From: Streptomyces bauhiniae
GTDB taxonomy: Bacteria > Actinomycetota > Actinomycetes > Streptomycetales > Streptomycetaceae
NCBI RefSeq assembly: GCF_004784475.1
Contig: NZ_SRRT01000001.1
Span: forward strand, 992,001-1,056,000
DNA length: 64,000 bases
Direction: 5' to 3'
Numbering within the stretch: position 1 is the first letter of the stretch; each line of letters opens with the position of its first letter. The position numbers and the translations under genes are program-made. Under the pieces are notes generated by a model that worked only from the letters and a program-made list of their open reading frames with translations, was not told the DNA's origin and ran no database searches. Positions 1 through 64,000 of this stretch are shown piece after piece.

Positions 1-337
1 TCATCTCGTAGCCCACGAGGCCGATGTCGCACTCGGGGTGCGCGAGCACCGCGAGGGACGACCCGTCCGAGACGGACATGAGGAACAGGAAGCCGCGTTC
101 CATCTCGACGACGGTCTGCGCCACGCTGCCACCCTCGAAGATCCGGGACGCCCCGGCCGTGAGAGAGGTCAGGCCGGACGCGACGGCCGCCAACTGGTCG
201 GCGCGGTCCCTCGGGAAGCCTTCGGACATCGCCAGCAGAAGGCCGTCGGCGGAGACCACCACCGTGTGCGACACCCCTGGGGTGTTGTCCACGAAGTTGG
301 TGATCAACCAGTTCAGGTTCTGTGCCGCCTGGCTCAT
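1..337 (-). CDS. cvnB: Roadblock/LC7 domain protein, CvnB of a conservon (3' end beyond window)
   Basis: This is the N-terminal 112 residues of a Roadblock/LC7 protein, read leftward and cut by the window edge. The start MSQAAQNLNWLI and the later segments TPGVSHTVVVSADG and LTAGASRIF are typical of the small (about 130-140 residue) conservon Roadblock proteins, which act with a Ras-like GTPase at the membrane. It starts 9 bp after the stop of the sensor-kinase-like gene, so the two are one operon. In known conservons a DUF742 protein (CvnC) and a GTPase (CvnD) follow; they would lie off the left edge. The family assignment is secure; the signal it serves is unknown. Confidence 0.9.
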   Translation of the reverse strand, partial: MSQAAQNLNWLITNFVDNTPGVSHTVVVSADGLLLAMSEGFPRDRADQLAAVASGLTSLTAGASRIFEGGSVAQTVVEMERGFLFLMSVSDGSSLAVLAHPECDIGLVGYEM

Positions 338-346
338 CGGACTCAA

Positions 347-3300
347 CTAACGCTCCTGCTGGTGAGTGGGGCTCGGGAAGCTGCCGGTCTGGCCGCCCCC
401 GGCCTGACGGCCCTGAGCGATACCCCGACGGAGATTGGTCAGCCGGCCGCGTACGTCGTCAGGCGCACGGGAGACCTGCGGACCGCTGTGGTGCTGTTGC
501 TGCTGTGCCGTGCCCGGGACGAGGTTCGCCTTGGGCACACGGCGCGGCAGACCGGAGGTGGTGACACCGCCCGCCGCGGGCTGCCGTACGCGCTCCGCCT
601 GCCGGACGAGTTCGTCGTTCGGAGAGGTGCGCCACGAGCCGGTGGTGGACGACGACTGCTGCGGGGCGGGCGTGGGGGCCTGCGCCTGCGGCTGCTGAGG
701 GGCGGCCGGAGCGGACTCCGGCTGCTGCTGCTGTTCCTGCTGGAACCAGTTGGTCTCCAGCGTGTCGTACAGCGGGGTCCGGCCGTCACCGGTGTTGCCG
801 GCCGGGGCCGGGGGCAGCGCCCAGTTGTCGGCCGGGGCCTGACGCGCCGGACGCTGCGGGGCGGCGGGCCGCTGCTGCTCGAACTGACCGGTGTTTCCGG
901 CCTGGTTCGGGTTCTGCGCGGCCTGGTTGCCGTTCTGGTGCTGCGCCGGACGGCCGGGCAGCGCGTGCTGGCCGGTGTGGCCGGCCTGGTACGCGTCGTA
1001 GCCCTGCTGGACCGGGAACTGGCCGGTGTGCTGCGGGGCCTGGGGGTTCTGCCGGCCCTGCTGCTGGCCTTGGGGGCCGCCGAACAGGTCGGGGCGGGTG
1101 TACTCGTCGCCGCCCTGCTGACGGCCGTAGCCGGCTCCCTGCTGGGCGCCGGGCTGCTGGTACTGGCCCATGTTCTGCTGGTCGTTGGCTCCCGGACGCT
1201 GGAACTGGCCCGTGTGCTGGGCCCCGCCCGCGCCGGGCCGGGCGAACTGCCCGGTGTGCTGCTGCTGGTCGCCCGCGCCGTAGAGGTCCTGGCGGGGGAA
1301 GCCGCCGGTCTGCGAGGGGTCCTGCGCGTCGATGCGGGGCATCTCGGCGGTGCCGCCCATGCCGTGGCGGTCGTCGATGCGCGGCATGCGCGCGGTCTGC
1401 GACGGGTCCTGCTCGTCGTGGCCGCGCGGCACGTCCAGCGAGGCACGCGAGCCGGGGTTGCCACCGGGCAGCTCGGCACGCGGGCCGCCACGCGGCGGGA
1501 GCTGCGGCTGACGCCCCTGCTCGGCACCGGCACCGGCGCCACCGCGCTGCTGCTGGGCCGGGCCACGGCCGCCGAAGGCGTCCTGCTGCGGGCCGGAAGC
1601 CTGGGGGGCCGGACGGTTCTGCTGGTTCTGCTGACCGGGCTGGTTCGGCTGGAAGGCACCGGGGCCCTGCGGGCCACGGGCGCCACCGGGACCGCCGGGG
1701 CGGCCGCCGTTCTGGCCGTTGCCGGGAAGGGCCGCGCGCGGACCCTGGCCCGCGCCGACCTGGCCGCGCTGGCCGGAGCCGCCGGCCAGGAGTCCACCGG
1801 CGGCCGGAGCGCCGCCGAGGGCACCGCCACCGCCGCCGTTGTTCCGGCGTGCCGCCGCGGCACCGGCCGCGGCCTGCGCGGCGGCGGGACCGCCACCGGA
1901 GCCGGAGCCGCCGGCCTTGCCCGGAGCGGGCTTCTTGCCGCCCTGGGCGACGTCGACGGGCAGCATGACCAGCGCGGTCGTACCACCGGAGTCGGACGGG
2001 CGGAGCTGGATGCGGATGCCGTGGCGCTGCGACAGCCGGCCGACCACGAACAGACCCATGCGGCGGGAGACCGACACGTCCACGGTGGGCGGCGCGGCGA
2101 GGCGCTCGTTGATCGCGGCGAGGTCCTCGGGGGAGAGGCCGATGCCGGTGTCGTGGATCTCGATCAGCACGCGGCCGTCGGGCAGCGCGTGACCGGTGAC
2201 CTTGACCTTGGTCTGCGGGGAGGAGAACGAGGTGGCGTTCTCCAGCAGCTCGGCGAGGAGGTGCACGAGGTCGTTGACGACGCGGCCGGCGACCTCGGTG
2301 CTCGGCACCGACGCCAGCTCGATGCGCTCGTACTGCTCCACCTCGGAGGCGGCGGCGCGGAGCACGTCGACCAGTGGGACCGGGCGGGTCCAGCGCCGGC
2401 CGGGCTCCTCACCGGCGAGGACGAGGAGGTTCTCGCCGTTACGGCGCATGCGGGTCGCGAGGTGGTCGAGCTTGAACAGCGAGGAGAGCTGGTCGGGGTC
2501 GGCCTCGCGGGACTCCAGCTCGGAGATGAGCGAGAGCTGACGCTGGATCAGGCCCTGGGAGCGGCGCGAGAGGTTGGTGAACATCGCGTTGACGTTGCCT
2601 CGCAGCAGCGCCTGCTCGGCGGCGAGTCGGACCGCCTCGTGGTGCACCTCGTCGAAGGCCGCGGCCACCTGGCCGATCTCGTCCCGCGAGTGCACACCGA
2701 CCGACTCCACGGACGTGTCCACGTCCTGCGGGTCGGACTCGGAGAGCTGCTTGACCAGCTCGGGCAGCCGGTCCTGGGCGACCTTGGTGGCGGTGTCCTG
2801 GAGGCGGCGCAGCGAACGGATCATGGACCGGGCCACGACGAACGCGCCGACCAGCGAGACGCCGAGCACGAGCAGGATCAGCACACCGGAGATGATCGCC
2901 TCCTGTTCGGAGGTCGCCTTCAGCTCGCGGGCCTTCTGCTCCATGCTGTCGAGCAGCTCGTGCTCGATCTTCTTCATCTGCTGGATCTTGGTGGAGCTGT
3001 CGTCCACCCAGTCCAGGTACGAGCGGGCCGGCTGGCCCGCCAGGCCGTCGCGCGACTCGAAGACGCGCTTGGCGTAGAGGTCGGCCGCCTGGATCGTCGG
3101 GTTGTTCTCGTCGATGGGCTTGAGGATCTCCTCGGCGCCCTGGCTCGCGTAGACCTTGCGGAAGATGTTGAGCTCGGAGCCCTCGCTGTCGTACGCGGCC
3201 TCGCCGTAGAGGCGGTCGTTGGTCGACAGGTCGCCCTTGGTGGCGTTGCTGGCGGGCAGGGCGGCCGCGATGACGGCGCGCTGCACCGACGCATACTCCT

Positions 3301-4105
3301 TGGCCGTGGAGAACGCGGCCAGGGCGCGGGTGCGCTGGATCATCTCCGGGTTGCTCGACGCCTCGGCCATGTCCTGGGAGAGGTCGATGAGCTGGGTGAT
3401 CAGCCGGTGGTACGCCTCGACGGTCTGGGTCGAGTTGCCCTCGGAGGTGTACGCGTCCCGGCGGATCTTGCCGAGCGCGTCGAGCTGGGAGACCAGGCCG
3501 ACCAGGGTGTCGCGGACGCCCTGGAGGTTGCCGTCCTTGCTCGCCGCGTCGATGTCCTCGGCGGAGTCCTCGAAGGTCTTCTTCGCGTTGTCCGTCTTGT
3601 CGCGGAAGCCCTTGACCGTGTAGTCGGACGACTTGAGGCCGTGCGCCAGGGGACCGGCGGACTGGTCGCGCTCCTCCTGGAGGGCGGCGGCCAGCTCGGT
3701 CGCGCGCTGGGTCATCTCGGTCAGCAGCTTCATGTTGTCGAGCTGCTTGATGTCGTCCATCGAGTCGCCGATGCGCAGACCACCGAGCGTGGTGGCCGCG
3801 ACCACCGGCAGCGCGAGCAGCGACACCAGACGCGTGGAGATGCGCCAGTTGCGCAGCGCCATGCGGGAGCCGGTGCTGGGCGTGCTCTTGGCGGTCTTCG
3901 CGGTGGGCGCCGCGGGCTTGGTGCCGGACGCGCCCGCCGGGGCGGAGGCGCCGGGGCGTCCGCCGCGCTCGCCCTTGTCGCCGGACGGTGCCTTGCCGGC
4001 GCTCTGGGCGTGCTGGTGCGAGGAGCCGCCGGCCATGGGGGCAGTCCCGCCGTGCGGCTCCGGCTCGGCCGAACCGCTGCCATCCCTCTTGAAACGTCCC
4101 TGCAC
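347..4105 (-). CDS. cvnA: Conservon sensor histidine-kinase-like protein with nitrate/nitrite-type sensing domain, CvnA
   Basis: The product is a 1252-residue membrane protein. After an 85-residue charged tail comes a membrane segment (LVSLLALPVVAATTLGGL), then an extracytoplasmic helical NIT-type sensing region of about 280 residues, a second membrane segment (GVLILLVLGVSLVGAFVV), a HAMP-like linker, a DHp-like helix with LDHLATRMRRNGENLL, and a GHKL ATPase core with ELLENATSFS and HDTGIGLS. The last 550 or so residues are Gln/Gly/Pro-rich low complexity with repeated HTGQF and MPRID units. I chose the GTG at 4105 (VQGRFKRDG) because AGAGG precedes it by 11 bases and the charged tail fits relatives; a GTG at 4156 would add 17 residues. 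CvnA proteins work with CvnB-D as a GTPase-linked sensor complex. Kinase activity is not certain from sequence. Confidence 0.9.
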   Translation of the reverse strand: MQGRFKRDGSGSAEPEPHGGTAPMAGGSSHQHAQSAGKAPSGDKGERGGRPGASAPAGASGTKPAAPTAKTAKSTPSTGSRMALRNWRISTRLVSLLALPVVAATTLGGLRIGDSMDDIKQLDNMKLLTEMTQRATELAAALQEERDQSAGPLAHGLKSSDYTVKGFRDKTDNAKKTFEDSAEDIDAASKDGNLQGVRDTLVGLVSQLDALGKIRRDAYTSEGNSTQTVEAYHRLITQLIDLSQDMAEASSNPEMIQRTRALAAFSTAKEYASVQRAVIAAALPASNATKGDLSTNDRLYGEAAYDSEGSELNIFRKVYASQGAEEILKPIDENNPTIQAADLYAKRVFESRDGLAGQPARSYLDWVDDSSTKIQQMKKIEHELLDSMEQKARELKATSEQEAIISGVLILLVLGVSLVGAFVVARSMIRSLRRLQDTATKVAQDRLPELVKQLSESDPQDVDTSVESVGVHSRDEIGQVAAAFDEVHHEAVRLAAEQALLRGNVNAMFTNLSRRSQGLIQRQLSLISELESREADPDQLSSLFKLDHLATRMRRNGENLLVLAGEEPGRRWTRPVPLVDVLRAAASEVEQYERIELASVPSTEVAGRVVNDLVHLLAELLENATSFSSPQTKVKVTGHALPDGRVLIEIHDTGIGLSPEDLAAINERLAAPPTVDVSVSRRMGLFVVGRLSQRHGIRIQLRPSDSGGTTALVMLPVDVAQGGKKPAPGKAGGSGSGGGPAAAQAAAGAAAARRNNGGGGGALGGAPAAGGLLAGGSGQRGQVGAGQGPRAALPGNGQNGGRPGGPGGARGPQGPGAFQPNQPGQQNQQNRPAPQASGPQQDAFGGRGPAQQQRGGAGAGAEQGRQPQLPPRGGPRAELPGGNPGSRASLDVPRGHDEQDPSQTARMPRIDDRHGMGGTAEMPRIDAQDPSQTGGFPRQDLYGAGDQQQHTGQFARPGAGGAQHTGQFQRPGANDQQNMGQYQQPGAQQGAGYGRQQGGDEYTRPDLFGGPQGQQQGRQNPQAPQHTGQFPVQQGYDAYQAGHTGQHALPGRPAQHQNGNQAAQNPNQAGNTGQFEQQRPAAPQRPARQAPADNWALPPAPAGNTGDGRTPLYDTLETNWFQQEQQQQPESAPAAPQQPQAQAPTPAPQQSSSTTGSWRTSPNDELVRQAERVRQPAAGGVTTSGLPRRVPKANLVPGTAQQQQHHSGPQVSRAPDDVRGRLTNLRRGIAQGRQAGGGQTGSFPSPTHQQER

Positions 4106-4657
4106 TAGCGTCGCAACCTCTGGACCAGGCGCCCCTCCGCGCGAACGGCGGGACACGGTGTCGGCGTCATGAAGGGCGCCCTGAATACGCCCCCCGTGTG
4201 GTCTTGAGTGACCGGCGCTGGATTCCCCCCTGTCTCACCGCCACGCGGCGCGGCGTCGCGCCCCCTGCGCCGGCTCGTTCCTGCGGCGGTCCGTGGCATT
4301 CCAGCACAGTGCCGGATCTCCAACAAGGGACGTACCCCGAGCTGTGACCTACGTGACGGCGCGTGATCCGGGGGTCACGTCGGGTGGAACCTGATCACCC
4401 GTATAGGCGGGCAATTCCGGCGAGTCGAGCGCGTGTGCGGGACGCTCGAACGGTGTCCCAGTCGCCATGATCAGGAGCGGAATGGTGGGTTCAGATGACC
4501 AATGTCCGTTTCATCGCCCCAGGCCCACCGTCTGAATTGACCCATTTGCGTGGCTCCTAGTGAGCAAACTCACACACCGATCACGGGTGGTTCACGTGAG
4601 TGACGGGGATTCGCATGTTTAGCCTGACGCTTTACAGGATGAGCGGCTCTGCCCATT
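4106..4657. other. Intergenic control region between cvnA and the small gene
   Basis: About 550 bases without a convincing gene. It must hold the leftward cvn promoter. I see a small dyad (CGGGTG, 9-base gap, CACCCG) near 4380-4402 and a TTCACGTGAG site near 4591, but no clear -10/-35 pair. The short reading frames here have poor codon bias and no ribosome binding site. Confidence 0.4.
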
Positions 4658-4683
4658 CCCACCCGATCACCCCACCCGATCAC
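4658..4683. repeat. Perfect 13-bp tandem repeat upstream of the 64-residue gene
   Basis: The unit CCCACCCGATCAC occurs twice with no gap, ending 20 bases before the GTG of the small gene. Such a tandem site so close to a start suggests a regulator binding twice, or control of translation initiation. No known regulator is matched. Confidence 0.6.
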
Positions 4684-4703
4684 GAGGCCACAGGACGACA
4701 ACG

Positions 4704-4898
4704 GTGAAGACGACGATGATGTTCCAGACGACGGCGAACCCGCGACGCACGACGCTGGTGCACCTGAAGGACGCCGGCGAACTGCGGATCGCCGAGCTGC
4801 CCGAGCACCCCACCGACCTCCCCGGCCGGACCGCCAACCCCCGGCGCACCATTCTGATGGAGCTGCCCGCCTCCGCCGTGGTCGAGGCCGGCGTCTGA
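4704..4898 (+). CDS. Small conserved protein with a duplicated ANPRRT motif
   Basis: A 64-residue protein of unknown function. The motif TANPRRTTLVHL near the N-terminus is repeated as TANPRRTILMEL near the C-terminus, about 30 residues later, so it looks like two copies of a beta-strand unit. The start is a GTG preceded by AGGA at 8 bases; ATG codons 4 and 5 codons later are alternatives. Third codon positions are G/C-rich and a strong terminator follows immediately, which supports a real gene. A tandem repeat lies just upstream. No membrane segment or signal peptide is seen. Confidence 0.6.
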   Translation: MKTTMMFQTTANPRRTTLVHLKDAGELRIAELPEHPTDLPGRTANPRRTILMELPASAVVEAGV

Positions 4899-4914
4899 GC
4901 GCACCCGTCCCGCC

Positions 4915-4971
4915 CGAGCGCGGCCCGGCGGCCCGTCCCCGTGACGGCCCACCGGGCCGCGCTCGCTTTTT
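4915..4971 (+). terminator. Intrinsic terminator after the 64-residue gene
   Basis: A perfect 14-bp stem (CGAGCGCGGCCCGG at 4915 pairing with 4952-4965) closes a 23-base loop and is followed by CTTTTT. Confidence 0.9.
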
Positions 4972-5055
4972 CCCGCTCGGCGCATTACCGGCACCGGCGG
5001 GGGATATCCGCCCTCCGCTAATCCCGCCCCGCGCATTTCCCGGCACCGTCCGGCG

Positions 5056-5071
5056 GCATTACCCGTAATGC
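5056..5071. promoter_or_regulatory. Short perfect dyad upstream of the FAH-family gene
   Basis: GCATTAC and GTAATGC flank a 2-base centre. A related GCATTACC stands near 4982. The A+T-rich arms are unusual for this region and could be an operator. The rest of 4972-5275 shows no gene. Confidence 0.35.
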
Positions 5072-5275
5072 GCCCTCGCCCCGGCTGCGCGCCCGTCGGC
5101 CCGTGCCACCACTGGCCCACCGCCCCGCCCGCGACCACCGGAAATCCGGAATTAATCCGCCCCCGTTTCCGCGCCGCATAACCGCCGCCCGCACCACCGG
5201 CCGAACGCCGGACGCGCGGACCGGTTAACCTGGGACGTCAGTACGCCGGTTCTCAGTGAGAGGCGCCAGAATCCC

Positions 5276-6061
5276 GTGCGCATCGCCAGGTTCTCCATCG
5301 ACGGGAACGTAGCCTTCGGCGCGGTCGAGGGCGACAAGCAGGACGAGCTCGTCCTCGACATCATCAAGGGCATCCCCTTCGCCGACCACGAGCTGTCCGG
5401 CACCAAGGTGCCCCTCAGCAAGGTCCGGCTGCTCCCGCCCGTGCTCCCCAACAAGGTCGTGGCCTTCGGCCGCAACTACGCCGAGCACGCCAGGGAACTG
5501 GGCAGCGAGGTGCCCGACGTCCCGTTCGCCTTCTTCAAGCCCTCCACCTCGGTGATCGGCCCCGGCGACGACATCCAGTACCCGCCGTTCACCAAGGAAC
5601 TGCACTACGAGGCCGAGCTGGCCGTGGTCATCGGCCGCATGTGCCGCGAGGTCCCGCGCGAGCGCGTCAAGGACGTCATCTTTGGCTACACCTGCGCCAA
5701 CGACGTCACCGCCCGCGACGTACAGCGCGCCGAGAAGCAGTGGGCCCGCGCCAAGGGCTTCGACTCCTCCTGCCCGCTCGGCCCCTGGGTGGAGACGGAC
5801 ATCGACCTCGCCCGCGCGAACGACCTCACCGTCCAGCTCACCCTCAACGGCGAGCAGCGCCAGCTCGGGCGCACCAGCGAGATGGTCCACCCCATCGAGG
5901 ACCTGATCGTCAACATTTCCGAGGCCATGACGCTGCTCCCCGGCGACGTGATCCTCACCGGCACCCCCGCGGGCGTCGGCTCCATGAGCGTCGGCGACGA
6001 GGTCGCCGTCACCATCGAAGGCATCGGCACTCTCACCAACAAGGTTGTCAAGCGTGGCTAG
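5276..6061 (+). CDS. Fumarylacetoacetate hydrolase (FAH) family protein
   Basis: A 261-residue FAH-fold enzyme. The core shows VVAFGRNYAEHA, the metal-binding region HYEAELAVVIG and YTCANDVTARDVQ, and the C-terminal ILTGTPAGVG loop, as in acylpyruvate hydrolases and 2-hydroxyhepta-2,4-diene-1,7-dioate isomerases. Length fits the short FAH class. The start is a GTG preceded by GAGAGG. Its last 8 bases overlap gltX, so the two are probably co-transcribed, though no metabolic link is obvious. The exact substrate cannot be told; a C-C bond hydrolase or oxaloacetate tautomerase/decarboxylase role is possible. Confidence 0.92.
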   Translation: MRIARFSIDGNVAFGAVEGDKQDELVLDIIKGIPFADHELSGTKVPLSKVRLLPPVLPNKVVAFGRNYAEHARELGSEVPDVPFAFFKPSTSVIGPGDDIQYPPFTKELHYEAELAVVIGRMCREVPRERVKDVIFGYTCANDVTARDVQRAEKQWARAKGFDSSCPLGPWVETDIDLARANDLTVQLTLNGEQRQLGRTSEMVHPIEDLIVNISEAMTLLPGDVILTGTPAGVGSMSVGDEVAVTIEGIGTLTNKVVKRG

Positions 6062-7538
6062 CGCATCCGGCTCCCCCGTACGCGTCCGTTTCTGTCCCTC
6101 GCCCACCGGTAACCCCCACGTGGGCCTGGTGCGCACCGCCCTGTTCAACTGGGCGTTCGCCCGCCACCACGAGGGCACCCTGGTCTTCCGGATCGAGGAC
6201 ACCGACGCGGCCCGCGACTCCGAGGAGTCCTACAACCAGCTCCTGGACGCCATGCGCTGGCTCGGCTTCGACTGGGACGAGGGTCCCGAGGTCGGCGGCC
6301 CGCACGCGCCGTACCGCCAGTCGCAGCGGATGGACATCTACAAGGATGTCGCGCAGAAGCTCCTGGACGGCGGGTACGCCTACTACTGCTACTGCTCCCA
6401 GGACGAGTTGGACACCCGCCGCGAGGCCGCCCGCGCCGCCGGCAAGCCCTCCGGCTACGACGGCCACTGCCGCGAGCTGAGCGCCGCGCAGGTCGAGGAG
6501 TTCACGGCCCAGGGCCGCGAGCCGATCGTCCGCTTCCGGATGCCGGACGAGGCGATCACCTTCGACGACCTGGTGCGCGGCGAGATCACCTACCTCCCGG
6601 AGAACGTGCCGGACTACGGCATCGTGCGCGCCAACGGCGCCCCGCTGTACACCCTGGTGAACCCGGTCGACGACGCGCTGATGGACATCACCCACGTCCT
6701 GCGCGGCGAGGACCTGCTCTCCTCCACCCCGCGCCAGATCGCCCTGTACAAGGCGCTGATGGAGCTGGGCATCGCGAAGCAGATCCCGGCCTTCGGCCAC
6801 CTGCCGTACGTGATGGGCGAGGGCAACAAGAAGCTCTCCAAGCGCGACCCGCAGTCCTCGCTCAACCTCTACCGCGAGCGCGGCTTCCTGCCCGAGGGTC
6901 TGCTCAACTACCTCTCCCTGCTGGGCTGGTCGCTCTCGGCGGACCAGGACATCTTCTCCGTCGCGGAGATGGTGGCCGCCTTCGAGATCTCGGACGTGAA
7001 CCCCAACCCGGCGCGCTTCGACCTGAAGAAGTGCGAGGCGATCAACGCCGACCACATCCGGCTGCTCGACGTGAAGGACTTCACCGAGCGCTGCGACCCC
7101 TGGCTGAAGGCCCCCTTCGCCCCCTGGGCGCCGGAGGACTTCGACGAGGCCAAGTGGCAGGCGATCGCCCCGCACGCCCAGACCCGGCTCAAGGTGCTCT
7201 CCGAGATCACCGACAACGTCGACTTCCTCTTCCTCCCCGAGCCCGCCTACGACGAGGCTTCGTGGACCAAGGCCATGAAGGAAGGCTCGGACGCGCTGCT
7301 GCGCACCGCCCGGGAGAAGCTGGAGTCCGCCGACTGGACCTCGGCCGAATCCCTCAAGGAGGCCGTGCTGGCCGCCGGCGAGGCCCACGGCCTCAAGCTC
7401 GGCAAGGCCCAGGCCCCGGTCCGCGTGGCCGTGACCGGCCGCACCGTCGGCCTCCCCCTGTTCGAGTCCCTGGAGGTACTCGGCAAGGAGAAGACGCTGA
7501 CCCGCATCGACGCGGCACTGGAGCGGCTCGCGGCGTAA
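6054..7538 (+). CDS. gltX: Glutamyl-tRNA synthetase
   Basis: This 494-residue class I aminoacyl-tRNA synthetase charges tRNA-Glu. The HIGH-type motif is PSPTGNPHVGLVR near residue 13, and the KMSKS-type motif is KKLSKRD near residue 265. The C-terminal anticodon-binding helical domain is complete. I chose the GTG at 6054, 9 bases after AAGG; a TTG at 6045 is less likely. It overlaps the upstream FAH gene by 8 bases. Three tRNA-Glu genes lie 1 kb downstream. In actinobacteria this enzyme is generally non-discriminating and also feeds the Glu-to-Gln amidation route; that is family knowledge. Confidence 0.97.
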   Translation: MASASGSPVRVRFCPSPTGNPHVGLVRTALFNWAFARHHEGTLVFRIEDTDAARDSEESYNQLLDAMRWLGFDWDEGPEVGGPHAPYRQSQRMDIYKDVAQKLLDGGYAYYCYCSQDELDTRREAARAAGKPSGYDGHCRELSAAQVEEFTAQGREPIVRFRMPDEAITFDDLVRGEITYLPENVPDYGIVRANGAPLYTLVNPVDDALMDITHVLRGEDLLSSTPRQIALYKALMELGIAKQIPAFGHLPYVMGEGNKKLSKRDPQSSLNLYRERGFLPEGLLNYLSLLGWSLSADQDIFSVAEMVAAFEISDVNPNPARFDLKKCEAINADHIRLLDVKDFTERCDPWLKAPFAPWAPEDFDEAKWQAIAPHAQTRLKVLSEITDNVDFLFLPEPAYDEASWTKAMKEGSDALLRTAREKLESADWTSAESLKEAVLAAGEAHGLKLGKAQAPVRVAVTGRTVGLPLFESLEVLGKEKTLTRIDAALERLAA

Positions 7539-7554
7539 CGAACGCCACACCGTC

Positions 7555-7587
7555 AGGGGCGGCATCCGGCCACCGGATGCCGCCCCT
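7555..7587 (+). terminator. Terminator after gltX
   Basis: A perfect 15-bp stem (AGGGGCGGCATCCGG with its complement) closes a 3-base loop 16 bases after the gltX stop. There is no T-tract, which is common for Streptomyces terminators. Confidence 0.8.
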
Positions 7588-7637
7588 CGGCGTTCCGGCG
7601 CGCTGCCGTGGGGGCGGGTGCCCGTTACCGTCGGCCC

Positions 7638-8366
7638 ATGAGCATCCGAGCCGTGGTCTGGGACGTGGACGACACCCTTTTCGACTACACCACCGCCGAC
7701 CGTGAGGGCATGCGGGCGCACCTCCTGGCGGAAGGGCTGCTCGCCCGGTTCGAGACGCCGGAACAGGCGCTCGCGGCGTGGCGGACGGCGACCGAGGCGC
7801 ACTGGGCGCGGCACGCGGCGGGGGAGTCCACGTTCGAGGGGCAGCGGCTGGACCGGGTGCGGGCGTTCCTGGGGGCGGAACTCAGTGACGCCGAAGCTGA
7901 GGAATGGTTTCTGCGCTACGTCGGGCACTACCAGGCGGCCTGGCAGGTCTTCCCGGACGTGCTGCCCGCCCTGGACGCCCTCCCGGAGCACCGGCACGCG
8001 GTGCTGTCCAACTCCAGCCTGACCGTCCAGGAGCACAAGCTGCGCACCCTGGGCCTGCGGGACCGGTTCGAGTCCGTGCTGTGCGCCGTCGAGCTGGGGG
8101 TGTCCAAGCCGGCCGCCGGGGCCTTCCTGGCCGCCTGCGAGGGGCTGGGGCTGCCCCCGCACGAGGTGGCGTACGTCGGGGACCATCCGGAGATCGACGG
8201 GCGGGGCGCGGCGGAGGCCGGGATGATGTCCGTATGGATCGACCGGGGCGGCCCGCACGCGCGGGCGGCCGGGACGGTCCTGGCCCACCGGATCACCACC
8301 CTCGCCGAACTCCCGGCGCTGGTCCGCGCCGATACCCGTTTTGGAGCCCCGTCCACCTTCGGGTAA
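7638..8366 (+). CDS. HAD-superfamily hydrolase
   Basis: A 242-residue haloacid-dehalogenase-fold hydrolase. Motif I is DVDDTLFDY (nucleophile Asp at residue 9), motif II is LSNSS, motif III is the Lys in GVSKPAAG, and motif IV is YVGDHPEIDGRGA. The helical cap follows motif I, as in the PGMB/YjjG-like class that dephosphorylates small phosphometabolites. No Shine-Dalgarno is seen; TACCGT ends 6 bases before the ATG, so the message may be leaderless. It stands alone between gltX and the tRNA cluster. The substrate is unknown. Confidence 0.9.
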   Translation: MSIRAVVWDVDDTLFDYTTADREGMRAHLLAEGLLARFETPEQALAAWRTATEAHWARHAAGESTFEGQRLDRVRAFLGAELSDAEAEEWFLRYVGHYQAAWQVFPDVLPALDALPEHRHAVLSNSSLTVQEHKLRTLGLRDRFESVLCAVELGVSKPAAGAFLAACEGLGLPPHEVAYVGDHPEIDGRGAAEAGMMSVWIDRGGPHARAAGTVLAHRITTLAELPALVRADTRFGAPSTFG

Positions 8367-8457
8367 TGTTCTTCCTGCGCCGAGGGGAACGGGCCGAAAG
8401 GCCGGGCCCCAGGCGCATCTGCTAGAACAAGATCCCCACTCGGGGCTTGCGTTCCAG

Positions 8458-8529
8458 TGGCCTATGGTGTAATTGGCAGCACGACTGATTCTGGTTCAGT
8501 TAGTCTTGGTTCGAGTCCAGGTAGGCCAG
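8458..8529 (+). tRNA. tRNA-Gln (CTG anticodon), copy 1
   Basis: A 72-base cloverleaf. The acceptor stem is TGGCCTA with TAGGCCA, the anticodon stem is ACTGA with TCAGT, and the loop TTCTGGT shows anticodon CTG. The T-arm carries GGTTCGAGTCC. CCA is not encoded. It differs from the second copy by one compensated acceptor base pair. Confidence 0.97.
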
Positions 8530-8568
8530 CTCGCAGAGCTCATCTGCACCCGCGGATCTTGTCCGCGA

Positions 8569-8641
8569 GCCCCCGTTGTGTAGCGGCCTAGCACGCTGCC
8601 CTCTCAAGGCAGTAGCGCCGGTTCGAATCCGGTCGGGGGTA
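8569..8641 (+). tRNA. tRNA-Glu (CTC anticodon), copy 1
   Basis: A 73-base cloverleaf with acceptor GCCCCCG/CGGGGGT (first pair G-T), anticodon stem CTGCC/GGCAG and loop CTCTCAA. This copy differs from the other two by a compensated anticodon-stem pair. Confidence 0.97.
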
Positions 8642-8669
8642 CTGGTTCCGATCACTCGGAATCGCTAGG

Positions 8670-8742
8670 GCCCCCGTTGTGTAGCGGCCTAGCACGCCGC
8701 CCTCTCAAGGCGGTAGCGCCGGTTCGAATCCGGTCGGGGGTA
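8670..8742 (+). tRNA. tRNA-Glu (CTC anticodon), copy 2
   Basis: A 73-base cloverleaf identical in sequence to copy 3. The anticodon stem is CCGCC/GGCGG with loop CTCTCAA. Confidence 0.97.
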
Positions 8743-8763
8743 CTGACTGGTCTAAACCATCAT

Positions 8764-8835
8764 TGGTCTATGGTGTAATTGGCAGCACGACTGATTCTGG
8801 TTCAGTTAGTCTTGGTTCGAGTCCAGGTAGACCAG
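8764..8835 (+). tRNA. tRNA-Gln (CTG anticodon), copy 2
   Basis: A 72-base cloverleaf. It differs from copy 1 only in the acceptor stem (TGGTCTA/TAGACCA), where a C-G pair has become T-A. Confidence 0.97.
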
Positions 8836-8863
8836 CTCGGACCTGCGGAAACGCAGTGTCCAG

Positions 8864-8936
8864 GCCCCCGTTGTGTAGCGGCCTAGCACGCCGCCCTCTC
8901 AAGGCGGTAGCGCCGGTTCGAATCCGGTCGGGGGTA
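8864..8936 (+). tRNA. tRNA-Glu (CTC anticodon), copy 3
   Basis: A 73-base cloverleaf with acceptor GCCCCCG/CGGGGGT, anticodon stem CCGCC/GGCGG and loop CTCTCAA. It closes the Gln-Glu-Glu-Gln-Glu cluster and is followed at once by a terminator. Confidence 0.97.
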
Positions 8937-8942
8937 CAGAAG

Positions 8943-8975
8943 GAAGGCTCCTCGCGAACGCGAGGGGCCTTCGTT
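8943..8975 (+). terminator. Terminator of the tRNA cluster
   Basis: A 13-bp stem (GAAGGCTCCTCGC, one T-G wobble) with loop GAAC, followed by GTTGT, 6 bases after the last tRNA. Confidence 0.88.
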
Positions 8976-9104
8976 GTATTCCGGCTCCTGCCTCAACAGC
9001 CGTGCGCCGAAGCCCCGTTGAGCCAAGCAGGTCGGGCGGGAGCGGGCCGCGGCGTTGGGGCCCGCTCCCGCCCAGGGGAAGCGTGGAAGCAGTGGGGAGA
9101 GCGC

Positions 9105-9821
9105 TCAGCCGGAGCGGCGCAGCGCCTCCGACAGCCGGCCCGCCGCGTCGATCACCGCCTGGGCGTGCATCCGGCCGGGATGCCGGGTCAGCCGCTCGAT
9201 CGGTCCGGAGACCGAGACGGCGGCCACCACACGGTTGGACGGCCCGCGCACCGGCGCCGAGACCGAAGCCACGCCCGGCTCCCGCTCGCCGATCGACTGT
9301 GCCCAGCCCCGGCGGCGCACCCCGGACAGCGCCGTCGCCGTGAAGCGCGCCCCCTGCAGACCCCGGTGCAGCCGCTCGGGCTCCTCCCAGGCCATGAGGA
9401 TCTGCGCCGAGGAACCCGCCTTCATCGTGAGCGTCGAGCCCACCGGCACCGTGTCCCGCAGTCCGGACAGCCGCTCCGCGGCCGCCACACAGATCCGCAT
9501 GTCGCCCTGGCGCCGGTAGAGCTGCGCGCTCTCGCCCGTCACGTCCCGCAGATGCGTGAGCACCGGGCCGGCCGTCGCCAGCAGCCGGTCCTCGCCGGCC
9601 GCCGCGGCCAGCTCCGACAGGCGCGGGCCCAGGATGAACCGGCCCTGCATGTCCCGCGCCACCAGCCGGTGGTGCTCCAGAGCCACGGCCAGCCGGTGGG
9701 CCGTGGGTCGTGCCAGTCCGGTGGCCCCGACCAGACCCGCGAGGGTGGCCGGACCGGACTCCAGAGCGCTCAGGACAAGGGCCGCCTTGTCCAGAACGCC
9801 GACGCCGCTACTGTTGTCCAT
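9105..9821 (-). CDS. ndgR: IclR-family regulator NdgR
   Basis: A 238-residue IclR-type regulator. The N-terminal winged helix ([15 protein letters not shown], then [20 protein letters not shown]) is followed by the C-terminal effector domain ([20 protein letters not shown] and [14 protein letters not shown]). Length, sequence and its place divergent from leuCD match NdgR of Streptomyces, which controls leucine synthesis and other amino-acid genes and influences antibiotic production. The ATG is preceded by GGGAG at 10 bases. A longer reading frame upstream lacks a binding site for ribosomes and runs into leuC. Binding to the shared region and feedback by an amino-acid-related ligand are family knowledge, not visible here. 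Confidence 0.93.
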
Positions 9822-10018
9822 GCAACGATACTCCCGTCTCACTCTGTGAAACGCAAGTTCAATTTTCTCCGGAACGCGCCACTCTTGAAGCACACGGCGG
9901 CCCGCGTACGGCGGGCGCGGTGCCGGACGCCCGTACGCACCGAGATCACGGCGCGGGCGTCGCTTCCTCAGGTTCTCTAGATGTGTCGGCGGAACCGTGG
10001 CCGGCCGGAGGGAAAGCG
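9822..10018. promoter_or_regulatory. Divergent ndgR/leuC control region
   Basis: This gap of 197 bases must hold both promoters. The imperfect dyad TGAAACGCAAGTTCA at 9847-9861 is the best candidate for an IclR-type operator. A GGAGG ribosome site ends 8 bases before leuC. I see no leucine-rich leader peptide. Confidence 0.45.
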
Positions 10019-11446
10019 ATGGGTAGGACACTCGCGGAGAAGGTCTGGGACGACCATGTCGTCCGGCGCGCCGAGGGCGAGCCCGACCTTCTCTACATCG
10101 ATCTGCACCTGCTGCACGAGGTGACCAGCCCGCAGGCGTTCGACGGTCTCCGCAAGAGCGATCGCGCGGTCCGTCGTCTCGATCTGACCATCGCCACCGA
10201 GGACCACAACACTCCGACCCTGGACATCGACAAGCCGATCGCGGACCCGGTTTCGCGGGCTCAGTTGGAGACGCTGCGCAAGAACTGCGCGGAGTTCGGG
10301 GTGCGGCTGCATCCGCTGGGCGACGTCGAGCAGGGCGTGGTGCACGTGGTGGGCCCGCAGCTCGGGCTGACGCAGCCCGGCACGACCGTGGTGTGCGGTG
10401 ACTCGCACACTTCCACGCATGGTGCGTTCGGTGCGCTGGCGTTCGGTATCGGCACCTCGCAGGTCGAGCATGTGCTGGCGACGCAGACGCTGCCGATGGC
10501 CCGCCCCAAGACCATGGCGATCACCGTGGAGGGTGAACTGCCCGAGGGCGTCACCGCGAAGGACCTGATCCTGGCGATCATCGCCCGGATCGGCACCGGC
10601 GGCGGTCAGGGTTATGTCCTGGAGTACCGGGGCCCGGCCATCGAGAAGCTGTCGATGGAGGCGCGGATGACCATCTGCAACATGTCCATCGAGGCCGGCG
10701 CCCGCGCGGGCATGATCGCCCCCGACGAGACCACCTTCGCCTACCTCCAGGGCCGCCCGCACGCCCCCGAGGGCGCCGACTGGGACGCGGCCGTCGAGTA
10801 CTGGAAGACGCTGCGCACCGACGATGACGCGGTCTTCGACGCCGAGGTGGTCATCGACGCGGCCGAACTCTCCCCGTTCGTCACCTGGGGCACCAACCCC
10901 GGCCAGGGAGCGCCGCTTTCGGCGCACGTCCCCGACCCGGCTTCGTACGAAGACGCATCGGAGCGGTACGCCGCCGAAAAGGCCCTGGAATACATGGGGT
11001 TGACCGCCGGGCAGCCGCTGCGGGACATCGCCGTGGACACCGTGTTCGTAGGCTCGTGCACCAACGGCCGCATCGAGGACCTGCGCTCGGTCGCCGAGAT
11101 CCTCCGGAGCCGCAAAGTCGCCGACGGCGTACGGATGCTGGTCGTCCCCGGCTCCGCGCGGGTGGGTCTGCAGGCCGTGTCCGAGGGGCTGGACGTGGTC
11201 TTCAAGGAGGCCGGTGCCGAATGGCGGTACGCGGGCTGCTCGATGTGCCTGGGCATGAACCCCGACCAGCTCGCACCGGGGGAGCGCTCCGCGTCCACCT
11301 CCAACCGCAACTTCGAGGGCAGGCAGGGCAAGGGCGGCCGTACCCACCTGGTCTCGCCGCAGGTCGCCGCCGCCACCGCCGTCCTGGGCCACCTCGGCTC
11401 GCCCGCCGACCTGTCCGACACCCCCGTGCCCGCTGGAGTGCGATAA
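10019..11446 (+). CDS. leuC: 3-isopropylmalate dehydratase large subunit
   Basis: The 475-residue aconitase-family large subunit converts 2-isopropylmalate to 3-isopropylmalate in leucine synthesis. It carries the [4Fe-4S] ligands in [13 protein letters not shown] is the substrate loop, [14 protein letters not shown] and CSMCLGMN provide the three cysteines. The ATG is preceded by GGAGGG. leuD follows after 2 bases, so the two subunits are made from one message. The gene is divergent from ndgR, its likely regulator. Length is normal for bacterial LeuC. Confidence 0.97.
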
Positions 11447-11448
11447 CG

Positions 11449-12042
11449 ATGGAAGCCTTCACCACCCACACCGGCCGGGCCGTGCCGCTGCGCCGCAGCA
11501 ACATCGACACCGACCAGATCATCCCCGCCCACTGGCTCAAGAAGGTCACCCGCGACGGCTTCGAGGACGGCCTGTTCGAGGCATGGCGCAAGGACGACAC
11601 CTTCGTCCTCAACCAGCCCGAGCGGCAGGGCGCCACGGTCCTGGTCGCCGGCCCCGACTTCGGCACCGGCTCCTCCCGCGAGCACGCGGTGTGGGCACTG
11701 CAGAACTACGGCTTCAAGGCCGTGATCTCCGCCCGCTTCGCCGACATCTTCCGCGGCAACTCGCTGAAGAACGGCCTGCTCACGGTCGTCCTGGAGCAGA
11801 AGATCGTCGACGCCCTCTGGGAGCTGACCGAACGCGACCCCCAGGCCCCCGTCACCGTCGACCTCGAAGCCCGCGAGGTACGCGCCGAGGGCGTCACCGC
11901 CCCCTTCGAGCTGGACGAGAACTCCCGCTGGCGACTGCTGAACGGCCTCGACGACATCTCCCTCACCCTGCGCAACGAGGACGACATCGCCGCCTTCGAG
12001 AACGCCCGCCCCGCACACAAGCCGCGCACCCTGACGAGCTGA
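11449..12042 (+). CDS. leuD: 3-isopropylmalate dehydratase small subunit
   Basis: A 197-residue swivel domain that pairs with LeuC. The segments [16 protein letters not shown] and [17 protein letters not shown] are the family signatures; the second binds substrate phosphate-like groups. Its ATG lies 3 bases after the leuC stop, so translation is likely coupled. A strong hairpin follows 45 bases downstream. Confidence 0.97.
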
Positions 12043-12086
12043 GCAACCGCTCGCACGCATAAGGTTTCGGCCACCTCGACGGCCGC

Positions 12087-12121
12087 CGCGTACCCCCGAT
12101 CGCCACGATTGGGGGTACGCG
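12087..12121 (+). terminator. Terminator after leuD
   Basis: A 16-bp stem (CGCGTACCCCCGATCG with its complement, one G-T pair) closes a 3-base loop. The remaining 12122-12305 shows only the promoter of the next gene. Confidence 0.85.
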
Positions 12122-12305
12122 CATGTCCGGGTCCGGACGCCTCCGAACGCACCCCAAGCGCTCTCCAACTCTCCTTCACCGCAACGAAGTTGCAGGTCCG
12201 GGCGCCCTCCCGCGGCACCCCCTCCCCGAGCCCCGAAACGGCGCGCGGAGGCGGCAGTTGCCCCCTGCGCAGGCGACAACTCGCCCCAGATGGCACAATC
12301 TGTGC

Positions 12306-12536
12306 ATGGAACACGACGGCCAACTCCAGCTCTATGCGGCAGTCGCGGACCAACTCAAACAAGCGCACGCAACCGTGCGCACACTGCAAGTCCCGGAGGG
12401 CGTACGGATGGCGCTGACCCGGAAGCTGCTGGTCATTACGGCCGCGGCCAAACACGATCTCGCCGGCGCGGCAACGCGTCTCGAACGATTCACCGCGGAC
12501 CTCGAAGCGGGCCGGATGCCCGAAGAGGACCGCTGA
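12306..12536 (+). CDS. Conserved 76-residue hypothetical protein
   Basis: A small, soluble, mostly helical protein: an acidic start (MEHDGQLQLYAAVADQL), a basic middle (VRMALTRKLLVITAAAKHD) and an acidic end. No domain is recognised. No Shine-Dalgarno precedes the ATG; instead CACAAT stands at 12294-12299, 6 bases before it, which fits a leaderless message. I place the start here because the longer upstream frame has no signals. It lies between leuD and hupS in an order I recall as conserved in Streptomyces. Function unknown. Confidence 0.75.
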   Translation: MEHDGQLQLYAAVADQLKQAHATVRTLQVPEGVRMALTRKLLVITAAAKHDLAGAATRLERFTADLEAGRMPEEDR

Positions 12537-12593
12537 ATCCGTCCGGGACCGCCGAAACCGATGCGGCACAAGGGTGAGAAGCCCGTTTCGTGT

Positions 12594-12622
12594 TTGATTT
12601 GCGGTATATATCTGCCTAACGT
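12594..12622 (+). promoter_or_regulatory. Promoter of hupS
   Basis: TTGATT, a 17-base spacer that is A+T-rich (TATATAT), and TAACGT form a good housekeeping-type promoter 51 bases before the hupS GTG. Confidence 0.75.
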
Positions 12623-12673
12623 GCGAAAAAGCTTGAACACTTTCGTTCTGGCGATGTCTCCGAAGGGGAAGAC

Positions 12674-13282
12674 GTGAACAAGGCGCAGCTCGTAGAAGCG
12701 ATTGCCGACAAGATGGGTGGCCGCCAGCAGGCCGCCGATGCTGTCGACGCGGTCCTGGACGCCATCGTCCGCGCCGTCGTCGCGGGGGACCGGGTCTCGG
12801 TCACCGGCTTCGGGTCCTTCGAGAAGGTGGACCGCCCCGCCCGCTACGCCCGTAACCCCCAGACGGGCGAGCGTGTTCGGGTCAAGAAGACCTCGGTTCC
12901 GCGCTTCCGCGCCGGCCAGGGCTTCAAGGACCTGGTGAGCGGTTCGAAGAAGCTTCCCCGTGGTGGCGAGGTCTCCGTGAAGAAGGCGCCCAAGGGCAGC
13001 CTGACCGGCGGCGCTTCCGCGACCGTGAAGAAGGCCGCGGCCAAGAAGGCCACCGCCAAGAAGTCCACCGCCAAGAAGGCGGCGCCGGCGAAGAAGACCA
13101 CGGCCACCGCCAAGAAGGCCGCCGCGAAGAAGGCCCCGGCCAAGAAGGCCACCGGCACCACCGCGGCCGCCAAGAAGACCACCGCGAAGAAGAGTCCCGC
13201 GAAGAAGGTCACCGCCAAGAAGGCGCCCGCCAAGAAGTCGACGGCACGCAAGACCACCGCCAAGAAGACCACCGCCCGCTAG
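12674..13282 (+). CDS. hupS: HU-family nucleoid protein with histone H1-like tail (HupS)
   Basis: A 202-residue DNA-binding protein. Residues 1 to about 95 are a complete HU fold ([16 protein letters not shown], then [20 protein letters not shown] with the Arg-Asn-Pro loop that bends DNA). Residues 100-202 are a Lys/Ala tail of repeated AKK, PAKKA and TAKK units, like eukaryotic linker histone. This two-domain form is HupS of Streptomyces, which compacts spore chromosomes. The GTG start is preceded by GAAGGGG. A clear promoter lies upstream and a strong terminator downstream, so the gene is monocistronic. Confidence 0.95.
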
Positions 13283-13329
13283 AGGCACGGACTTCCACGG
13301 CACCCGGTCCTCAAGGGCTCACACGCGCC

Positions 13330-13358
13330 GGGCCGGACTCCCCTGGGGAGTCCGGCCC
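13330..13358 (+). terminator. Terminator between hupS and the leftward 67-residue gene
   Basis: A perfect 14-bp inverted repeat (GGGCCGGACTCCCC) around one base. It can serve hupS and, being symmetric, the convergent gene. Confidence 0.88.
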
Positions 13359-13401
13359 GCGGTGCGTTCATACGGCCGCTCAGCGCCCGTTCAGCGCCCG
13401 T

Positions 13402-13605
13402 TCAGAAGGTCTGGAGGGTGACCAGCGTGATCCGCAGCCCCTCGTCCCGCCCCTCGGTCTCGATCCGCACCCGCTGACCGGGCCGCAGCAACCGCAGCCC
13501 GCCCGCGTCGAAAGCGGCCGCGTCGAAGGGCACCGGGGTGCCGTCGTCGAGCAGCACCTGCCCGCTGCGGCTCTCGGGGTCGTAGGTGTAAGCGGTGGCC
13601 TGCAT
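13402..13605 (-). CDS. Small OB-fold-like (cold-shock-like) protein
   Basis: A 67-residue protein that reads like a cold-shock-type beta-barrel: YTYDPESRSGQVLLDDG, PFDAAAFDAGG, then LLRPGQRVRIETEG. The aromatic RNA-binding motifs RNP1 and RNP2 of true cold shock proteins are not evident, so nucleic-acid binding is uncertain. It begins 9 bases after the cofC stop and is probably in one message with it. Function unknown. Confidence 0.75.
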   Translation of the reverse strand: MQATAYTYDPESRSGQVLLDDGTPVPFDAAAFDAGGLRLLRPGQRVRIETEGRDEGLRITLVTLQTF

Positions 13606-13614
13606 GTCCGCAGC

Positions 13615-14265
13615 CTACTGCCCGGCGAGCGGCACCGGCGCGGTCCACGAGGCGCTCGCCGCCGCGGTGTACGGGCCCACACCCAGCGCCAGCGCCACCC
13701 GCAGGTCGTCGCCCGTGTCCACGTCCCGCCGTACCGATTCGACGCTGCCCGGCGCCAGTTCCGCCGCGCCCGAGGCGCGGTGCCGGGCGCGGGAGGCGCC
13801 GCCGAAGGCCGGGGCCAGTTCCCGGCCGGGCGCCGCCGCGAGCAGGGTCGTGCCCCACGCGGCCGCGTCCGCCAGGAAGGCGCGCGGGAATTCGGCCGCC
13901 GCCGTGAGGACCCGCGCCAGTTCGGCGGGGCGCAGGGCGGGCAGATCGGCGTTGAGCGCGGCGACGGCCGCCTCCGGGCGGACCGCGCGCACCGCCGAGG
14001 CGCCGTGCGCCAGCGCGGCGTTCAGGCCGCCGGCCGGCTCGTCCGGCACGATCCGGGCGCCCAGCGCGGCCAAGGCCCGTCCGGCCACCGGGTCGTCCGT
14101 GACGACCGCCACATCCGCGACCTCGGGACACTCCAGTACGGCGGCCACCGTGTCCTGCGCGAACGCCAGCACCAGGCCGGGCCGCGCCCCGTCGGCAACG
14201 GCGTCCGCGAGCCTGCTTTTCGCCCGCGCCAAGGGCTTCAGGGGGATGACCAAGCTCCACTGCAC
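13615..14265 (-). CDS. cofC: 2-phospho-L-lactate guanylyltransferase (coenzyme F420 synthesis)
   Basis: A 216-residue nucleotidyltransferase-fold protein. The start WSLVIPLKPLARAKSRLAD and the later LNADLPALRP match CofC/FbiD, which activates phospholactate or phosphoenolpyruvate with GTP for F420 synthesis. The start is GTG. It is slightly short at the C-terminus compared with some relatives but has the nucleotide-binding and metal motifs. The other F420 genes are not in this window, as is usual in Streptomyces. It is divergent from plsC, with 222 bases between. Confidence 0.88.
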   Translation of the reverse strand: MQWSLVIPLKPLARAKSRLADAVADGARPGLVLAFAQDTVAAVLECPEVADVAVVTDDPVAGRALAALGARIVPDEPAGGLNAALAHGASAVRAVRPEAAVAALNADLPALRPAELARVLTAAAEFPRAFLADAAAWGTTLLAAAPGRELAPAFGGASRARHRASGAAELAPGSVESVRRDVDTGDDLRVALALGVGPYTAAASASWTAPVPLAGQ

Positions 14266-14487
14266 CGGCGTACCGTCCCTCTCTGCTCGCGCTCATTGTC
14301 ACCCGCTCCCACCAGGCGGCCCGAGCCGCCCCGAGGTGTGGGGGAATGCTGTGAAGGCCAGTCCGGGGGCGGTCGCCGCGGACATGCGGGCGTACGGTGT
14401 TCTCGACAGACCGGCGGCCCGGAGTCACACTTGTGCGGCCCCCGGCCGAGGTGAAGGCCCTCAGAGGCCATGGAGGAAGGTGTCCGC

Positions 14488-15345
14488 GTGTCCCGCCGCA
14501 GAATCGGCTTCTGGTACCGCTTCGCCGCGGTGATCTGCAAACCGCCGCTGGCGGTTCTGATCAAGCGGGACTGGCGAGGAATGGAGCACATTCCGGCCGA
14601 CGGCGGATTTATCACCGCGGTGAACCACAATTCCCACGTGGACCCCTTCGCGTACGCGCACTATCAGTACAACACCGGACGGGTTCCGCGATTCCTGGCG
14701 AAGAGCGGCCTTTTCAAGAAGGGATTCGTCGGCGCCGCGATGCGCGGTACCGGACAGATCCCCGTCTACCGCGAGAGCACCGACGCGCTGAGCGCATTCC
14801 GCGCCGCGATCGAGGCGGTGGAGAAGGGCGAGTGCGTCGCCTTCTACCCCGAGGGCACCCTGACCCGCGACCCCGACGGCTGGCCCATGGCCGCCAAGAC
14901 CGGCGCCGCCCGCGTGGCCCTGCAGACCAAGTGCCCGGTCGTGCCGGTCGCCCAGTGGGGCGTCAACGAACTCCTGCCGCCCTACGCGAAGAAGCCCCAC
15001 CTCTTCCCGCGCAAGACCCACCACGTGCTGGCCGGCCCGCCGGTGGACCTCTCCCGGTTCTACGACCGGGAGATGACCGCCGACGTCCTGAGGGAGGCCA
15101 CCGAGGTCATCATGGCGGCCGTCACCCGCCAGCTCGAGGAGATCCGCGGCGAGAAGGCACCGGCCGTGCCCTACGACCCGCGCCGCGAGCGGATCGAGCA
15201 GCGCCGCCGCACCCGCGCCCAGTCCGGCCCGATCGCCCCGTCCGGCCACTCCGTGCGGTCCGGCGACGGCCAGGTCCAGGACACCGTGCCCGCGCCCGCC
15301 GCCGAGGCCACGCCCACCGCCACCGAAGGGGGAAGCGGCAAGTGA
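14488..15345 (+). CDS. plsC: 1-acyl-sn-glycerol-3-phosphate acyltransferase
   Basis: A 285-residue PlsC-type enzyme that adds the second acyl chain to make phosphatidic acid at the membrane. The catalytic H-X4-D motif is NHNSHVDPF near residue 49, the glycerol-phosphate site is FYPEGTLTRD near 118, and a hydrophobic segment FAAVICKPPLAVLI lies at the start. The GTG at 14488 is chosen because GGAGGAAGG stands 7 bases before it; the ATG at 14470 lies upstream of that site. The last 50 residues are a disordered Ala/Pro/Thr tail. Its stop overlaps the gpsA start by 4 bases, which ties the two steps of phospholipid synthesis together. Confidence 0.92.
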   Translation: MSRRRIGFWYRFAAVICKPPLAVLIKRDWRGMEHIPADGGFITAVNHNSHVDPFAYAHYQYNTGRVPRFLAKSGLFKKGFVGAAMRGTGQIPVYRESTDALSAFRAAIEAVEKGECVAFYPEGTLTRDPDGWPMAAKTGAARVALQTKCPVVPVAQWGVNELLPPYAKKPHLFPRKTHHVLAGPPVDLSRFYDREMTADVLREATEVIMAAVTRQLEEIRGEKAPAVPYDPRRERIEQRRRTRAQSGPIAPSGHSVRSGDGQVQDTVPAPAAEATPTATEGGSGK

Positions 15346-16352
15346 GCACGCCTGTCCGGGTCGCCGTCATGGGCACCGGCTCCTGGGGCACCGCGTTCGC
15401 CGTGGTCCTCGCCGACGCGGGCTGCGAGGTCACCCTCTGGGCCCGCCGCGCCGAAGTGGCCGACGCGGTCAACTCCACGCGCACCAACCCCGGCTACCTG
15501 CCCGGCGTCGAGCTTCCGCCGGGCGTGCGCGCCACCTCCGACGCCGCCGAGGCGCTCGGGGACGCCGACTTCGTCGTGCTGGCGATCCCCTCGCAGACCC
15601 TGCGCGCCAACCTCGCCGACTGGGCGCCGCTGCTCGCCCCGCACTCCGTGCTCGTCTCCCTGATGAAGGGCGTCGAACTCGGCTCCGCCATGCGGATGAG
15701 CGAGGTCATCGAGGACGTCGCCAAGGTCGGCCCCGAGCGGATCGCCGTGGTCACCGGGCCCAACCTGGCCCGTGAGATCGCCGCCCGGATGCCCGCCGCC
15801 GCCGTGGTCGCCTGCACCGACGAAGCGGTCGCCCGGCGGCTCCAGGCGGCCTGCCACACCCCGTACTTCCGGCCGTACACCAACACCGACGTCATCGGCT
15901 GCGAACTCGGCGGCGCGGTCAAGAACGTCATCGGTCTCGCCGTCGGCATCGCGGACGGCATGGGACTCGGCGACAACGCCAAGGGCTCGCTCATCACGCG
16001 CGGCCTCGCCGAGACCACCCGGCTCGGCATGGCGCTCGGCGCCGACCCGCTGACCTTCTCCGGACTCGCCGGACTCGGGGACCTGGTGGCGACCTGCTCC
16101 TCGCCGCTGTCCCGCAACCACACCTTCGGCACCAACCTCGGCAAGGGCATGACGCTTCAGGAGACCATCGCGGTCACCAAGCAGACCGCCGAGGGCGTCA
16201 AGTCCAGCGAGTCCGTGCTGGATCTGGCCCGCAGGCACGGTGTCGACATGCCGATCACCGAGACGGTCGTCGGAATCGTGCACGACGCCAAGCCGCCCGT
16301 CGTCGCTCTCAAGGAGCTGATGTCGCGCAGCGCGAAGCCCGAACGACGCTAA
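15342..16352 (+). CDS. gpsA: Glycerol-3-phosphate dehydrogenase (NAD(P)+)
   Basis: A 336-residue enzyme that reduces dihydroxyacetone phosphate to glycerol-3-phosphate. The Rossmann motif MGTGSWGTAFA opens the protein; the catalytic Lys is in GGAVKNVIGLAVGIADG, and GDNAKGSLITRGLAE completes the active site. The GTG start overlaps the plsC stop (GTGA), indicating coupled translation. The product is the acceptor used upstream of PlsC, so the operon makes chemical sense. Confidence 0.97.
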   Translation: MSTPVRVAVMGTGSWGTAFAVVLADAGCEVTLWARRAEVADAVNSTRTNPGYLPGVELPPGVRATSDAAEALGDADFVVLAIPSQTLRANLADWAPLLAPHSVLVSLMKGVELGSAMRMSEVIEDVAKVGPERIAVVTGPNLAREIAARMPAAAVVACTDEAVARRLQAACHTPYFRPYTNTDVIGCELGGAVKNVIGLAVGIADGMGLGDNAKGSLITRGLAETTRLGMALGADPLTFSGLAGLGDLVATCSSPLSRNHTFGTNLGKGMTLQETIAVTKQTAEGVKSSESVLDLARRHGVDMPITETVVGIVHDAKPPVVALKELMSRSAKPERR

Positions 16353-16408
16353 ACGCGTATACGCTGCAGCGTTCCCCCTGGTGTACTGTCCGGTACTCTC
16401 AACGCGAT

Positions 16409-17566
16409 ATGAGCACCGAGAACCTCCCCCAGAGCCCTGCCGCGCAGCCCCGTAAGCCGCGGGTGGCCGTCGTGTTCGGCGGCCGCTCCTCCGAACACGG
16501 GATCTCCACCGTCACCGCGGGTGCCGTCCTGGGCGCCATCGACCGGACCAAGTACGACGTCCTGCCGATCGGCATCACCCGTGACGGCCGCTGGGTGCTG
16601 ACGGCCGACGAGCCGCAGCGGATGGCCATCACGGACCGCCGCACCCCGGAGGTGCTGGACGTGGCGGAGTCCACCGAGGGCGGCGTGGTGCTCCCGGTCG
16701 ACCCGGCCAACCGCGAGGTCGTCTACAGCGAGCCCGGCGCGGTGCCCAAGGCGCTCGGCGAGGTCGACGTGGTCTTCCCGGTGCTGCACGGCCCCTTCGG
16801 GGAGGACGGCACCCTGCAGGGTCTGCTGGAGCTGTCCGGTGTGCCCTACGTCGGCTCGGGCGTGCTCGCCTCGGCTGTCGGCCAGGACAAGGACTACATG
16901 AAGCGGGTGTTCACCTCCTTCGGGCTCAAGGTCGGCCCGTACGTGGTGATCCGGCCCCGCGAGTGGCAGCGGGACGAGTCCGCCGCCCGCAAGCGGATCG
17001 TGGACTTCGCCGGTGAGCACGGCTGGCCGCTGTTCGTGAAGCCAGCCCGCGCCGGCTCCTCCATCGGCATCACCAAGGTCGACGACCTCTCGGGGCTCGA
17101 CGAGGCCATCGCCGAGGCCCAGCGCCACGACCCGAAGATCATCGTGGAGGCCGCGCTGTCCGGCCGCGAGCTCGAGTGCGGTGTCCTGGAGTTCGAGGAC
17201 GGCCCGCGCGCCTCGGTCCCCGCCGAGATCCCGCCGCCGAGCGCGCACGCGTACTACGACTTCGACGCCAAGTACATCGACTCCACGCCCGGTGTCGTCC
17301 CGGCCCCGCTCACCGACGAGCAGACCGCGGAACTCCAGCGGCTCGCCATCGAGGCGTTCGAGGCCGCGTCCTGCGAGGGCCTGGTCCGCGCGGACTTCTT
17401 CCTCACCGACGACGGCGAGTTCGTCATCAACGAGATCAACACCCTGCCCGGCTTCACCCCCATCTCGATGTACCCCAAGATGTGGGAGGCGTCCGGCGTC
17501 GGCTACGCGGAGCTGGTGGACCGCCTGATCCAGGCGGCACTGCGCCGCCCGACCGGGCTGCGCTAG
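16409..17566 (+). CDS. ddlA: D-alanine--D-alanine ligase
   Basis: A 385-residue ATP-grasp enzyme that joins two D-alanines for peptidoglycan precursors. Visible parts are VVFGGRSSEHGIS at the N-terminus, HGPFGEDGTLQGLLEL, the ATP-grasp loop PARAGSSIGITKV, and the Mg-binding VINEINTLPGFTPISMYP. No Shine-Dalgarno precedes the ATG; TACTCT at 16394-16399 ends 9 bases before it, so the message may be leaderless. It is separate from gpsA by 56 bases. Confidence 0.97.
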   Translation: MSTENLPQSPAAQPRKPRVAVVFGGRSSEHGISTVTAGAVLGAIDRTKYDVLPIGITRDGRWVLTADEPQRMAITDRRTPEVLDVAESTEGGVVLPVDPANREVVYSEPGAVPKALGEVDVVFPVLHGPFGEDGTLQGLLELSGVPYVGSGVLASAVGQDKDYMKRVFTSFGLKVGPYVVIRPREWQRDESAARKRIVDFAGEHGWPLFVKPARAGSSIGITKVDDLSGLDEAIAEAQRHDPKIIVEAALSGRELECGVLEFEDGPRASVPAEIPPPSAHAYYDFDAKYIDSTPGVVPAPLTDEQTAELQRLAIEAFEAASCEGLVRADFFLTDDGEFVINEINTLPGFTPISMYPKMWEASGVGYAELVDRLIQAALRRPTGLR

Positions 17567-17586
17567 CCGCTCACCGCGTCACCGAG

Positions 17587-18105
17587 TCAGCGCATGGAGG
17601 CGATCCCCTCGGGGATCGCCTTCTTCACGGCCGGGGCCAGGTCGACCAGGACCGCCGTCGAGTCGTCCGGGCCGGACAGCTCCTTCGGCAGCGTGATCTC
17701 CACATAGGCGCGGCGGTTGGCGGTGGTGAAGCGCGAGGAACCGTCGTCCCGCTTCTCCATCAGCCAGTCCACGCCGTCCACCCCGCCGGCCAGCGCGGCG
17801 GGGTCGTGGCCCTGGGCCACCTTGGGGTCGGTCATCTTCGGCGGCCGGACCACCCCGCAGCGCAGTATGATCGCCGGGCCCGACCAGCCCGCCGTATAGG
17901 CGGAAGCGGGCCGTGGGTCGTCGCGGTGCCGGCCGTCCACCTTCTTCGGCAGCGCCTCGTCCAGACGCCGGCACAGGGGGGCGGTCCGTGCGTCGGGGCG
18001 GGGAGCCGCGACCGTGGTGCCGTCGTCCGCCGTGGAACAGCCCGCGACCGCGATCAGCAGCGCGGGCGCGAGCAGGCCGAGGGGCCGGTGACGGAAGAAG
18101 TTCAC
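17587..18105 (-). CDS. DUF3515 lipoprotein
   Basis: A 172-residue actinobacterial DUF3515 protein. The signal region LGLLAPALLIAVAGC ends in a lipobox (VAGC) near residue 22, so it is predicted to be lipid-anchored outside the membrane. The rest is a compact domain with LCRRLDEALPKKVDGR and a conserved Cys in IILRCGVVRPP. Function unknown. It is read toward ddlA and ends 20 bases from it. Confidence 0.88.
   Translation of the reverse strand: MNFFRHRPLGLLAPALLIAVAGCSTADDGTTVAAPRPDARTAPLCRRLDEALPKKVDGRHRDDPRPASAYTAGWSGPAIILRCGVVRPPKMTDPKVAQGHDPAALAGGVDGVDWLMEKRDDGSSRFTTANRRAYVEITLPKELSGPDDSTAVLVDLAPAVKKAIPEGIASMR
17599..17620 (+). terminator. Hairpin inside the 3' end of the DUF3515 gene, likely ddlA terminator
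   Basis: GGCGATCCCC, 2 bases, and GGGGATCGCC form a perfect stem followed on the + strand by TTCTTC. It lies 33 bases after the ddlA stop, inside the convergent coding region. Confidence 0.6.
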
Positions 18106-18125
18106 CGGCCAAGCGTAGACGGGGG

Positions 18126-18359
18126 CTACAGATGCACGACCGGGCAGGTCAGGGTGCGTGTGATGCCGTCCACCTGCTGGACCTTGGCGACCACCATGCG
18201 ACCCAGCTCGTCGACGGTGTCGGACTGGGCGCGGACGATGACGTCGTAGGGACCCGTCACGTCCTCGGCCTGGATCACGCCGGGGATCTGGCCGATCGTC
18301 TCGGCGACGGTCGACGCCTTGCCGACCTCGGTCTGGATCAGGATGTACGCCTGTACCAC
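18126..18359 (-). CDS. Stand-alone Lrp/AsnC ligand-binding (RAM) domain protein
   Basis: A 77-residue protein that is only the RAM domain of Lrp/AsnC regulators: AYILIQTEVGKASTVAETI, then VTGPYDVIVRAQSD, then VDGITRTLTCPVVHL. There is no DNA-binding helix-turn-helix. The GTG is preceded by GGAGG at 5 bases. Such proteins form oligomers and may bind amino acids or modulate full-length Lrp proteins; the partner is unknown. It is divergent from thiL. Confidence 0.88.
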   Translation of the reverse strand: MVQAYILIQTEVGKASTVAETIGQIPGVIQAEDVTGPYDVIVRAQSDTVDELGRMVVAKVQQVDGITRTLTCPVVHL

Positions 18360-18487
18360 GGAACCTCCAGGGCGGCCACGAGGATCATGTGGGGAAGAGG
18401 AACGCCACGGTATCGCGTCGCCGCTCTCCGAGGGGAGACCCTGGGGGACGGGGCACGCGCGCCGGGGTGCGGGCACGACGGAAGTTG

Positions 18488-18504
18488 ACGGTCACCTCGA
18501 CCGT
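18488..18504. promoter_or_regulatory. Dyad upstream of thiL
   Basis: ACGGTC, 5 bases, GACCGT, overlapping a TTGACG that could be a -35 element. No TPP riboswitch consensus is visible in this gap. Confidence 0.3.
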
Positions 18505-18564
18505 ATCGGGGACACTGATGACGCGCGACCGGGCACGGGACAGGGACAGAAGGGGCTTGAGGCC

Positions 18565-19527
18565 ATGAAGGGCACAGTGGGTGAGCTTGGTGAGTTCGGG
18601 CTCATCCGGGAGCTGACCTCCCGTCTCACCACCACCCCGGCGGTCCGGGTCGGCCCCGGTGACGACGCCGCCGTGGTCGCCGCCCCGGACCGCCGGGTGG
18701 TGGCGAGCACCGACATCCTGCTGGAGGGCCGGCACTTCCGCCGCGACTGGTCCACGGCGTACGACGTGGGCCGCAAGGCAGCCGCCCAGAACCTCGCCGA
18801 CATCGCCGCGATGGGCGCCGTGCCCACCGCGCTGCTGCTCGGCCTGGTCGTCCCCGCCGAACTCCCGGTGACCTGGCCGACCGAGCTGATGGACGGCCTG
18901 CGCGACGAGTGCCAGGTCGCGGGCGCCTCGGTGGTCGGCGGCGACGTCGTACGCGGTGACACGATCATGGTGTCGATCACCGCGCTCGGTGATCTGCGCA
19001 ATCAGGAGCCGGTGACCCGCTCCGGCGCGCAGCCCGGCGACCTGGTGGCCGTCACGGGCTGGCTGGGCTGGTCCGCCGCCGGGTACGCGGTGCTCTCGCG
19101 GGGCTTCCGCTCGCCGCGCGCCTTCGTGGAGGCCCACCGCCGCCCCGAGCCGCCGTACCACGCGGGCCCGGCCGCCGCCGCGCTCGGCGCCACCGCGATG
19201 TGCGACGTCAGCGACGGACTGATCGCGGACCTCGGGCACATCGCGGACGCCAGCAAGGTGCGGATCGACATCCGTTCCGGCGCGATCGACATCCCCACCC
19301 AGATGAACGACATCGGCCAGGCGGTCGGGGTGGACCCGCTGCAGTGGGTGCTCACCGGGGGAGAGGACCACGCGATCGTGGCCACCTTCCCGCCCGACAC
19401 CAAGCTCCCGGCCCGCTGGAAGGTGATCGGCGAGGTGCTCAACCCCTCGGCGCTGCCCCAGGTCACTGTGGACGGGGCGCCCTGGACCGCCACCGGCGGC
19501 TGGGACCACTTCGGGGACCCGGAGTGA
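18565..19527 (+). CDS. thiL: Thiamine-monophosphate kinase
   Basis: A 320-residue enzyme of the PurM fold that phosphorylates thiamine monophosphate to thiamine diphosphate. The family motifs are [39 protein letters not shown] and [15 protein letters not shown] placed the start at the ATG with [13 protein letters not shown], as in homologues. It overlaps thiD by 4 bases. Confidence 0.96.
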
Positions 19528-20321
19528 GGGCCGCCGGGCAGGCGCCGCCGCGCGTCCTCACCGTGGCCGGCTCGGACTCCGGCGGCGGAGCGGGCATCCA
19601 GGCCGATCTGAAGACGATGCTGGCGCTGGGCGTGCACGGGATGAGCGTGATCACGGCCGTGACCGCGCAGAACTCCCTCGGGGTGCAGGGCGCCTGGGAG
19701 CTGCCGGTGGAGGCGGTGCGGGCGCAGTACCGCAGTGTGGTGGACGACATCGGCGTCCAGGCCGTGAAGACCGGGATGCTGGCCTCGGCGGAACTGGTCG
19801 AGGCGGTCGCGGAGTTGATCTCCACCACGGACGCGCCCGTGGTGGTGGACCCGGTGGGCGTCTCCAAGCACGGCGACCCCCTGCTCGCCGCCTCCGCCCT
19901 GGACTCGGTGCGCACCCGGCTGCTCCCGGTGGCGACCGTGGCCACCCCGAACCTGGACGAAGTGGCCCAACTCACAGGATTCCAGGTCACCTCGGAGGCC
20001 GATCTGCGCCCGGCGGCACAGGCCGTGCTGGCCTACGGGCCCCGGTGGGTGCTGATCAAGGGCGGGCATCTCACCGGCGAGGCCGTGGACCTGCTCACCG
20101 ACGGCGACCAGGAGTTCCGGCTGCGTGCCCCGCGCCACGACAACCGGCACACCCACGGCACCGGCTGCACCCTGGCCTCCGCCATCGCCTCGGAGCTGGC
20201 GAAGGGCCTGACCGTGCCGGAGGCGGTCACGGCGGCCAAGGAGTACGTCACCGGAGCGATCGCCCACGGGTTCGCGCTGGGCGGCGGGATCGGCCCTGTG
20301 GACCACGGCTGGCGGTTCTGA
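19524..20321 (+). CDS. thiD: Hydroxymethylpyrimidine/phosphomethylpyrimidine kinase
   Basis: A 265-residue ribokinase-family enzyme that phosphorylates HMP and HMP-P for thiamine synthesis. The N-terminal [19 protein letters not shown] and the C-terminal anion-hole motif [16 protein letters not shown] are clear. The GTG start overlaps the thiL stop (GTGA). With ThiL it covers two kinase steps of one pathway. No ThiE-type fusion is present. Confidence 0.96.
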
Positions 20322-20339
20322 GTCTCACGAAGGCAAAGC

Positions 20340-20375
20340 GAAGAGCCGGCCCACCCGAAGGTGGACCGGCTCTTC
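20340..20375. terminator. Bidirectional terminator between thiD and rpmB
   Basis: A 16-bp stem with one C-A mismatch (GAAGAGCCGG arm) and loop CGAA. It lies between convergent genes. Confidence 0.88.
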
Positions 20376-20411
20376 ACAGCAACCGACTATGGCCGCGCGC
20401 TTAGCTGTGCG

Positions 20412-20597
20412 TCAGCGCGAGACCTTGCCGGCCTTGATGCACGAGGTGCAAGCGTTCACGCGCTTCGGCGTCCCGCCGACCACAGTACGAACGCGCTGGA
20501 TGTTCGGGTTCCAGCGACGGGGCGTACGGCGGTGCGAGTGCGAGATGTTGTTGCCGAAGCCCGGCCCCTTGCCGCAGACGTCGCAGTTGGCAGCCAC
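20412..20597 (-). CDS. rpmB: Ribosomal protein bL28, zinc-binding form
   Basis: A 61-residue L28 protein of the large subunit. CDVCGKGP at the start and CTSC near the end give four cysteines, so this is the zinc-containing (C+) paralogue. Streptomyces also has zinc-free paralogues elsewhere that are made under zinc shortage. The start is GTG with GGAG 7 bases upstream. The gene is divergent from the DAK-family gene. Confidence 0.96.
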
Positions 20598-20856
20598 GGG
20601 TCACTCCAAAGACTTCAGATGCACTTACGGTTGATCCCGGCATGCCGGGATCGAGATCAGGAAAACCTGAGATCTTTCAGTGGCGCTGCCAGGGGGAATG
20701 GCCCGACCGGGATCGGGCAACCGGAGCAGCATACAACGACTGCTTCCGTACAACGAAACTACCACGGTGGCCCGGCACCCCGTGCCCGGCCCTCCCGCTA
20801 TGGACGCCGCCCCACGGTCTACGCTGCGTCCCACGTCCAGCCACAGGGAGGCGCAG

Positions 20857-22497
20857 GTGGCGCAGGTGCCGCAGACATTCCTCGATGCTCTCGCGGTGCG
20901 CACCTGGTGCGGTCTGGCGCTGCGCTCGCTGGGGCGGGCGCGCGAGGAGATCGACGCGATCAACGTCTATCCCGTCGCCGACGGGGACACCGGCACCAAC
21001 CTGTACCTGACCGTGGAGTCCGCGACGGCGGCCGTCGAAGCGGTGTTCGCCGGGTACGAGGAGGGGGGCCCTTCCTTCGCGGACGCCCTGCGCGCGATGG
21101 CCCACGGCGCCCTGATCGGCGCCCGCGGCAACTCCGGCACGATCCTCGCCCAGCTCCTGCGCGGCATGGCCCAGGTGCTCACCGGCAGTGACGTCTCTCA
21201 CGTGGACGGCGTTCTTCTCCGGACGGCGCTGCGCCGGGCCGCCGACGCCGCCCGCGAGGCCGTGGCCCACCCGGTCGAGGGCACCGTCCTCACCGTCGCC
21301 TCGGCCGCCGCCGACGCCGCCGACGGGACCGAGGGCGACTGCGGGACCGTCGTCCTGGCCGCCTACGCGGGAGCCCGCGCCGCCCTGGCCGCCACCCCCC
21401 GGCAACTGGCCGTGCTGGGCCGCGCCGGCGTCGTGGACGCGGGCGGGCGGGGTCTGGTGACCGTGCTGGCCTCACTGGTGGAGGCGGTCACGGGAGAGGC
21501 GGTACCGGAGGAGACGTACGCCTCGGCGGCCGGGGCCGAGGTCTGCCCGGACGCCCCCGAGCACGTGGGGGAGGGCGGGCCCGCCTACGAGGTCATCTAC
21601 CTGCTGGAGGCCGATGACGCGGCCGTGGCCCGGCTCCGGGAACGGCTCGACGCCCTCGGCGACTCCCTGGTCGTGGTCGGCGGCGACGGGCTGTGGAACG
21701 TCCATGTGCACGTCGACGACGCCGGTGCCGCCGTGGAGGCGGGCGTGGAGGCCGGCCGGCCGTACCGGATCAGGATCACCCACTTCGCCGTCGGTGACGT
21801 GCACACGGGCGGGGAGCGGACGCCGCGCGAACCGGCGCAGCGGGCCGTCGTCGCCGTGGTGCCCGGCGAGGGGCTGGCCGGGCTGTACGCGGAGGCGGGC
21901 GCCACCACCGTCCTCGCCCGCCCCGGTGAGCCGCCCGCCAGCGGGGAGCTGGCCCAGGCCCTCCGGCGCGCGCACGCCCGCGAGGTCGTCCTGCTGCCCA
22001 ACGACGCCGAACTGCGCCACACGGCCGCCGCTGCCGCCGAGCAGGTACGCGCCGAGGGCGTCCGGGTCGCCCTGATCCCGACCCGCTCGGCGGTGCAGGG
22101 CATCGCCGCGCTCGCCGTGCACGAACCGGAGCGCCGGTTCGACGAGGACGTGGTCCAGATGACCTCGGCCGCCGGAGCCACCCGGTACGCCGAGGTGCTC
22201 GTCGCCGAGCGCCAGTCGTGGACCACGGCCGGGATCTGCCAGGCCGGGGACGTGCTCGGGCTGATCGACGGCGACGTGGCCGTGATCGGCCCCGACCTCA
22301 CCGGTACCGCCGAGACCGTGCTCGACCGCATGCTGCAGGCGGGCGGCGAGCTGGTCACCCTGGTCGTCGGCGACGACGCTCCCGAGGCCGTCGCCGACCG
22401 CCTCGAAGCCCGCGTCCGCGAGTCCTACCTCGCCGTCGACACCGTGGTCTACCGGGGCGGCCGGCAGGGCGCGCCGCTGCTCATCGGCGTGGAGTGA
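20857..22497 (+). CDS. DAK2 (DhaL)-domain protein, FakA/YloV-like kinase
   Basis: A 546-residue protein. The N-terminal DhaL-type domain has the nucleotide and Mg motif NVYPVADGDTGTNL near residue 35 and GARGNSGTILAQLL near 90. A middle domain and a C-terminal domain follow, as in FakA of Firmicutes, the fatty-acid kinase that works with FakB (DegV) carriers. No DegV gene is beside it, so the substrate in Streptomyces is open. I chose the GTG at 20857 because AGGGAGG stands 5 bases before it; longer frames run into the rpmB promoter region. Often sits beside recG; here the Hsp90/TPR pair lies between. Confidence 0.9.
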   Translation: MAQVPQTFLDALAVRTWCGLALRSLGRAREEIDAINVYPVADGDTGTNLYLTVESATAAVEAVFAGYEEGGPSFADALRAMAHGALIGARGNSGTILAQLLRGMAQVLTGSDVSHVDGVLLRTALRRAADAAREAVAHPVEGTVLTVASAAADAADGTEGDCGTVVLAAYAGARAALAATPRQLAVLGRAGVVDAGGRGLVTVLASLVEAVTGEAVPEETYASAAGAEVCPDAPEHVGEGGPAYEVIYLLEADDAAVARLRERLDALGDSLVVVGGDGLWNVHVHVDDAGAAVEAGVEAGRPYRIRITHFAVGDVHTGGERTPREPAQRAVVAVVPGEGLAGLYAEAGATTVLARPGEPPASGELAQALRRAHAREVVLLPNDAELRHTAAAAAEQVRAEGVRVALIPTRSAVQGIAALAVHEPERRFDEDVVQMTSAAGATRYAEVLVAERQSWTTAGICQAGDVLGLIDGDVAVIGPDLTGTAETVLDRMLQAGGELVTLVVGDDAPEAVADRLEARVRESYLAVDTVVYRGGRQGAPLLIGVE

Positions 22498-22512
22498 GCT
22501 GAGGAGCCGGAG

Positions 22513-25362
22513 TCACTCCTCGTCCAGCAGGCGGGACGCCGTCTCGCGCCGGAGGCGGACCGTTTCGTCGGTGGCGTCGGCGTCCTCGTAGGCCGCGAGT
22601 ACGGCACGCGCGCGTGCGCTCGCCCCGGCCGTCCGGCCCAGCTCGGCCTCCAGCGCGGCGGCGGCCAGTTCGGCGCCGGTGCGGCCGTGCAGGCCGTCCG
22701 TGCCGAGGTGGGCGAACAGCGCGGCCGATCGCTCCAGCTCCGCCAGCGCCTCCTCGCGCTCCCCTGCCACCGAGGCCAGCAGCTCCCCGAACTGGCGGTG
22801 CGTGTGCGCGAGTTCGGTGGTCAGCCGGGCCTCCTCCAGCGGGTCGTCCGCCTCCGCCAGCGCCTCCCCGCACACCCGCACCGCCCGCGCCATCAGCTCC
22901 CGCGCCCCCGGCACTCCCGCGTCCAGCCGGGGCGCCAGCCAGGCGCGGGCCCGCAGGGCGCGCACGGTGAAGTACGGGTTGCCCAGCGCCTCCCACAGCT
23001 CACCCGCCCGTACGTACGCCCGGTCCGCCTCCGCCGGGAGGTCCGCCTCGGCCAGGGACTCGCCGGCCAGGTGGGCCAGCGTCGCGTGGTCCTGCTGCTC
23101 CGGCCAGTGCTCGGCGATGCCGGCCGCCAGCAGCCGGTGCTCGGCCGCCTGACGGTGCTCGCCCAGCTCGCTCAGGCAGTCCCCGAGCCACCAGCGGGTC
23201 TGCACCAGCGCGCCGTCCCCGTGCACCTCGGCCGACAGCTCGGCGAGCGCCGACTCCAGCACCTCGGCCGCCTCCGTCCAGCGCCCCTGGCGCAGCAGCA
23301 GGCCGCCCAGCAGATGCCGGCCCCAGGCGCCGAAGGTGCCGCTCTCGCCCGCCTCGTCCGCCCAGTGCGCGGCCTGGAGGGCATGCCCGGCGGCCTCCTC
23401 GGTGCCGCCCCGCGCCCCGATCAGCTCGGCGAGCTGGAGGTGGAGCTGGGCCCGCCCGGTCGGCTCCAGATACGCCCCGCCGTGCTCCAGCGCCGACCGC
23501 AGCGCCCGCTCGGCCTCGGCCGGCTCCCCGAGGTGCTGGGACAGCGCGCCCACCCGCGCCTCGTACTCCACGGCGAACCAGGGCAGCCCGGCGCCGGTGT
23601 ACTCGGCAGCCGCCCGCCGGAACAGGTCGGCCGCGCGGGGCAGGTCCCCGCCCAGCTCGGCCAGTTCCGCCAGCATGGCCCGCGCCTCGGCCCCGCGCGC
23701 CACCAGCCGTACGTCGTCCCCGGTGCGGCCGCCGACGAACGCCAGCACCTCCCGCGCGGCCCGCTCCGCCTCCCCGGCGGGGGCGCCCTCGTGGACGCAC
23801 CGCATGAGTACGCGGGCCCGGCTGATCAGCACCCCCGCCGTCTGCCGGGGGCCGGTCACCCCCTCCGCGTACAGCGCGAGCACCTCGTCGTACAGGCCGT
23901 CGACCGTCTTGCGCGCGGGCTCCGTGTCGCCGGTCAGGGCGCGTACGTACGCTCCACGCGCGCGTGCCGCGAGGGCCTCGCCGGGGTCGTCCGCCTCCGC
24001 GTAGAGGGCGGCGGCCTCCTCGAAGTGCGGGATGCCGTCGGCGCCCTGGACCATCGCCTCGTTGTCGGCCAGCTCGGCACGCGCGCGTGCGTCGAGTCCG
24101 GCGCCGTCGGCGGCCCGCGCGAGGGCGGCCCATGCCTGCGGGGCGTCCGGCTGGAGGGTCTCCGAGAGTTGCCGCGCCCGCGCCAGCAGCTCGGGCACCC
24201 CCGGCTCCTCCTCCGGGACCTCCTCGTCGGCCGGCGGGGGCGGCGCCGGAGTCGTCCGTACGCCCAGCGGGAGGCGCTCCACCAGCGGCTTCGCCGCCAT
24301 CGTGGCGCGGGTCAGGTCACCGATGTGCGAGCTGCCGTTGCGCGCGTCGAACCGCGCGGCCAGCTCCAGCGCCTCCCCGCGCGCGTGGACGGCCAGCTCC
24401 CGCGCGGTCCACGTCCGCCCGGCCGGGCCCGGCACCTCCCGGGCGCCCTGCCCGAGCGCGGTCAGCCGGTCCATCAGCAGCGTCACCACGGCCAGGAACT
24501 CCAGCAGGCTGCGCGGATGCCCGGTGTCCGTGAAGTACGCGGGCCGCTCCGCCAGCAGCTCCAGAGCGCGCCCCTCGTTCCCGCTGAGCGCGCAGAACTC
24601 CACATGGGCGGCGTACGCGTCCCGCATGCTCTCCATCGGCCGCACCAGCCTGATGCCCCGCAGATGATGGGCGCGCGCCTCCTCCACCCGGCCAAGCCGC
24701 AGCAGCGGAACCAGTGAGCGGGCCAGCACGCCGTGCGGCTCGTGCGCACAGGCGAACTCGCCCTCCAGCACCGGCGCCCACAGCTCCAGCGCCTCCGCGT
24801 CCCGGCCCTGCCGGGCCTGCCAGCCGCCCTGCCCGCGCAGCTCGCAGGCGTGGCAGTCGGCCATGTCGTCCCGGTCGGCGGCCAGCCACGCCGTGTACGC
24901 CCGCTCGGCCCGCGCCCGGTCCCCGATGTGCGAGGCGATGCCGAACTCGGCCGCGCGTACGGCCCGTTCGGAGTACCCGGCGAGCCGGTAGCGGCGCTCC
25001 ATCTCGCCGAGCCAGTTCTCCACCGACGCCAGCGGGATGTGCGGCTGGCCCAGCATGCCTGCGGTCATCCACTTGAACGTCCAGTGCAGCGCGTGCGCCT
25101 CGTACGCGTCGAAGTCCTCCGGCCGCTCGTCCCACATCCGCAGCAGCCGCGCGAACGGGACGAACACCCGGTCCTTCTCCGAGCTGTAGCTGTAGACCTT
25201 CACCTGATGGCCGAGCGCCTCGATCACCGCGAGCGGGATGTCCAACTTCTCGGCCTCGGCGAGGAGTTCCTCCGCACGCGCGTTGCGTGCCGGGCCCTCC
25301 GGCCGCTCTCCGTTCTCCGCCATGGCCTGGCGCAGCGCCTCGAAGTCCATGATCCGGCTCAT
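22513..25362 (-). CDS. Large tetratricopeptide-like helical-repeat protein coupled to an Hsp90 ATPase
   Basis: A 949-residue, all-helical protein rich in Ala, Leu, Glu and Arg. The first 130 residues (MSRIMDFEALRQAM to HALHWTFKWMTAGM) form a distinctive N-terminal region, a CHACELRG cysteine pair lies near 210, a Pro/acidic linker (PPPPADEEVPEEEP) near 427-440 splits the protein, and the remainder is a series of about 35-40-residue helical hairpins such as ALRAGYLEPTGRAQLHLQ-type repeats, consistent with TPR. There is no signal peptide or membrane segment. Its ATG overlaps the stop of the Hsp90-family gene (ATGA), so synthesis is coupled one to one. By analogy with TPR co-chaperones of eukaryotic Hsp90 I infer a partner or client adaptor role; this is not proven. 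Confidence 0.82.
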   Translation of the reverse strand: MSRIMDFEALRQAMAENGERPEGPARNARAEELLAEAEKLDIPLAVIEALGHQVKVYSYSSEKDRVFVPFARLLRMWDERPEDFDAYEAHALHWTFKWMTAGMLGQPHIPLASVENWLGEMERRYRLAGYSERAVRAAEFGIASHIGDRARAERAYTAWLAADRDDMADCHACELRGQGGWQARQGRDAEALELWAPVLEGEFACAHEPHGVLARSLVPLLRLGRVEEARAHHLRGIRLVRPMESMRDAYAAHVEFCALSGNEGRALELLAERPAYFTDTGHPRSLLEFLAVVTLLMDRLTALGQGAREVPGPAGRTWTARELAVHARGEALELAARFDARNGSSHIGDLTRATMAAKPLVERLPLGVRTTPAPPPPADEEVPEEEPGVPELLARARQLSETLQPDAPQAWAALARAADGAGLDARARAELADNEAMVQGADGIPHFEEAAALYAEADDPGEALAARARGAYVRALTGDTEPARKTVDGLYDEVLALYAEGVTGPRQTAGVLISRARVLMRCVHEGAPAGEAERAAREVLAFVGGRTGDDVRLVARGAEARAMLAELAELGGDLPRAADLFRRAAAEYTGAGLPWFAVEYEARVGALSQHLGEPAEAERALRSALEHGGAYLEPTGRAQLHLQLAELIGARGGTEEAAGHALQAAHWADEAGESGTFGAWGRHLLGGLLLRQGRWTEAAEVLESALAELSAEVHGDGALVQTRWWLGDCLSELGEHRQAAEHRLLAAGIAEHWPEQQDHATLAHLAGESLAEADLPAEADRAYVRAGELWEALGNPYFTVRALRARAWLAPRLDAGVPGARELMARAVRVCGEALAEADDPLEEARLTTELAHTHRQFGELLASVAGEREEALAELERSAALFAHLGTDGLHGRTGAELAAAALEAELGRTAGASARARAVLAAYEDADATDETVRLRRETASRLLDEE

Positions 25363-27182
25363 CGTCCCTCGTCCTCCTTGAGCGTCGCCCGGTCCAGCAG
25401 TCCGGCGAACGCCCGGTTCACCAACGCTGAGTCGGCCGGCCGCAGCGGGCGGTGCGCCAGCAGCAGCGCCTGCCCGTACAGCGCCTCGGCCGCCGTGCCC
25501 GTCAGCTCCGGGTCGGTCAGCGAACCGACGCGCCGGATCAGCGGGTTGAGATGGTTCAGCACCAGCCGGGCGCGTGGCGCGGTGCCGCGCAGCGAGCCCA
25601 GGATGCCCGCCCACAGATCGTCCGCCCGCTCCTCCGCCTCCGCCCGCGCCCGCTCGTGCCGCGCCGACCGGTCGTCCAGATGCAGCGCGGGCACCGACAC
25701 CGGGTGGAACGCCCGCAGCACCACGTCACAGTCCAGCGGATCGAGCCTGGCCCGCGCGGACGCCAGGAAGCCGGACAGCGCCAGCTCCGCCGCCGGGTCC
25801 ACCGAGTCCAGATGCGCGGTCACCGTGTCCGCGTCCAGCTCCGCGACCACCGTGCCCGGCCGCACCGACGGCAGCGCCTCCACCAGCTCCGCGTCGTAGG
25901 TGTAACCCCCGTTCACCACCCCGACACCCTGCGCGGCCGCGATCGGCGCGACCTGGCGGAACTCCTCGACGCTCCGGGTGAAGTGCACCACCGGGTGCCG
26001 CCGCGCGAACTCCGCCAGCGACAGCTCCCCGTCGCTGGTCTCGAACGGCAGCCAGGGCAGCATGACCTTCAGCATCTCGCCGTCGTGCCGGGCCAGCGCC
26101 CGCACCCCGAGGTGGTGCACGGCCAGGAACGCCGACAGCCGCTCCGGGTCACCCGCCGCGAGCCCCGTCAGCCAGTCCCGCACCCGCTCGCCCAGCGCCT
26201 CGCGCACCCCGGCCAGCGTCTCGTCCTCGTACAGCGCCTCGCGCGACGCGGTGGGCCGCAGCGTGTCCGTGTCCAGCACACAGCGGACGAAGAACGCCCA
26301 GTCCGGCAGGAGCTGTTCGGCGCGCTCGGTGAGCAGCATGCCCTTCAGATGCACCCGGTGCGTGGCCCGCTGCGCCGGGCTCACCGCCGAGGGGAGGACG
26401 TACGCCACTCCGCGCACCCCGGCCAGCGGCACGTCCAGCGTGATCGCGTCCAGCGGGGTGAAGCCGAACAGCTCCCGGCAGTGCGCCTCCAGCGCCGCCC
26501 GCCGCTCCACCGGGCTCGGCCAGGGGCGGTCCCAGGGCGCCGGGAGATCGGTGACCCGCTCGTCGTCCACGCGTACGTCGTATGGCAGCAGCGAGCCGAA
26601 GTCCCGCGCCAGGGTGCGCACCCGCGCGGGCGCCAGCCACTCGCCGGCACCCGGCCGCGCCACCAGGTGCACGGTCGTGCCCGGTTCCGGGTGCGCCGAG
26701 TCGGGCAGGGTGCGCACGGTGTACGAGCCGTCGTCGGCGGCCGTCCACTCCACCGGCGGCGCGCCGGGCGTACGAGCGCTGCGGCTGACCACGCGGATGC
26801 GCTCGGCGACCACGAAACAGGCCAGCAGACCGATGCCGAACCGGCCGAGGAACCCGGATCGGGTCTCCTCCAGGCCCTCCGCCCGCTTCGAACTGCGGCC
26901 GATGGTCGCCAGCAGGGTGTGCACGTCCGACTCGGTGAGCCCGATCCCGCTGTCCTCCACCCGGAGCCCGCCCCGCCCGTCCGGGAACAGCCGCACCCGC
27001 GCCGGGGCGCCGGGCTCCTCCGCCCGCCGGGCGGTGACGGCGTCCACGGCGTTCTGCAGCAGCTCGCGCAGGTAGACCTTGGGACTGGAGTACAGGTGCT
27101 GGGAGAGCAGGTCCACCAGACCACGCAGGTCGACCTGGAAGGTGTGCGGGGATGACTGAGGGTTCTGGGAGTCCATCGTCAC
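25359..27182 (-). CDS. Hsp90-family (HtpG-like) ATPase
   Basis: A 607-residue protein with the full Hsp90 order. The GHKL ATPase has LRELLQNAVDAV (Glu40, Asn44, Asp47), VEDSGIGL near 75-82 and GRFGIGLLACF near 112. The middle domain contains TASREALYEDE with the conserved Arg that reaches the ATP, and the C-terminal dimerisation helices (LYGQALLLAHRPLRP) are present. It ends KEDEGR, not MEEVD. It is clearly diverged from canonical HtpG. The start is GTG (or the ATG two codons later); no clear ribosome site is seen. The TPR gene follows with a 4-base overlap. A folding or remodelling role for specific clients is inferred. Confidence 0.9.
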   Translation of the reverse strand: MTMDSQNPQSSPHTFQVDLRGLVDLLSQHLYSSPKVYLRELLQNAVDAVTARRAEEPGAPARVRLFPDGRGGLRVEDSGIGLTESDVHTLLATIGRSSKRAEGLEETRSGFLGRFGIGLLACFVVAERIRVVSRSARTPGAPPVEWTAADDGSYTVRTLPDSAHPEPGTTVHLVARPGAGEWLAPARVRTLARDFGSLLPYDVRVDDERVTDLPAPWDRPWPSPVERRAALEAHCRELFGFTPLDAITLDVPLAGVRGVAYVLPSAVSPAQRATHRVHLKGMLLTERAEQLLPDWAFFVRCVLDTDTLRPTASREALYEDETLAGVREALGERVRDWLTGLAAGDPERLSAFLAVHHLGVRALARHDGEMLKVMLPWLPFETSDGELSLAEFARRHPVVHFTRSVEEFRQVAPIAAAQGVGVVNGGYTYDAELVEALPSVRPGTVVAELDADTVTAHLDSVDPAAELALSGFLASARARLDPLDCDVVLRAFHPVSVPALHLDDRSARHERARAEAEERADDLWAGILGSLRGTAPRARLVLNHLNPLIRRVGSLTDPELTGTAAEALYGQALLLAHRPLRPADSALVNRAFAGLLDRATLKEDEGR

Positions 27183-27372
27183 GGCGCCGGCGGGAGGGGG
27201 CTTCGCGCGGCGCGGGGTCGGGCGGTCGGGGTGCTGTGGGGGCGGTGACCGCGGGGGATGGCCGGAGGCGCGTCATCCTAGGCGCGAAGGGCCGAGCTGA
27301 CCAGGTACTTCGGGGATCTCGCGCGGACCGGGCGGAGTCACCTGTACGGCGATGTCGGTGGTGTGGTGTGCA

Positions 27373-29574
27373 ATGGATCTCGTGCCCGCACTGCGAGAAC
27401 CCCTGAAGAAGGTGCTCGGTCCCGCCACCGCGAAGGTGATGGCCGAGAACCTCGGCCTGCACACCGTCGGCGACCTCCTGCACCACTACCCCCGCAGATA
27501 CGAGGAGCGCGGCCAGCTCACCCACCTCGCCGACCTCCCCATGGACGAGCACGTCACCGTGGTCGCCCAGGTCGCCGACGCCCGGCTGCACAGCTTCGCC
27601 TCCTCGCGCGCCCCGCGCGGCAAGGGCCAGCGGCTGGAGGTCACCATCACCGACGGCAGCGGCCGCCTCCAACTGGTCTTCTTCGGCAACGGCGTGCACA
27701 AGCCGCACAAGGAACTGCTGCCCGGCACCCGCGCGATGTTCTCCGGCAAGGTCTCCGTCTTCAACCGCCGCCTCCAACTCGCGCACCCCGCGTACGAATT
27801 GCTGGACAAGGACGCGGAGGACGGCGACGAGGCGGTGGAGAGCTGGGCCGGCTCCCTCATCCCGATCTACCCCGCCACCGCCAAGCTGGAGTCCTGGAAG
27901 ATCGGCAAGGCGGTACAGACCGTGCTGCCCAGCGTCCAGGAGGCCGTCGACCCGCTCCCCGGGTCCCTGCGCGAGGGGCGCGGCCTGGTCGAGCTGCCCG
28001 AGGCCCTGGTCAAGATCCACCGCCCCGCCACCAAGGCCGACATCGCCGACGCCCGCGCCCGCCTCAAGTGGGACGAGGCGTTCGTCCTCCAGGTCGCCCT
28101 CGCCCGCCGCCGCTACGCCGACACCCAGCTCCCCGCCGTCCCCCGCCGCCCCCTGGCCGACGGCCTCCTCACCGCCTTCGACGCCCGCCTCCCCTTCACC
28201 CTCACCGAAGGCCAGCAGCGCGTCTCCGCCGAGATCTTCAATGACCTCGCCACCTCCCACCCGATGCACCGGCTGTTGCAGGGAGAGGTGGGCTCGGGCA
28301 AGACAATGGTGGCCCTCCGCGCCATGCTCGCCGTGGTCGACGCCGGCGGGCAGGCGGCGATGCTCGCGCCCACCGAGGTGCTCGCTCAGCAGCACCACCG
28401 GTCCATCACCGAGATGATGGGGGAGCTGGCCGAGGGGGGCATGCTGGGCGGGTCGGAGCACGGGACCAAGGTGGTGCTGCTGACCGGGTCGATGGGGGCG
28501 GCCGCGCGCAGGCAGGCGCTGCTGGACATCGTCACCGGTGAGGCGGGGATCGTCATCGGCACCCACGCGCTCATCGAGGACAAGGTCCAGTTCCACGACC
28601 TCGGCCTGGTCGTCGTGGACGAACAGCACCGCTTCGGCGTCGAGCAGCGCGACGCCCTGCGCGGCAAGGGCAAACAGCCCCCGCACCTCCTCGTCATGAC
28701 GGCCACCCCGATCCCGCGCACGGTCGCGATGACGGTCTTCGGCGACCTGGAGACCTCGGTCCTGGACCAGCTTCCGGCGGGCCGCTCCCCGATCGCCACC
28801 CATGTCGTCCCGGCCGCCGACAAGCCCCACTTCCTCGCCCGCGCCTGGGAACGCGTCCGCGAGGAGGCCGAGAACGGCCACCAGGCGTACGTGGTCTGCC
28901 CCCGCATCGGCGACGAGGACGAGAGCGCCGCCGAGAAGAAGGCCACCGAGGGCGACAAGCGACCCCCGCTCGCCGTCCTCGACATCGCCGACCAGCTCGC
29001 CCGCGGTCCGCTCCAGGGCCTCAGGGTCGAGGTGCTGCACGGCAGGATGCACCCCGACGACAAGGACGCCGTGATGCGCCGCTTCGCCGCCGGGGAGACG
29101 GACGTCCTGGTCGCCACCACGGTCATCGAGGTCGGCGTCAACGTCCCCAACGCCACCGCGATGGTCATCATGGACGCCGACCGCTTCGGCGTCTCCCAGC
29201 TCCACCAGCTCCGCGGCCGCGTCGGCCGAGGCTCGGCCCCCGGCCTCTGCCTCCTGGTCAGCGAGATGCCCGAGGCCAGCCCCGCCCGCCAGCGCCTCAA
29301 CGCCGTCGCCTCCACCCTCGACGGCTTCGAACTCTCCCGCATCGACCTCGAACAACGCCGCGAGGGCGACGTCCTCGGCCAGGCCCAGTCCGGCGCCCGC
29401 ACCAGCCTCCGCGTCCTGGAGGTCATCGAGGACGAGGAAATCATCACGGAGGCAAGAGAAGAAGCGACAGCGCTGGTAGAGGCAGACCCGGAGCTGGAGC
29501 GCCTACCCGGCCTACGCACAGCCCTGCAGGCCCTCTTGGACGAGGAAAGAGAGCAGTACCTGGAAAAGGGCTGA
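27373..29574 (+). CDS. recG: ATP-dependent DNA helicase RecG
   Basis: A 733-residue superfamily-2 helicase that rewinds forks and processes Holliday junctions. The N-terminal wedge OB fold is around residues 50-150; helicase motifs include GEVGSGKTMVAL (Walker A), VVDEQHRFGVEQR (DEQH), MTATPIPRTVAMT, TTVIEVGVNVPNAT and QLRGRVGRG. The ATG at 27373 (MDLVPAL) matches homologues; an ATG 7 codons earlier is possible. Codon use is strongly NNC. A gap of 190 bases separates it from the divergent Hsp90 gene. Confidence 0.96.
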   Translation: MDLVPALREPLKKVLGPATAKVMAENLGLHTVGDLLHHYPRRYEERGQLTHLADLPMDEHVTVVAQVADARLHSFASSRAPRGKGQRLEVTITDGSGRLQLVFFGNGVHKPHKELLPGTRAMFSGKVSVFNRRLQLAHPAYELLDKDAEDGDEAVESWAGSLIPIYPATAKLESWKIGKAVQTVLPSVQEAVDPLPGSLREGRGLVELPEALVKIHRPATKADIADARARLKWDEAFVLQVALARRRYADTQLPAVPRRPLADGLLTAFDARLPFTLTEGQQRVSAEIFNDLATSHPMHRLLQGEVGSGKTMVALRAMLAVVDAGGQAAMLAPTEVLAQQHHRSITEMMGELAEGGMLGGSEHGTKVVLLTGSMGAAARRQALLDIVTGEAGIVIGTHALIEDKVQFHDLGLVVVDEQHRFGVEQRDALRGKGKQPPHLLVMTATPIPRTVAMTVFGDLETSVLDQLPAGRSPIATHVVPAADKPHFLARAWERVREEAENGHQAYVVCPRIGDEDESAAEKKATEGDKRPPLAVLDIADQLARGPLQGLRVEVLHGRMHPDDKDAVMRRFAAGETDVLVATTVIEVGVNVPNATAMVIMDADRFGVSQLHQLRGRVGRGSAPGLCLLVSEMPEASPARQRLNAVASTLDGFELSRIDLEQRREGDVLGQAQSGARTSLRVLEVIEDEEIITEAREEATALVEADPELERLPGLRTALQALLDEEREQYLEKG

Positions 29575-29590
29575 GCTGGATTTCCGTTAA

Positions 29591-29610
29591 GGGGCGCGGG
29601 GAACTGCGCG
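29591..29610. repeat. Streptomyces intergenic repeat element (GGGGCGCGGGGAACTGCGCG)
   Basis: This 20-base word, with complementary CGCG ends, recurs in intergenic regions of Streptomyces chromosomes as I know them. It stands 16 bases after recG. Its role is not settled; it may help end transcription. Confidence 0.55.
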
Positions 29611-29706
29611 ATCGACCACAGCGCACCCGCACCCGCCACCGCACCACAAGAACCCCCCACCACCTGCGAAAATAGAAGAACGCCCCCGCAGAAGAAGGAC
29701 CCTCAC

Positions 29707-30294
29707 ATGACCCGCGTGATCGCCGGCACCGCAGGCGGACGCCGCCTGGCCGTCCCGCCAGGGACCGGCACCCGCCCCACATCAGACCGCGCACGCGAAG
29801 CCCTCTTCTCCACCTGGCAATCCCTCCTCGGCACCCCCCTCAACGGCGAACGAGTCCTCGACCTCTACGCCGGCTCCGGCGCGGTCGGCCTGGAGGCACT
29901 GAGCCGCGGCGCGGCCCACACCCTCCTCGTGGAGGCAGACGCCCGCGCCGCGAAAACCGTCCGCGACAACGTCCGATCCCTGGGCCTCCCCGGCGCCGAA
30001 GTCCGGGCGGGCAAAGCGGAACAAGTCATCCGTACCGCACCCCCCGCCGCCCCCTACGACCTGGCCTTCCTCGACCCCCCGTACGCCGTCTCGGACGACG
30101 ATCTCCGCGAGATCCTCCTCACACTCCGCTCCGGGGGCTGGCTGACCGCCGAAGCCCTCGTCACCGTGGAGCGAAGCACCAGAGGGGGCGAATTCCACTG
30201 GCCGGAGGGGTTCGAGCCGATCCGGTCCCGTCGCTACGGCGAGGGAACGTTTTGGTACGGTCGCGCCGCCTCACCGTGCGAAGACGCACGATGA
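29707..30294 (+). CDS. rsmD: 16S rRNA (guanine(966)-N(2))-methyltransferase
   Basis: A 195-residue class I methyltransferase. The N-terminal [19 protein letters not shown], the SAM-binding [20 protein letters not shown] and the catalytic [10 protein letters not shown] are the RsmD signatures. It methylates G966 of 16S rRNA. GAAGGA precedes the ATG. It lies directly before coaD, as in many bacteria. Confidence 0.95.
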
Positions 30295-30320
30295 CCGGAC
30301 CCGAGAGCGAGGGATCTCCC

Positions 30321-30800
30321 GTGCGCCGCGCCGTCTGTCCCGGATCGTTCGACCCGATCACCAACGGACATCTCGACATCATCGCCCGCGCCTCCCGCCT
30401 GTACGACGAGGTGTTCGTCGCGGTGATGATCAACACCTCCAAGAAGGGCCTGTTCGACGTGGACGAGCGGATCGGCCTGATCCGCGAGGTCACCGCCGAG
30501 TACGCCAACGTCCGCGTCGAGGCCCATCACGGCCTCCTCGTTGACTTCTGCAAGGACCGCGACATCCCCGCCATCGTCAAGGGCCTGCGCGCGGTGAGCG
30601 ACTTCGACTATGAGCTGCAGATGGCCCAGATGAACAACGGCCTCACCGGCGTGGAGACGCTGTTCGTGCCGACCAACCCCACCTACAGCTTCCTCTCCTC
30701 CTCGCTGGTCAAGGAGGTCGCGGCCTGGGGCGGCGACGTCTCCCACCTGGTGCCCCCGCAGGTGCTCGCGGCGCTCGGCGACCGGCTCCGGAAGGACTGA
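30321..30800 (+). CDS. coaD: Phosphopantetheine adenylyltransferase
   Basis: A 159-residue nucleotidyltransferase that makes dephospho-CoA. The [15 protein letters not shown] motif (T-x-G-H) binds ATP phosphate, and [11 protein letters not shown] is the second ATP motif. I chose the GTG at 30321, which has GAGGG 7 bases upstream and gives the usual family length. An ATG at 30291 would overlap the rsmD stop and add 10 residues; it cannot be excluded. Confidence 0.95.
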
Positions 30801-30929
30801 GCCACGGGGACGCGACCGAGGAGGCGACCGGGCGAGGTGACAACACGTCACCCGGTGTCGGACGGCCGCCCCATGGCCGTACAGTCGTCCCGTCCGTCTC
30901 CAACACAGCAGTAGAGAGTGGCGAGCCAG

Positions 30930-32021
30930 GTGGACGTCCAGAACAAGCTCGACGAGATCGTCTCGGCGGTCTCCGGTGCCCGGTCCATGCCCATGTCGGC
31001 CTCCTGCGTGGTCAACCGCGCGGAACTGCTCGCGCTGCTCGAAGAGGTCCGCCAGGCGCTGCCCGGCTCCCTCGAACAGGCCCAGGAGCTGATCGGGGGC
31101 CGCGAGCAGATGGTCGAGCAGGCCCGCCAGGAGGCCGAGCGGATCATCGAGACCGCGCACGCCGAGCGCGGCAGCCTGATCGCCGGCACCGAGGTCGCCC
31201 GCCACTCCCAGGCCGAGGCCGACCGCATCCTGGCCGAGGCCCGCGCCGAGGCCGAGCAGGTCCGCGCGGACGCCGACGACTACGTCGACTCCAAGCTCGC
31301 CAACTTCGAGGTCGTCCTCACCAAGACCCTCGGCTCGGTCGGCCGCGGCCGCGAGAAGCTGCTCGGCACCGGCCCCGGCCTGGACGAGCACGGCTACGAG
31401 GACGAGGAGGCCCCCGAGCGCAGCCAGGACCCGGAGACCCTGCGCCACGACGCGGACGCCTACGTCGACGTCAAGCTCGGTGCCTTCGAGGCGGTGCTCG
31501 CCAAGACCCTGGAGGCCGTCCACCGCGGCCGGCAGAAGCTGCACGGCCGGATCGCCACCGACGACCTCGGCGCCCTCGCGGACGACACCACGACCTTCCA
31601 GCACTCCAGCGACGCCGACTACCTGGCCGACCTCGCCGCCCTCGCCGACACCCCGCCCGCCCCGGCCCAGCGCGCCCCGGCCCCGGCCCAGGAACCGGTG
31701 TACGAGCCGCAGGAGACGTACGGCTACCAGCAGCCCGACGCCTACCCGGCGGCCTACCCCGCGCAGCCCGGCTACGCCCCGCAGGAGGCGTACGGCTACC
31801 AGCAGGACCCGTACGCGGCCCCCAACGGCTACGCCCCGCAGGCCGACGGCGCCTTCCACGGCTACGACGCCCAGCAGGCGCCGTACGACCCGAACCAGCA
31901 GCAAGGCCAGCAGCAGGGGCAGGCGCAGCAGGACTACGCCCTGGACGAGACCAGCCTCTTCGACACCGGCATGATCAGCGCGGAGCAGCTCCGGGCGTAC
32001 GAGCAGGGACGCGGGCTGTAG
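30930..32021 (+). CDS. DivIVA/coiled-coil protein with an internal duplication
   Basis: A 363-residue protein. Residues 1-140 are coiled coil (LDEIVSAVSGARSMPMSAS, ELLALLEEVRQALPG, then QARQEAERIIETAHAERG and many AEAEA runs), like DivIVA and ATP-synthase b stalks. The segment DYVDSKLANFEVVLTKTLG recurs 60 residues later as AYVDVKLGAFEAVLAKTLE, so this unit is duplicated. The last 130 residues are Tyr/Gln/Pro-rich low complexity. A GTG at 30918 is an alternative start, adding MASQ. The dyad GGTGAC-5-GTCACC stands upstream at 30836. A role in polar growth or division is inferred only from the coiled-coil type. Confidence 0.85.
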   Translation: MDVQNKLDEIVSAVSGARSMPMSASCVVNRAELLALLEEVRQALPGSLEQAQELIGGREQMVEQARQEAERIIETAHAERGSLIAGTEVARHSQAEADRILAEARAEAEQVRADADDYVDSKLANFEVVLTKTLGSVGRGREKLLGTGPGLDEHGYEDEEAPERSQDPETLRHDADAYVDVKLGAFEAVLAKTLEAVHRGRQKLHGRIATDDLGALADDTTTFQHSSDADYLADLAALADTPPAPAQRAPAPAQEPVYEPQETYGYQQPDAYPAAYPAQPGYAPQEAYGYQQDPYAAPNGYAPQADGAFHGYDAQQAPYDPNQQQGQQQGQAQQDYALDETSLFDTGMISAEQLRAYEQGRGL

Positions 32022-32037
32022 TCGCGCGGGGACCCGA

Positions 32038-32067
32038 TTGGGCCCTGAGCGAAAGGTCCAGTATCCT
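32038..32067 (+). promoter_or_regulatory. Promoter of the yceD-rpmF operon
   Basis: TTGGGC, an 18-base spacer and TATCCT, 89 bases before the YceD start. Confidence 0.6.
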
Positions 32068-32155
32068 GGCTGTTCGGTCGCGTGTATCCCCGCGATCCGC
32101 GCTGCCCGGAAGAACCGTCGGGCCGCGTCCCTCCTAGCTCGGACCGAAAGCAGGA

Positions 32156-32809
32156 ATGGCTTCCAACGCACGCCTCGACCACCGCAACCCCCTCGTGATC
32201 GACACCCACGAGCTGGGCCGGCGGCCTGGTGCGATGCAGCGCCTGACCCGCGAGGTCGACGCCCCCCGGGACCTCGGTATCGAGGGCGTCGTCGGAGTGC
32301 CGGAAGGCGCCCCGCTCGAGCTGGACCTCCGTCTGGAGTCGGTCATGGAAGGGGTGCTTGTCACAGGCACCGCCCGTGCATCGGCCAAGGGGGAGTGCGT
32401 AAGGTGTCTGGAGCCGGTCGGGCTGGAGCTCGAAGCGGACTTCCAGGAAATGTTCTCGTACCCTGACGCCGACGACCGTGGCCGCGTGATCGCGGAACCG
32501 GGCGACGACGCCGAGGACGACGAGGACAGGCAGTACATCGAGGACGGCTTGATCGACCTCGAACCTCTGCTGCGGGATGCGGTGGTGCTCGCACTGCCGA
32601 TGCAGCCGGTGTGCCAGGACGACTGTCAGGGTCTATGTTCCGAATGCGGAGCGCGGCTCACGGACGACCCGGACCACCACCACGACGCCGTCGACATCCG
32701 TTGGGCGGCATTGCAGGGACTCGCCGACACCATGTCGGACGGCGAGAAGGACGAGATGAGCGGCGACGTGCCTCGATCAGCACGTGCCGACGAGAAGCAG
32801 GAGAAGTAG
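32156..32809 (+). CDS. YceD/DUF177-family protein
   Basis: A 217-residue DUF177 protein, which in bacteria and plastids is linked to 23S rRNA accumulation and is nearly always placed before rpmF. It has a beta-rich core ([17 protein letters not shown]-like strand pattern), the cysteine pair CVRC and a second group [16 protein letters not shown], together a likely zinc site. The ends are acidic. It is followed 2 bases later by rpmF. Confidence 0.92.
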
Positions 32810-32811
32810 CC

Positions 32812-32985
32812 GTGGCTGTTCCGAAGCGGAAGATGTCGCGCAGCAACACGCGCCACCGCCGGTCGCAGTGGAAGGCTGCGGTCCCCACCCTGGTTGCGTG
32901 CGAGCGCTGCCACGAGCCCAAGCAGCAGCACATCGCGTGCCCGTCTTGCGGCACCTACAACAAGCGCCAGGTCCTCGAGGTCTGA
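32812..32985 (+). CDS. rpmF: Ribosomal protein bL32
   Basis: A 57-residue L32 protein with [14 protein letters not shown] and a four-cysteine zinc ribbon (CERC and CPSC). The GTG start has GGAG upstream. It forms an operon with YceD and RNase III. Confidence 0.96.
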
Positions 32986-33004
32986 GCGGCCGGTGAGAGG
33001 CACT

Positions 33005-33841
33005 GTGTCCACTGCCAAGAAGGTGGAAGACGCCGAAGCCAACGCTTCCCGCCGACGCGGGAACGGCAAGGCGGAGAACATGGCCTCGTCCCACACGCTT
33101 CTGGAAGGGCGGCTCGGCTACCACGTCGAGTCCGCCCTTCTGGTGCGTGCGCTGACCCACCGTTCCTACGCGTACGAGAACGGCGGCCTGCCGACGAACG
33201 AGCGGCTGGAGTTCCTCGGGGACTCCGTGCTCGGTCTCGTCGTCACGGACACGCTGTACCGCATCCACCCCGACCTGCCCGAAGGCCAATTGGCCAAGTT
33301 GCGGGCCGCGGTGGTCAACTCGCGTGCGCTGGCGGAGGTCGGCCGTGGCCTCGACCTGGGTTCCTTCATCCGGCTCGGCCGTGGTGAAGAGGGCACTGGC
33401 GGCCGGGACAAGGCGTCCATCCTCGCCGACACCCTGGAAGCGGTGATCGGCGCGGTCTATCTCGATCAGGGCCTCGACGCGGCGTCCGAGCTGGTCCACC
33501 GGCTCTTCGACCCGCTGATCGAGAAGTCCTCGAACCTCGGAGCCGGCCTGGACTGGAAGACCAGTCTCCAGGAGCTCACCGCGATCGAGGGGCTCGGCGT
33601 GCCCGAGTACCTGGTCACGGAGACCGGTCCCGACCACGAGAAGACCTTCACTGCTGCTGCCCGCGTCGGGGGCGTCTCGTACGGCACCGGCACCGGCCGC
33701 AGCAAGAAGGAGGCGGAGCAGCAGGCCGCCGAGTCCGCCTGGCGGGCCATCAAGGCCGCCGCGGACGAGCGCGCCCGGACGGCGAAGGCCGTCGAGGCCG
33801 AGGCCGCCCCGGACGACACACCGTCGTCCGCCACCGCCTGA
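33005..33841 (+). CDS. rnc: Ribonuclease III
   Basis: A 278-residue double-strand-specific endonuclease; in S. coelicolor the orthologue is the global antibiotic regulator AbsB (rncS). The catalytic signature [15 protein letters not shown] is near residue 66, [13 protein letters not shown] carries the second acidic set, and the C-terminal dsRNA-binding domain has [17 protein letters not shown] chose the GTG at 33005, 4 bases after GAGAGG; a GTG at 32993 would add 4 residues. It cuts rRNA precursors and mRNAs, which fits the L32/YceD context. Confidence 0.95.
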
Positions 33842-33853
33842 CCAAGCACATCC

Positions 33854-33890
33854 CGAGCGCCCGCCCCCGTCCGTCGGGGGCGGGCGCTCG
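33854..33890 (+). terminator. Terminator after rnc
   Basis: A perfect 16-bp stem (CGAGCGCCCGCCCCCG with its complement) closes loop TCCGT and is followed by GTTCTT. Confidence 0.92.
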
Positions 33891-33923
33891 GTTCTTCCCA
33901 ACGGTTTTCCACAGGGGGTTGCG

Positions 33924-34784
33924 ATGCCCGAGTTGCCCGAGGTCGAGGTCGTCCGGCGGGGTCTTGAGCGGTGGGTCGGGGGGCGTACCGTCGCCGAGGC
34001 CGAGGTGCTGCATCCGCGGGCGGTGCGGCGGCATCTTGCGGGGGCCGACGACTTCGCGCACCGGCTGAAGGGGCACCGGTTCGGTACGCCCAGCCGACGC
34101 GGCAAGTACCTGTGGCTGCCGCTCGCGGACACCGGGCAGTCCGTTCTCGCCCACCTCGGGATGAGCGGCCAGTTGCTGGTGCAGCCGCACGCGGCGCCGG
34201 ACGAGAAGCATCTGCGGGTACGGGTCCGGTTCGCCGACGAACTGGACACCGAGCTGCGCTTCGTGGACCAGCGCACCTTCGGCGGGCTCTCGCTGCACGA
34301 CAACACCGCCGAGGGCCTGCCCGACGTGATCGCGCACATCGCCCGCGATCCGCTGGACCCGGTCTTCGACGACGAGGTGTTCCACCAAGCCCTGCGGCGC
34401 AAGCGCACCACGATCAAGCGGGCCCTGCTGGACCAGTCGCTGATCAGCGGCGTCGGCAACATCTACGCGGACGAGGCGCTGTGGCGCTCCCGCCTGCACT
34501 ACGAACGCCCCACGGCCACCTTCACCCGCCCGGTCACCGCCGAACTCCTCGGCCACGTACGGGACGTGATGAACGCGGCCCTCGCGGTCGGCGGCACCAG
34601 CTTCGACAGCCTCTACGTCAACGTCAACGGCGAGTCCGGCTACTTCGACCGCTCCCTGGACGCCTACGGCCGCGAGGGCCTGCCCTGCCGCCGCTGCGGT
34701 ATGCCGATGCTGCGGCGCCCGTGGATGAACCGGTCCAGCTACTTCTGCCCCAAGTGTCAGCGGGCGCCGCGCGTCTCGTCGTAG
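33924..34784 (+). CDS. mutM: Formamidopyrimidine-DNA glycosylase
   Basis: A 286-residue Fpg/Nei-family repair enzyme that removes oxidised purines. The N-terminal [13 protein letters not shown] supplies the catalytic Pro and Glu; the helix-two-turn-helix [20 protein letters not shown] and the C-terminal zinc finger (CRRCGMPM and CPKCQR) are intact. The 3' end overlaps the opposing HxlR gene by 28 bases. Confidence 0.96.
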
Positions 34785-35158
34785 CGGGCGCGGGCGGTGA
34801 GGACCTCGTCCATGGCGCCCTCCACGCAGTGGATGAGGGCGAGCAGGCGCTCGGCGACCTTGCGGCCGAGGTCGGTGAGTTCGTAGTCCACGCGGGGCGG
34901 GTTGACCGGCTGTGCCTCCCGGTGCACCAGCCCGTCCCGCTCCAGTGCCTGGAGCGTCTGGGACAGCATCTTCTCGCTGACCCCGTCCACCCGCCGCCGC
35001 AACTCATTGAACCGCAACGACCCCTCGTACAACGCCCCCAGCGCCAGCCCACCCCACCGCCCGGTGACATGCTCCAAGGTCCCCCGCGACGGACAGGCCC
35101 GGGCGAACACATCGAAGGCACAGTCCTCGACCACCGGCTCCTGAATGCTCCCGCTCAT
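34757..35158 (-). CDS. HxlR-family transcriptional regulator
   Basis: A 133-residue winged-helix protein. [39 protein letters not shown] and [15 protein letters not shown] are HxlR features; cysteines at 13 and 22 could sense oxidants or electrophiles, as in some relatives. TACTCT lies 6 bases before the ATG, so the message may be nearly leaderless. A long dyad at 35181-35218 upstream is probably its own operator. The target gene is not adjacent. Confidence 0.9.
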
Positions 35159-35180
35159 GCCTTCAGAGTAGGTGAGGGGT

Positions 35181-35218
35181 GCGCTAACCGCCAGGTTGCA
35201 CTAACCAATGGTTAGCGC
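35181..35218. promoter_or_regulatory. Probable HxlR operator
   Basis: Arms GCGCTAACC and GGTTAGCGC are perfect complements; inside, CTAACC-AAT-GGTTAG is a second compact dyad. It lies 23 bases before the hxlR start on the minus strand. Confidence 0.6.
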
Positions 35219-35225
35219 CCGGTGT

Positions 35226-36269
35226 TCAGTAGCCGAAGTCCTGGGTCCACCAAGGGCCGCCCGCGGCCATGTGGACGCCTACGCCGAGGGTTTTGAAGTC
35301 GCAGTTGAGGATGTTGGCTCGGTGGCCGGGGCTGTTCATCCAGGCTTCCATGACGGCGGCGGCGTCGGACTGGCCGCGGGCTATGTTCTCGCCGCCGAGG
35401 CCCGTTATGCCGGCCTTCGCGGCGCGGTCCCAGGGGGTGGCGCCGTCGGGGTCGGTGTGGTCGAAGAAGTCGCGGGCGGCCATGTCGCCGCTGAACGCCT
35501 CGGCGAGCCCGGTGAGTGCCGAGTTCGCCGCGACCGGGGTGCAACCGACCTTCGCCCGCTCGACGTTGACCAGCCGCAGCACCTCCGCCTCGGCGGCCGC
35601 CTGCGCGGACACCGTGACCGGCGCCGAGGTCTCGGGGGCCTTCGGCTTCGGGGCCGGCGCCTTGGGCTGGGACTCGGTCGGCTTCGGGTCGGGCTTGGGG
35701 TCCGCGGCCGGCTTGGAGGGGGCCGGCTTGGCGGGCGCCGGGGCCTGCGAGGTGGGGGCCGACGCCGGGGCGGACGGGGCCGGGGACGCCGGGGCCGTGC
35801 TCTGCCGGCCGCCCGTGGCGGGGCTGCTCGGGGTGTCCGCGCTGCCGGAGGCACCGCCCTGCTCGCTGGCCGCGTTGCCGGGGGCGCCCACCGCCTGCAC
35901 GGTCTCGCCGGGGCCGCTGCTGGTGCCGCCGCCGAGCCGGTAGTTCTGCAGACCGGGCACCGCGCCGGTGGCGACGGCCGCCGTGCCGAGGGCGACGGCG
36001 GCGGAGACGCCCAGCAGGCCCGTACGCACCGGGGTGGCGGCCTTCTTGGCGCGCCGGTGGCCGCGCTGCTTCGTGCCGACCGTCGCGGCGAAGTCGGCCT
36101 CCAGGGCCCGGCGCTCGTCGTCGGTGGCGTACAGATAGTCCGTGCTGCGGGCTGCGGTCGCCGCGTACGCCTGCGGCCGCTGGTACGACGCGGTGCCCCT
36201 GGGTTCGTACGACTCCGGCTCCGTGATCGTGGTGCCGGATCGTCGATGGCGTCCCATGCCCTGCCCCAT
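35226..36269 (-). CDS. CAP-domain (SCP/PR-1) membrane-anchored secreted protein
   Basis: A 347-residue protein. The first 85 residues are cytoplasmic and basic near the membrane (GTKQRGHRRAKKAA), then a single membrane segment (GLLGVSAAVALGTAAVATG), a Pro/Ala/Ser-rich spacer of about 110 residues, and a C-terminal CAP domain (LRLVNVERAKVGCTPV, GGENIARGQ, WMNSPGHRANIL) with the His/Glu pocket. Two cysteines could form a disulphide. Such proteins are surface-exposed in actinomycetes; function is not established. The start is shared with a region holding a perfect palindrome. Confidence 0.88.
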   Translation of the reverse strand: MGQGMGRHRRSGTTITEPESYEPRGTASYQRPQAYAATAARSTDYLYATDDERRALEADFAATVGTKQRGHRRAKKAATPVRTGLLGVSAAVALGTAAVATGAVPGLQNYRLGGGTSSGPGETVQAVGAPGNAASEQGGASGSADTPSSPATGGRQSTAPASPAPSAPASAPTSQAPAPAKPAPSKPAADPKPDPKPTESQPKAPAPKPKAPETSAPVTVSAQAAAEAEVLRLVNVERAKVGCTPVAANSALTGLAEAFSGDMAARDFFDHTDPDGATPWDRAAKAGITGLGGENIARGQSDAAAVMEAWMNSPGHRANILNCDFKTLGVGVHMAAGGPWWTQDFGY

Positions 36270-36326
36270 TCCTCGTTCTCGCGGTCGGCCGACGCCGGGT
36301 TGCGGCGGATTCCCCCCGGCCGATCC

Positions 36327-36348
36327 AACTCACTCGATCGAGTGAGTT
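36327..36348. promoter_or_regulatory. Perfect 22-bp palindrome between divergent CAP and acylphosphatase genes
   Basis: The half-site AACTCACTCGA is followed at once by its complement. It sits 57 bases before the CAP start and 88 bases before acylphosphatase, so a dimeric repressor such as a TetR-type protein could block one or both promoters. Confidence 0.65.
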
Positions 36349-36436
36349 TCAGATGAGAGTCATTGGACCGGGACGGTACCGCATGCCACTGGGGCAGGGT
36401 GTGCCTCGCGGGACATCCGGCGGTTAGGTTGCAGCC

Positions 36437-36718
36437 ATGAGTGAGGAAGTACGGCTGGTGGCCTGGGTGCGCGGACAGGTCCAGGGAGTGGGTTTCCGCT
36501 GGTTCACGCGTGCCAGGGCGCTGGAGATCGGCGGGCTGAGTGGTTTTGCTCTCAATCTGGCCGACGGACGGGTCCAAGTGGTCGCCGAGGGGCCCCGCGA
36601 CGGCTGTGAGGGGCTGCTCGACTGGCTCCAGGGCGCCGACACGCCCGGACGGGTCGATGGTGTCACCGAGATCTGGGACACACCCCGCGGCGGATACGAC
36701 GGCTTCGCCATCCGCTGA
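36437..36718 (+). CDS. acyP: Acylphosphatase
   Basis: A 93-residue enzyme that hydrolyses carboxyl-phosphate bonds. [11 protein letters not shown] holds the catalytic Arg and [11 protein letters not shown] the catalytic Asn. It stands alone upstream of the smc region, as in many actinomycetes. Confidence 0.95.
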
Positions 36719-36741
36719 CCCGGTACCCGCGAGACCCCTCC

Positions 36742-36785
36742 GGACCCCCTCCGCGAGGGTGCCGGACGGGGGTCCCCGGAGCGGA
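36742..36785 (+). terminator. Terminator after acyP
   Basis: GGACCCCC pairs with GGGGGTCC and an inner TCCG with CGGA. The rest of 36786-37099 has no gene; it contains the small palindrome TTGACCGTCAA at 36937, which may include a -35 element. Confidence 0.7.
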
Positions 36786-37099
36786 AAGAGGCTGGTGGTT
36801 GCCAAGAACGGCTCCACGTGGCAGGCTCCCGAGGTACACCTGATCGTCACGCCCCGAGGGCCCCGTACAAGCAGCAGCGCCGCCGTCCACCGGCCGCGCG
36901 CCGCGGGTTCGCCCCCCAATACGGGGTGTGATCGTGTTGACCGTCAAACTTTTTGGTGAGACGCTGAAAGCCCCGCGCATCTTGGCTGTTTGGCATGACG
37001 AACGGCAGTGCAACACCAGCGTGTGCCAGGCATGCCGGGTGCGAATCCCTCACGACCCAACCGCTTCGGTCGGTCACTCAGTGTGGAGGACCATCCATC

Positions 37100-37303
37100 A
37101 TGGCAAAGGCGCTTCTCGGTTACGTCGGCGGCTCCGACCCGCGACTCCTCGCCGAGATGCGACGGCTCCAGCAGCGCGTACAGGATCTGGAATCCGAGCT
37201 GACTCGGATTCAGTCGGAGAACGACGCGCTGACGGCTGCCGCTTCTCAGGACAGGATCATGGAGAGCATCGACGCACACCAGGCGGAGCCTGCGCTCACC
37301 TGA
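37100..37303 (+). CDS. Conserved small coiled-coil protein
   Basis: A 67-residue protein. After MAKALLGYVGGSDPRLL comes one helix with heptad pattern (MRRLQQRVQDLESEL, TRIQSENDALTAA). GGAGGA lies 10 bases before the ATG. I recall near-identical proteins across Streptomyces. No function is known; it is probably a dimeric cytoplasmic protein. It is separated from smc by 221 bases. Confidence 0.85.
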   Translation: MAKALLGYVGGSDPRLLAEMRRLQQRVQDLESELTRIQSENDALTAAASQDRIMESIDAHQAEPALT

Positions 37304-37524
37304 TCACTGCATCGCTCCACGACAGCAGTCGCTTCAAGCAGACCCGGACGGCGAGGCCCGCCTGTCCGAGTCCATAGGGACGCTTCGGCGTCCCTCAGTT
37401 CTTTCCCCCGCGCATCCTTTCAGCCTCTTCAACAAATGGTGTGCCCTTCGCGCACTTGGGCGAAACCGTGGGGTTGCGAGTGTTCATGGAGTGAGATACC
37501 GCCTGCCCGGTAAAGTCCGGATGC

Positions 37525-40500
37525 GTGCATCTCAAGGCCCTGACCCTCCGCGGCTTCAAGTCGTTCGCCTCCGCGACCACGCTCCGCTTCGAGCCGGGCA
37601 TCACGTGCGTCGTCGGCCCGAACGGCTCGGGCAAGTCCAACGTCGTGGACGCGCTGAGCTGGGTCATGGGCGAGCAGGGCGCGAAGTCGCTGCGCGGCGG
37701 CAAGATGGAGGACGTCATCTTCGCCGGCACCACCGGCCGTCCGCCGCTGGGTCGCGCCGAGGTGTCCCTCACCATCGACAACTCCGACCGCGCGCTGCCC
37801 ATCGAGTACGCCGAGGTCACCATCACGCGGACCATGTTCCGCAACGGCGGCAGCGAGTACCAGATCAACGGCGACACCTGCCGGCTGCTGGACATCCAGG
37901 AACTCCTCTCCGACTCCGGCATCGGCCGGGAGATGCACGTGATCGTCGGGCAGGGCCAGCTCGACTCGGTCCTGCACGCCGATCCCATGGGCCGGCGTGC
38001 CTTCATCGAGGAGGCCGCGGGCGTCCTGAAGCACCGCAAGCGCAAGGAGAAGGCGCTGCGGAAGCTGGACGCGATGAAGGCCAACCTCGCGCGCGTGCAG
38101 GACCTCACCGACGAACTCCGCCGCCAGCTCAAGCCGCTCGGCCGCCAGGCCGCTGTCGCCCGCCGCGCCGCCGTCATCCAGGCCGACCTGCGCGACGCCC
38201 GCCTCCGCCTCCTCGCCGACGACCTCGTACGGCTCCGCCAGGCCCTCGGCGCCGAGATCGCCGACGAGGCCGCGCTGAAGGAGCGCAAGGACACGGCCGA
38301 ACGCGAACTGCGCCAGGCCCTCCAGCGCGAGGCCCAGTTGGAGGACGAGGTACGCCGGCTCGCGCCCCGCCTCCAGCGCGCCCAGCAGACCTTCTACGAG
38401 CTGTCCCAACTGGCCGAGCGGGTACGCGGCACCGTCTCCCTCGCCGAGGCCCGCGTGCGCAGCGCCACCTCCGCGCCCCCCGAGGAACGGCGCGGGCGTG
38501 ACCCCGAGGACCTGGAGCGCGAGGCCGCCCGCGTCCGGGAGCAGGAGGCCGAGCTGGAAGCCGCCCTGGAGGCGGCCCGGCACGCCCTCGACGACACCGT
38601 CGCCCATCGCGCCGAACTGGAGAGCGCGCTCACCGCCGAGGAACGGCGCCTCAAGGACGTCGCGCGGGCCATCGCCGACCGTCGCGAGGGCCTCGCCCGG
38701 CTGTCCGGCCAGGTCGGCGCCGCCCGCTCCCGCGCCGCCTCCGCCCAGGCCGAGATCGACCGCCTCGCCGCCGGCCGCGACGAGGCCCAGGAACGCGCGG
38801 TCCGGGCCCAGGAGGAGTACGAGACCCTGAAGGCCGAGGTCGACGGGCTCGACGCGGACGACGCCGACCTCGCGGAACGGTACGAGGCGGCCAGGCTCCG
38901 GCTCGCCGAGGCGGAGGCCGCGCTCGGCGCCGCCCGCGACGCCGTCACCGGCGCCGAACGCGAACGGGCCGCGCTGCGCGCCCGCCACGACGCCCTCGCG
39001 CTTGGCCTGCGCCGCAAGGACGGCACCGGCGCCCTCCTCGCCGCCCGCGACCGCCTCACCGGCATCCTCGGCCCCACCGCCGAACTCCTCACCGTCACCC
39101 CCGGCCACGAAACGGCCCTCGCCGCAGCCCTGTCCACCTCCGCCGACGCCCTCGCCGTCACGACCCCCGCCGCAGCCGTCGAAGCCATCCGCCACCTCCA
39201 CAAGGAGGAGGCGGGCCGGGCGTCGCTGCTGGTGGCGGGGGGTCCGGAGGAGAGCGGTCTGCGGCCGGGTGAAGGACATACCCCCGCCCCCGGAGGGCAT
39301 CCCTTTGCCGCTGACCTCGTGCGGGGGCCCGGTGAGCTGGTGCCCGCCGTGCGGCGGCTGCTGCGGGGGATCGTTGTGGTGGGGACGTTGGAGGAGGCGG
39401 AGGCGGTTGTGTATGCGCGGCCTGAGTTGGTCGCCGTTACCGCCGAGGGGGACCTGCTCGGGGCCCACTTCGCGCAGGGTGGGTCGGCCGGGGCGCCGAG
39501 TCTGCTGGAGGTGCAGGCGGCTGTGGACGAGGCGGCCGGTGCGCTGGCGGAGCTGGCCGGGCGGTGCGAGGAGTTGGGGCGGGCGCAGGAGGAGGCGGCC
39601 GGGATGCGGGCCGAGGCCGTGGCGCTCGTGGATGAGCTGGGGGAGCGGCGGCGGGCCGCCGACCGGGAGAAGACGGACGTCGCCCAGCAGCTCGGCCGGC
39701 TCGCCGGGCAGGCGCGCGGGGCCGCGGGGGAGGCCGAGCGGTCGGCGGCGGCGGCCGCACGGGCGCAGGAGGCGCTGGAGCGGGCCGTCGCCGAGGCGGA
39801 GGAACTGGCCGAGCGGCTGGCCGCGGCCGAGGAGATGCCGGCCGAGGAGGAGCCCGACACCTCCGTACGCGACCGGCTCTCCGCCGACGGGGCCAACGCG
39901 CGGCAGACCGAGATGGAGGCGCGCCTGCAGGTCCGAACGCACGAGGAGCGGGTCAAGGGGCTCGCCGGGCGGGCCGACTCGCTGGACCGGGCCGCGCGCG
40001 CGGAGCGAGAGGCACGCGCGCGTGCGGAGCGGCGGCGGGCCCGGCTGCGCCACGAGGCGGCGGTCGCCGGTGCGGTCGCGGACGGCGCCCGGCAACTGCT
40101 GGCCCACATCGAGGTCTCCCTCGCCCGCTCCCAGCGCGAGCGCGACGCCGCCGAGGCCGCGAAGGCCGTACGCGAAAAGGAGTTGGCCGACGCGCGCGCT
40201 ACGGGACGCGAACTCAAGGCGGAACTCGACAAGTTGACGGACTCGGTACACCGGGGCGAGGTGCTCGGCGCGGAGAAGCGGCTCAGGATCGAGCAGTTGG
40301 AGGCCAGGGCGCTGGACGAACTCGGGGTCGAGCCGGAGGGCCTCGTCGCGGAGTACGGCCCCCTCCAGCCGGTGCCGCCCTCGCTCCCGGCGGACGGCGA
40401 GGAGCTGCCGGAGGACCCCGAACACCCCCGTAACCAGCCGCGTCCCTTCCACCGCGCGGAGCAGGAGAAGCGGCTGAAGGCGGCCGAGCGGGCCTACCAG

Positions 40501-41097
40501 CAGCTCGGCAAGGTGAATCCGCTGGCGCTGGAGGAGTTTGCGGCGCTGGAAGAGCGGCACAAGTTCCTCAGTGAGCAACTGGAGGACCTGAAGAAGACGC
40601 GGACGGATCTGCTGAGGGTGGTGAAGGAGGTCGATGAACGGGTCGAGCAGGTCTTCACCGAGGCGTTCCGGGACACCGCCCGCGAGTTCGAGGGCGTCTT
40701 CTCCCGGCTCTTCCCCGGCGGCGAGGGCCGGCTGGTGCTGACCGACCCGGACGACATGCTGGCCACGGGCGTGGACGTGGAGGCGCGGCCGCCGGGGAAG
40801 AAGGTGAAGCGGCTGAGCCTGCTGTCCGGCGGGGAGCGGTCGCTGACGGCCGTCGCCCTGCTGGTGGCGATCTTCAAGGCCCGCCCCAGCCCGTTCTACG
40901 TCATGGACGAGGTCGAGGCGGCCCTGGACGACACCAACCTCCAGCGGCTGATCGGGATCATGCGGGAGCTGCAGGAGAGTTCGCAGCTCGTCGTGATCAC
41001 GCACCAGAAGCGCACCATGGAGGTGGCCGACGCGTTGTACGGCGTCTCGATGCAGGGTGACGGTGTGTCGAAGGTCATCTCGCAGCGGCTGCGCTAG
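37525..41097 (+). CDS. smc: Chromosome segregation protein SMC
   Basis: A 1190-residue SMC ATPase that compacts and segregates chromosomes with ScpAB. The N-terminal head has GPNGSGKSNVVDAL (Walker A) near residue 32; long coiled coils flank the hinge at about 500-660; the C-terminal head has LSLLSGGERSLTAVALL (signature) and PFYVMDEVEAALDD (Walker B). The GTG start lacks a ribosome site; TAAAGT at 37511-37516, 8 bases before, suggests a leaderless or near-leaderless message. The hinge codons change from NNC-rich to NNG-rich between about 39200 and 39650. Confidence 0.96.
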   Translation: MHLKALTLRGFKSFASATTLRFEPGITCVVGPNGSGKSNVVDALSWVMGEQGAKSLRGGKMEDVIFAGTTGRPPLGRAEVSLTIDNSDRALPIEYAEVTITRTMFRNGGSEYQINGDTCRLLDIQELLSDSGIGREMHVIVGQGQLDSVLHADPMGRRAFIEEAAGVLKHRKRKEKALRKLDAMKANLARVQDLTDELRRQLKPLGRQAAVARRAAVIQADLRDARLRLLADDLVRLRQALGAEIADEAALKERKDTAERELRQALQREAQLEDEVRRLAPRLQRAQQTFYELSQLAERVRGTVSLAEARVRSATSAPPEERRGRDPEDLEREAARVREQEAELEAALEAARHALDDTVAHRAELESALTAEERRLKDVARAIADRREGLARLSGQVGAARSRAASAQAEIDRLAAGRDEAQERAVRAQEEYETLKAEVDGLDADDADLAERYEAARLRLAEAEAALGAARDAVTGAERERAALRARHDALALGLRRKDGTGALLAARDRLTGILGPTAELLTVTPGHETALAAALSTSADALAVTTPAAAVEAIRHLHKEEAGRASLLVAGGPEESGLRPGEGHTPAPGGHPFAADLVRGPGELVPAVRRLLRGIVVVGTLEEAEAVVYARPELVAVTAEGDLLGAHFAQGGSAGAPSLLEVQAAVDEAAGALAELAGRCEELGRAQEEAAGMRAEAVALVDELGERRRAADREKTDVAQQLGRLAGQARGAAGEAERSAAAAARAQEALERAVAEAEELAERLAAAEEMPAEEEPDTSVRDRLSADGANARQTEMEARLQVRTHEERVKGLAGRADSLDRAARAEREARARAERRRARLRHEAAVAGAVADGARQLLAHIEVSLARSQRERDAAEAAKAVREKELADARATGRELKAELDKLTDSVHRGEVLGAEKRLRIEQLEARALDELGVEPEGLVAEYGPLQPVPPSLPADGEELPEDPEHPRNQPRPFHRAEQEKRLKAAERAYQQLGKVNPLALEEFAALEERHKFLSEQLEDLKKTRTDLLRVVKEVDERVEQVFTEAFRDTAREFEGVFSRLFPGGEGRLVLTDPDDMLATGVDVEARPPGKKVKRLSLLSGGERSLTAVALLVAIFKARPSPFYVMDEVEAALDDTNLQRLIGIMRELQESSQLVVITHQKRTMEVADALYGVSMQGDGVSKVISQRLR

Positions 41098-41184
41098 CCG
41101 GCGTTTCAAGATCGAATACGTGTGCGTTTACTTCTTGAACAACTTCGGCGCGCGCGTATCTCTTAAGTCACAGCCATCCAGGTA

Positions 41185-41212
41185 TTGACTTCGAAACTTG
41201 AAGGCATAGTCT
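41185..41212 (+). promoter_or_regulatory. Promoter of glcP
   Basis: TTGACT, a 16-base spacer and TAGTCT in an A+T-rich stretch, about 110 bases before the GTG start. Confidence 0.7.
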
Positions 41213-41214
41213 CT

Positions 41215-41224
41215 GCAACGTTGC
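41215..41224. promoter_or_regulatory. Palindrome at the predicted glcP transcription start (LacI-like site)
   Basis: GCAACGTTGC is a perfect palindrome with a central CG, the form bound by many LacI-family repressors, and it lies right after the -10 element. A second dyad (GTGGCGC and GCGCCAC, 8-base gap) is at 41243-41264 in the leader. Confidence 0.5.
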
Positions 41225-41323
41225 TTTTACCTTCAGGTGTAAGTGGCGCCAAGTTGTGCGCCACTGGAACCTGGAAGGGCTCGCCCCCACCCGGCAGCGT
41301 TGCCGTGGCCCGAGGAGTTACAC

Positions 41324-42742
41324 GTGACCAGCACAGCGCAGGCACCCCAGCCAGGAGCCCGTTCGGCTCATCCCGAACATCTCGGGCACGTCATCTTCAT
41401 CGCGGCCGCCGCCGCGATGGGTGGTTTCCTGTTCGGCTACGACAGCTCCGTGATCAACGGCGCCGTCGAGGCCATCCGGGACCGGTACGACGTGGGCTCG
41501 GCCGCCCTCGCCCAGGTCATCGCCATCGCGCTGATCGGCTGCGCCATCGGCGCCGCCACCGCCGGCCGCATAGCCGACCGGATCGGCCGTATCCGCTGCA
41601 TGCAGATCGCCGCCGTCCTCTTCACCATCAGCGCGGTGGGCTCCGCCCTTCCGTTCGCGCTGTGGGACCTCGCCTTCTGGCGCATCATCGGCGGTTTCGC
41701 CATCGGTATGGCCTCGGTCATCGGCCCGGCCTACATCGCCGAGGTCGCCCCGCCGGCGTACCGCGGCCGGCTCGGCTCCTTCCAGCAGGCCGCGATCGTT
41801 ATCGGCATCGCCGTCTCCCAGCTCGTCAACTGGGGCCTGCTGAACGCCGCCGGCGGCGACCAGCGCGGCAAGCTGATGGGCCTCGAGGTCTGGCAGGTCA
41901 TGCTGGGCGTCATGGTGATCCCGGCCGTCCTGTACGGCCTGCTCTCCTTCGCCATCCCCGAGTCCCCGCGCTTCCTGCTCTCCGTCGGCAAGCGTGAGCG
42001 CGCCCGCGAGATCCTGGCCGAGGTCGAGGGCAAGGGTGTCGACCTCGACGCGCGGGTCAACGAGATCGAGCACGCGATGAAGTCCGAGCACAAGTCGTCC
42101 TTCAAGGACCTGCTCGGCGGCAGCTTCTTCTTCAAGCCGATCGTCTGGGTCGGTATCGGCCTCTCGGTCTTCCAGCAGTTCGTCGGCATCAACGTCGCGT
42201 TCTACTACTCCTCGACGCTGTGGCAGTCGGTCGGTGTCGACCCGACGGACTCCTTCCTGTACTCCTTCACGACGTCGATCATCAACATCATCGGCACCGT
42301 GATCGCCATGATCTTCGTGGACCGGATCGGGCGTAAGCCGCTGGCCCTCATCGGCTCGGTCGGCATGGTCGTCGGTCTGGCGCTGGAAGCGTGGGCGTTC
42401 TCGTACCACCTCGTCGACGGCAAGCTGCCCGCGACGCAGGGCTGGGTCGCGCTCGTCGCCGCCCACCTCTTCGTCCTGTTCTTCGCGCTCTCCTGGGGCG
42501 TCGTGGTCTGGGTCTTCCTCGGCGAGATGTTCCCGAACCGGATTCGCGCCGCCGCGCTCGGTGTCGCCGCGTCCGCGCAGTGGATCGCCAACTGGGCCAT
42601 CACCGCGAGCTTCCCGTCGCTGGCCGACTGGAACCTCTCCGGCACGTACGTGATCTACACGATCTTCGCCGCGCTCTCCATCCCCTTCGTCCTGAAGTTC
42701 GTCAAGGAGACGAAGGGCAAGACCCTGGAAGAGATGGGCTGA
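41324..42742 (+). CDS. glcP: MFS glucose permease
   Basis: A 472-residue sugar porter with 12 membrane segments. Signatures are GGFLFGYDSSVINGA, DRIGRIRC, PESPRFLL, QQFVGINVAFYYSS, DRIGRKPL and the C-terminal VKETKGKTLEEM. Length, sequence and place after smc match GlcP, the main glucose/H+ symporter of S. coelicolor, which feeds glucose kinase and so supports carbon repression. The GTG has GAGGAG upstream. A promoter, a LacI-like palindrome and a leader dyad precede it, in agreement with glucose-dependent control known for this gene. Confidence 0.9.
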   Translation: MTSTAQAPQPGARSAHPEHLGHVIFIAAAAAMGGFLFGYDSSVINGAVEAIRDRYDVGSAALAQVIAIALIGCAIGAATAGRIADRIGRIRCMQIAAVLFTISAVGSALPFALWDLAFWRIIGGFAIGMASVIGPAYIAEVAPPAYRGRLGSFQQAAIVIGIAVSQLVNWGLLNAAGGDQRGKLMGLEVWQVMLGVMVIPAVLYGLLSFAIPESPRFLLSVGKRERAREILAEVEGKGVDLDARVNEIEHAMKSEHKSSFKDLLGGSFFFKPIVWVGIGLSVFQQFVGINVAFYYSSTLWQSVGVDPTDSFLYSFTTSIINIIGTVIAMIFVDRIGRKPLALIGSVGMVVGLALEAWAFSYHLVDGKLPATQGWVALVAAHLFVLFFALSWGVVVWVFLGEMFPNRIRAAALGVAASAQWIANWAITASFPSLADWNLSGTYVIYTIFAALSIPFVLKFVKETKGKTLEEMG

Positions 42743-42802
42743 CCGCCCCCCTGATCCGAGGAGAGGGGCCAAGTCCCCGCTGCCCCTCCCCTCGCACCTC
42801 CA

Positions 42803-42839
42803 CCGCCCCCACCCCGGCCACTGCCGGGGGTGGGGGCGG
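42803..42839 (+). terminator. Terminator after glcP
   Basis: A 16-bp stem with a 1-base bulge (CCGCCCCCACCCC arm) and loop CACT. Confidence 0.82.
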
Positions 42840-43238
42840 TGTTGTTTATGGGGGGCGGGGGTTGCGGCGGCCGGAGTGGGGGCTGGTGCTCGATTGAGTG
42901 CCTGGGGGGTGTGTGACGGGAGGGTGTGAGCCGGCGCGCGGATGAGGAGCCGACGCCCGGAGTGTGGGCTGGGGCCAGTTGGAGGTCGGGGGTGCGGGAC
43001 GGTGTTGGGGTGGGCCCAGTGGTGGGGTTGCCCCTTTGGCAGGGGGCTCGGGCCAGGCGTGCGGGCGGCGCCGGGGCGGCCGACGCGGCTGCAAGTGAGG
43101 ATGCTCAGGGTGCGCGCGCTGCGCGCCGGGCTCGACATGCCGGCACCCAGCCCCAAGAGCGAGCTGGTCGAGACTCCCGCTGACGAACTTCCGGGAGTGC
43201 CACCCGTCAGGCCCGGCGGCCGCCGGAGCCAGGCACGC
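42840..43238. other. G-rich intergenic region without a recognised gene
   Basis: About 400 bases with runs of G on the + strand. Short frames (for example one with LETPADELPGV-like text) lack ribosome sites and homology that I recognise. Confidence 0.4.
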
Positions 43239-43268
43239 CGAAGGCCCCCTCAGCAGAGGGGGCCTTCG
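43239..43268 (-). terminator. Terminator of the NCS1 permease gene
   Basis: A perfect 13-bp stem (CGAAGGCCCCCTC with its complement) and a 4-base loop, 10 bases after the permease stop. Confidence 0.88.
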
Positions 43269-43278
43269 AGGGGTGGGG

Positions 43279-44736
43279 TCAGACCGTGGCCGGGATCGGG
43301 TCCTCGGCCGGAGCCGGAGCCGGGGCGGGGGTCGGGGGAGTGACTCGGGGCTTCGGGAGGGTCAGGTACAGCGCCGCCGAGATGACGATCGCCGCGATCC
43401 AGCCCAAGCCGTACTCGCCGATGGGGTTGTTCCTGGCGAGGGGGCCGGTGAACCAGTCCGACGTGGTGAAGAGGAGGCCGGAGACGAGGCCGATGGCCCA
43501 GGAGGACACCGCGGCGGGGGAGAAGCCCGCGCGGTACCAGTAGGCGCTGGTACGGGTCGTGTCGGCGAGGGCGCGGGCGTCGTACTCCTTGCGGCGGAGC
43601 ATGTCCGCGCCGAAGACGCCGGTCCAGGCGGAGAAGGCGACCGCGAGCATGGAGAGGAAGGCGATGAAGGAGCCCATGAAGCTGGACGCCACCAGCATCA
43701 GCACCCCGCCCAGCGCCAGCGAGATCACCGCGTTGACGGAGACCGCCCAGTGGCGCGGAATCCGGAAGCCGAGGGTCTGCGCGGTGAAGCCGGCCGAGTA
43801 CATCGACATCGAGTTGATCAGCAGCATGCCGACCACCGCGATCAGCAGATACGGCACCGCGATCCACAGCGGCAGGATCGTGCCGAGGAAGGACACCGGG
43901 TCGGACGCCGAGGCCAGGTCGGGGGTGCCCACCGCCATCACCGCGCCCATGAGGACCAGCGGCAGTACCACGATGCCCGCACCGCCGACGGTCTGCCCCA
44001 CGATCGCCCGCGAGGACGCCGTACGCGGCAGATAGCGGGTGAAGTCCGGCGCGGACGGAATCCAGCTCACCCCGCCCGCGGCGATCATGCCGACTGCCGT
44101 GATCAGCGAGGCCGTCGACCCCGCGCCGCCGTGCATGACCCGTGCCCAGTCGGTGTGCACGGCGAGATACGCCAGCACCAGCACCGAGAAGACACCGAAG
44201 AGATACGTCGCGTACTTGCTGCACTTCTGCACCGCGTTGATCCCCAGCCCGGAGATCACGAACGTGGCGATCACGAACAGCAGCAGCGTGACCATGTCCA
44301 GCACACCGTTGGCCTTGATGCCGAGCGCGAGGTCCAGGATGGTGAGCAGCGCGTACGCGCCGGTCACCGCGTTGATCGTCTCCCAGCCCCAGCGCGCGAC
44401 CCAGATCAGCGAACCGGGCAGCAGATTGCCGCGCTGGCCGAAGACCGCCCGCGACAGCGCCATCCCCGGCGCGGCACCCCGCTTGCCGGCGATCCCGATC
44501 AGCCCGACCAGGCCGTAGGAGACGACGGGTGCGACGGCCGCGACCACGAGGGCCTGCCAGAAGTTCAAGTGGTACGCCACGACCAGGCTCGCGCCCATCG
44601 TGAGCAGCAGCACGCTGATGTTGGCCCCCACCCAGGTGGGGAAGAGCCCGCGAGTGCGCGCGGTACGTTCGTGATCGGGGACCGGCTCGATGCCACGGGT
44701 TTCCAGCGCGCCCTCGCGCGCGGCCGTCTTGCTCAT
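43279..44736 (-). CDS. codB: NCS1-family cytosine/purine permease
   Basis: A 485-residue nucleobase:cation symporter-1 protein with about 12 membrane segments. The N-terminal NHERTARTRG-like cytoplasmic tail, LFPTWVGANISVLLLTMG, GAAPGMALSRAVFG, and SWIPSAPDFTRYLPR are typical of cytosine permease (CodB). The C-terminus is a short Pro/Ala tail. Ribosome-site quality is poor; AGGA is 14 bases before the ATG. It is divergent from ftsY and shares a region with a dyad. Substrate could be cytosine, another purine, or an allantoin-like compound. Confidence 0.88.
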   Translation of the reverse strand: MSKTAAREGALETRGIEPVPDHERTARTRGLFPTWVGANISVLLLTMGASLVVAYHLNFWQALVVAAVAPVVSYGLVGLIGIAGKRGAAPGMALSRAVFGQRGNLLPGSLIWVARWGWETINAVTGAYALLTILDLALGIKANGVLDMVTLLLFVIATFVISGLGINAVQKCSKYATYLFGVFSVLVLAYLAVHTDWARVMHGGAGSTASLITAVGMIAAGGVSWIPSAPDFTRYLPRTASSRAIVGQTVGGAGIVVLPLVLMGAVMAVGTPDLASASDPVSFLGTILPLWIAVPYLLIAVVGMLLINSMSMYSAGFTAQTLGFRIPRHWAVSVNAVISLALGGVLMLVASSFMGSFIAFLSMLAVAFSAWTGVFGADMLRRKEYDARALADTTRTSAYWYRAGFSPAAVSSWAIGLVSGLLFTTSDWFTGPLARNNPIGEYGLGWIAAIVISAALYLTLPKPRVTPPTPAPAPAPAEDPIPATV

Positions 44737-44837
44737 GGAGGGGGAGTGTCCTAGCGGTGGGGGACGAGGACGACGGGCTCGACGCGCGGAGCGGAGCCAA
44801 GAGTCATCGTAGTTTAATCCGACTCCACTACCCCTGT

Positions 44838-44863
44838 GGCATTTGTCTCCTGGAGGAAATGCC
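44838..44863. promoter_or_regulatory. Dyad between the permease and ftsY
   Basis: GGCATTT and AAATGCC are separated by 12 bases that include CTCC-TGGAG. The spacing suits a dimeric regulator of the permease promoter. Confidence 0.4.
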
Positions 44864-44916
44864 AGGAGCGCGGAAGCCCTTTCGTCGGATACCCCATGGC
44901 CGATACTGGTCGGGTT

Positions 44917-46131
44917 ATGGAAACCATCATCCTTGCTGTAGTCATCGCCGTGGTCGTGCTCGGCGCGCTCGGCGGGCTCCTCATCACCAGCAGGCTCAAG
45001 AAGCCGCTGCCCCCGCCCCCGCCCTCCCCTCCTTCCAAGACCGACCTGACCGCGCCCCCGGCCGAACCGCACGTCGGTGACGAGGCCGAGACCCCGCGCG
45101 ACGAACAACGCCGGACCATCGAGGAGGTGGACCTGCCGGGCGGCGGCGCCCCCACCACCGTCGAGGAGCCCCCCGCCGCCGAGAAGGCTCCCGAGATCGA
45201 GATCCCGGAGCCCAGCGCCGGACGTCTCATCCGGCTCCGCACCCGCCTCTCCCGCTCCCAGAACGCCCTCGGCAAGGGCCTGCTCACGCTGCTGTCGCGC
45301 GAGCACCTCGACGAGGACACCTGGGAGGAGATCGAGGACACCCTCCTCACCGCCGACGTCGGCGTCCAGCCCACCCAGGAACTGGTCGAGCGGCTGCGCG
45401 AGCGCGTCAAGGTGCTCGGCACCCGCACCCCCGAGGAACTGCGCGGCCTGCTCCGAGAGGAGCTGCTGAAGCTCGTCGGCACCGACATGGACCGCGAGGT
45501 CAAGACCGAGCCGGAGAGCCGCAAGCCCGGCATCGTGATGGTCGTCGGCGTCAACGGCACCGGCAAGACGACCACCACCGGCAAGCTCGCCCGCGTCCTG
45601 GTCGCCGACGGCCGCACCGTCGTCCTCGGCGCCGCCGACACCTTCCGCGCGGCCGCCGCCGACCAGCTCCAGACCTGGGGCGAGCGCGTCGGCGCCTACA
45701 CCGTGCGCGGCCCGGAGGCCGGCGACCCCGCCTCCGTCGCCTTCGACTCGGTGAAGGAGGGCAAGGAGATGGGCGTCGACGTGGTGCTCATCGACACCGC
45801 CGGCCGTCTGCACACCAAGACCGGCCTCATGGACGAGCTGGGCAAGGTCAAGCGCGTCGTGGAGAAGCACGCCCCGCTGGACGAGGTGCTGCTCGTCCTC
45901 GACGCCACCACCGGCCAGAACGGCCTGGTGCAGGCCCGCGTCTTCTCCGAGGTCGTGGACATCACCGGCATCGTGCTCACCAAGCTCGACGGCACCGCCA
46001 AGGGCGGCATCGTCATCGCCGTGCAGAACGAGCTGGGCGTCCCGGTCAAGCTCATCGGCCTCGGTGAGGGCCCCGACGACCTGGCGCCGTTCGACCCGGA
46101 GGCGTTCGTCGACGCGCTCCTCGGTGACTGA
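44917..46131 (+). CDS. ftsY: Signal recognition particle receptor FtsY
   Basis: A 404-residue SRP receptor. It begins with a true membrane segment (TIILAVVIAVVVLGALGGLLI), unlike the amphipathic end of E. coli FtsY, then an acidic/Pro linker, then the NG GTPase: VVGVNGTGKTTTTGKLA (G1), DTFRAAAADQL (G2), DTAGRLH (G3) and TKLDGTAKGG (G4/closing). The ATG at 44917 lacks a ribosome site, and GATACT lies 9 bases before it. It docks Ffh (also in this window) to the translocon. Confidence 0.95.
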   Translation: METIILAVVIAVVVLGALGGLLITSRLKKPLPPPPPSPPSKTDLTAPPAEPHVGDEAETPRDEQRRTIEEVDLPGGGAPTTVEEPPAAEKAPEIEIPEPSAGRLIRLRTRLSRSQNALGKGLLTLLSREHLDEDTWEEIEDTLLTADVGVQPTQELVERLRERVKVLGTRTPEELRGLLREELLKLVGTDMDREVKTEPESRKPGIVMVVGVNGTGKTTTTGKLARVLVADGRTVVLGAADTFRAAAADQLQTWGERVGAYTVRGPEAGDPASVAFDSVKEGKEMGVDVVLIDTAGRLHTKTGLMDELGKVKRVVEKHAPLDEVLLVLDATTGQNGLVQARVFSEVVDITGIVLTKLDGTAKGGIVIAVQNELGVPVKLIGLGEGPDDLAPFDPEAFVDALLGD

Positions 46132-46158
46132 CCCCCGTCACCCCGCCCGCGACCACGC

Positions 46159-46200
46159 CGAAGCGCCCGCCCCCAGCAGAACCGGGGGACGGGCGCTTCG
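46159..46200. terminator. Terminator between ftsY and the prim-pol-like gene
   Basis: CGAAGCGCCCG and CCCCC pair with GGGGG and CGGGCGCTTCG, with one bulged A. Convergent genes end on each side. Confidence 0.88.
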
Positions 46201-46221
46201 CCGTACGAGGAGTGCGCCGCG

Positions 46222-46884
46222 CTACGCCGGGGCGGCCGAGCGGTGCGCCACATAGGCCAGCGTGCCCAGCAGCAGCCGGGCCGCCGGCGGACGCGCCGCC
46301 CCGTCCAGCACCGGCGGCCGGAGCCAGCGCACCGGGCCGAGGCCGCCCCGGTCCGAGGGCGGGGCGGTGATGTACGTACCCGGACCGAGGCCGCGCAGGT
46401 CCAGCGCCCCGGGGTCGTCCCAGCCCATGCGGTACAGCAGGTGGGGCAGCTCGGCGGCGGTGCCGGGGGCGACCAGGAAGTGCGCGCGGCCCTCCGGGGT
46501 CGCGGCGACCGGACCGAGGGGCAGCCCCATCCGCTCCAGCCGCACCAGCGCCCGGCGTCCTGCGGCCTCCGCCACCTCGATCACGTCGAACGCCCGGCCC
46601 ACCGGCAGCATCACCGAGGCGCCCGGTACCTCGGCCCACGCCCGGCTCGCCTCGTCCAGCGTGGCCCCGGCCGGCACCCGGGGCGCGAAGTCCAGCGGAT
46701 GCGCGCCCGGTTCCGGGCAGTCGGCGCGCCCGCAGGAGCAGGCGCCGCCCGAGGCACGCGCCCCCGGCACCACGTCCCAGCCCCACAGGCCGGTGAACTC
46801 GGCGGCCGTGGTGCATTCCGGCGTGCGGCCGCGCCGACGCGTGCCGGAGCGGATCTCCCGGATGCCGCCGATCGTGAAGCCCAT
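46222..46884 (-). CDS. Degenerate bifunctional DNA primase/polymerase N-terminal domain protein
   Basis: A 220-residue protein with the layout of the prim-pol N-terminal domain found in plasmid replication proteins: a cysteine cluster (CSCGRADCPEPGAHPLDF) near residue 50, then VMLPVGRAFDVIEVAEAAG, GRAHFLVAPG and LDLRGLGPGTYITAPPS. The usual catalytic Asp pair (DVD type) reads DVIEV here, so polymerase activity is doubtful and a regulatory role is possible. GGAGGGGG precedes the ATG. It is divergent from nsdA and this order is, as I recall, conserved in Streptomyces. Confidence 0.82.
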   Translation of the reverse strand: MGFTIGGIREIRSGTRRRGRTPECTTAAEFTGLWGWDVVPGARASGGACSCGRADCPEPGAHPLDFAPRVPAGATLDEASRAWAEVPGASVMLPVGRAFDVIEVAEAAGRRALVRLERMGLPLGPVAATPEGRAHFLVAPGTAAELPHLLYRMGWDDPGALDLRGLGPGTYITAPPSDRGGLGPVRWLRPPVLDGAARPPAARLLLGTLAYVAHRSAAPA

Positions 46885-47344
46885 GCCCCCTCCAACGGGT
46901 CCAGCGCGCCGGTGGTTACGAAACGGAGCGAGAGGGATGCGGAACGTGACTCCTCGACTCCCGCTTTCCCTCACCTCTACCGGGACAAGGCGGCGCATCG
47001 CGGCACGAACGGTGGTGAACGGGGCTTCGCGCGCCCCCACGCGCTTCCCTCCGCCCACTGTCGGTCGTCCGGTGTCAAGTGAAGCGCGCGGCGGTCATCG
47101 TGAGTTCATTCGAAGGGGTGGCGAATGGTGGCGTTTCAAGGATCGCCGTGGCTGGAAGGGTGATCGTGGGATTACTGTGAGTGTGCGAGTCCCGGGGGCA
47201 CATGCAGTCATGGGTATGCCGGAGGCAAGCCGTCAGCTCGTTCGAAGGGTGAGAACCAGCGGACGGGCGGCCCGGTCCACCGGCATTCTGATAGGGCTTG
47301 GCGCATCCGGCGACAGGTGGATTTCAGGGAATGGGGGCGTTCCA
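46885..47344. other. Long nsdA upstream region
   Basis: 460 bases between divergent genes, less G+C-rich than the surroundings. I see no clear promoter or gene. An in-frame ATG at 47212 could in principle extend nsdA by 44 residues. Confidence 0.4.
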
Positions 47345-48823
47345 GTGGGCGGCAACGGCGGTGGCGGGACGAACGCTGACAAGCGCCCCAACGACCTGCT
47401 CGGCTCGTGGTTCGTGCGCAGCGGCTGGTCCAAGGGGGAGCTGGCCCGCCAGGTGAACCGCCGGGCCCGGCAGCTCGGCGCCAACCACATCTCCACCGAC
47501 ACCTCGCGCGTCCGCCGCTGGCTGGACGGCGAGAACCCGCGCGAACCGATCCCGCGCATCCTCTCCGAGCTGTTCTCCGAGCGCTTCGGCTGCGTCGTCT
47601 CCATCGAGGATCTCGGCCTGCGCGTCGCCCGCCAGTCGCCCTCCGCGTCCGGCGTCGACCTGCCCTGGACCGGCCCGCAGACCGTCGCCCTGCTCAGCGA
47701 GTTCTCCCGCAGCGACCTGATGCTCGCCCGGCGCGGCTTCCTCGGCACCTCCCTCGGCCTCTCGGCGGGCCCCGCGCTCATCGAGCCCATGCAGCGCTGG
47801 CTGGTCCCCACCCCCGCCTCGCCGGCCCCGCCCGAGCCCGACCCGCTGCACGAACCCCGCAGGCCCGGCCGGCTCTCCCGCCCCGAGCTGGAGCTGCTGG
47901 AGTCCACCACCAAGATGTTCCGCCAGTGGGACGCCCAGTGCGGCGGCGGCCTGCGCCGCAAGGCGGTCGTCGGGCAACTGCACGAGGTCACCGACCTCCT
48001 CCAGGAACCCCAGCCCGAGGCCACCACCCGCAAGCTCTTCAAGGTCGCCGCCGAACTCGCCGAACTCGCCGGCTGGATGTCGTACGACGTGGGACTCCAG
48101 CCCACCGCGCAGAAGTACTTCGTGCTCGCGCTGCACGCGGCCAAGGAGGCCGGGGACAAGCCCCTCGGGTCGTACGTGCTGTCCAGCATGAGCCGCCAGA
48201 TGATCCACCTCGGCCGCCCGGACGACGCCCTCGAACTCATCCACCTCGCCCAGTACGGCAGCCGGGACTGCGCCAGTCCGCGCACCCAGTCCATGCTGTA
48301 TGCGATGGAGGCCCGCGCCTACGCCAACATGGGCCAGCCCGGCAAGTGCAAGCGCGCCGTCCGCATGGCCGAGGACACCTTCGCCGACGCCGACGACTGG
48401 GACGACCCGGACCCCGACTGGATCAGGTTCTTCTCCGAGGCCGAACTGCACGGCGAGAACTCGCACTCCTTCCGCGACCTCGCCTATGTCGCCGGCCGCA
48501 GCCCCACCTACGCCTCGCTCGCCGAGCCGCTGATGGAGCGCGCCGTCGACCTGTTCGCCAAGGACGGCGAACACCAGCGGTCCTACGCGCTCAACCTGAT
48601 CGGCATGGCCACCGTGCACCTCCTCCAGCGCGAACCCGAGCGGGGCAGCGCCTACGCCTCCCGCGCCATGGAGACCGCCCGCAAGGTCCGCTCGGAACGG
48701 GTCAACACCCGTATCCGCAAGACGGTCGGCGCGGCCGTGCGGGACTTCGGGGACCTCTCCGCCGTCGTCGACCTCACCGAACAGCTCGCCGTCGACCTTC
48801 CGGAGAGCGCCGAGTCGGGCTGA
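47345..48823 (+). CDS. nsdA: NsdA, negative regulator of differentiation and antibiotic production
   Basis: A 492-residue protein. The N-terminal third has a helix-turn-helix-like part (GWSKGELARQVNRRARQLG, then DTSRVRRWLDGENPREP), and after a Ser/Arg stretch (MLARRGFLGTSLGLSAGPA, Tat-like but internal) comes a TPR-like helical region (AKEAGDKPLGSYVLSSMSRQ). It matches NsdA of S. coelicolor in order and place; loss of that gene raises actinorhodin and sporulation. The GTG at 47345 gives the known length. No kinase or enzyme motif is seen. Confidence 0.9.
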   Translation: MGGNGGGGTNADKRPNDLLGSWFVRSGWSKGELARQVNRRARQLGANHISTDTSRVRRWLDGENPREPIPRILSELFSERFGCVVSIEDLGLRVARQSPSASGVDLPWTGPQTVALLSEFSRSDLMLARRGFLGTSLGLSAGPALIEPMQRWLVPTPASPAPPEPDPLHEPRRPGRLSRPELELLESTTKMFRQWDAQCGGGLRRKAVVGQLHEVTDLLQEPQPEATTRKLFKVAAELAELAGWMSYDVGLQPTAQKYFVLALHAAKEAGDKPLGSYVLSSMSRQMIHLGRPDDALELIHLAQYGSRDCASPRTQSMLYAMEARAYANMGQPGKCKRAVRMAEDTFADADDWDDPDPDWIRFFSEAELHGENSHSFRDLAYVAGRSPTYASLAEPLMERAVDLFAKDGEHQRSYALNLIGMATVHLLQREPERGSAYASRAMETARKVRSERVNTRIRKTVGAAVRDFGDLSAVVDLTEQLAVDLPESAESG

Positions 48824-49041
48824 TCGGCCCGCGCCACCCCATGCCCCGGCCGCGGCCGGTCCTCCCGAACTGCCCGACTCGGCTCCCCCATGCCAGGTCA
48901 TCGAGAGGCCGGACGCGGCCGGTTCACGTATGCCCCCACCCGCCTGTCGCTACGGCGAGCCCGGCGCCGGTTGCGCCACGATAACGACCGGTGTGCGCGG
49001 CAGCGGGCAGTTCATGGAGGCGTAACACGCCAGGTGCCTTC
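48824..49041. other. nsdA-amtB intergenic region
   Basis: The part before the GlnR box holds no gene. A GTAAC at 49022 may add a further weak GlnR half-site. Confidence 0.4.
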
Positions 49042-49079
49042 GTCACCCCCGCGAAACAGGCGGGCGCCCCGGTCGAAAC
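49042..49079 (+). promoter_or_regulatory. GlnR box of the amtB operon
   Basis: GTCAC-6-GAAAC-6-GCGCC-6-GAAAC fits the actinobacterial GlnR pattern of two a-b half-site pairs with 6-base gaps. It ends 102 bases before amtB. GlnR is the activator of this operon in S. coelicolor. Confidence 0.85.
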
Positions 49080-49171
49080 CGCGCTGCGTCAGTCTCTGGC
49101 GCATAACCGGCCCACCCCTCACTTGACCGGACCGCTCAGGCACCGCCCGCACGGGGCCGTACAACCGATGA

Positions 49172-50857
<1,686 letters not shown>

Positions 50858-50883
50858 GCACGAACGAAGACAGGAGTCGCTGG

Positions 50884-53331
50884 GTGACGCGCACGGACGA
50901 CCGTAAAGAAGCCGACGACACGGGACCCAGCGGCTACGCGGCGGCCCGGCTGCACCTCCTCAACGAGGGGGCGCGGTCCGGGCCGCCGCGCCGTACCGCC
51001 CTCGCCGGACTCACCGACGACTGGCTGACCGGCCTCTTCACCGCCGCCGCCCCCGCCGCCAAGGGCATCTCCCTGGTCGCCGTCGGCGGCTACGGACGCG
51101 GCGAACTCTCCCCCCGCAGCGACCTCGACCTGCTGCTCCTGCACGACGGCAGCGACCCCGCCGCCGTCGCCGCCCTCGCCGACCGGCTCTGGTACCCCGT
51201 CTGGGACCTCGGCATCAGCCTCGACCACTCCGTCCGCACTCCCGCCGAAGCCCGGAAGACCGCGGGCGAGGACCTCAAGGTCCAGCTCGGCCTGCTCGAC
51301 GCCCGCCACCTCGTGGGCGACCTCGGCCTCACCGCCGGACTGCGCACCGCGATCCTCGCCGACTGGCGCAACCAGGCCCCCAAACGCCTCCCCGAACTCC
51401 AGGAACTCTGCGCCGAACGCGCCGAACGCCACGGCGAACTCCGCTTCCTCCTCGAACCCGACCTCAAGGAAGCCCGCGGCGGACTCCGCGACGCCACCGC
51501 CCTCCAAGCCGTCGCCGCCTCCTGGCTCGCCGACGCGCCCCGCGAGGGCCTCGCCGACGCCCGCCGCCGCCTCCTCGACGCCCGCGACGCCCTCCACCTC
51601 GTCACCGGCCGCGCCACCGACCGCCTCGCCCTCCAGGAACAGGACCAGGTCGCCGCCGAACTCGGCCTCCTCGACGCCGACACATTGCTCCGCCAGGTCT
51701 ACGAGGCCGCCCGCGTGATCTCATACGCCGGTGACGTCACCTGGCGCGAGGTCAACCGCGTCCTGCGCGCCCGCGCGGTACGGCCCCGGCTGCGCGCCAT
51801 GCTGGGCGGCGGCAAGCCCGTCGCCGAACGCTCACCCCTCGCCGAAGGCGTCGTCGAGCAGGACGGCGAGGCCGTCCTCGCCCGCACCGCACGCCCCGAA
51901 CGCGACCCCGTACTGCCCCTGCGCGCCGCGGCCGCCGCCGCGCAGGCCGCCCTCCCGCTCTCCCCGCACGCCGTACGGCGCATGGCCGCCACCGCGCGCC
52001 CCCTGCCCACCCCCTGGCCCGCCGAGGCCCGCGAGCAGCTCATCACCCTGCTCGGCTCCGGACGCCCCACCGTCGACGTATGGGAGGCACTGGAGGCCGA
52101 GGGGCTGATCACCCGCCTGCTCCCGGACTGGGAACGCGTCCGCTGCCGCCCGCAGCGCAACGCCGTCCACGTCTGGACCGTCGACCGGCACCTCATCGAG
52201 ACCGCCGTGCGCGCCTCCGCCCTCACCCGCCGCGTCAGCCGCCCCGACCTGCTCCTCGTCGCCGCCCTGCTGCACGACATCGGCAAGGGCTGGCCCGGCG
52301 ACCACTCGGTGGCCGGCGAGATCATCGCCAAGGACGTCGCCGCCCGGCTCGGCTTCGACCGCGCCGACGTCACCGTCCTGGCCACCCTCGTCCGGCACCA
52401 TCTGCTGCTGGTCGAGACCGCCACCCGCCGCGACCTCGACGACCCCGCCACCGTCCGCGCCGTCGCCGACGCCGTCGGCAGCGAGAGCACGCTGGAACTC
52501 CTGCACGCCCTCACCGAGGCCGACGCCCTCGCCACCGGCCCCGCCGCCTGGTCCACCTGGCGCGGCTCCCTGGTCACCGACCTCGTCCGCCGCGTGTCCG
52601 CCGTGCTCGCCGGCGAACACCCGGACACCGAACCCGAACCCGCCGCGCCCACCGCCGAACAGGAACGCCTCGCCATCGAGGCCCACCGCACCGGCGGCCC
52701 CGTCCTCGCCCTGCGCGCCCAGGCCGAACCCGGCCCCCCGGAGGAGACCGGCGAGCCGCTCGGCGTCGAGCTGCTCATCGCCGTCCCCGACCAGCCCGGC
52801 GTCCTGCCCGCCCTCGCCGGGGTCCTCGCCCTGCACCGGCTCACCGTCCGCACGGGCGGGCTGCGCACCTTGCGGCTCCCCGACGATGTGGACGACGGCG
52901 GCTCCGTCCTGCTGCTCGACTGGCGCGTCGCCGCCGAGTACGGCTCGCTCCCGCAGGCCAGCCGGCTCCGCGCCGACCTCGTCCGCGCCCTCGACGGCTC
53001 CCTGGACATCACCGGCCGCCTCGCCGAACGCGACGCCGCCTACCCCCGCCGTCGGGGCCGCGCGGCCCCGCCACCACGCGTCACCGTCGCCCCCGCCGCC
53101 TCCCGCCACGCCACGGTCATCGAGGTCCGCGCCCAGGACGCCCCCGGCCTCCTCTTCCGCATCGGCACGGCCCTGGAAAAGGCGGCGGTACGGGTCCGCA
53201 GCATGCACGTCAGCACCCTGGGCGCCAACGCCGTCGACGCCTTCTACGTCACCAGCGGCACCGGGGCGCCTCTGCCACCGGAGGACGCGACCGCGACGGC
53301 CCGGGTGCTGGAGGAGACGCTGCGCGCCTGA
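50884..53331 (+). CDS. glnD: PII nucleotidyltransferase GlnD
   Basis: An 815-residue bifunctional sensor. The nucleotidyltransferase domain has VGGYGRGELSPRSDLDLLLL, a central helical part follows, the HD domain has HDIGKGWPGDHS, and two ACT domains near 620 and 735 (LLIAVPDQPGVLPALAGVL and IEVRAQDAPGLLFRIGTAL) bind glutamine. It modifies and de-modifies GlnK; adenylylation is the activity known in S. coelicolor. The GTG start has AGGAG upstream. It ends the nitrogen operon. Confidence 0.96.
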   Translation: MTRTDDRKEADDTGPSGYAAARLHLLNEGARSGPPRRTALAGLTDDWLTGLFTAAAPAAKGISLVAVGGYGRGELSPRSDLDLLLLHDGSDPAAVAALADRLWYPVWDLGISLDHSVRTPAEARKTAGEDLKVQLGLLDARHLVGDLGLTAGLRTAILADWRNQAPKRLPELQELCAERAERHGELRFLLEPDLKEARGGLRDATALQAVAASWLADAPREGLADARRRLLDARDALHLVTGRATDRLALQEQDQVAAELGLLDADTLLRQVYEAARVISYAGDVTWREVNRVLRARAVRPRLRAMLGGGKPVAERSPLAEGVVEQDGEAVLARTARPERDPVLPLRAAAAAAQAALPLSPHAVRRMAATARPLPTPWPAEAREQLITLLGSGRPTVDVWEALEAEGLITRLLPDWERVRCRPQRNAVHVWTVDRHLIETAVRASALTRRVSRPDLLLVAALLHDIGKGWPGDHSVAGEIIAKDVAARLGFDRADVTVLATLVRHHLLLVETATRRDLDDPATVRAVADAVGSESTLELLHALTEADALATGPAAWSTWRGSLVTDLVRRVSAVLAGEHPDTEPEPAAPTAEQERLAIEAHRTGGPVLALRAQAEPGPPEETGEPLGVELLIAVPDQPGVLPALAGVLALHRLTVRTGGLRTLRLPDDVDDGGSVLLLDWRVAAEYGSLPQASRLRADLVRALDGSLDITGRLAERDAAYPRRRGRAAPPPRVTVAPAASRHATVIEVRAQDAPGLLFRIGTALEKAAVRVRSMHVSTLGANAVDAFYVTSGTGAPLPPEDATATARVLEETLRA

Positions 53332-53348
53332 GCACAGGTGCCGGAACT

Positions 53349-53376
53349 CCCCGCCCGCCGGGTGCGACGGGCGGGG
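53349..53376 (+). terminator. Terminator after glnD
   Basis: A perfect 9-bp stem (CCCCGCCCG) and a 10-base loop. Confidence 0.65.
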
Positions 53377-53449
53377 ACGAATCGCTTGCGCGGCCGGATA
53401 CCCTGGAGGGCAGCCCAAAACGACTCCGACCTCGAGGACCGACGCCGCC

Positions 53450-55000
53450 GTGTTCGATACTCTCTCCGACCGTCTCAGCGCGACGTTCAAAAATCTCCGC
53501 GGCAAGGGCCGGTTGTCCGAGGAGGACGTCGACGCCACGGCCCGCGAGATCCGCATCGCGCTCCTTGAGGCCGACGTCGCGCTCCCTGTAGTCCGCTCTT
53601 TCATCAAGAACGTGAAGGAGCGCTCGCTCGGCGCCGAGGTCTCCCGGGCCCTGAACCCGGCCCAGCAGGTACTCAAGATCGTCAACGACGAGCTGGTCAC
53701 CATCCTGGGCGGTGAGACGCGCCGTCTGCGGTTCGCCAAGCAGCCGCCGACCGTGATCATGCTGGCCGGTCTGCAGGGTGCCGGTAAGACCACGCTCGCG
53801 GGCAAGCTCGGCCGCTGGCTGAAGGAGCAGGGCCACTCGCCCCTGCTCGTCGCCTGCGACCTCCAGCGCCCCAACGCCGTCAACCAGCTCAGCGTCGTCG
53901 CCGAGCGCGCCGGTGTCGCGGTGTACGCCCCCGAGCCGGGCAACGGCGTCGGCGACCCGGTCAAGGTCGCCAAGGACTCCATCGAGTTCGCCAAGGCCAA
54001 GGTCCACGACATCGTGATCGTGGACACCGCCGGCCGCCTGGGCATCGACCAGGAGATGATGGCGCAGGCCGCGGACATCCGCGACGCCGTCTCCCCGGAC
54101 GAGATCCTCTTCGTCGTCGACGCCATGATCGGCCAGGACGCGGTCAACACCGCCGAGGCGTTCCGCGACGGCGTCGGCTTCGACGGCGTGGTGCTCTCCA
54201 AGCTCGACGGTGACGCCCGCGGTGGTGCCGCCCTGTCGATCCGGCAGATCACCGGCAAGCCGATCATGTTCGCGTCCAACGGCGAGAAGCTGGACGAGTT
54301 CGACGCGTTCCACCCCGACCGGATGGCCTCCCGCATCCTCGACATGGGTGACCTCCTCACCCTGATCGAGCAGGCGGAAAAGACGTTCAGTCAGGAAGAG
54401 GCCGAGAAGATGGCCTCGAAGCTGGCGTCGAAGAAGGGCCAGGACTTCACCCTGGACGACTTCCTGTCCCAGATGGAGCAGGTCAGGAAGATGGGCAGCA
54501 TCAGCAAGCTGCTCGGCATGCTCCCGGGCATGGGCCAGATCAAGGACCAGATCAACAACATCGACGAGCGGGACGTGGACCGCACGGCCGCCATCATCAA
54601 GTCGATGACCCCGGCCGAGCGCACCGACCCGACCATCATCAACGGCTCCCGCCGCGCCCGTATCGCCAAGGGTTCCGGTGTCGAGGTCAGCGCGGTGAAG
54701 GGCCTGGTGGAGCGGTTCTTCGAGGCGCGCAAGATGATGTCCCGCATGGCCCAGGGCGGCGGGATGCCGGGCATGCCGGGGATGCCGGGCATGGGCGGCG
54801 GCCCCGGCCGCTCCAAGAAGCAGCCCAAGAAGGCCAAGGGCAAGCAGCGTTCGGGTAACCCGATGAAGCGCAAGCAGCAGGAGCTGGAGGAGGCCCAGCG
54901 CCGCGAGGCCGCCGCGCAGGGCGGCAACGCGCTCGGTCTGCCCCAGCAGGGCGGCCAGGACTTCGAACTCCCCGACGAGTTCAAGAAGTTCATGGGCTGA
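53450..55000 (+). CDS. ffh: Signal recognition particle protein Ffh
   Basis: A 516-residue SRP54 protein. The NG domain has AGLQGAGKTTLAGKLG (G1), DTAGRLGID (G3) and LSKLDGDARGGAALS (G4/closing). The M domain with Met-rich helices (MEQVRKMGSISKLLGMLPGM and GGGMPGMPGMPGMGGG) binds signal peptides and 4.5S RNA. The last 60 residues are Lys/Gln-rich. The start is GTG with GAGGA 12 bases upstream. Its receptor FtsY is 7 kb away. Confidence 0.97.
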   Translation: MFDTLSDRLSATFKNLRGKGRLSEEDVDATAREIRIALLEADVALPVVRSFIKNVKERSLGAEVSRALNPAQQVLKIVNDELVTILGGETRRLRFAKQPPTVIMLAGLQGAGKTTLAGKLGRWLKEQGHSPLLVACDLQRPNAVNQLSVVAERAGVAVYAPEPGNGVGDPVKVAKDSIEFAKAKVHDIVIVDTAGRLGIDQEMMAQAADIRDAVSPDEILFVVDAMIGQDAVNTAEAFRDGVGFDGVVLSKLDGDARGGAALSIRQITGKPIMFASNGEKLDEFDAFHPDRMASRILDMGDLLTLIEQAEKTFSQEEAEKMASKLASKKGQDFTLDDFLSQMEQVRKMGSISKLLGMLPGMGQIKDQINNIDERDVDRTAAIIKSMTPAERTDPTIINGSRRARIAKGSGVEVSAVKGLVERFFEARKMMSRMAQGGGMPGMPGMPGMGGGPGRSKKQPKKAKGKQRSGNPMKRKQQELEEAQRREAAAQGGNALGLPQQGGQDFELPDEFKKFMG

Positions 55001-55019
55001 GGTCCCGCCGTACGTGCCG

Positions 55020-55050
55020 AGGGCGCCCCTTCTTCGTGAGGGGGCGCCCT
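55020..55050. terminator. Terminator between ffh and the methyltransferase gene
   Basis: AGGGCGCCCC and GGGGCGCCCT with an 11-base loop, then TTCG. Confidence 0.82.
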
Positions 55051-55069
55051 TCGCGCGTCGGGGCAGGCC

Positions 55070-55912
55070 CTAGGGCACGCGGGCGATCAGGTAGCGGAAG
55101 ACGTTCGGCATCCAGACCGTTCCGTCCGGGCGCCGGTAGGGGTGCAGGGACTCGGTCAGCTCCTTGCCGACCTGTTTGCGGTCGGTCGCCGCGACGGCCG
55201 CGTCGAACAGTCCGGTCGACACCAGCCCGCGTACCGCGCTGTCGGTGTCGGCGTAGCCGAAGGGGCAGGCCACCCGGCCGGAGCCGTCCGGCCTCAGTCC
55301 CGCGCGCCGGGCGACCTCCTCCAGGTCGTCGCGGCGGGCCGGGCGCCAGGTGCGGGCGCCGCGCAGCGGTTCGGCCAGTTTGGCGGCGACCCGGAGCACG
55401 GTGGAGGTGGCGCACCGCTCGGGCGGGCCCCAGCCGGCCAGCACCACGGCGGCCCCGCGCGCGGCCAGCGGCAGCGCGGCGGCGAGGGTGTCACCGAGGC
55501 CGGCGGAGTCGTCGAGGGCGCCGACCGTCTCGTAGGCGGTCACGAGGGTGTACGGGGGTGTGTCGTCGTCGGCCGCGTCCGCGGGGGAGTCCGCCTGGAC
55601 GAGCCGGGCGTCCAGGGGGCCGTCCGGGTCCAGGCGTTCGCGGGCGAGGGCGAGGTGTTCGGGGCGGGAGTCGACGCCGGTGACGGCCGCGCCCTTGGCG
55701 GCCGCCAGCAGCAGGGCGAGCCCGGAGCCGCAGGACAGGCCCAGCAGGCGGGTGCCCGGTCCCACTTCGAGGCGCTCGTGGACGGTCTCGTGGAGCGGGA
55801 GAAGCATCCGCTCCTGGATCTCCGCCCAGTCGCGCGCGCGTTTGCGGGGGTTCACGCGGGGTGGTGCGGAACCCGCGTGGGCCAGGTGCTCCCGCACGAG
55901 CGTAGGTGTCAT
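55070..55912 (-). CDS. Class I SAM-dependent methyltransferase
   Basis: A 280-residue protein. The SAM-binding motif I is TRLLGLSCGSGLALLLAAAKGA near residue 55 (written here as the LLGLSCGSGLAL core), followed by TGVDSRPEHL (motif II) and TLVTAYETVGAL. The N-terminal RDWAEIQERMLLPLHE helps lid formation. Length and order suggest a small-molecule or quinone-type methyltransferase; the substrate is unknown. It is convergent with ffh and divergent from the zinc-protein gene. Confidence 0.85.
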   Translation of the reverse strand: MTPTLVREHLAHAGSAPPRVNPRKRARDWAEIQERMLLPLHETVHERLEVGPGTRLLGLSCGSGLALLLAAAKGAAVTGVDSRPEHLALARERLDPDGPLDARLVQADSPADAADDDTPPYTLVTAYETVGALDDSAGLGDTLAAALPLAARGAAVVLAGWGPPERCATSTVLRVAAKLAEPLRGARTWRPARRDDLEEVARRAGLRPDGSGRVACPFGYADTDSAVRGLVSTGLFDAAVAATDRKQVGKELTESLHPYRRPDGTVWMPNVFRYLIARVP

Positions 55913-56348
55913 AGGTAGCGCCCCAATCCGCCGGCTGTCCGTCGCTGTGCCCGGTGTGTGGCCCCCGTGTGCCGTGCGTGCGCACTTTCCACGTATGCCA
56001 GGTAACTCCCGGCTCGCCGTGTCGTCCAGTGGGTGTGGGGCCCGGCTTGCCGCCGGTTGGCGCGTGTGGCTCGAATTCACGCCCCCGCAACGCTGCCGCG
56101 CACCACCGGGTTCGGCGGCGCTCGGGCGTACCCGGTAACGTGCGGGTTCCGGCGGTGGCAGTAGCCCCGCCGACGCCGGCCGCCGTACGTCTTGCTACGC
56201 ACCGGCTTGTGGGGAGCTGCGAGGCTTCTGCGTGAAACGGCGGACCCGCCCTCGTCAGGACGCATCGGCGACAACTGACGGGTAGGTGCAAATTATTTGA
56301 GATGCCCCGGAATAGGAACACAGCGGCACCCCCGCTCGTTGTCATTAC
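55913..56348. other. Divergent control region between methyltransferase and zinc-protein genes
   Basis: 436 bases with no gene that I can support. An A+T-rich patch at about 56285-56320 (CAAATTATTTGAG) probably holds the promoter of the rightward gene. Confidence 0.4.
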
Positions 56349-56948
56349 GTGAGCACGACACAGACACCACCTGTTCTCGCCGCGGAGCTGGCGCAGGCGT
56401 GGGCCGACATTCAGCGGTACCACCCCGAGCTGCCCGACCTCGCCGCACCGGAATCACTGATCGGGGAGTCGTCGTCCGCGTGCGGGCACGAGCTCTCCTT
56501 CGAGCGGCTGCTGCACGAGGCGGTGCACGGCATCGCCGCCTCTCGCGGGGTGCGCGACACCTCGCGCGCCGGCCGCTACCACAACCGCCGTTTCCTCGCC
56601 GTCGCCGAGGAGCTGGGCCTGGACCACCCCGAGGAGCCGCATCCCAGCAGCGGTTTCTCGCTGGTCACGCTCAACCCCGAGGCCAAACGGCGCTACCGTC
56701 CGACCATCGACCGGCTGCAGCGGGCGCTGAAGGCGCACACGGTGGCCACCTCCGCCGACACCACCCGCACCTTCCGGGGCCCGGCCGCCCGGCACGGCTC
56801 CTCCGGGGGCGGGGTCCGGGTCAAGGCGGTCTGCGACTGCGGGCGCAACGTCCGGGTGGTCCCCTCGGTCCTGGCGCAGGCGCCGATCATGTGCGGCGGC
56901 TGCGGCAAACCGTTCCGCATCCCGGAAACCGTAGCGGCGGCCGGCTGA
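56349..56948 (+). CDS. HExxH metalloprotease-like protein with C-terminal zinc ribbon (SprT-like)
   Basis: A 199-residue protein. [15 protein letters not shown] carries HEAVH, and a further His in [16 protein letters not shown] about 22 residues later fits the third zinc ligand of SprT-type proteases. The C-terminal part has CDCG and CGGCG, a zinc ribbon. Similar proteins are frequent in actinomycete chromosomes and plasmids. SprT/Spartan relatives act on DNA-protein crosslinks, but that role here is only an inference. The start is GTG. Confidence 0.78.
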
Positions 56949-57201
56949 CGCGACGGCTGCTCGTGGCAGCCGTACGGTCGGTTTCCACCCCCCTGCGGGC
57001 CGCGTCCCGCAAGCATGCCCAAGATCGCCGGCCCCGTCCCGGAAGGCCCCGCAGGGTGTGGCACAATGGCTAGCTGTACTCGACAGTCGCACAGGACCCC
57101 TCTCTCCTCCGGCTGACGCGTCCATCGGGCACTCGGGTACCGCAACCCCACGCGGCAACTCCGCCGTGCCCAACACGTCAATTCCAGGAGAACTCACTCC
57201 C

Positions 57202-57624
57202 GTGGCAGTCAAGATCAAGCTGAAGCGTCTGGGCAAGATCCGTTCGCCTCACTACCGCATCGTCGTCGCCGACTCCCGTACCCGCCGTGACGGCCGGGCC
57301 ATCGAGGAGATCGGCAAGTACCACCCGACCTACAACCCGTCGGTCATGGAGGTGGACGCCGATCGCGTCGCCTACTGGCTGGGTGTCGGTGCGCAGCCGA
57401 CCGAGCCGGTGCTCGCCATTCTGAAGAAGACCGGCGACTGGCAGAAGTTCAAGGGCGAGCCGGCCCCCGCGCCGCTGCTCGTGGCCGCGCCGAAGGCCGA
57501 GCGTCCGTCGTTCGAGGGCCTCGGCTCCGACGACGACAACAAGGGTGAGGCCATCACCCAGAAGAAGAAGGCTGAGAAGAAGGACGAGGCGGCCGCTGAG
57601 TCCGCCGAGTCGACCGAGGCCTGA
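57202..57624 (+). CDS. rpsP: Ribosomal protein bS16
   Basis: A 140-residue S16 protein. [21 protein letters not shown] and [10 protein letters not shown] are the core; a Lys/Glu/Ala tail of about 50 residues follows, as in Streptomyces S16. The GTG has CAGGAG upstream. A CACAAT at about 57061 is the likely -10 element of the operon rpsP-khpA-rimM-trmD. Confidence 0.96.
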
Positions 57625-57629
57625 GCAGC

Positions 57630-57869
57630 ATGCTCGAAGAGGCGCTTGAGCACCTCGTGAAGGGCATCGTCGACAACCCCGACGATGTGCAGGTCGCCTC
57701 GCGTGACCTGCGCCGCGGGCGCGTGCTGGAGGTCCGGGTGCACCCCGACGACCTCGGTAAGGTGATCGGCCGCAACGGCCGCACCGCGCGTGCTCTGCGT
57801 ACCGTCGTGGGCGCCATCGGCGGCCGCGGTGTCCGTGTCGACCTCGTCGACGTGGACCACGTCCGCTGA
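57630..57869 (+). CDS. khpA: KH-domain RNA-binding protein
   Basis: A 79-residue single KH domain with the GxxG loop in GKVIGRNGRTARALR. In many bacteria the pair KhpA/KhpB binds many RNAs; this gene is always near rpsP and rimM. It starts 5 bases after the S16 stop. Confidence 0.93.
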   Translation: MLEEALEHLVKGIVDNPDDVQVASRDLRRGRVLEVRVHPDDLGKVIGRNGRTARALRTVVGAIGGRGVRVDLVDVDHVR

Positions 57870-57951
57870 CGCTTCATAGCAACCGGCTCGGGCCGGGGAG
57901 GGCCACTGGGCCGTCCCCGGCCCGCAGTCGTATGACAGGAGATCTGTACTC

Positions 57952-58503
57952 GTGCAGTTGGTAGTCGCACGGATCGGCCGTGCTCATGGCATCAAGGGTG
58001 AGGTCACCGTCGAGGTGCGGACCGACGAGCCGGAGTCCCGGCTCGCACCGGGCGCCGTCCTGGCCACCGACCCGGCGTCCACCGGGCCGCTCACCGTCGC
58101 CACCGGCCGCGTGCACAGCGGCCGTCTCCTCCTGCGCTTCGAGGGGGTCACCGACCGCACCGGCGCCGAGGCGCTGCGCAACACGCTGCTGATCGCCGAC
58201 GTCGATCCGGAGGAGATGCCGGAGGACGAGGACGAGTACTACGACCATCAGCTCATCGACCTCGACGTGGTCACCGAGGACGGCACGGAGGTGGGCCGGA
58301 TCACCGAGATCTCCCACCTGCCCTCCCAGGACCTCTTCATCGTGGAGCGCCCGGACGGCAGCGAGGTGCTGATCCCGTTCGTGGAGGAGATCGTCAGCGA
58401 GATCGACCTGGAGGAGCAGCGGGCGGTCATCACGCCGCCGCCGGGGCTGATCGACGACCGCGCCGAGATCGCCTCCGCGCGCGACGAGGACGAGGGCGCA
58501 TGA
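57952..58503 (+). CDS. rimM: 16S rRNA processing protein RimM
   Basis: A 183-residue ribosome maturation factor that helps assemble the 30S head near S19. The N-terminal [19 protein letters not shown] and the C-terminal PRC-barrel ([28 protein letters not shown]) are typical. GTG start with AGGAG upstream. Overlaps trmD by 4 bases. Confidence 0.96.
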
Positions 58504-59333
58504 GGCTCGACGTCGTCACGATCTTCCCGGAGTACCTGGAACCGCTGAACGTTTCCCTCGTCGGCAAGGCCCGCGCGCGCGGCCGGCTCGACGTGAACGT
58601 CCACGACCTGCGCTCCTGGACCTACGACCGGCACAACACGGTCGACGACACCCCCTACGGCGGCGGCCCCGGCATGGTCATGAAGACCGAGCCCTGGGGC
58701 GACGCCCTGGACGGCGTGCTGGCCGACGGCTACGAGTCGGGCGCGCACAGCCCCGCCCTGATCGTGCCGACCCCCAGCGGCCGCCCCTTCACCCAGGAAC
58801 TCGCCGTCGAGCTGTCGGAGCGCCCCTGGCTGGTCTTCACCCCGGCCCGGTACGAGGGCATCGACCGCCGGGTGATCGACGAGTACGCGACCCGGATGCC
58901 GGTCTACGAGGTGTCCATCGGGGACTACGTCCTCGCCGGCGGCGAGGCGGCCGTCCTGGTGATCACCGAGGCCGTGGCCCGGCTGCTGCCCGGCGTGCTC
59001 GGCAACGCCGAGTCGCACCGGGACGACTCCTTCGCCCCCGGCGCCATGGCCAACCTCTTGGAGGGGCCGGTCTACACCAAGCCGCCCGAGTGGCGGGGCC
59101 ACGGCATCCCGGACGTGCTGCTCAGCGGGCACCACGGCAAGATCGCGCGCTGGCGGCGGGACGAGGCGATGCGCCGCACCACCGCCAACCGGCCCGATCT
59201 GATCGAGCGCTGCGACCCCGCGACGCTCGACAAGAAGGACCGGGAGATGCTCTCCATCCTGGGCTGGTCCCCGGACCCGGAGGGCCACTCGTCCGGGCGA
59301 TTTTGGCGCAGGAGCGAGGGCGTGGAACAATAG
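58500..59333 (+). CDS. trmD: tRNA (guanine(37)-N(1))-methyltransferase
   Basis: A 277-residue SPOUT (knotted) methyltransferase that makes m1G37. [37 protein letters not shown] and [16 protein letters not shown] (the knot with SAM) are clear. ATGA overlap with rimM couples the two. Confidence 0.97.
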
Positions 59334-59468
59334 GCCGCTGTTGTGCGTCCGTCCGGCGTGCGCCCCTGCCACAGGGGGACACGACGCCCGTTCCGACCCG
59401 CACGGCAGACCTCTTCGAACATCTAGTTCCGTTGATGACCTGTGGCATCAGCGAAGAAAGCAGACGAA

Positions 59469-59819
59469 ATGTCTCACCTGCTCGACACCGTCGACTCCGC
59501 GTCGCTGCGCACCGACGTCCCGGCCTTCCGCCCGGGTGACACCGTCAACGTGCACGTCCGCGTCATCGAGGGCAACCGCTCGCGTGTGCAGCAGTTCAAG
59601 GGCGTCGTGATCCGCCGCCAGGGTGCGGGCGTCCGCGAGACCTTCACGGTCCGCAAGGTCTCCTTCTCCGTCGGCGTGGAGCGTACCTTCCCGGTGCACA
59701 CCCCGATCGTCGAGAAGATCGAGCTCGTCACCCGCGGTGACGTGCGCCGCGCCAAGCTGTACTACCTCCGTGAGCTGCGCGGCAAGGCCGCGAAGATCAA
59801 GGAGAAGCGCGACAACTGA
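59469..59819 (+). CDS. rplS: Ribosomal protein bL19
   Basis: A 116-residue L19 protein ([18 protein letters not shown], then [20 protein letters not shown], then [18 protein letters not shown]). I chose the ATG with [10 protein letters not shown], the family start; a GTG at 59442 would add 9 residues. Confidence 0.96.
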
Positions 59820-59864
59820 GCGCCTGCCTTCAGTCCTGACGGGGCCGGATAGCATCTGGCCCCG

Positions 59865-60557
59865 ATGGACACCGAAGCACAGCCCGCCGAACGCGACCGT
59901 TCCCGCCCACCCGGTACACCGGGTACGCGGGGCCGGTCGCGTTTCGCGTTGGCCCCGCTCGCCGAGCGCGTGCCGGGCGGCCGGTTCACCCTGGCGCTCC
60001 TCACCTGCCTCGTCTTCCTGCTGCTCCTGAGCACGTTCGTGGTGCGGCCGTTCGTGATTCCGAGCGGTTCCATGGAGCCCGGATTGAGGGTCGGGGACCG
60101 CGTACTCGTAAACAAGTTGGCGTACCGTTTCGGTGCCCGTCCGAGCCGCGGTGACGTGGTGGTGTTCGACGGGACCGGCTACTTCGGGCACGCCGACTAC
60201 GTCAAGCGCGTTGTAGGGGTGGGAGGCGACCATGTGGTCTGCTGCGACAGGGAGGGGAGGATCGAGGTGAACGGCCGCCCGGTCGACGAGACGGGGTTCC
60301 TCTATCCGGGGAACAGCGCGTCCGACGTGCCCTTCGACGTGGTGGTGCCCGACGGCCGCCTCTTCCTGCTCGGTGACCACCGCGCCCGCTCCAGCGACTC
60401 CCGCGACCACCTCGGCTCCCCGGGCGGCGGCATGGTCCCGGTGGAGGACGTGGTGGGCCGCGCCGACTGGATCGTCTGGCCGTACGGCCACTTCACGCGC
60501 ATCGAGCGCCCCCGCGCCTACGCGCACGTACCTGCCGCGGAGGCCGCGCATGGGTAA
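59865..60557 (+). CDS. sipW: Type I signal peptidase SipW
   Basis: A 230-residue membrane protease. One N-terminal membrane segment (FTLALLTCLVFLLLLSTFV) is followed by the catalytic Ser in VIPSGSMEPGL and the Lys in YVKRVVGVGGD; the GDHRARSSDSRD box is present. There is no C-terminal anchor, unlike SipY and SipZ. TAGCAT lies 9 bases before the ATG. It starts the four-gene sip cluster directly after rplS and overlaps sipX by 8 bases. Names follow S. coelicolor/S. lividans order. Confidence 0.93.
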   Translation: MDTEAQPAERDRSRPPGTPGTRGRSRFALAPLAERVPGGRFTLALLTCLVFLLLLSTFVVRPFVIPSGSMEPGLRVGDRVLVNKLAYRFGARPSRGDVVVFDGTGYFGHADYVKRVVGVGGDHVVCCDREGRIEVNGRPVDETGFLYPGNSASDVPFDVVVPDGRLFLLGDHRARSSDSRDHLGSPGGGMVPVEDVVGRADWIVWPYGHFTRIERPRAYAHVPAAEAAHG

Positions 60558-61659
60558 CCGGGCAAGGCCGCGCGGGGTCACCGGCGCGGCCGCCGACAAT
60601 CCGCTGCCCACCGGCGCCCGCCGGACCTCCCGGCCGAGCGCCGGCCGTTCGCGGGCGGAGCGGCGCAAGCTCCAGCGCAAGGTGAAGCGCAAACGCAGAC
60701 GGTCGGCGGTGCGGGAGATCCCGCTGCTGCTCGGGGTCGCGGTGCTGATCGCGCTGGTGCTGAAGACCTTCCTGGTGCAGGCGTTCGTGATCCCGTCCGG
60801 CTCGATGGAGCAGACGATCCGGATCGGGGACCGGGTCCTGGTCGACAAGTTCACCCCCTGGTTCGGCTCCCGGCCGACGCGCGGGGACGTGGTGGTGTTC
60901 CACGATCCGGGCGGCTGGCTGACCGGTGAGGAGACACCGAAGAAGAACGACCCGGTCGTGGTCAAGCAGGTGAAGGAGGGGCTGACCTTCATCGGGCTGC
61001 TTCCCTCGGACAACGAGAAGGACCTGATCAAGCGGGTCATCGGGGTCGGCGGTGACCATGTGAAGTGCTGCGACGCCGAGGGCCGGGTCACGGTCAACGG
61101 CGTCCCCCTCACCGAGGGCGCCTACATCTACCCCGGCAACGCCCCCTCCGCGACCTCCTTCGACATCACGGTGCCCAAGGGCCGCCTGTGGGTGATGGGC
61201 GACCACCGGGGCAACTCCGCCGACTCCCGCTTCCACCAGAACACGTCGTACGGCGGGACCGTCTCCGAGGAGTCGGTCGTCGGCCGGGCGATGTTCATCG
61301 GCTGGCCCTTCGCGCACTGGACGCGCCTGGACGAACCTAAAACCTTCGCAAGCGTCACCGACGCGGCGTCCGGGGCGAGTGCGGCCCGTGCCCCGTCGCA
61401 TAGGGTTGCCCCCTACGATCCGAACGGACTGACCCAGCTCCCGACCCCTGCGGAACTCCCGCTCGTTATGGGAGTGGTGGGCCTGCACCGTGCATGGGGC
61501 AGGCGGCGGCACAGAGTAAGGAGTTGGCGTGGGGGATGTGGCGGTTGGCGCACGGTCGGGGCACGACGGCGAGGAGCACCGCGGGCACCCCGTGGGGTCC
61601 GACGCCTCGGCCCCGGACGGCGCCGTGAACTCCGGGAACGGCTTCGCGGCGGCCGGTGA
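60550..61659 (+). CDS. sipX: Type I signal peptidase SipX (3' end uncertain)
   Basis: A 369-residue reading frame. The basic N-terminus (RKLQRKVKRKRRR), the membrane segment (IPLLLGVAVLIALVLKTFLV), catalytic Ser in IPSGSMEQTI and Lys in LIKRVIGVGGD are normal. The frame runs 131 bases into sipY, and its last 50 or so residues are Arg/Gly-rich and unlike a signal peptidase. A TAA at 61517, one base out of frame and overlapping the sipY ribosome site, marks where the gene would be expected to end. The core enzyme is intact. Confidence 0.88.
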   Translation: MGNRARPRGVTGAAADNPLPTGARRTSRPSAGRSRAERRKLQRKVKRKRRRSAVREIPLLLGVAVLIALVLKTFLVQAFVIPSGSMEQTIRIGDRVLVDKFTPWFGSRPTRGDVVVFHDPGGWLTGEETPKKNDPVVVKQVKEGLTFIGLLPSDNEKDLIKRVIGVGGDHVKCCDAEGRVTVNGVPLTEGAYIYPGNAPSATSFDITVPKGRLWVMGDHRGNSADSRFHQNTSYGGTVSEESVVGRAMFIGWPFAHWTRLDEPKTFASVTDAASGASAARAPSHRVAPYDPNGLTQLPTPAELPLVMGVVGLHRAWGRRRHRVRSWRGGCGGWRTVGARRRGAPRAPRGVRRLGPGRRRELRERLRGGR

Positions 61660-62533
61660 CGGCACCCCGCCCGGCCGGCCCCCGCATACCGACGAGGGCG
61701 GCGGGGGCGGCGGCGGTGCCGCGCGCCGGCCGGAGAAGCAGCGCTCGTTCTGGAAGGAACTGCCGATCCTCGTCGGCATCGCGCTGGTGCTGGCCCTGCT
61801 GATCAAGACGTTCCTGGTGCAGGCGTTCTCGATCCCGTCCGACTCGATGCAGAACACCCTCCAGCAGGGTGACCGCGTCCTGGTGGACAAGCTCACCCCC
61901 TGGTTCGGCTCCGAGCCCGAGCGCGGCGAGGTCGTCGTCTTCCACGACCCCGGCCAGTGGCTGGCGGGCGAGCCGACGCCGGAGCAGAACGCGGTGCAGA
62001 AGGCGCTGAGCTGGATCGGCCTGATGCCGTCCGCCGAGGAGAAGGACCTCATCAAGCGCGTGATCGGCGTCGGCGGGGACACGGTCGAGTGCGAGGGCAG
62101 CGCCCCGCTGAAGGTCAACGGCAAGGCGCTGGACGAGCCGTACGTCTACCCAGGCAACACGCCGTGCAGCGTGGACGACCAGGGCGGCCAGTTCAAGGTC
62201 AAGGTGCCCAAGGGCTACATCTGGGTGATGGGCGACCACCGCCAGAACTCGCGGGACTCCCGGTACAACCAGACCGACGAGAACCACGGCATGGTCCCGG
62301 TCAAGGACGTCGTCGGACGCGCGATCGTGAAGGCGTGGCCGATCAACCGCTGGGGCACCCTGCCGATCCCGGACACCTTCGACCAGCCGGGCCTGGACAA
62401 GCAGAGCTCGGCCGCCGCTTCGCTGCCGTACGCGCCGGGCGCCGGTGCGGTCGCGCTTGTGGTGCCGGTGGCGGTGTGGCGTCGCCGTAAGGCGGCTCGT
62501 CCCGCTGGCGCGGAGGCCGCGCGCGAGGTGTGA
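61529..62533 (+). CDS. sipY: Type I signal peptidase SipY
   Basis: A 334-residue signal peptidase. A Gly-rich cytoplasmic N-terminus precedes the membrane segment (LPILVGIALVLALLIKTFLV), the catalytic Ser in SIPSDSMQNTL, the Lys in LIKRVIGVGGD and GDHRQNSRDSRY. A C-terminal membrane anchor (GAGAVALVVPVAVWRRRK) is present. The GTG has AAGGAG 5 bases upstream. SipY is the main signal peptidase in S. lividans. Confidence 0.94.
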   Translation: MGDVAVGARSGHDGEEHRGHPVGSDASAPDGAVNSGNGFAAAGDGTPPGRPPHTDEGGGGGGGAARRPEKQRSFWKELPILVGIALVLALLIKTFLVQAFSIPSDSMQNTLQQGDRVLVDKLTPWFGSEPERGEVVVFHDPGQWLAGEPTPEQNAVQKALSWIGLMPSAEEKDLIKRVIGVGGDTVECEGSAPLKVNGKALDEPYVYPGNTPCSVDDQGGQFKVKVPKGYIWVMGDHRQNSRDSRYNQTDENHGMVPVKDVVGRAIVKAWPINRWGTLPIPDTFDQPGLDKQSSAAASLPYAPGAGAVALVVPVAVWRRRKAARPAGAEAAREV

Positions 62534-62706
62534 GCCGCGCTTTCGCGCGCGAGGTACGCACGCTGCCGAGGGCGGTGTTTCCCGAAAGACCTGGTGAAGA
62601 ACCGGTCACCGGGGGACACCGCCCTCGCGGCTTTCCGGCCCGGTGTGCTACCAAAGGCGGATCGTGGCAGGCCGGGCGACCCCGGCGGAGGGGACCGGGA
62701 GACGAC

Positions 62707-63459
62707 ATGGCAAGTGCCCAAGGCGCGGAGTCCGCGGGGCCCAACGGGGGCCTCGGCGGGAAACTGTCGGGCGTGGCGGTGGCCGTCGGCCTGCTGCTCT
62801 TCCTGGCCGGCTTCGGCTGGGCCGCGGTGACCTACCGGCCCTACACCGTGCCGACCAGCTCGATGACCCCGACCATCGACGCCGGTGACCGGGTGCTGGC
62901 CCAGCGGGTCGACGGCGCGGACGTGCGCCGGGGTGACGTGGTGGTGTTCAGCGACAAGACCTGGGTGACCGGTGCCGACGTGGTCAAGCGGGTCGTCGCG
63001 GTCGGCGGGGACACCGTCGCCTGCTGCACCGACGGCAAGCTGAGCGTCAACGGCAAGCCGGTCGACGAGCCCTATCTGCCCAAGGGCACCCCGGCCGAGG
63101 TCAAGGGCTTTCCGACGGTGACCGTGCCCAAGGGCCGCCTCTTCCTGCTCGGCGACGAACGCCAGGGCTCGCTGGACTCCACCGCCCACCTCACCGACGC
63201 GGCCGAGGGCACGGTGAGCCGCGGTGCGGTGCACGCCCGCGTGGACTCCGTGGTCTGGCCGATGCGGGGCATGCTGGCCCGGCCGACCGGGTTCGAGGCG
63301 CTGGGCACGGTGTCGGAGCCGGGTCCGCTGCGGCTGATCGAGGTGATGATCGTCGCCGGTGCGGTGCTGGTCCTGGGCGGCGCCGCCTACGGCCCGGTCG
63401 CGGCGCGCGTGGGCCGTTCCCGCGCCCGGAGCAGCGCGGAGCCCGTCCATGCCGGCTGA
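62707..63459 (+). CDS. sipZ: Type I signal peptidase SipZ
   Basis: A 250-residue peptidase. Membrane segment (GVAVAVGLLLFLAGFGWAA), catalytic Ser in VPTSSMTPTI and Lys in VVKRVVAVGGD; the box reads GDERQGSLDS rather than GDHR. A C-terminal anchor (IEVMIVAGAVLVLGGAAYG) is present. I chose the ATG at 62707, 6 bases after GGGAG; a GTG at 62530 would add 59 residues that look non-coding. It overlaps the NUDIX gene by 11 bases. Confidence 0.93.
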   Translation: MASAQGAESAGPNGGLGGKLSGVAVAVGLLLFLAGFGWAAVTYRPYTVPTSSMTPTIDAGDRVLAQRVDGADVRRGDVVVFSDKTWVTGADVVKRVVAVGGDTVACCTDGKLSVNGKPVDEPYLPKGTPAEVKGFPTVTVPKGRLFLLGDERQGSLDSTAHLTDAAEGTVSRGAVHARVDSVVWPMRGMLARPTGFEALGTVSEPGPLRLIEVMIVAGAVLVLGGAAYGPVAARVGRSRARSSAEPVHAG

Positions 63460-63955
63460 GGACACCTACGCGGGCGGGCTGCGCAAGGTCGCCCGTGTGG
63501 TGCTGCTCGACCCCGCCGACCGCGTCCTGCTGCTGCACGGGCACGAACCGGACGATCCGGCCGACGACTGGTGGTTCACCCCCGGCGGCGGCGTGGAGGG
63601 AGCCGAGACCCGCGAGCAGGCCGCGCTGAGGGAACTGGTCGAGGAGACCGGCATCACCGAGGTCGACCTGGGCCCGGTGCTGTGGCGCCGCCGGTGCTCC
63701 TTCCCGTTCGCCGGGCGCCGCTGGGACCAGGACGAGTGGTACTACCTCGCCCGTACGACCCAGACGGTGACGGCCGCCCTCGGGCTGACCGAGCTGGAGC
63801 GGCGCAGCGTGTCCGGAGCGCGCTGGTGGACGTGCCGGGAACTCGAGCGGGCGCATGAGACGGTGTATCCGACCAGGCTCGCCGGGCTGCTGCGCACGCT
63901 GCTCGACGAGGGTCCCCCGGCCACGCCCGTGACCCTCGACACGGAAATCGTCTGA
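63449..63955 (+). CDS. NUDIX hydrolase
   Basis: A 168-residue NUDIX protein. The box G-x5-E-x7-REL-x-EE-x-G is intact near residues 47-69 (GGVEGAETREQAAL, then RELVEETGI). It probably cleaves a nucleoside diphosphate derivative or a diphosphoinositol-like compound. The start overlaps sipZ by 11 bases, so it belongs to the end of the sip transcript. The substrate is unknown. Confidence 0.9.
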   Translation: MPAEDTYAGGLRKVARVVLLDPADRVLLLHGHEPDDPADDWWFTPGGGVEGAETREQAALRELVEETGITEVDLGPVLWRRRCSFPFAGRRWDQDEWYYLARTTQTVTAALGLTELERRSVSGARWWTCRELERAHETVYPTRLAGLLRTLLDEGPPATPVTLDTEIV

Positions 63956-64000
63956 GGGTTCGCCGGACTGGCGCACAATGGGGGGATCGCACGGCTGAAG

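Follow-up and report, generated by a model that had tools for sequence, protein, structure and literature searches.

The Hsp90-type gene in the window (the whole 64,000-nucleotide stretch of Streptomyces bauhiniae DNA analyzed here) and the gene that overlaps its stop codon probably encode an ATP-driven chaperone of the Hsp90C type and a dedicated, co-translated helical-repeat protein that acts as its co-chaperone or client adaptor. There are no binding, ATPase or genetic data for the pair. The case is built on two gene families, on the conservation of ATPase residues in one of them, and on their overlap in an operon; in several phyla the two genes are neighbors and occur almost obligately together, and they co-diverge.

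The two genes and their products

Both open reading frames are intact at the positions that a preliminary description of this DNA had given them, and the ATGA overlap of stop and start codons reported there is present at 25359-25362.

25359..27182, minus strand: Hsp90C-type chaperone gene (NF010683/PRK14083, "HSP90 family protein"), 607 amino acids from a GTG, with the ATG at 27176 as the likelier start
22513..25362, minus strand: partner gene, encoding a helical-repeat protein of 949 amino acids
25359..25362, minus strand: ATGA, four-base overlap of the partner start codon and the Hsp90 stop codon
25372..25379, minus strand: AAGGAGGA, lying within the final codons of the Hsp90 gene and resembling a Shine-Dalgarno sequence for the partner
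20680..22497, plus strand: gene called DAK in the preliminary description (name untested), bordering the core site and transcribed towards the partner gene
27352..29574, plus strand: gene called recG in the preliminary description (name untested), bordering the core site and transcribed away from the Hsp90 gene

A chaperone of 605 rather than 607 residues is likelier because close relatives start at the ATG two codons on. A scan of the window for the consensus HAIR and CIRCE heat-shock operators, allowing three mismatches at most, was negative, and a search for consensus promoters found none.

The chaperone had been characterized as a complete but diverged Hsp90, and our data agree. It scores 848.8 bits against NF010683 (curated cut-off 455), it aligns by sequence with TRAP1 and HtpG up to about residue 395, and its predicted model gave full-length TRAP1 and HtpG matches in Foldseek, the comparison with TRAP1 (7exp) spanning residues 2-602 (Z 22.1, rmsd 14.7, 485 residues). 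Judging from this model, the N-terminal, middle and dimerisation domains all seem to be present. Their placement is weak because the model is only of moderate quality (mean pLDDT 74.5, pTM 0.55).

26550..27146, minus strand: N-terminal ATPase domain, residues 13-211
25734..26537, minus strand: middle domain, residues about 216-483
25383..25733, minus strand: C-terminal dimerisation domain, residues about 484-600, the least conserved part of the family

E40, N44, D77, G79, G81, G113, G116 and G118, as well as R314 of the middle domain, were invariant in all 161 Hsp90C family members, and T169 was kept in 160 of them. In domain plan and catalytic residues, Hsp90C and HtpG (Hsp90A, NF003555) are alike. 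They differ at a position after the catalytic loop, which is a tyrosine (Y318) in 134 of the 161 Hsp90C members and a glutamine in 15 of 15 HtpG sequences.

It had also been pointed out that the protein ends in KEDEGR and not in a MEEVD-like sequence, and this was borne out. Among the Hsp90C tails printed for several phyla, both length and sequence varied, with no conserved tail family-wide, and the Listeria protein stops three residues past the last helix anchor. The KEDEGR tail exists because the Shine-Dalgarno sequence of the partner overlaps the last Hsp90 codons: it is encoded by AAGGAGGA...CGATGA, the ribosome-binding site of the partner gene, and a loose Shine-Dalgarno-like pattern matched 35 of the 40 genus loci. 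As the tail is this sequence and is not conserved, it can be ruled out as an analogue of MEEVD.

The predicted model of the partner is an all-helical superhelix (mean pLDDT 91.9), in line with its earlier description as a helical-repeat protein of 949 residues.

24283..25362, minus strand: N-domain, residues 1-360, common to partners of other phyla
24844..24855, minus strand: Cys170-x-x-Cys173, the two cysteines present in 149 and 148 of 153 partner sequences
24748-24750, minus strand: third cysteine, Cys205, present in 148 of 153 partner sequences
24337..24351, minus strand: FDxRN motif, F338-N342 (R341 in 152 of 152, N342 in 150 of 152)
22516..24198, minus strand: TPR half at the C-terminus, residues 389-949, which evolves fast and is missing from Listeria and Paenibacillus partners

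The N-terminal 360 or so residues are a separate conserved domain, which no Pfam or NCBIfam model names in the window protein. Outside the actinobacteria, the partner usually consists only of this domain of about 350 residues. It carries a new signature (W-x2-[FY]-K-W, DC-x2-C, C-x3-P and FD-x-RN), and R341, N342, K97, W94, C170, C173, C205 and P209 are nearly invariant.

The C-terminal TPR half appears to be an actinobacterial addition. Fold searches with the partner returned general TPR superhelices, mostly for this half (LGN 5a6c, Z 21.2, rmsd 7.0, 326 residues; BtubC 5o01, Z 19.6, rmsd 4.2, 231 residues), and the matches barely covered the N-domain, so that a TPR superhelix fold can be assigned, on the basis of the model, to the C-terminal half only, without deciding the matter for the N-domain. 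In profile searches the window partner stayed below the Pfam TPR gathering scores (best TPR_12, 23.9 bits, cut-off 30.1), and one Listeria partner exceeded the TPR_8 cut-off (26.1 versus 25.7). At the sequence level, then, the shared domain is recognized as TPR at most marginally. No relatives of the partner with solved structures were found by sequence.

Association of the two families

The partner lay directly downstream of Hsp90C in all 40 genus loci, with gaps of -8 to +19 bp, and in 18 of 20 class loci, to which L163 adds a diverged partner-like ORF. It was likewise directly downstream in 71 of 80 loci from several phyla, and it adjoined Hsp90C in 33 of 34 Hsp90 loci of a Bacillota family, with 2-45 bp between match ends. 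Loci L062-L101, L156-L175 and L180-L259 were selected by Hsp90, the 40 genus loci being hand-picked from the Hsp90 rows of the genus and phylum-wide searches. Loci L112-L131 had been selected by partner matches and were left out of the unbiased counts.

Among 119 genomes sampled from the order, 82 had both genes, 2 only the partner, none only the Hsp90, and 35 neither (Fisher p 4e-28). The corresponding numbers for 98 genomes of the Bacillota family were 33, 1, 1 and 63 (Fisher p 9e-24); relatedness was not corrected for in either case. The partner was also present in 30 of 30 genomes reached via Hsp90 loci, four of which lacked it in the fetched stretch (this check started from 31 loci, and one genome was left out). 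The partner-domain profile was started from pairs of the first locus sets and from Listeria and Paenibacillus; this seed profile by itself and its enlarged version picked out an identical set of 85 ORFs.

It had been anticipated that the pairing would be refuted if the TPR protein usually occurred without the Hsp90 gene. In the samples studied it does not: partners lacking a PRK14083 Hsp90 occurred in only 2 of 84 partner-bearing genomes of the order (G171 and G471), 1 of 34 in the Bacillota family (G914) and 4 of 48 in the class. G610 and G788 are also among the orphan partners, and orphan Hsp90C genes without a partner occur in G659 (L175) and G925. Adjacency and co-occurrence thus support the earlier proposal that the two genes form a self-contained module, in which one protein is the dedicated partner of the other; the interaction itself is inferred. 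Distances within the two families were correlated in mirror-tree comparisons (r 0.92, n = 73; r 0.94, n = 70, several phyla). Linked genes co-diverge regardless of contact between their products.

Co-chaperone or client

We propose that the partner N-domain would bind the Hsp90C dimer in its N-terminal and middle part rather than at the C-terminal tail, and could thereby link the ATPase cycle with particular clients. The rest of the partner, which is variable, would present these clients, as a kinesin-light-chain/LGN-like TPR superhelix in actinobacteria and elsewhere sometimes as extra tandem copies of the domain. The physical complex, the contact site, the direction of regulation and the role as client adaptor are all inferences. 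For the contact site, we note that 34 positions were conserved in Hsp90C but not in HtpG, 17 of them in the N-domain, 15 in the middle domain and 2 in the C-domain. This is weak evidence, because the N-domains of Hsp90 proteins are commonly their best conserved part.

More tentatively, the N-domain might define a class of obligate co-chaperones of bacterial Hsp90 that dates back as far as the Hsp90C lineage itself, with C170-x2-C173 and C205 binding zinc or sensing redox state and gating the ATPase. The pair would then be a two-component stress chaperone, and the TPR half a later client adaptor. We regard this extension as possible, no more.

Operon partners may also be client and chaperone. 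The partner could accordingly be a dedicated client, a helical-repeat sensor, scaffold or effector that Hsp90C folds or switches. Its much faster evolution (mean identity within the core clade 62%, versus 84% for Hsp90) would fit, as would the presence of several partner copies behind one Hsp90 (L226, L230, L247, L248, L252 and L254, also G911 and G946), as though a single chaperone had more than one client. However, the near-invariant N-domain residues across phyla are more like a binding platform, and helical repeats generally fold without Hsp90. We therefore consider a client unlikely, but cannot exclude it, since an obligate client could also account for the joint losses.

If the partner is a co-chaperone, the pair looks like an undescribed bacterial counterpart, by analogy, of the eukaryotic Hsp90/co-chaperone partnership. 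The likeness to eukaryotic Hsp90 and its TPR co-chaperones (Hop, FKBP51/52, PP5) lies in the combination of an Hsp90 with a helical-repeat protein and is conceptual only: the bacterial pair lacks the MEEVD tail, and its shared partner domain is marginally TPR at best. HtpG with DnaK, DnaJ and CbpA is likewise a bacterial Hsp90 with helper proteins, but these belong to the Hsp70 system, whereas the Hsp90C partner is a helical-repeat protein encoded together with its Hsp90. MoxR-vWA and GTPase conflict systems are comparable as prokaryotic gene pairs of chaperone ATPase and co-chaperone (PMC7159879), but involve other ATPase families, and Hsp90 is not mentioned in the main text of that article.

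Hsp90 Groups A and C have been reported for actinobacteria and Firmicutes, and two Hsp90 copies of different groups for S. coelicolor (Chen 2006, PMC1525184; Press 2013, PMC3708813). The main texts of these papers do not mention "TPR". According to the relevant passages of Press 2013, no obligate bacterial Hsp90 co-chaperone had been identified, and hsp90B and hsp90C were ignored in that study. Our equation of PRK14083 with Group C/Hsp90C is an inference made without comparison to the sequences of those papers. Eubacteria are stated to have no apparent orthologues of Hop, Aha1 or p23 in the pertinent passage of a 2021 HtpG paper (PMC8082187), and in a passage of a meeting report Hsp70 is classed as an obligate Hsp90 cochaperone and a complex of HtpG, CbpA and DnaK is mentioned (PMC10111302). 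We recognized no paper on the Hsp90C/partner pair in the literature covered, which did not include subscription journals and preprints. Its occurrence across several phyla makes the pair a concrete, testable candidate, available in tractable hosts, for the way in which Hsp90 machines with co-chaperones can arise. It also points to a function for many "hypothetical" proteins, for example the two behind the Listeria gene.

Genomic sites and relation to HtpG

An Hsp90 above the NF010683 cut-off was found in 158 of 246 genomes of the genus and in 7 of 198 of a phylum-wide sample. The pair can occupy different places within one genome (for example in G023 and G307) and therefore seems to travel as a unit. 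Three Streptomyces plasmids carried Hsp90C (the partner was checked for one of them), and pairs were found on one Paenibacillus and one Listeria record of plasmid or phage collections and on a fecal "Bacteriophage sp." contig, probably DNA of bacterial origin. Decayed copies exist as well. The idea of an insertion between DAK and recG was only partly upheld: 18 of the 40 genus loci have these flanks, the other 22 lie elsewhere, and no empty site has been demonstrated.

The patchy distribution, the several sites and the plasmid and decayed copies would suit a mobile module with a stress or anti-phage role, Hsp90C gating a sensor or effector made of helical repeats. Against this stand the DAK-recG site common to 18 genus loci, the absence of any PADLOC match for the partner, and the failure to find an effector or nuclease domain in it. 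The Hsp90 matched PADLOC models only with its ATPase part (TmtA/REase models). Among 55 neighbor ORFs from 28 loci, the 25 PADLOC families listed (of 41) had three members each, without a background rate for comparison; the Pfam protein kinase model also had three, and the other listed Pfam families, mixed genes, had one or two, except for a second kinase model. Since the PADLOC scans returned nothing specific, the defense role suggested earlier has no support, and we consider such a module improbable.

No conserved third gene was prominent across phyla, although the ORF choice recovered the Hsp90 itself in only 77 of 116 loci, and no single ORF held both Hsp90 and partner domains in the flanking-gene survey of these 116 loci. 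Among flanking clusters, the one that recurred most was present in 9 loci (7 of 33 clades), and its distance varied. The retrieved stretches of 21 loci, mostly of one Streptomyces clade, contain a DUF4034-like gene; it was upstream in the inspected cases, and one member fell just below the Pfam cut-off.

The possibility that the gene is simply the HtpG of the species had been raised as well. The window protein failed the HtpG model NF003555 (162.4 bits, cut-off 371, best stretch ending at residue 395), on which ten control HtpGs scored 639-797 bits. No canonical HtpG was shown in its own genome, which speaks for the possibility; but at least 32 of the 82 order genomes with the pair also carry an HtpG-like gene, and the partner is missing from all 13 order-sample genomes that have an HtpG-like gene alone. 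"HtpG-like" was called here from a weak NF010683 score, as the HtpG model was run only on ten control loci and some Hsp90C proteins. The N-domain had no match beside the 15 HtpG control loci within the 0.3-0.9 kb covered past the gene end (10 of the 15 were checked with the HtpG model, all over its cut-off). That Hsp90C is the general HtpG of the lineage and its neighbor a mere convenience operon partner without contact is thus already disfavored and very hard to maintain, since both types coexist in those genomes and, across several phyla and genomic sites, the partner goes with the PRK14083 type. In the tree, the 15 HtpG sequences formed a clan apart from 41 Hsp90C sequences, with support of 1.0 on the HtpG side and 0.49 printed on the Hsp90C side after midpoint rooting.

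Architecture of the pair

The preliminary description had reported an Hsp90 gene coupled to the gene of a large helical-repeat protein, and this pair was confirmed. Both ORFs are intact on the minus strand and share an ATGA overlap:

25359-27182, minus strand: Hsp90 gene
22513-25362, minus strand: gene of the 949-residue helical-repeat protein (partner)
20680-22497, plus strand: flanking gene, DAK according to the preliminary description, convergent with the pair
27352-29574, plus strand: flanking gene, recG according to the same source, divergent from the pair

Against NCBIfam NF010683 (PRK14083, "HSP90 family protein"), whose cut-off is 455, the Hsp90 reached 848.8 bits; the canonical HtpG model gave it only 162 bits, below the cut-off of 371. 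ATPase residues are conserved in this protein and in 161/161 sequences. Sequence alignment with TRAP1/HtpG extends to about residue 395, and the predicted fold (a moderate model) matches them over the whole length. In the available text of Chen (2006; PMC1525184), bacterial HTPG is divided into three groups, and S. coelicolor is described as having two different copies. From its distribution, we infer that PRK14083 corresponds to Group C/hsp90C, and we refer to the protein as Hsp90C.

In the species' own genome (6.75 Mb, estimated 100% complete), the only PF00183 match was the Hsp90C gene, and the family search found no HtpG-like match. The species thus shows no canonical HtpG. Many relatives possess both types: in the order sample, 82 genomes bear the pair, and at least 32 of these also encode an HtpG-like gene. 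Two other ORFs of this genome gave weak matches to Hsp90-like ATPase domains, one of 1922 residues (G000:C11:81645-82217, E 2e-14) and one of 1047 residues (G000:C14:320186-320452, E 7e-6).

The common partner domain comprises residues 1-360 (numbering of the 949-residue protein), and no Pfam/NCBIfam model exceeded its cut-off in this region of that protein. One Listeria copy marginally passed TPR_8 (26.1 vs 25.7 bits). Among 152-153 aligned sequences, at least half of them actinobacterial, the signature consists of W94 (147), K97 (149), C170 (149), C173 (148), C205 (148), P209 (152), A229 (151), D339 (147), R341 (152/152) and N342 (150). For the three conserved cysteines (C170, C173, C205), a role involving zinc or redox would be a guess from conservation alone. 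The structural model is confident (mean pLDDT 91.9, pTM 0.86) and predicts a linker at about 370-388, followed by a second helical half. This half resembles the TPRs of LGN, of kinesin light chain and of the bacterial kinesin-light-chain-like BtubC; it evolves fast and is missing from the Listeria and Paenibacillus partners.

Association of Hsp90C with the partner

In 40/40 genus loci, selected via Hsp90, the partner gene lies directly downstream, separated from the Hsp90 gene by -8 to +19 bp. The DAK-recG location given in the preliminary description held for 18 of these loci, where both genes border the pair; the other 22 pairs sit elsewhere. Two loci apiece were present in three genomes of the genus (G023, G307, G405). 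The pair seems to move as one unit.

In other families of the class, a strict rule identified the partner in 18/20 loci, the exceptions being L163, with a diverged partner-like ORF, and L175, without a partner. The order sample (119 genomes) contained both genes in 82 cases, the partner only in 2 (G171, G471), Hsp90C only in 0 and neither in 35 (Fisher p 4e-28, shared ancestry ignored). The partner was absent from 13/13 genomes of this sample whose sole type was the HtpG-like gene. In the class sample, Hsp90C was above cut-off in 46/394 genomes and the partner domain present in 48/388; G171, G471, G610 and G788 had the partner without Hsp90C, and G659 the reverse. G872 is missing from the partner list despite a partner beside its Hsp90C (L173), perhaps because it lies outside that sample. 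In the phylum-wide sample, only 7/198 genomes, every one of the genus, were above cut-off, and the distribution is therefore patchy. The divergent Hsp90 of G659 (L175:8839-10776) is at the family cut-off (454 bits; 479.7 with in-frame neighbours), no partner match was found near it, and it may represent a different subfamily.

Beyond actinobacteria, a Paenibacillus Hsp90C gene overlaps by ATGA an ORF of ~350 residues that matches the N-terminal part of the partner only, and in a Listeria record two tandem ORFs of this type follow the "HSP90 family protein". We infer from its position beside fri that the Listeria gene is lmo0942, which the accessible parts of the literature name in work on fri and, separately, in a list of heat-shock genes. 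Among 98 genomes of a Bacillota family, both genes occurred in 33, Hsp90C only in 1 (G925), the partner only in 1 (G914) and neither in 63 (Fisher p 9e-24, again ignoring shared ancestry); at 33/34 Hsp90C loci, the partner match started 2-45 bp downstream of the end of the Hsp90C match.

A scan with the Hsp90 alignment, one genome per species, retained the best 80 of at least 576 relatives as loci, several of them from MAGs. Their record titles name Paenibacillus, other Bacillota, Planctomycetota, Acidobacteria, Corallococcus, other myxobacteria, Flexithrix, Myroides, Undibacterium, a Deinococcales MAG, Desulfobacterales and actinobacteria. A same-strand partner domain followed Hsp90C in 71/80 loci, 70 of them within 400 bp and one (L188) at 773 bp. 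The domain was on the opposite strand in L212 and upstream in L251, a contig edge ended L190, L211 and L233, and none was found in the stretch examined at L204, L238, L239 and L258. The genomes of these last four still contain the domain, being among 30/30 positive genomes examined from 31 of the loci. As a control, 15 HtpG loci yielded not a single partner-domain match with E of 1 or lower, the sequence covered extending just 0.3-0.9 kb past the gene; 10/10 of those run against the HtpG model passed (639-797 bits).

Some Clostridia, Deinococcales and Myroides loci contain two to four partner copies. Such tandem genes downstream of a single Hsp90C were seen at L252:7773-12209, L247:6054-9271, L226, L230, L248 and L254, in some cases as ORFs of 760-780 residues with additional sequence outside the partner domain.

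Function of the pair

The pair consists of two conserved families with translational overlap, near-obligate association and co-divergence (r 0.92, n=73; r 0.94, n=70). This supports the core of the earlier proposal of a chaperone-like module, in the form of a module of Hsp90C and partner that is widely conserved. The most probable reading is a bacterial Hsp90 that has its own dedicated co-chaperone or adaptor. The two proteins would form a physical complex, an inference, as interaction is untested. The main rival explanation is that the partner is the client of Hsp90C.

Contact would be expected on the N/middle part of Hsp90C, because 32/34 Hsp90C-specific conserved positions fall in the N and middle domains, only 5/118 C-domain columns reach 95%, and the C-terminal tail is not conserved and has another explanation (the Shine-Dalgarno-like sequence of the partner encoded there). 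This argument carries little weight, because the N-domain is commonly the best-conserved part of an Hsp90. The predicted contact would be unlike Hop-type binding. That the rest of the partner is multiplied or extended suggests that it would serve client choice.

We recognised no account of the pair in open-access text. According to the accessible part of Press (2013; PMC3708813), which ignores hsp90B and hsp90C, no obligate bacterial Hsp90 co-chaperone has been identified, whereas a meeting report (PMC10111302), as far as available, describes Hsp70 as an obligate Hsp90 cochaperone and refers to an HtpG-CbpA-DnaK complex.

Damaged, orphan and mobile copies

The partner gene is frameshifted in L062 (G023; L062:6978-9963) and the Hsp90 gene broken into two pieces at G463:C1:2671016-2672793; assembly error is not excluded in either case. 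Immediately upstream of the orphan partner of G171, at the expected place of Hsp90C, lies an ORF (L112:11745-12941) which we take, by eye only, to be an IS110-like transposase, suggesting Hsp90C loss by insertion. Partner remnants without N-terminus (L127:8528-10807, L130:8162-10414) had no Hsp90 in the stretch examined, and L124 holds a divergent paralogue; these orphans look decayed or diverged.

A DUF4034-like gene of ~320-390 residues, absent from the window, lies close to the pair at L082-L086, L088-L097, L114, L119, L122, L125, L129 and L176, mostly the genus's second copies; in the cases inspected it was on the upstream side. L176 is a mobilizable plasmid of Streptomyces globosus bearing the pair (L176:6992-11962), and plasmids of a further two Streptomyces gave full-length Hsp90 matches. 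The whole pair, with a partner ORF of 1069 residues, is present in a faecal "Bacteriophage sp." record (MT837560; L179:1648-6485), probably bacterial DNA filed as phage.
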